Source: Stephanodiscus triporus (Eukaryota > Bacillariophyta > Thalassiosirophyceae > Thalassiosirales > Thalassiosiraceae). Taken from it: DNA of 12,521 bases. The DNA is taken from assembly GCA_036939755.1 (NCBI GenBank), contig JALLAZ010000714.1:1-12521 (forward strand). The letters are read 5' to 3'. Below, in pieces: positions 1-12,521 of the stretch (position 1 is its first letter; every line of letters starts with the position of its first letter). Position numbers and translations under genes: made by a program. The notes below the pieces were generated by a model. It was not told where the DNA came from, made no database searches, and saw nothing but the letters and a program-made list of their open reading frames with translations.

Positions 1-429
1 ACTTTTTTTTGGTTCGTAAGTAAGTTAGCGTAGTTTTTTATGAGTACAGCCCCTACTGATATTTTGTGAAAACACAAGGATATGATATGGACCCATCCAT
101 ATTGTATCAGGACAATATGAGTGCAATCCTGTTGGAAAAGAAGAATGGGAAGGCAAGTAGTTCAAAACGAACCAAACACATCACGGTATTTATATCAAGG
201 AGAAGGTTGACAATGGAGAAATCAAGATTGAACATTGTCCAACTGACCAGATGTGGACCGACATCAACATCAAGCCCAAACAGGGTGCCATGTATTGTGC
301 TTTCAGAGGGCACATGCTGGGCTTCAATGCTCCCGGTCCCGAAGGAACCAAAGACATCATTGCAGGAGTGTGTTGGAGAAAGTCAGAAAGAAGGAAAACT
401 GACATCAGAAATGAGAAGAGTAAAATACC
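1..429 (+). mobile_element. Ty1/copia retrotransposon relic, 3' end of pol (RNase H region)
   Basis: This is the C-terminal end of a copia-type polyprotein, the RNase H region that degrades RNA in RNA:DNA hybrids during reverse transcription. In the frame starting near 66 the translation contains LYQDNMSAILLEKKNGKASS followed by SSKRTKHI, a signature I recognise from copia elements. After about position 188 the match moves to another frame, where the segment ending in CPTDQMWTDI and KPKQGAMYCAFRGHMLG (about 190-320) continues the same family. The two parts are therefore separated by an indel, and a TGA lies just upstream of the first part (67-69, in a different frame from the ATG-like start at 66). 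The window edge cuts off the 5' side, so integrase and most of reverse transcriptase are not seen. No complete LTR or target duplication is identified. It is a dead fragment. Assignment to the diatom CoDi lineages is inference. Confidence 0.8.
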
Positions 430-493
430 TGTTTCGATAAGTGATAATACCCGGACAGATAAATTTTATATCACTTATTCACTTATCGGAACA
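430..493. repeat. Imperfect inverted repeat, TG...CA ends
   Basis: The left arm TGTTTCGATAAGTGA (430-444) and the right arm TCACTTATCGGAACA (479-493) are reverse complements except for one base, separated by 34 nt. The unit starts with TG and ends with CA, like an LTR, and lies directly after the copia pol relic. Sixty-four bases is too short for a whole LTR. It may be an LTR remnant, a deleted solo terminus or a hairpin element. TCACTTA is repeated at 471-477 and 479-485. Confidence 0.5.
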
Positions 494-616
494 GAGAATC
501 TGACTGATGACATACTGTCAGAATCAGGTTCGCGAGCACCAATCAAAATGATTGATGGCCGCCTTGGAGCCCAAATATCGCAACCTCAGATTAATTGGAA
601 AGAGTCAAGAGGAAGC

Positions 617-1747
617 ATGGGAGAAGGTGTTTGTTTGTACCTCCCACTTTTAATTATTAATCTTTGTTTACTAAGTTATACACGAGCACCGACCACCATC
701 CCTCGAGCAGTAGAATTGAAAATCATCCGTCGCAATGCATTACCCCCATGCTGCAATCTGTCTGCTCCTATTGACTGGAGGGATATCCACCACAAATCAT
801 GTACCGGTGCGTTGGCAAAAGCCTGCTGTGTTGAAGTTGTTATTAATACCAACTGCACTTATAATCCTCCCACGAAAAAATCACTCATCCTCGTGTCATA
901 TTATTCCACGATCCATAGACCAAAGTCGAATGACCTATCGCCGAACACTTCAAAAAAAGCGGATGAGGGTCTCGAGAAGAACTCACCTATTGCCGATGAT
1001 GGGATCTTTAAGATTCGTGCTCTTGCCAAGAAGTTTGTCGACTGTGACGATGGATTTGCTAAAAACAATAAACCTTGCGCAACTGAGTGCACCAAGCACA
1101 ACATGAGCTGCTGTGTAGGAGGTCCCGGATTTGATGGTACTGGTTATCAACCTGCTTGTGAAGGCTTTACTGGAAAAATATACAACAACAGCTGTAATGG
1201 CTATTTTGCCTGTACCAATTCAAGTATCCCAACCATTCATGGCTGTAAATCCGTGATGAATAGTTGTTATCGTAATTTTGCGTGCCGTTTGGCCGGGAAT
1301 AATGGAACTATGGGTAATTCAGCGTGTGTTACTGCCGGGAAGACTGGGGGTTTTGTAGGTAGTATCGTCAATTCATGCCGTGGATTCCAAGCGTGTGTTG
1401 GGTTGGGGAATAATAGGAAACAGGTTGGAAACCTGATCGATGCCTGCAATGGTGGCTTGTCGCTCTCAGGGAGTCATTATGTTCAATATGGAAGATTGCT
1501 GTAACACCGTAAATGGCATGCAAAGGTGCCAATGAAACAACCCTTCTGGCTAATTGCACGGCGACCAAGGTAAGGGATCTCAAATTTGATGTTTGTGTGT
1601 GGAACAAATTTCGATTCTTTAACCAATTTTCTGCCCTTTTCAATAAAACAGATACCCACCGAAAGCCCAACCAACAAGCCGAATCCAAACCAAAAGCCAT
1701 CGTCATGCAGCAAACTAAATCCAAGCGAAGGAAATGTATTCAACTGA
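617..1747 (+). pseudogene. Secreted Cys-rich repeat protein with PT-rich linker, frameshifted
   Basis: The frame opens with ATG at 617 and a hydrophobic stretch (VCLYLPLLIINLCLL) that looks like a signal peptide, so an extracellular location is inferred. From about 1010 to 1450 it encodes a repeated Cys motif of the form NSCNGYFAC, SCYRNFAC, SCRGFQAC, DACNGG, spaced about 25-40 residues apart, plus an earlier CATECTKHNMSCC segment. I recognise this as a repeat family common in diatom genomes; its function is unknown. The frame stops at 1504. The family-like continuation lies in two other frames: EDCCNTVN at about 1491-1514 and ACKGANETTLLANC at about 1516-1560, implying single-base insertions near 1471-1480 and 1510-1518. 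A plausible intron follows at 1570-1651 (GTAAGG to AAACAG). It is followed by a Ser/Pro/Thr/Asn linker (IPTESPTNKPNPNQKP) ending at the TGA at 1745-1747. An alternative reading uses an intron at 1452-1525 with a weak donor (GTGGCT), which would rejoin the frame. Pseudogene status is therefore likely but not certain. Confidence 0.6.
1570..1651 (+). other. Probable intron in the Cys-rich pseudogene
   Basis: The donor GTAAGG at 1570 and the acceptor AAACAG ending at 1651 enclose 82 nt in phase 0. The acceptor is preceded by the pyrimidine-rich TTTTCTGCCCTTTTC. Both flanks make sense as coding sequence: a Cys-rich end before it and a PT-rich linker after it. Confidence 0.6.
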
Positions 1748-2254
1748 AACAACAAGATGCCCGTTGTTAACAAGTCCGGCAAGAGGAATTGAACCACAAT
1801 TGGTGGAATCAATACCATGGTTCTCAACAGCAAGATTGATGTGTGAAGCAAAAGTTGATTTCCTAACAGAGAGGAAGTGTGCGAGGGCGTTGTTTGAGCC
1901 TCCTCCCGCTGGGAGAATACATACAACATAAGCTAAATTTCTCTTTGAATATCCAATGGTATGCAAGTATATTACAGACTAACTTTATTGAACTCGCCTC
2001 TGCTCGCTAAAGTCGTATTATCCCCTCACATCACCCGCAAACGATTAATGTTGGTCGTCGTCGTATAGTTGCAGCAGATGCCGTCGCCACAAGTATGAAT
2101 AGAGATCGTTGTCGCAGACGAGTTGTTCCGGTATCGTGAACCGGTACTCTCAAGGGAACGCGCACGCGGGGGGGGGGGGGGGGGGGACTGGAATGCTTCC
2201 ATCCATAACATCGCTCGCCGTCTCCCCCCCCCCGCGAAGCGAAAGAACGATTTC
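1748..2254. other. Gene-free spacer
   Basis: No supported gene is seen in this 507-nt spacer. The first 280 nt are AT-rich and may contain further decayed 3' sequence of the Cys-rich gene, but the frames are closed by stops. From about 2030 the composition turns GC-rich toward the phosphatase gene. The 3' untranslated region of that minus-strand gene should lie in the right part, which includes the G-run at 2168-2186 and the C-run at 2224-2233. Confidence 0.6.
2168..2233. repeat. G19 and C10 homopolymer pair
   Basis: There is a run of 19 G at 2168-2186 and a run of 10 C at 2224-2233, 37 nt apart. They are complementary, so they could pair in a transcript. The G-run alone could form a G-quadruplex. 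The pair lies just downstream of the phosphatase stop codon, in the likely 3' UTR of its transcript, where the order is G10 then C19. Confidence 0.8.
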
Positions 2255-3715
2255 TCACAGCCAATACACCACGACCGTGATGTTATCCGCGCTCCCGCGC
2301 CTCAGCGCCTCCCCGACGAGGAACGACGACGCTCCCTCCCGACCACCGTCCCGACGACGCCGCCTACCGCACGCATGCCAGCGCACTAGGTCCACCGCCT
2401 CCTGATCCCCAATCACGTCCCACAGTCCGTCGCACGCCACGATTAGGAACTCGCCGTCGGTGTATGTAGCGTCATCCCCCTTCCCATCGTAGTGGTCGTC
2501 CTCGTCCGAACGATCCTTGCGATCCCCGTCGTTATCTCCGTCGTCATCGTCGTAGTAGTCGACAATGCGCACCACCGTCGATGACACGTGAGGCCTGCCG
2601 ATGACGTACTCCTTGAGACCGTGATCGCCGATGCTACGCGCCACGGCGAGGACGCCCAATACCCGACCGCGCACGACGAACCCACCCGACTTCACGATCC
2701 TATCGACCTCGTCGGGATCTGTAGACTTGTGATCGCGGGTGAGGCGGATCGCGGTGGTAGGAGGAGGAGGAGGAAGAGGAGGAGGAGGAGGAGGCGGACG
2801 CGACGATGACGAAGACGACGCGGCCATCGGGGGTCGGGCGGTCGAATCGTCGACGTCGTCGTCGTCGTCGTCGCCCTCCCCGGCCATCATCGATCGCGAC
2901 GAAGAACCACGGCGATCATCGCCGCCGCGACGACGACGTCGACGACGGACCGCCGTCCCCGACGAAAGCACTGCCCGCGCGTCGCCGGCGTTGGCGGCGT
3001 GGATCGATATCGACTCGGGACCGTCGTCGTCGTCGTCGTCGTCGTTCGTGGGAAGAGCGCGATCGCGATTGCCACGACGATGACGATAATTGGGTATCAC
3101 CACGCAGCACGCGACTGTCGCCCCCGACGTGATTATGCCCTCGAGACGACTTCGAACGTCCGTCAGTAGGAACGCGCGCTCGAGCGCGAGACGGACGACG
3201 TCGCCCTGCATTTCCTCCTCCGTTCTCCTCGCGGTCGTAGTCATGGTCGTGATGTTCTCGTTGTCGTCGTCGTTGTCGTGGTCGTGCCTGCGCTTCTTCG
3301 ATCGCGGCCGCTCATCGTCGTCCGCCATTGTCGTAGTCGTCGTCGTCGTCGTCGTGGCATCGAACGCCGAGGAAGATAAAGAGGAGGAAGAAGAAGAAGT
3401 AGTGGACGAAGACGTCGACCCCCTTCTTCCTCCCCCCCCCCCCCCTCGCGCTCCTCGATCCCCCCTCCTCCTGGCGTCCTTTCCCTCCCCCCCCCCCTCC
3501 GTCGTCGCCGAATACGACCACTCCCCCGCGACGTTCGACGCCAGGTGATCCTCGAGGTAATCGGCGATGCGTCGTCCGCCGTGTCCGTCCATGACGGAAA
3601 CGAACGACGCGCGAGGGTCGGGTGCGCCCCACGATCCCGGACGGCGGACGACGTGCGCGTCCTCCATGGTGTTGCGGCGGGTGGGATTCATCTCCTCGGC
3701 CACGGAGACTATCAT
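2255..3715 (-). CDS. PP2C-type (PPM family) Ser/Thr protein phosphatase with low-complexity inserts
   Basis: The product is a metal-dependent phosphatase that removes phosphate from Ser/Thr, 486 aa in one exon. Family motifs appear in order: RRNTMEDAHVV (13-23; R14 matches the phosphate-binding Arg, E18/D19 the metal site), VMDGHGG (41-47; D43 metal ligand), SGATVACCVV (197-206), ANAGDARAVL (241-250), LTRDHK (325-330), RVLGVLAVARSIGD (351-364), VACDGLWDV (426-434; D429) and GSADNITVVV (474-483; D477). All metal-binding Asp are present, so it should be active. The catalytic domain is normally about 250-290 aa. The excess comes from inserts at about 66-170 (Gly, Ser, Thr runs), 216-233 (poly-Asp), 255-320 (Arg, Asp, Ser, Pro runs), 384-419 (acidic) and 450-462 (basic). 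The start at 3715 has A at -3; Met9 (codon at 3689-3691) is an alternative. No transmembrane segment or signal peptide is seen, so it is likely cytosolic or nuclear. It looks closest to the short Ptc1-like type (low confidence), and the substrate is unknown. Confidence 0.95.
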   Translation of the reverse strand: MIVSVAEEMNPTRRNTMEDAHVVRRPGSWGAPDPRASFVSVMDGHGGRRIADYLEDHLASNVAGEWSYSATTEGGGEGKDARRRGDRGARGGGGGGRRGSTSSSTTSSSSSSLSSSAFDATTTTTTTTTMADDDERPRSKKRRHDHDNDDDNENITTMTTTARRTEEEMQGDVVRLALERAFLLTDVRSRLEGIITSGATVACCVVIPNYRHRRGNRDRALPTNDDDDDDDGPESISIHAANAGDARAVLSSGTAVRRRRRRRGGDDRRGSSSRSMMAGEGDDDDDDVDDSTARPPMAASSSSSSRPPPPPPPLPPPPPTTAIRLTRDHKSTDPDEVDRIVKSGGFVVRGRVLGVLAVARSIGDHGLKEYVIGRPHVSSTVVRIVDYYDDDDGDNDGDRKDRSDEDDHYDGKGDDATYTDGEFLIVACDGLWDVIGDQEAVDLVRWHACGRRRRRDGGREGASSFLVGEALRRGSADNITVVVYWL

Positions 3716-4162
3716 GTTATTATTGCCTACAATAATACTCTACGTCGTTTTGTTGATTTGGAGGGCTTGGGGTTTGGATTCGGATTTGGATTTCGACGGG
3801 ATATATTTTCGGATGATGAATGATGGATGGGGGGAAGAAGGGGTTACGGATGATGCGACGGATAGGATGGAGAGCCGATGTGTGTGATCGGCCGGGCGAT
3901 TCCGTGGACCGGACGACGGGGAAGGGGATTCTCTCGCGTGGCATTGGCCGGCGGCGGGCGGGCGGCGAGGATTTTTGTTTTTTTTGCCTTCTACGTACGG
4001 AGCAGCGAGCGGAGGCCGGCACAACGGAAGCCGGTCGTAAGTACCATACTTATTCCTAAGTACATAGTCTATGTCAGTAGACAGGGAGGAATGTCGTTTG
4101 CTCTATCTTCCGTATGGTATTATTTAGGTAGAAACATCATTACATCGAACAAAACCGCAATA
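3716..4162. promoter_or_regulatory. Divergent promoter region between PP2C and MPC genes
   Basis: These 447 nt separate two divergent starts and must hold both promoters and 5' UTRs. Near the phosphatase side there is a short repeat of TTTGGA/TTCGGA units (about 3770-3795). Near the carrier side the sequence becomes AT-rich, with CGTAAGTACCATAC at 4036-4049. No TATA box or other element can be named with confidence. An in-frame upstream ATG for the carrier lies at 4091. Confidence 0.5.
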
Positions 4163-5516
4163 ATGGCAATGATCGGACGGCTCCTTCTCTCCCCCGCGGC
4201 GGCGACCGGACATATCTCGTCCGCGGCAAGATCTCGCCTCGCGGCGGCTCGGACGCCCGCGATCCTCCGGTCGGGGGTCTATTATCCCATCTCGGCCCGC
4301 CTTCCGCCGCCCGAGAGTCCTGCCGTCGTCGCGCGCGCCGCTCGTCGTTCCTTCGGCGACGGCGGCAAGGGCGAGGGCGGCGGCAAGGGCGGGGGCTGGT
4401 GGGACTCTGCCGAGTTCTGGGGTCGATGCGGCGCCCTCGCCGGATGGGGCATGTCCGGGGCGGCGATGTACGACGCCCTCGAATCCTCGCCGGAGCTGAT
4501 CAGTCTCAACATGACCGGCGTGCTGCTGGTGTACTCGTCGTTATTCGCGAGGTGGGCGTTCGTGGTCAGGCCGCAGAATTTGCTGCTGGCGGGATGTCAC
4601 GTCGCGAACGTTTGCGCCCAGTCGAATCAACTGCGACGGGCGGTGGAATACAAGAGGGAATGCGGGAAGGACGACGAGGTCGCCGACGTGCTGATGAAGG
4701 CCGGGGCGACGGTCGTGGCGGGCGTCGCGTGTCTCGCGTTCGGTCCGACGTTGCAGGGGATGATCGTCAATTCGAATCTCGGCCCGATATCGACCTTGGC
4801 TGCCGCGGACGCCGGGCCATTGTACGTTCATCACTTTCCCCCCCCCATCCGATCGACATTTTTTTTTTCTCTCTTTTGGTTTTGTCGTTGCCGTTGTTGC
4901 TATTGTTGCTGTTGTTGTTGTTGATGATGTTGGAATTATCGCTCATTCACGAGCGCTTGCTCCGTCACACAACACGCATCACATCCATCGTTCCTTCTCT
5001 TTCGCCTCACTAACGCCCGACGAAAATTATAACCGCCCCACACCCCCACCCTAATCCGCCTCGCATCGCCGCAGCACCGTCCACTTCTGGGCGCCGATGT
5101 CGAAATGGATGATCTCCGGTGCTTCCTTCCTCGAACTCGATCGTCCGACCGACAAGATCTCCATCGCGCAGTACACGGCATTGACGTTGACGGGATTCTT
5201 CTTCACGCGATACGCCTTGCTCGTTACTCCAGTCAATTACACGCTTTGGTGAGTAAATAATATATAAGCGTTCTCTCGCGGGAGGAGATTATTATCCCCC
5301 CCCCCCCGCCGTGGTATATATTATATTCGACTCATCATGAGTTTTTTCTTCGCACACATCGAATTGGTATTATTTTTTCCCCCTCCCCCCCCCCCCCCCC
5401 CGGGCGAAATCCCCGACACGCGATAATATATCATTTATAGCTCCGTGAACATCGCGTTGTTCGGGAGCTCGGCTTGGCATTTGGGTAGAAAGATCAAAGC
5501 CGATTTCCTTCAGTGA
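4163..5516 (+). CDS. Fused mitochondrial pyruvate carrier, MPC1-like plus MPC2-like halves
   Basis: Exons are 4163-4821, 5075-5248 and 5441-5516 (909 nt, 302 aa). Both introns are GT-AG and phase 2 (GTACGT...GCAG; GTGAGT...ATAG). MPC imports pyruvate across the inner mitochondrial membrane and is normally a heterodimer of MPC1 and MPC2. Residues 1-64 are Arg/Ala/Ser-rich without acidic residues except E51, end in AARRSFG and look like a mitochondrial presequence; a Gly/Lys stretch follows (66-78). Residues 83-165 are MPC1-like: SSPELIS (108-114), FARWAFVVRPQN (128-139), GCHVANVCAQ (144-153). Residues 220-300 are MPC2-like: FTVHFWAPMSKW (220-231), RPTDKISIAQY (243-253), TRYALLVTPVNYTL (264-277). 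The linker (166-219) holds an extra hydrophobic segment at about 179-201, flanked by Lys and Asn. The start at 4163 has the best Kozak context (A at -3, G at +4); an in-frame ATG at 4091 would add 24 residues. The MPC2-like half cannot start by itself, since TAA at 5052-5054 closes its frame with no ATG before the domain. Family assignment is firm; function as a single-chain carrier is inference. Confidence 0.9.
4822..5074 (+). other. Intron 1 of the fused MPC gene
   Basis: The donor is GTACGT at 4822 and the acceptor GCAG ends at 5074 (253 nt, phase 2). A CTAAT branch-point-like site lies at 5051-5055, 20 nt before the acceptor. The intron contains a GTT/GTC triplet repeat (about 4881-4930). 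Read through, it would add a short Cys-rich tail and stop at 4922-4924. Confidence 0.88.
5249..5440 (+). other. Intron 2 of the fused MPC gene, with C-runs
   Basis: The donor is GTGAGT at 5249 and the acceptor TTATAG ends at 5440 (192 nt, phase 2). It contains runs of 12 C (5296-5307) and 17 C (5385-5401). Splicing joins CSVNIALFGSSAW onto the second MPC domain and leads to the TGA at 5514-5516. Confidence 0.88.
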
Positions 5517-5896
5517 AGCGCCATTTTTTGTTCCTTGGTCATTTAGGGATGTTATGAGTCGCGTAAGAGTATGTATACCCGATTTACTCGTGTCGGGTCA
5601 AATTTAATGACAAAATCAGTCTTTTTACACTTCGAAGTAAATTGTCATCCTCCGGAGCGAATCGCCCAGTTGGTGGTGAGCGAATTATGTTTTGACTCAT
5701 CCGCGATGAGCTGGACAGGAAGTGAGTTTATCCTTTTCATCGGCCGATGGAAAATAACATCCGTTCAACCGGCCGATGGAGTGGTTGATCGATATAAGGC
5801 ATAAGAGATAACATCACACGTCGTCTCGTTTATATATATTATTATGCGTTCGAAAAAAAGAAGTAATGACGAAAACAGGGTCCTACCCACACGGCC
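5517..5896. other. Convergent 3' spacer with CGGCCGATGGA direct repeat
   Basis: These 380 nt lie between the convergent stops of the carrier and TRAPPC3 and should hold both 3' UTRs. CGGCCGATGGA occurs at 5741-5751 and 5770-5780. The first copy is part of the perfect 12-bp palindrome CATCGGCCGATG (5738-5749). A 77-codon open frame at 5571-5804 has no recognisable domain and is not called as a gene. No RNA gene is seen. Confidence 0.6.
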
Positions 5897-6526
5897 TCAC
5901 TCCTCCTTGTAATCGTCGCCGGCACCGTCGGATAGTACCTCCTTCAATTCCACCCGTATCTCGTTCAATTCGTCCCCCTTGAGCGTGTCCCGCACGATTG
6001 TGCATTCGACCTTGAGATTCACCATCTCCAACGCCCCGCGTATGACGCCGCAGTACAGGTTGGAATATTTCAATTTCCTGAGGTCGTCCAACCCCCCCGA
6101 AGGCGACGACGACGACTGCTCGTCCCCGATCGTGGGCAACTCCACGAACGTCGATAGCGGATTCTCCTGCAGGTATATCGAGAAGCTCCTCTGGTCCTGG
6201 GAGTATCCCCCCACCTCGGCCTGTATGCCCAGGAACATCCGAAATCCGACCTTCGACACGACCTCGGCGGTATCGCGCAAATTTCCGCACTGCGTTACGG
6301 CGCTGCCCAAGTTCGACGAGTCGGCCTTGCTCAGCAATTCGTCGACGCACCGCACGCCTATGGAGTGGCCGATGCGCTCGAGCTGCGCGTTGACCTCGAT
6401 GGGATCCTCGTAATCGCGAACTAACTCGGTAACGAGGGATCCGTAGGTAAGGGCGAAGAGTTCGGCGTTCGCCTTGGGCATCTTCGCCCAGAGCGTTTGA
6501 CCCGCCTGGGCCTTGGACGATGCCAT
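5897..6526 (-). CDS. TRAPP complex core subunit Bet3 / TRAPPC3
   Basis: Bet3/TRAPPC3 is a core subunit of the TRAPP tethering complexes, which activate Rab1/Ypt1 for ER-to-Golgi traffic on the cytosolic face of membranes. The single-exon product is 209 aa; the family is usually about 180-195 aa. Recognisable blocks are NAELFALTYGSLVTELVRDY (20-39), RIGHSIGVRCVDELL (51-65), LRDTAEVVSKVGFRMFLGI (83-101), NPLSTFVELP (122-131), YSNLYCGVIRGALEMV (154-169) and TLKGDELNEIRVEL (181-194). Cys80, in TQCGNLRDTAEV, sits where the family carries its palmitoylated Cys in the hydrophobic channel. Extra length comes from a Ser/Gly/Asp loop at about 134-149 and a short acidic tail. The start at 6526 has A at -3 and G at +4. 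It is a near-certain assignment; confusion with the related Trs33/TRAPPC6 is unlikely because of the RGALEMV and TLKGD blocks. Confidence 0.95.
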   Translation of the reverse strand: MASSKAQAGQTLWAKMPKANAELFALTYGSLVTELVRDYEDPIEVNAQLERIGHSIGVRCVDELLSKADSSNLGSAVTQCGNLRDTAEVVSKVGFRMFLGIQAEVGGYSQDQRSFSIYLQENPLSTFVELPTIGDEQSSSSPSGGLDDLRKLKYSNLYCGVIRGALEMVNLKVECTIVRDTLKGDELNEIRVELKEVLSDGAGDDYKEE

Positions 6527-6805
6527 GATAAAAAAATATACCTAACTATAAAATAATAATGAATTGAGGTCGGGGAGGCGAGAGTCCGACTATTATTTAT
6601 TTACTTGTCTTTTTGCCAGAGTCCAGAGAGTGCCCCGCCGCCCCCTAACCCTCGATGTATTTCTTCACCCAATTGCGACTGCCGTCGACTGACCGTAGGA
6701 ACTAATACTGTATCGTTCCGGGTTTTAAGAGCCACAACTCCCGCCCCAACAACTCCCTCCCACTCCACGTCCTCCTCCTCGCGACGCCCGCCCCGCCCCC
6801 GCACC
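6527..6805. promoter_or_regulatory. Divergent promoter region between TRAPPC3 and the reductase gene
   Basis: These 279 nt separate two divergent starts. The side next to TRAPPC3 is AT-rich (repeated ATAATAAT and TATTTATTTA), and the side next to the reductase is C-rich, without ATG in the reductase frame. No defined element can be named. Confidence 0.5.
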
Positions 6806-8751
6806 ATGGTTGGCATCGATCGCCGCATCGTCGTCGTCGTCGCCTTCGCCCTCGGCTCTGGGCCTCGTCTGTCCGCGGCCCTGTCGTCCACTCCTCGTCC
6901 TCGTCCTCCTCCTCCTACCATCGTTTCGTCGTCCTACGAGAAGTCCTCTTCCTCCTCCTCCTCCTCCTCCTCCTCCTCCTCCTCCGCCGCCGCCGCCGAC
7001 GTCGGCGGGAAGAGGAAGATTCGACGAATCGCCGTGGTCGGCGCGGGCGCCGTCGGTTCCTATTACGGCGGACGGCTGTGGGAGGCGGGAGGACGACGCT
7101 CCCGATCCCGGGGGGGGGACGTCGTAGTCGTCGACCACGAAGACGAAGACGACGAAGACGACGACGACGACGACGAAGGCGTCGAGACGACGACCGTCTC
7201 GTTCCACCTTCGAGGCGAGAACTACGACCACTGCACGAAACACGGCATAGAAGTGTCGAGTTGTCACGGCGATTTTAACATCCCCCCGTCGGAGCTGTCG
7301 GCCTATCGGACGACGGAGGACATGGCGCGGAGCGTCCTCGGCGCTCGCGCTGCTACCGATGACGGCACCAACTATCACGGCGACGAAGACGTTGACGTTA
7401 GGGGGGACGAATACTTCGATTGGGTCGTGTGCGCACTGAAATCCACCTCCGTGAGTAGTGTGTCGTTTCTGTGGCGATGATGGTTTGTTTTTGGTGCCCG
7501 GGCATATGTATTATTTTCGATTGACCGTCCTTATCGAATCCGAAATCGCCGTGTTCGTAATATATATCGTCCAACAGCTGGACGATGTCCCGAAACTCAT
7601 CGAGCCTCTACTATCCCCCGAGACACGCCTCCTCGTCATAATGAACGGCCTCGTCGAGGACGACCTCGTGTCGGCATTGCGTAGAAGGAGGCGCGAGATA
7701 CTTGGTCTCGACGGTCTCGGATGCAAGGCGATATACGGCGGGATGGCGCTAATATGCACGAATCGACTATCTCCGGGCATAATCAGTCACACGTACGGGG
7801 GGAAATTGGTTTGCGGCGTGGCCTATTCGGCGGACGCGGAGAAAAGAGGAGGCCACGACGGCGATCATTGCGGGTGGGTCGATTCGGACAGGCGTGCTAT
7901 CGCGGATCTGTTCCGACGGGCGTCGACGGTACCGTTCGTATTCGATCCCAATCTGAGGAGGGGTAGGTGAGGAAGAAAAAGGATATGCGCGTTTGTGTTC
8001 TTATATTTGTTGTTTTCCCTTTTTCTTGGCCTTCCCCCCGTCCGTCGCCCCTCCGTGGAAAAATGCGCGATGACCTAAAATAATGTACGAGGCTTACATC
8101 GCATTTTCTTATCCCTGTGAATCGCTCGCGTTCTCCCCCTCCCGCCCCCCAGATGGTGGAAGAATGTCTGGAATTTGCCGTTCAACGGGATATCGGTGAG
8201 CATGGGAGGCATCACGGTCGATAGGATAGTCGGCGATCCCGGCCTCCGAAGGCTCGCGTATGAGGTGATGGACGAGACGATCGCGATCGCCAACGCCGAC
8301 TTGAGGAAGCACGGATGCGCGGAAGATGAATTGCTCGGCGAAGAAGCGGTGAGAAAAAATTTTGCCCCATATGCCTTACTTCACAATGTTACTGCACTTC
8401 GCATCTAAATTCGGATTTTATGGCTATCTCTGTCATACTTACCCGCTGTTGCGCGCAGAAGGATGAAATGATGACTCTCTCTGATAATATGGGGTGAGAA
8501 TATTGTTGCATCTTCGTTCGCGCGTCGAACTTATTCCCAGCTCACGCCCATCAACCCTCATTCGTTCGTCGAACTGTAGGCCGTACAAGCCGTCCACCAT
8601 GCTGGATTTACACGCGAGGAAGGCGATGGAAGTGAAGTACCTGTTTCGGAAAGCCGTCGATCGCGCGAATGACCTCGGCGTTGACTGTCCTCACTTGGAG
8701 ACAATCGTTTGTCAAATAGAAGCGCATCAGAGATATCACAACCTTTACTGA
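6806..8751 (+). CDS. Ketopantoate reductase family enzyme (2-dehydropantoate 2-reductase-like)
   Basis: Exons are 6806-7450, 7578-7966, 8153-8348, 8459-8493 and 8580-8751 (1437 nt, 478 aa), all with GT-AG introns and the frame kept. The family reduces 2-dehydropantoate to pantoate with NADPH in pantothenate/CoA synthesis. The Rossmann motif VVGAGAVGSYYGGRL is at 77-91 (GxGxxG 79-84), CALKSTS at 209-215 (K212) and IMNGL at 236-240. The C-terminal domain has WWKNVWNLPFNG at 346-357, where K348 with N352 and N356 matches the catalytic Lys region. GPYKPSTMLDLHARKAME at 422-439 gives the substrate-binding Ser427 and Glu439. The family is about 300 aa. Extra length comes from an N-terminal extension with a possible signal or transit peptide (about 1-28) plus a Ser run (47-60), and from an acidic insert (about 107-125) inside the Rossmann fold before FHLRGENYD. 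The start has an ideal context (ACCATGG). Distant family members act on other substrates, so the pantoate role is likely but not certain. Confidence 0.9.
8459..8493 (+). other. 35-nt microexon of the reductase gene
   Basis: The exon is bounded by CGCAG (ending 8458) and GTGAGA (8494). It begins in phase 0 and ends with two bases of the next codon, and encodes KDEMMTLSDNM plus part of a Gly. It joins the third exon (ending GEEA) to the KPS...E segment. The flanking introns are 110 nt (8349-8458) and 86 nt (8494-8579). Confidence 0.8.
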
Positions 8752-8820
8752 TCTTGTCACGCCCCCCCGCGACACTAACAAAATTAATGGTAGATATCAC
8801 TATCTTTGAAACATGATCTA
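8752..8820. other. Very short convergent 3' spacer
   Basis: Only 69 nt separate the stop of the reductase gene from the stop of the minus-strand gene, so their 3' UTRs very probably overlap. No terminator or poly(A) signal is clear. Confidence 0.7.
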
Positions 8821-10800
8821 CTATCGTTTCGGAATCATCAGTAGGGCCAATTTTGCCGCAACTGCCTCCTTCCGCGAGCTCATAAGCTCCGCAATCTTTC
8901 GCACTAAGTCTGTACTCTGACCAATAGGGGCTGCACTCGATTTCCTTCCTCTGGCAGGAAACATTTTTTCCAACACCATTTCCATCTCAGAAGTTGCATG
9001 CCCAATATCATCCTCGAATTGTCGAGACCTTTCTTTAAACTCCTCAATAGACAAGTAACTGCTCGACAATGACTCTGCACATGAGGTGATATTATGTGCC
9101 ACGGCGGAAATGTTACCCGGATGCGGCGATGATACTGCCGCAGGATTAGCTAGTTCCATTTGGACAGCTGATGATCGGAATAAATAATATTTGTTGCAAA
9201 TTTTATCCTTCCACAACTGTTTGTTGGCACCTTCATTTTCCATGTCTATTTCCTCTTCTTCTGCCTTGTTCTTGTTGTAATCATTGAGGTCACTATGATT
9301 GTTCCGCCTACCATTCTCTGTGTTGCACTCTTTATTATTCGTATCATCCTCCCTGTCATTGTTACCGGGCATCCTTGGCGACGAAGATTGAATCTTGGAC
9401 AGTTCCCCACCATACCCATCATCATCATTGTTCTTCGATCCATGAAGAAGATATGATGTTTGGTGACAGACTCCCCTCTCCTCGTCATTTTGATGTTTGC
9501 CACTGTTGCCAGTTTCCGACCCGTTCATCAACTGGGCTTGCTCCTTCTGTCCGTGCTCAAAATTCGTACTACTGCTCCCAGACTTCGACGGAGAGCTGCT
9601 CTTTTGGGGCGAAGACGCATCCGACGCACTTTCGGTCGTTCCAAGTTTCCCTCCCAGACAGCACGACCAGTCTTCTTCTACGAAGCAGGACGACTTGTAC
9701 GTCTGGGTATTCGAATGGAAGGAGCCTTGGAACGATTCTGGCCAATAGTGAAAGGCGAGACCCGATCCCGGCGGGGCCATCCTCCACGAAGAGACGGCTG
9801 CATCCCGACGGTGTTTCCTTTCCCTATTGTCAATCTCGAACTGCTGGATCAAGAAATTCCTCGCGTTTACGAGGCGGTCCTCCACGGTCTCGGCAGGTTT
9901 TGCCAGCGTACCCCAAACCCGTGATGATGGTCGGGTTGTTTCGGCGGCAGCTGCTGTCTCAATAATACCGCAATCGAAAGAAAAAACGCGAAACGTGCAT
10001 GAACCGAAGGATATTGTTAAGCTCGGTGGGAGCTGTTTTGCTATGACACATAAATTTCCCGCACGCGGGGAACCATCATCGTCACTCCTATGCCGTTTCG
10101 GAGGAGGCGAATCGTTCGTCATTTGATCTCCGACCGTGTCTGGATTGTCGTCACCAGAACTCCCCCCATCACTACCAGGGTCGTACTTGATCTCCAATAT
10201 GGCAGAATCGTCCACGTGAAACACGAAGCGGTTGCCAAATCTAAATAACAACGACCTTGAGTCGACCTCTGTGGTATCATGCTCGTCGGCCTGCCGATAT
10301 CTATCACGGGTCGAGAGGACGCCGCCCCGCACCTCTTCGAGCGCCGATCCCGAGGAAAACTTCTTCACTATTGCCGCCTCGAACGTGCAAAGCGAAGGAT
10401 CCGAGTTGACCTGATAATTCCAATCGGTTTCGCCCCCGTCCGCGTCCGTGACGACGGGGAGGCGTTTGAAAAACGCCGGCCCGGACGCGACGACATCGGG
10501 CGAATAGTCATCGCCCCTGACGCGCTTTCGGCTGGCATCATCGCGACGGTCATTTCCGCCATCGTCATCGAATCTGTTATCGTATCGCGCAGTTGGCTCG
10601 ATGGATACCACGCACGGCAAACCTTCGAGGACCAACAACGCGTTATCATCCCTGGAGGGGGTCGGCGGGGCGATTGTGGAGCCGGAGTACGCGCCTTCGT
10701 CATCGTCTTTGCCGTCGACGGATGCGACGCTGCTGTCCCATACGCCGGGAGGAAGCGGACGGAGGAAGTTCAATGATCGGAGAAACGCCGCGCGATCCAT
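8821..10800 (-). CDS. Uncharacterised 659-aa protein, mostly disordered
   Basis: I do not recognise this protein. It is one uninterrupted 660-codon frame starting in an ideal context (ACCATGG at 10800), which supports a real gene. Residues 1-22 (hydrophobic/basic, LRSLNFLRPLPPGVW) look structured. Two beta-rich blocks follow: 136-207 (CTFEAAIVKKF, SLLFRFGNRFVFHVDDSAIL) and 249-282 (LCVIAKQLPPSLTISFGSCT). Residues 305-360 form a helix-like, then aromatic segment (VEDRLVNARNFLIQQFEI, AFHYWPESFQGSF). Acidic or Ser-rich disordered tracts separate them (73-100, 210-245). Residues about 385-530 are low-complexity Asn/Asp/Glu/Ser with no repeats. The C-terminus (583-659) is charged and helical, possibly a coiled coil. 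There is no signal peptide, transmembrane segment or catalytic motif. Basic patches such as RKRVR (91-95) and PPPKRHR (232-238) could be nuclear localisation signals. The C-terminal coding half is visibly less GC-rich than the N-terminal half. Confidence 0.8.
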   Translation of the reverse strand: MDRAAFLRSLNFLRPLPPGVWDSSVASVDGKDDDEGAYSGSTIAPPTPSRDDNALLVLEGLPCVVSIEPTARYDNRFDDDGGNDRRDDASRKRVRGDDYSPDVVASGPAFFKRLPVVTDADGGETDWNYQVNSDPSLCTFEAAIVKKFSSGSALEEVRGGVLSTRDRYRQADEHDTTEVDSRSLLFRFGNRFVFHVDDSAILEIKYDPGSDGGSSGDDNPDTVGDQMTNDSPPPKRHRSDDDGSPRAGNLCVIAKQLPPSLTISFGSCTFRVFSFDCGIIETAAAAETTRPSSRVWGTLAKPAETVEDRLVNARNFLIQQFEIDNRERKHRRDAAVSSWRMAPPGSGLAFHYWPESFQGSFHSNTQTYKSSCFVEEDWSCCLGGKLGTTESASDASSPQKSSSPSKSGSSSTNFEHGQKEQAQLMNGSETGNSGKHQNDEERGVCHQTSYLLHGSKNNDDDGYGGELSKIQSSSPRMPGNNDREDDTNNKECNTENGRRNNHSDLNDYNKNKAEEEEIDMENEGANKQLWKDKICNKYYLFRSSAVQMELANPAAVSSPHPGNISAVAHNITSCAESLSSSYLSIEEFKERSRQFEDDIGHATSEMEMVLEKMFPARGRKSSAAPIGQSTDLVRKIAELMSSRKEAVAAKLALLMIPKR

Positions 10801-11341
10801 GGTAGCGGGCGGAGGAAGTCGATAGTATGACCCCTATGCCTCCGCCATTCATCATTGGATGGCGTTACCCCACGTTTGAGCAGTGAGAGTAGGACAGAAG
10901 AAGAAGTATCGCAGTGCTCGTAAGCGTACCTACTAGAGTAATACCTAGAATACTTACATACATACTCTACCTAGAATATGGTACGTAAGTAGAGAGTGGT
11001 TTTGGGACGGGCGTCCCCAACACTCCTCCGACTCCATCCCGCCGTTTTGAGCTGAGAATGAGAAGCGGCAGCGCCAGCATCATCCTTCACAGAGCTTCTT
11101 TCCATTCCTTCCCTCAACGCAACCCTCAACATTAACGTTAGTGCCGGTATTGATCTTTGGGAGGTTCACTGTCTCTAAAAGCTATAAGCCCAACGCGGCG
11201 CCCGTCTCCGCAAGAGAAATTTCATTGGAAGGCGAACGGAGAAGATTCGGGTCGAGACGGACAAAGTGCGATCGATGGCACCTACTTACTTTTGACGTTT
11301 GAGTGACCGCACACCATTTCGATCCGTATAATTGCTCCGCC
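10801..11341. promoter_or_regulatory. Divergent promoter region between the uncharacterised gene and NECAP
   Basis: These 541 nt separate two divergent starts. ACCTAGAATA occurs twice (10943-10952 and 10969-10978), within an AT-rich patch that also has GGTACGTAAGTAGAGAG (10980-10996) and its near inverted form GTACCTACTAGAG. A TGACGT core, the consensus of CRE/bZIP sites, lies at 11293-11298, 44 nt before the NECAP start. Its use is not shown. No other gene is seen. Confidence 0.5.
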
Positions 11342-12166
11342 ATGTCGCAAACGGGAGGGGACGGTGCCGACGAACGCGTGGTGGTCGAACAGCGACTCCT
11401 AAAAATCGACGAAGTCTTCATCTATCGCATCCCGCCCATGCGATCCGCGGACGGACATCGGGCGGAGGATTGGAACCTGGCCAAGCCCCTCGCGACATGT
11501 TCGCTCCTCGTCGCTCGTCGGGACAACGACCTTTGCATCAACATCATGGCCGATCGTCCCAAGCCCGGTGCGCCGGAGGGGGCGACGGAAAATTACCTAT
11601 TCGCACGGAGCGAAATCCACGTCGACGTAAAGAAGCCGAGTCAGAAACTCGAATATTGGGTCAATGCCGCGGTGGATTCGTCGCGGTACTTCGCGGTCAG
11701 GATCAAGGATTCGAGAACCGGTCGGGAGGCGTTCGTCGGAGTCGGATTCAGGGAGCGCGCCGATGCCACGAACTTTCGTATGAGTTTGGACGACTACGTC
11801 GATTCGCTCAAACGGGAGGAGAAGGCGGAGGAACTTCGCAGGCGATTCGAGGAGTCGTTGACGACGGCTGGTGGGAGCTCGAAGGATGGAGGTGACGCCG
11901 TCGACGTCGAGGAGGCGCCGCTTCCCAAGTCGTGTCTTGGTTTGAAAGAGGGGGAGAAACTTCACATCAATATCACGAGCAAACGAGCGAACTCTGCCAA
12001 TAAGCCGTCTCCCAAAGTCAAGGGCGCGGGGTCGCTGATCGGACTTAAGAAGCCGCCGCCTCCTCCCGATGTTACTATGGCGTCAGATAGCTCGAGTGAT
12101 CAGGGATCAGCTGCCAACAACACTGCATCTGATGTTGACGTTGATTGGGGTGACTTTGAGGGTTGA
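11342..12166 (+). CDS. NECAP-like clathrin accessory protein (PHear domain)
   Basis: NECAP proteins bind the AP-2 adaptor and clathrin coats in endocytosis. The product is 274 aa in one exon, almost the length of human NECAPs (about 265-275). The N-terminal PHear domain spans about 12-160: FIYRIPP (26-32), GHRAEDWNLAKP (38-49), DSSRYFAVRIKDS (112-124), GREAFVGVGFRERADATNF (127-145). A second conserved block, CLGLKEGEKLHINI (198-211), follows, then a Lys/Ser/Pro linker with a proline run (238-242). The C-terminus ends in DWGDFEG; WGDF (269-272) is a WxxF motif of the kind that binds the AP-2 alpha ear. A charged helical stretch (154-172) may be a local extension. The start at 11342 follows CGCC; no better ATG is in frame upstream. 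Composition turns AT-richer over the last 30 codons. Confidence 0.95.
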   Translation: MSQTGGDGADERVVVEQRLLKIDEVFIYRIPPMRSADGHRAEDWNLAKPLATCSLLVARRDNDLCINIMADRPKPGAPEGATENYLFARSEIHVDVKKPSQKLEYWVNAAVDSSRYFAVRIKDSRTGREAFVGVGFRERADATNFRMSLDDYVDSLKREEKAEELRRRFEESLTTAGGSSKDGGDAVDVEEAPLPKSCLGLKEGEKLHINITSKRANSANKPSPKVKGAGSLIGLKKPPPPPDVTMASDSSSDQGSAANNTASDVDVDWGDFEG

Positions 12167-12521
12167 TTTTGGTCTACAATTGACTCAAATTCCTCTCAGG
12201 TTAATCCAATCTATCTCTAGAGGGCAGTGATAATTATTAACTGATTAGAGGACAGTTGATTCATGACCATGCTTGCTTTTGTGTTCAAAAAGCATATGTC
12301 TCGAGGACTAGACTCATTCTTTTGGGGGGGAGACGTATCGTACGATGGTGTATGTTGTTACAAAACCATCTTTCACCCGCAACCCACACAAACAACCAAA
12401 TAATGGAGCGATCCCAAAACTAATTTTGTGTTTGTGATTACAAACACAAAATTTATGTGTTTGTGTGTGAGTTCGTTCCCAAAACAAATTGCACGTTTTT
12501 GCGCGAGGTGGACTAGTGACT
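12167..12521. other. Gene-free AT-rich 3' flank
   Basis: This stretch holds the NECAP 3' UTR and beyond. An imperfect direct repeat is present (TAGAGGGCAGTGAT at about 12218 and TAGAGGACAGTTGAT at about 12246). Near the end, TCCCAAAACTAATTT and TCCCAAAACAAATT flank a hairpin. No gene or RNA gene is supported. Confidence 0.6.
12422..12453. repeat. Perfect 14-bp hairpin
   Basis: AATTTTGTGTTTGT (12422-12435) is the exact reverse complement of ACAAACACAAAATT (12440-12453), with a GATT loop. GTGTTTGTG is repeated just after it (12457-12465). It could be the centre or end of a small inverted-repeat element cut by the window edge. Confidence 0.85.

Follow-up and report, generated by a model that had tools for sequence, protein, structure and literature searches.

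A probable single-chain mitochondrial pyruvate carrier with a predicted 3-1-3 helix layout in the diatom Stephanodiscus triporus

Can one gene encode a whole mitochondrial pyruvate carrier (MPC), and how would its two halves then be placed in the membrane? The question is raised by a locus on contig C707 of the draft assembly of Stephanodiscus triporus (21.65 Mb, 1324 contigs), studied here within a stretch of 12,521 nucleotides (the window). We believe that this nuclear diatom gene very probably encodes the whole carrier as one chain, with a linker helix that crosses the membrane once and a pocket similar to the human one. The features of the gene are as follows.

4163..4821, + strand: exon 1, which encodes an Arg-rich presequence-like N terminus followed by the MPC1-type half (residues 81-166) and by the linker as far as residue 219
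4640..4813, + strand: linker coding region (residues 160-217), which contains the predicted inversion helix
4670-4771, + strand: predicted inversion helix (residues 170-203), transferred by alignment from the P0002 model
4822..5074, + strand: intron 1 (GT-AG), just 5' of the MPC2-type half; the NCBI protein P0001 crosses the same junction
5075..5248, + strand: exon 2, helices 1-2 of the MPC2-type half, including K230 (human K49)
5249..5440, + strand: intron 2 (GT-AG), from the analysis of splice-site combinations
5441..5516, + strand: exon 3, with the final MPC2-type helix, which includes N281 (human N100), and the TGA stop; not present in the NCBI gene model

When the start is set to the ATG at 4163, there are six ways of combining GT and AG sites in the vicinity that give frames of more than 290 residues. 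The MPC2 half, and with it both MPC domains, is intact only with introns 4822-5074 and 5249-5440, which yield 302 residues ending at the TGA codon at 5514-5516; a second combination yields 293 residues and retains most of the MPC2 half. The ATG at 4091 is an alternative in-frame start, and the NCBI protein starts at 4163. Pfam MPC (PF03650) matches the 302-residue protein in two stretches (whole-protein E 8.7e-46, 155 bits against a curated cut-off of 27), and NCBIfam gave no match to it. Among the PDB chains, residues 81-166 match human MPC1L and MPC1, and residues 215-292 match MPC2. Scored alone against solved structures, the N half reaches 62.8 bits with MPC1L, compared with 22 for MPC2, and the C half 62.7 bits with MPC2, compared with 24.9 for MPC1L; since the halves score with different partners, MPC1 is joined here to MPC2, rather than one domain being repeated. 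The initial annotation, according to which one spliced frame joins an MPC1-like and an MPC2-like domain, is thus confirmed: the locus is a single gene with MPC1 and MPC2, i.e., a fused MPC of the diatom type, and its single reading frame departs from the canonical heterodimer of separate MPC1 and MPC2 proteins.

Two protein searches (the best 120 of 615 and the best 120 of 622 matches) gave 170 different proteins, including the NCBI copy of the window gene; by a pattern test, 167 of these 170 listed proteins carry the signatures of both halves. Seventeen are transcriptome-derived (13 labelled MMETSP, which we take to be a transcriptome project, and four EukProt entries with MMETSP ids), and all 17 contain both halves. 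Source names, readable in a minority of the rows, are Stephanodiscus, Thalassiosira, Cyclotella, Cyclostephanos, Detonula, Ditylum, Epithemia, Striatella and Proboscia. Of these nine genera, six were confirmed as diatoms, and the other three are diatom genera as well. In a tree of 102 rows the window protein groups with P0024, with the bootstrap not settled. Viral contigs gave 25 matching stretches on scanning and prokaryote contigs 47, none of them a relative. No other PF03650 match was found in the draft S. triporus assembly up to E 10, where four control families were found; a divergent relative (P0244) used as a query returned the window gene and one weak match on C72 (E 0.28) with an internal stop. 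Of the checks proposed with the initial annotation, those on relatives and on the draft genome favour it, with one transcriptome protein (P0243, see below) against: transcriptome-derived proteins carrying both halves exist among the listed relatives, the fused form is found in related diatoms, and the search for separate MPC1 and MPC2 genes in the same draft genome returned none.

The fusion as such has been described. Traller et al. (2016; PMC5124317) mention a fused MPC1/MPC2 gene as apparent in C. cryptica (g13004.t1) and other diatoms, so the earlier statement that no MPC fusion had been described was wrong. The C. cryptica protein P0006, which we infer to be g13004.t1, is 80% identical to the window protein across 74% of it; MPC1 and MPC2 are combined in one gene in both, and no tested feature differs between them. 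The published excerpts considered here give no helix layout, linker helix or structure for the fusion.

The gene could be an artefact of the assembly or of the gene model. The draft consists of 1324 contigs, and the NCBI gene model itself is shortened: P0001 (ACHAW5_002555) matches the window protein, with identity across 92% of the length of the latter, and stops at "...YTLWK" without exon 3 and hence without the last transmembrane helix. Exon 3 is nevertheless supported by the alignment, where the N281 column is occupied in 153 of the 167 listed relatives and gapped in 14, and by a separate protein search that matched C707:5439-5510 (71% identity, E 8.7e-4). Other diatoms have the same fusion in their transcriptomes and genomes, and it is also in print; considering the 167 of 170 listed proteins with both halves, we reject the artefact, the chance of which is practically nil. 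The relatives P0066, P0095, P0112 and P0120 also stop at "...TLW", the same place as the NCBI model.

How the halves are joined is indicated by the linker, in which an extra hydrophobic segment had been noticed; it is there as described. The 19-residue Kyte-Doolittle maximum, 1.83, lies at residues 176-194 and exceeds every other value in the series for residues 80-302 (every second window was used); residues 268-286 reach 1.42. Within the linker this maximum is 1.05 or higher in all 167 listed relatives (median 1.53), and the six other helix regions, with boundaries set by hand, have medians of 0.46-1.35. Charged residues are absent from the 18-residue linker core in 155 of 167. Between the Q-x-N-Q motif that closes the MPC1 half and the AGPF motif of the MPC2 half lie 60 residues in 162 of 165 measurable listed proteins (61 in two, 63 in one). 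The fixed length and the conserved hydrophobic core together fit a membrane-crossing helix rather than a flexible tether.

It is also conceivable that the hydrophobic linker dips into the membrane or lies on it, the halves pairing between chains as swapped dimers or lying antiparallel; the linker is Ala/Gly-rich and has a conserved Gly-Pro (P195 is kept in 166 of 167 listed relatives), which would allow a kink or a re-entrant turn. We consider this very improbable, since the hydrophobicity of the linker lies above the median of each of the six remaining helix regions, and in both available structure models, made for orthologues, it is one continuous helix of 34 residues within a single-chain SWEET-like bundle. 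These models superpose on the human MPC2 and MPC1 chains; three helices per half in the MPC arrangement and the 3-1-3 layout with an inversion helix are found here at the level of the models. Charges of the loops were computed and do not decide the membrane orientation.

In the human carrier, MPC1L and MPC2 each contribute three transmembrane helices, arranged about an axis of twofold pseudosymmetry that runs perpendicular to the membrane (Sci Adv 2025, PMC12007569, in the part available); with such an arrangement, a linker from the C terminus of one half to the N terminus of the other has to cross the membrane an odd number of times. The older model of MPC1, with two helices and both ends in the matrix (also described in PMC12007569), would require zero or two crossings. 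A diatom fusion with one predicted crossing agrees, we infer, with the newer three-helix structures. It is likely, in our opinion, that the protein is a single-chain seven-helix carrier whose inversion helix originated within the MPC branch, as one did in SWEETs, and that the conserved linker with one crossing is natural genetic evidence for an equal number of helices in MPC1 and MPC2 and for their parallel placement, and against the two-helix MPC1.

The window protein shares with human MPC1/MPC2 and MPC1L/MPC2 (PDB 9giv, 9mnw, 8yw6 and others; PMC12007569, as excerpted) the domain types and three helices per half; the human heterodimers are two separate proteins with no joining helix. With SWEETs (AtSWEET13, 5xpd; a eukaryotic SWEET, 5cth and 5ctg) it shares two three-helix bundles and one joining helix, and the orthologue models align structurally with SWEETs over all helices at 11-14% identity. 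The SWEET-like 3-1-3 solution suggested earlier therefore holds by model. The SWEET family domain MtN3_slv was absent in a Pfam scan to E 1, which gave MPC only; the window protein is SWEET-like in layout and is not a SWEET member. Identity to cystinosin and KDEL receptor structures is 3-12%. SemiSWEET, cystinosin and the KDEL receptor differ from MPC in their substrates. MPC, semiSWEET, SWEET and cystinosin form one superfamily, according to the accessible part of PMC12007569. On the whole, the initial reading stands as to the single chain and the 3-1-3 layout, supported by the sequence, the linker conservation and two orthologue models, and falls as to the fusion being undescribed. The helix layout of the diatom fusion was not found in the literature searched (few subscription papers, no bioRxiv), within which the structural reading appears to be unpublished; the surprise is limited, since the fusion has been in print since 2016.

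The human pocket residues were mapped onto the window protein by alignment (residues after PMC12007569, as far as excerpted). K49 of MPC2 and H86 of MPC1L, which have roles in pyruvate binding in the human carrier (same source), correspond to K230 and H146 and are kept in all 167 listed relatives, as expected of an MPC; Y64, F68, T78, L82, Y85 and L96 are likewise identical in 167 of 167, and N100 (N281) in 153 of 153 ungapped rows. K49, H86, N100, Y64 and F68 are thus common to the human heterodimers and the diatom chain. The two differ at three positions, each in all 167 listed relatives: W82 of MPC2 is F (F263, exon 2), F71 of MPC1L is W (W131, exon 1), and R39 of the amphipathic helix-turn-helix of MPC2 is F. 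The first two changes put the pocket tryptophan on the opposite half; the third is expected if the linker replaces the MPC2 amphipathic helix. S35 is replaced by G in 166 of the 167 and L38 by M in 164. The mutation W82A removes inhibitor binding in the human carrier (PMC12007569, part), so the response of the diatom carrier to inhibitors may differ; from the F at this position, inhibitors such as UK5099 would be predicted to bind less strongly.

By analogy with the human carrier, the best reading is a carrier that is coupled to protons and works by alternating access, in which H146 and K230 would be the key residues. Each of the MPC1-type and MPC2-type halves would be a three-helix bundle, as predicted. 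The conserved linker helix, judging by its hydrophobicity, fixed length and the models, would cross the membrane once, which gives both halves the same orientation and a central pocket as in the human heterodimer. Pyruvate may then be held between K230 of the MPC2 half and H146 of the MPC1 half and be moved together with a proton by alternating access. The linker presumably stands in for the N-terminal amphipathic helix of MPC2, and the joining would set a 1:1 ratio of the halves.

The fold and the gene may be right and the job different, i.e., export of pyruvate from mitochondria or a shifted substrate. Traller et al. (PMC5124317, in the part considered) suggested export, since diatoms should make pyruvate via mitochondrial glycolysis, and two pocket aromatics are unlike the human ones in all 167 listed relatives; K49 and H86, both charged and essential, are unchanged, as is N100, and we regard a different job as unlikely.

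The N terminus resembles a mitochondrial presequence, as judged from its composition. Among the 167 Met-starting rows (window included), the first 30 residues have a median of 6 Arg/Lys and no acidic residue in 91, and Arg-Arg precedes F, L, Y or W in 109. Mitochondrial precursors are often processed, and an alternative is that the chain is a single precursor cut between the halves after import, the working carrier being an ordinary heterodimer. A linker that keeps a hydrophobic core and, in 162 of 165 proteins, a length of 60 residues is more than a disposable spacer needs, and we consider such a cut very improbable. Uncut, the mature chain would have an estimated size of roughly 25 kDa.

Unfused relatives were looked for as well. 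The MPC2 half as a query gave 163 candidates, 161 of them short; among the 120 listed, the linker sequence was found by pattern in 36, other upstream sequence in 33, too little upstream sequence in 6, and no GPF motif in 45. Visual inspection suggests a divergent linker in many of the 33 and a start within the domain in many of the 45. In some of those listed (e.g., P0191, P0192, P0193, P0207, P0208 and P0243) the upstream sequence is unrelated, which we take, without proof, as intron read-through. P0243, a transcriptome protein of Craspedostauros australis, has only the MPC2 half with unrelated sequence upstream and counts against the fusion; our unproven reading is a retained intron, a separate transcript being the alternative. 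Four listed rows bear the source name "mitochondrial pyruvate carrier 2". Eleven short proteins (P0234, P0244, P0246, P0248, P0252, P0256, P0260, P0264, P0265, P0267 and P0279) have HPWP in place of the family HFWA; at least P0234, P0244 and P0248 are fused, since they carry the MPC1 tail and the linker. P0283 and P0286 are MPC2-like with a linker-like upstream part and 54 and 56% identity to the window MPC2 half; they possibly belong to a more distant lineage.

A natural one-chain MPC would offer a fixed 1:1 carrier for biochemical and structural work. The membrane orientation of MPC is disputed: according to the part of PMC12007569 considered, and contrary to earlier proposals, the N termini lie in the intermembrane space. 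The diatom chain could settle the orientation, as its halves cannot be mixed up. If the single chain is true, it would join the SWEETs as an example of how two three-helix units that pair as a dimer come to form one chain.

The neighbouring loci of the window, by Pfam, are the following.

2255-3739, - strand: PP2C phosphatase
5897-6541, - strand: TRAPP component
6807-8751, + strand: ketopantoate reductase-like gene with introns
8821-10833, - strand: frame of 670 residues with no match in the Pfam scan
11303-12166, + strand: DUF1681 protein

The frame at 60-440 has no Pfam match and is reminiscent of the last part of a retroelement polyprotein of the Copia type; at 161-1504, a cysteine-rich frame matches DUF7640 below the threshold. 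Elsewhere in the same genome, MtN3_slv matches lie at C248:11102-12908 and C202:17450-17695: two in each of a pair of adjacent open frames that are about 300 residues long and resemble ordinary two-repeat SWEET genes, and one further match.
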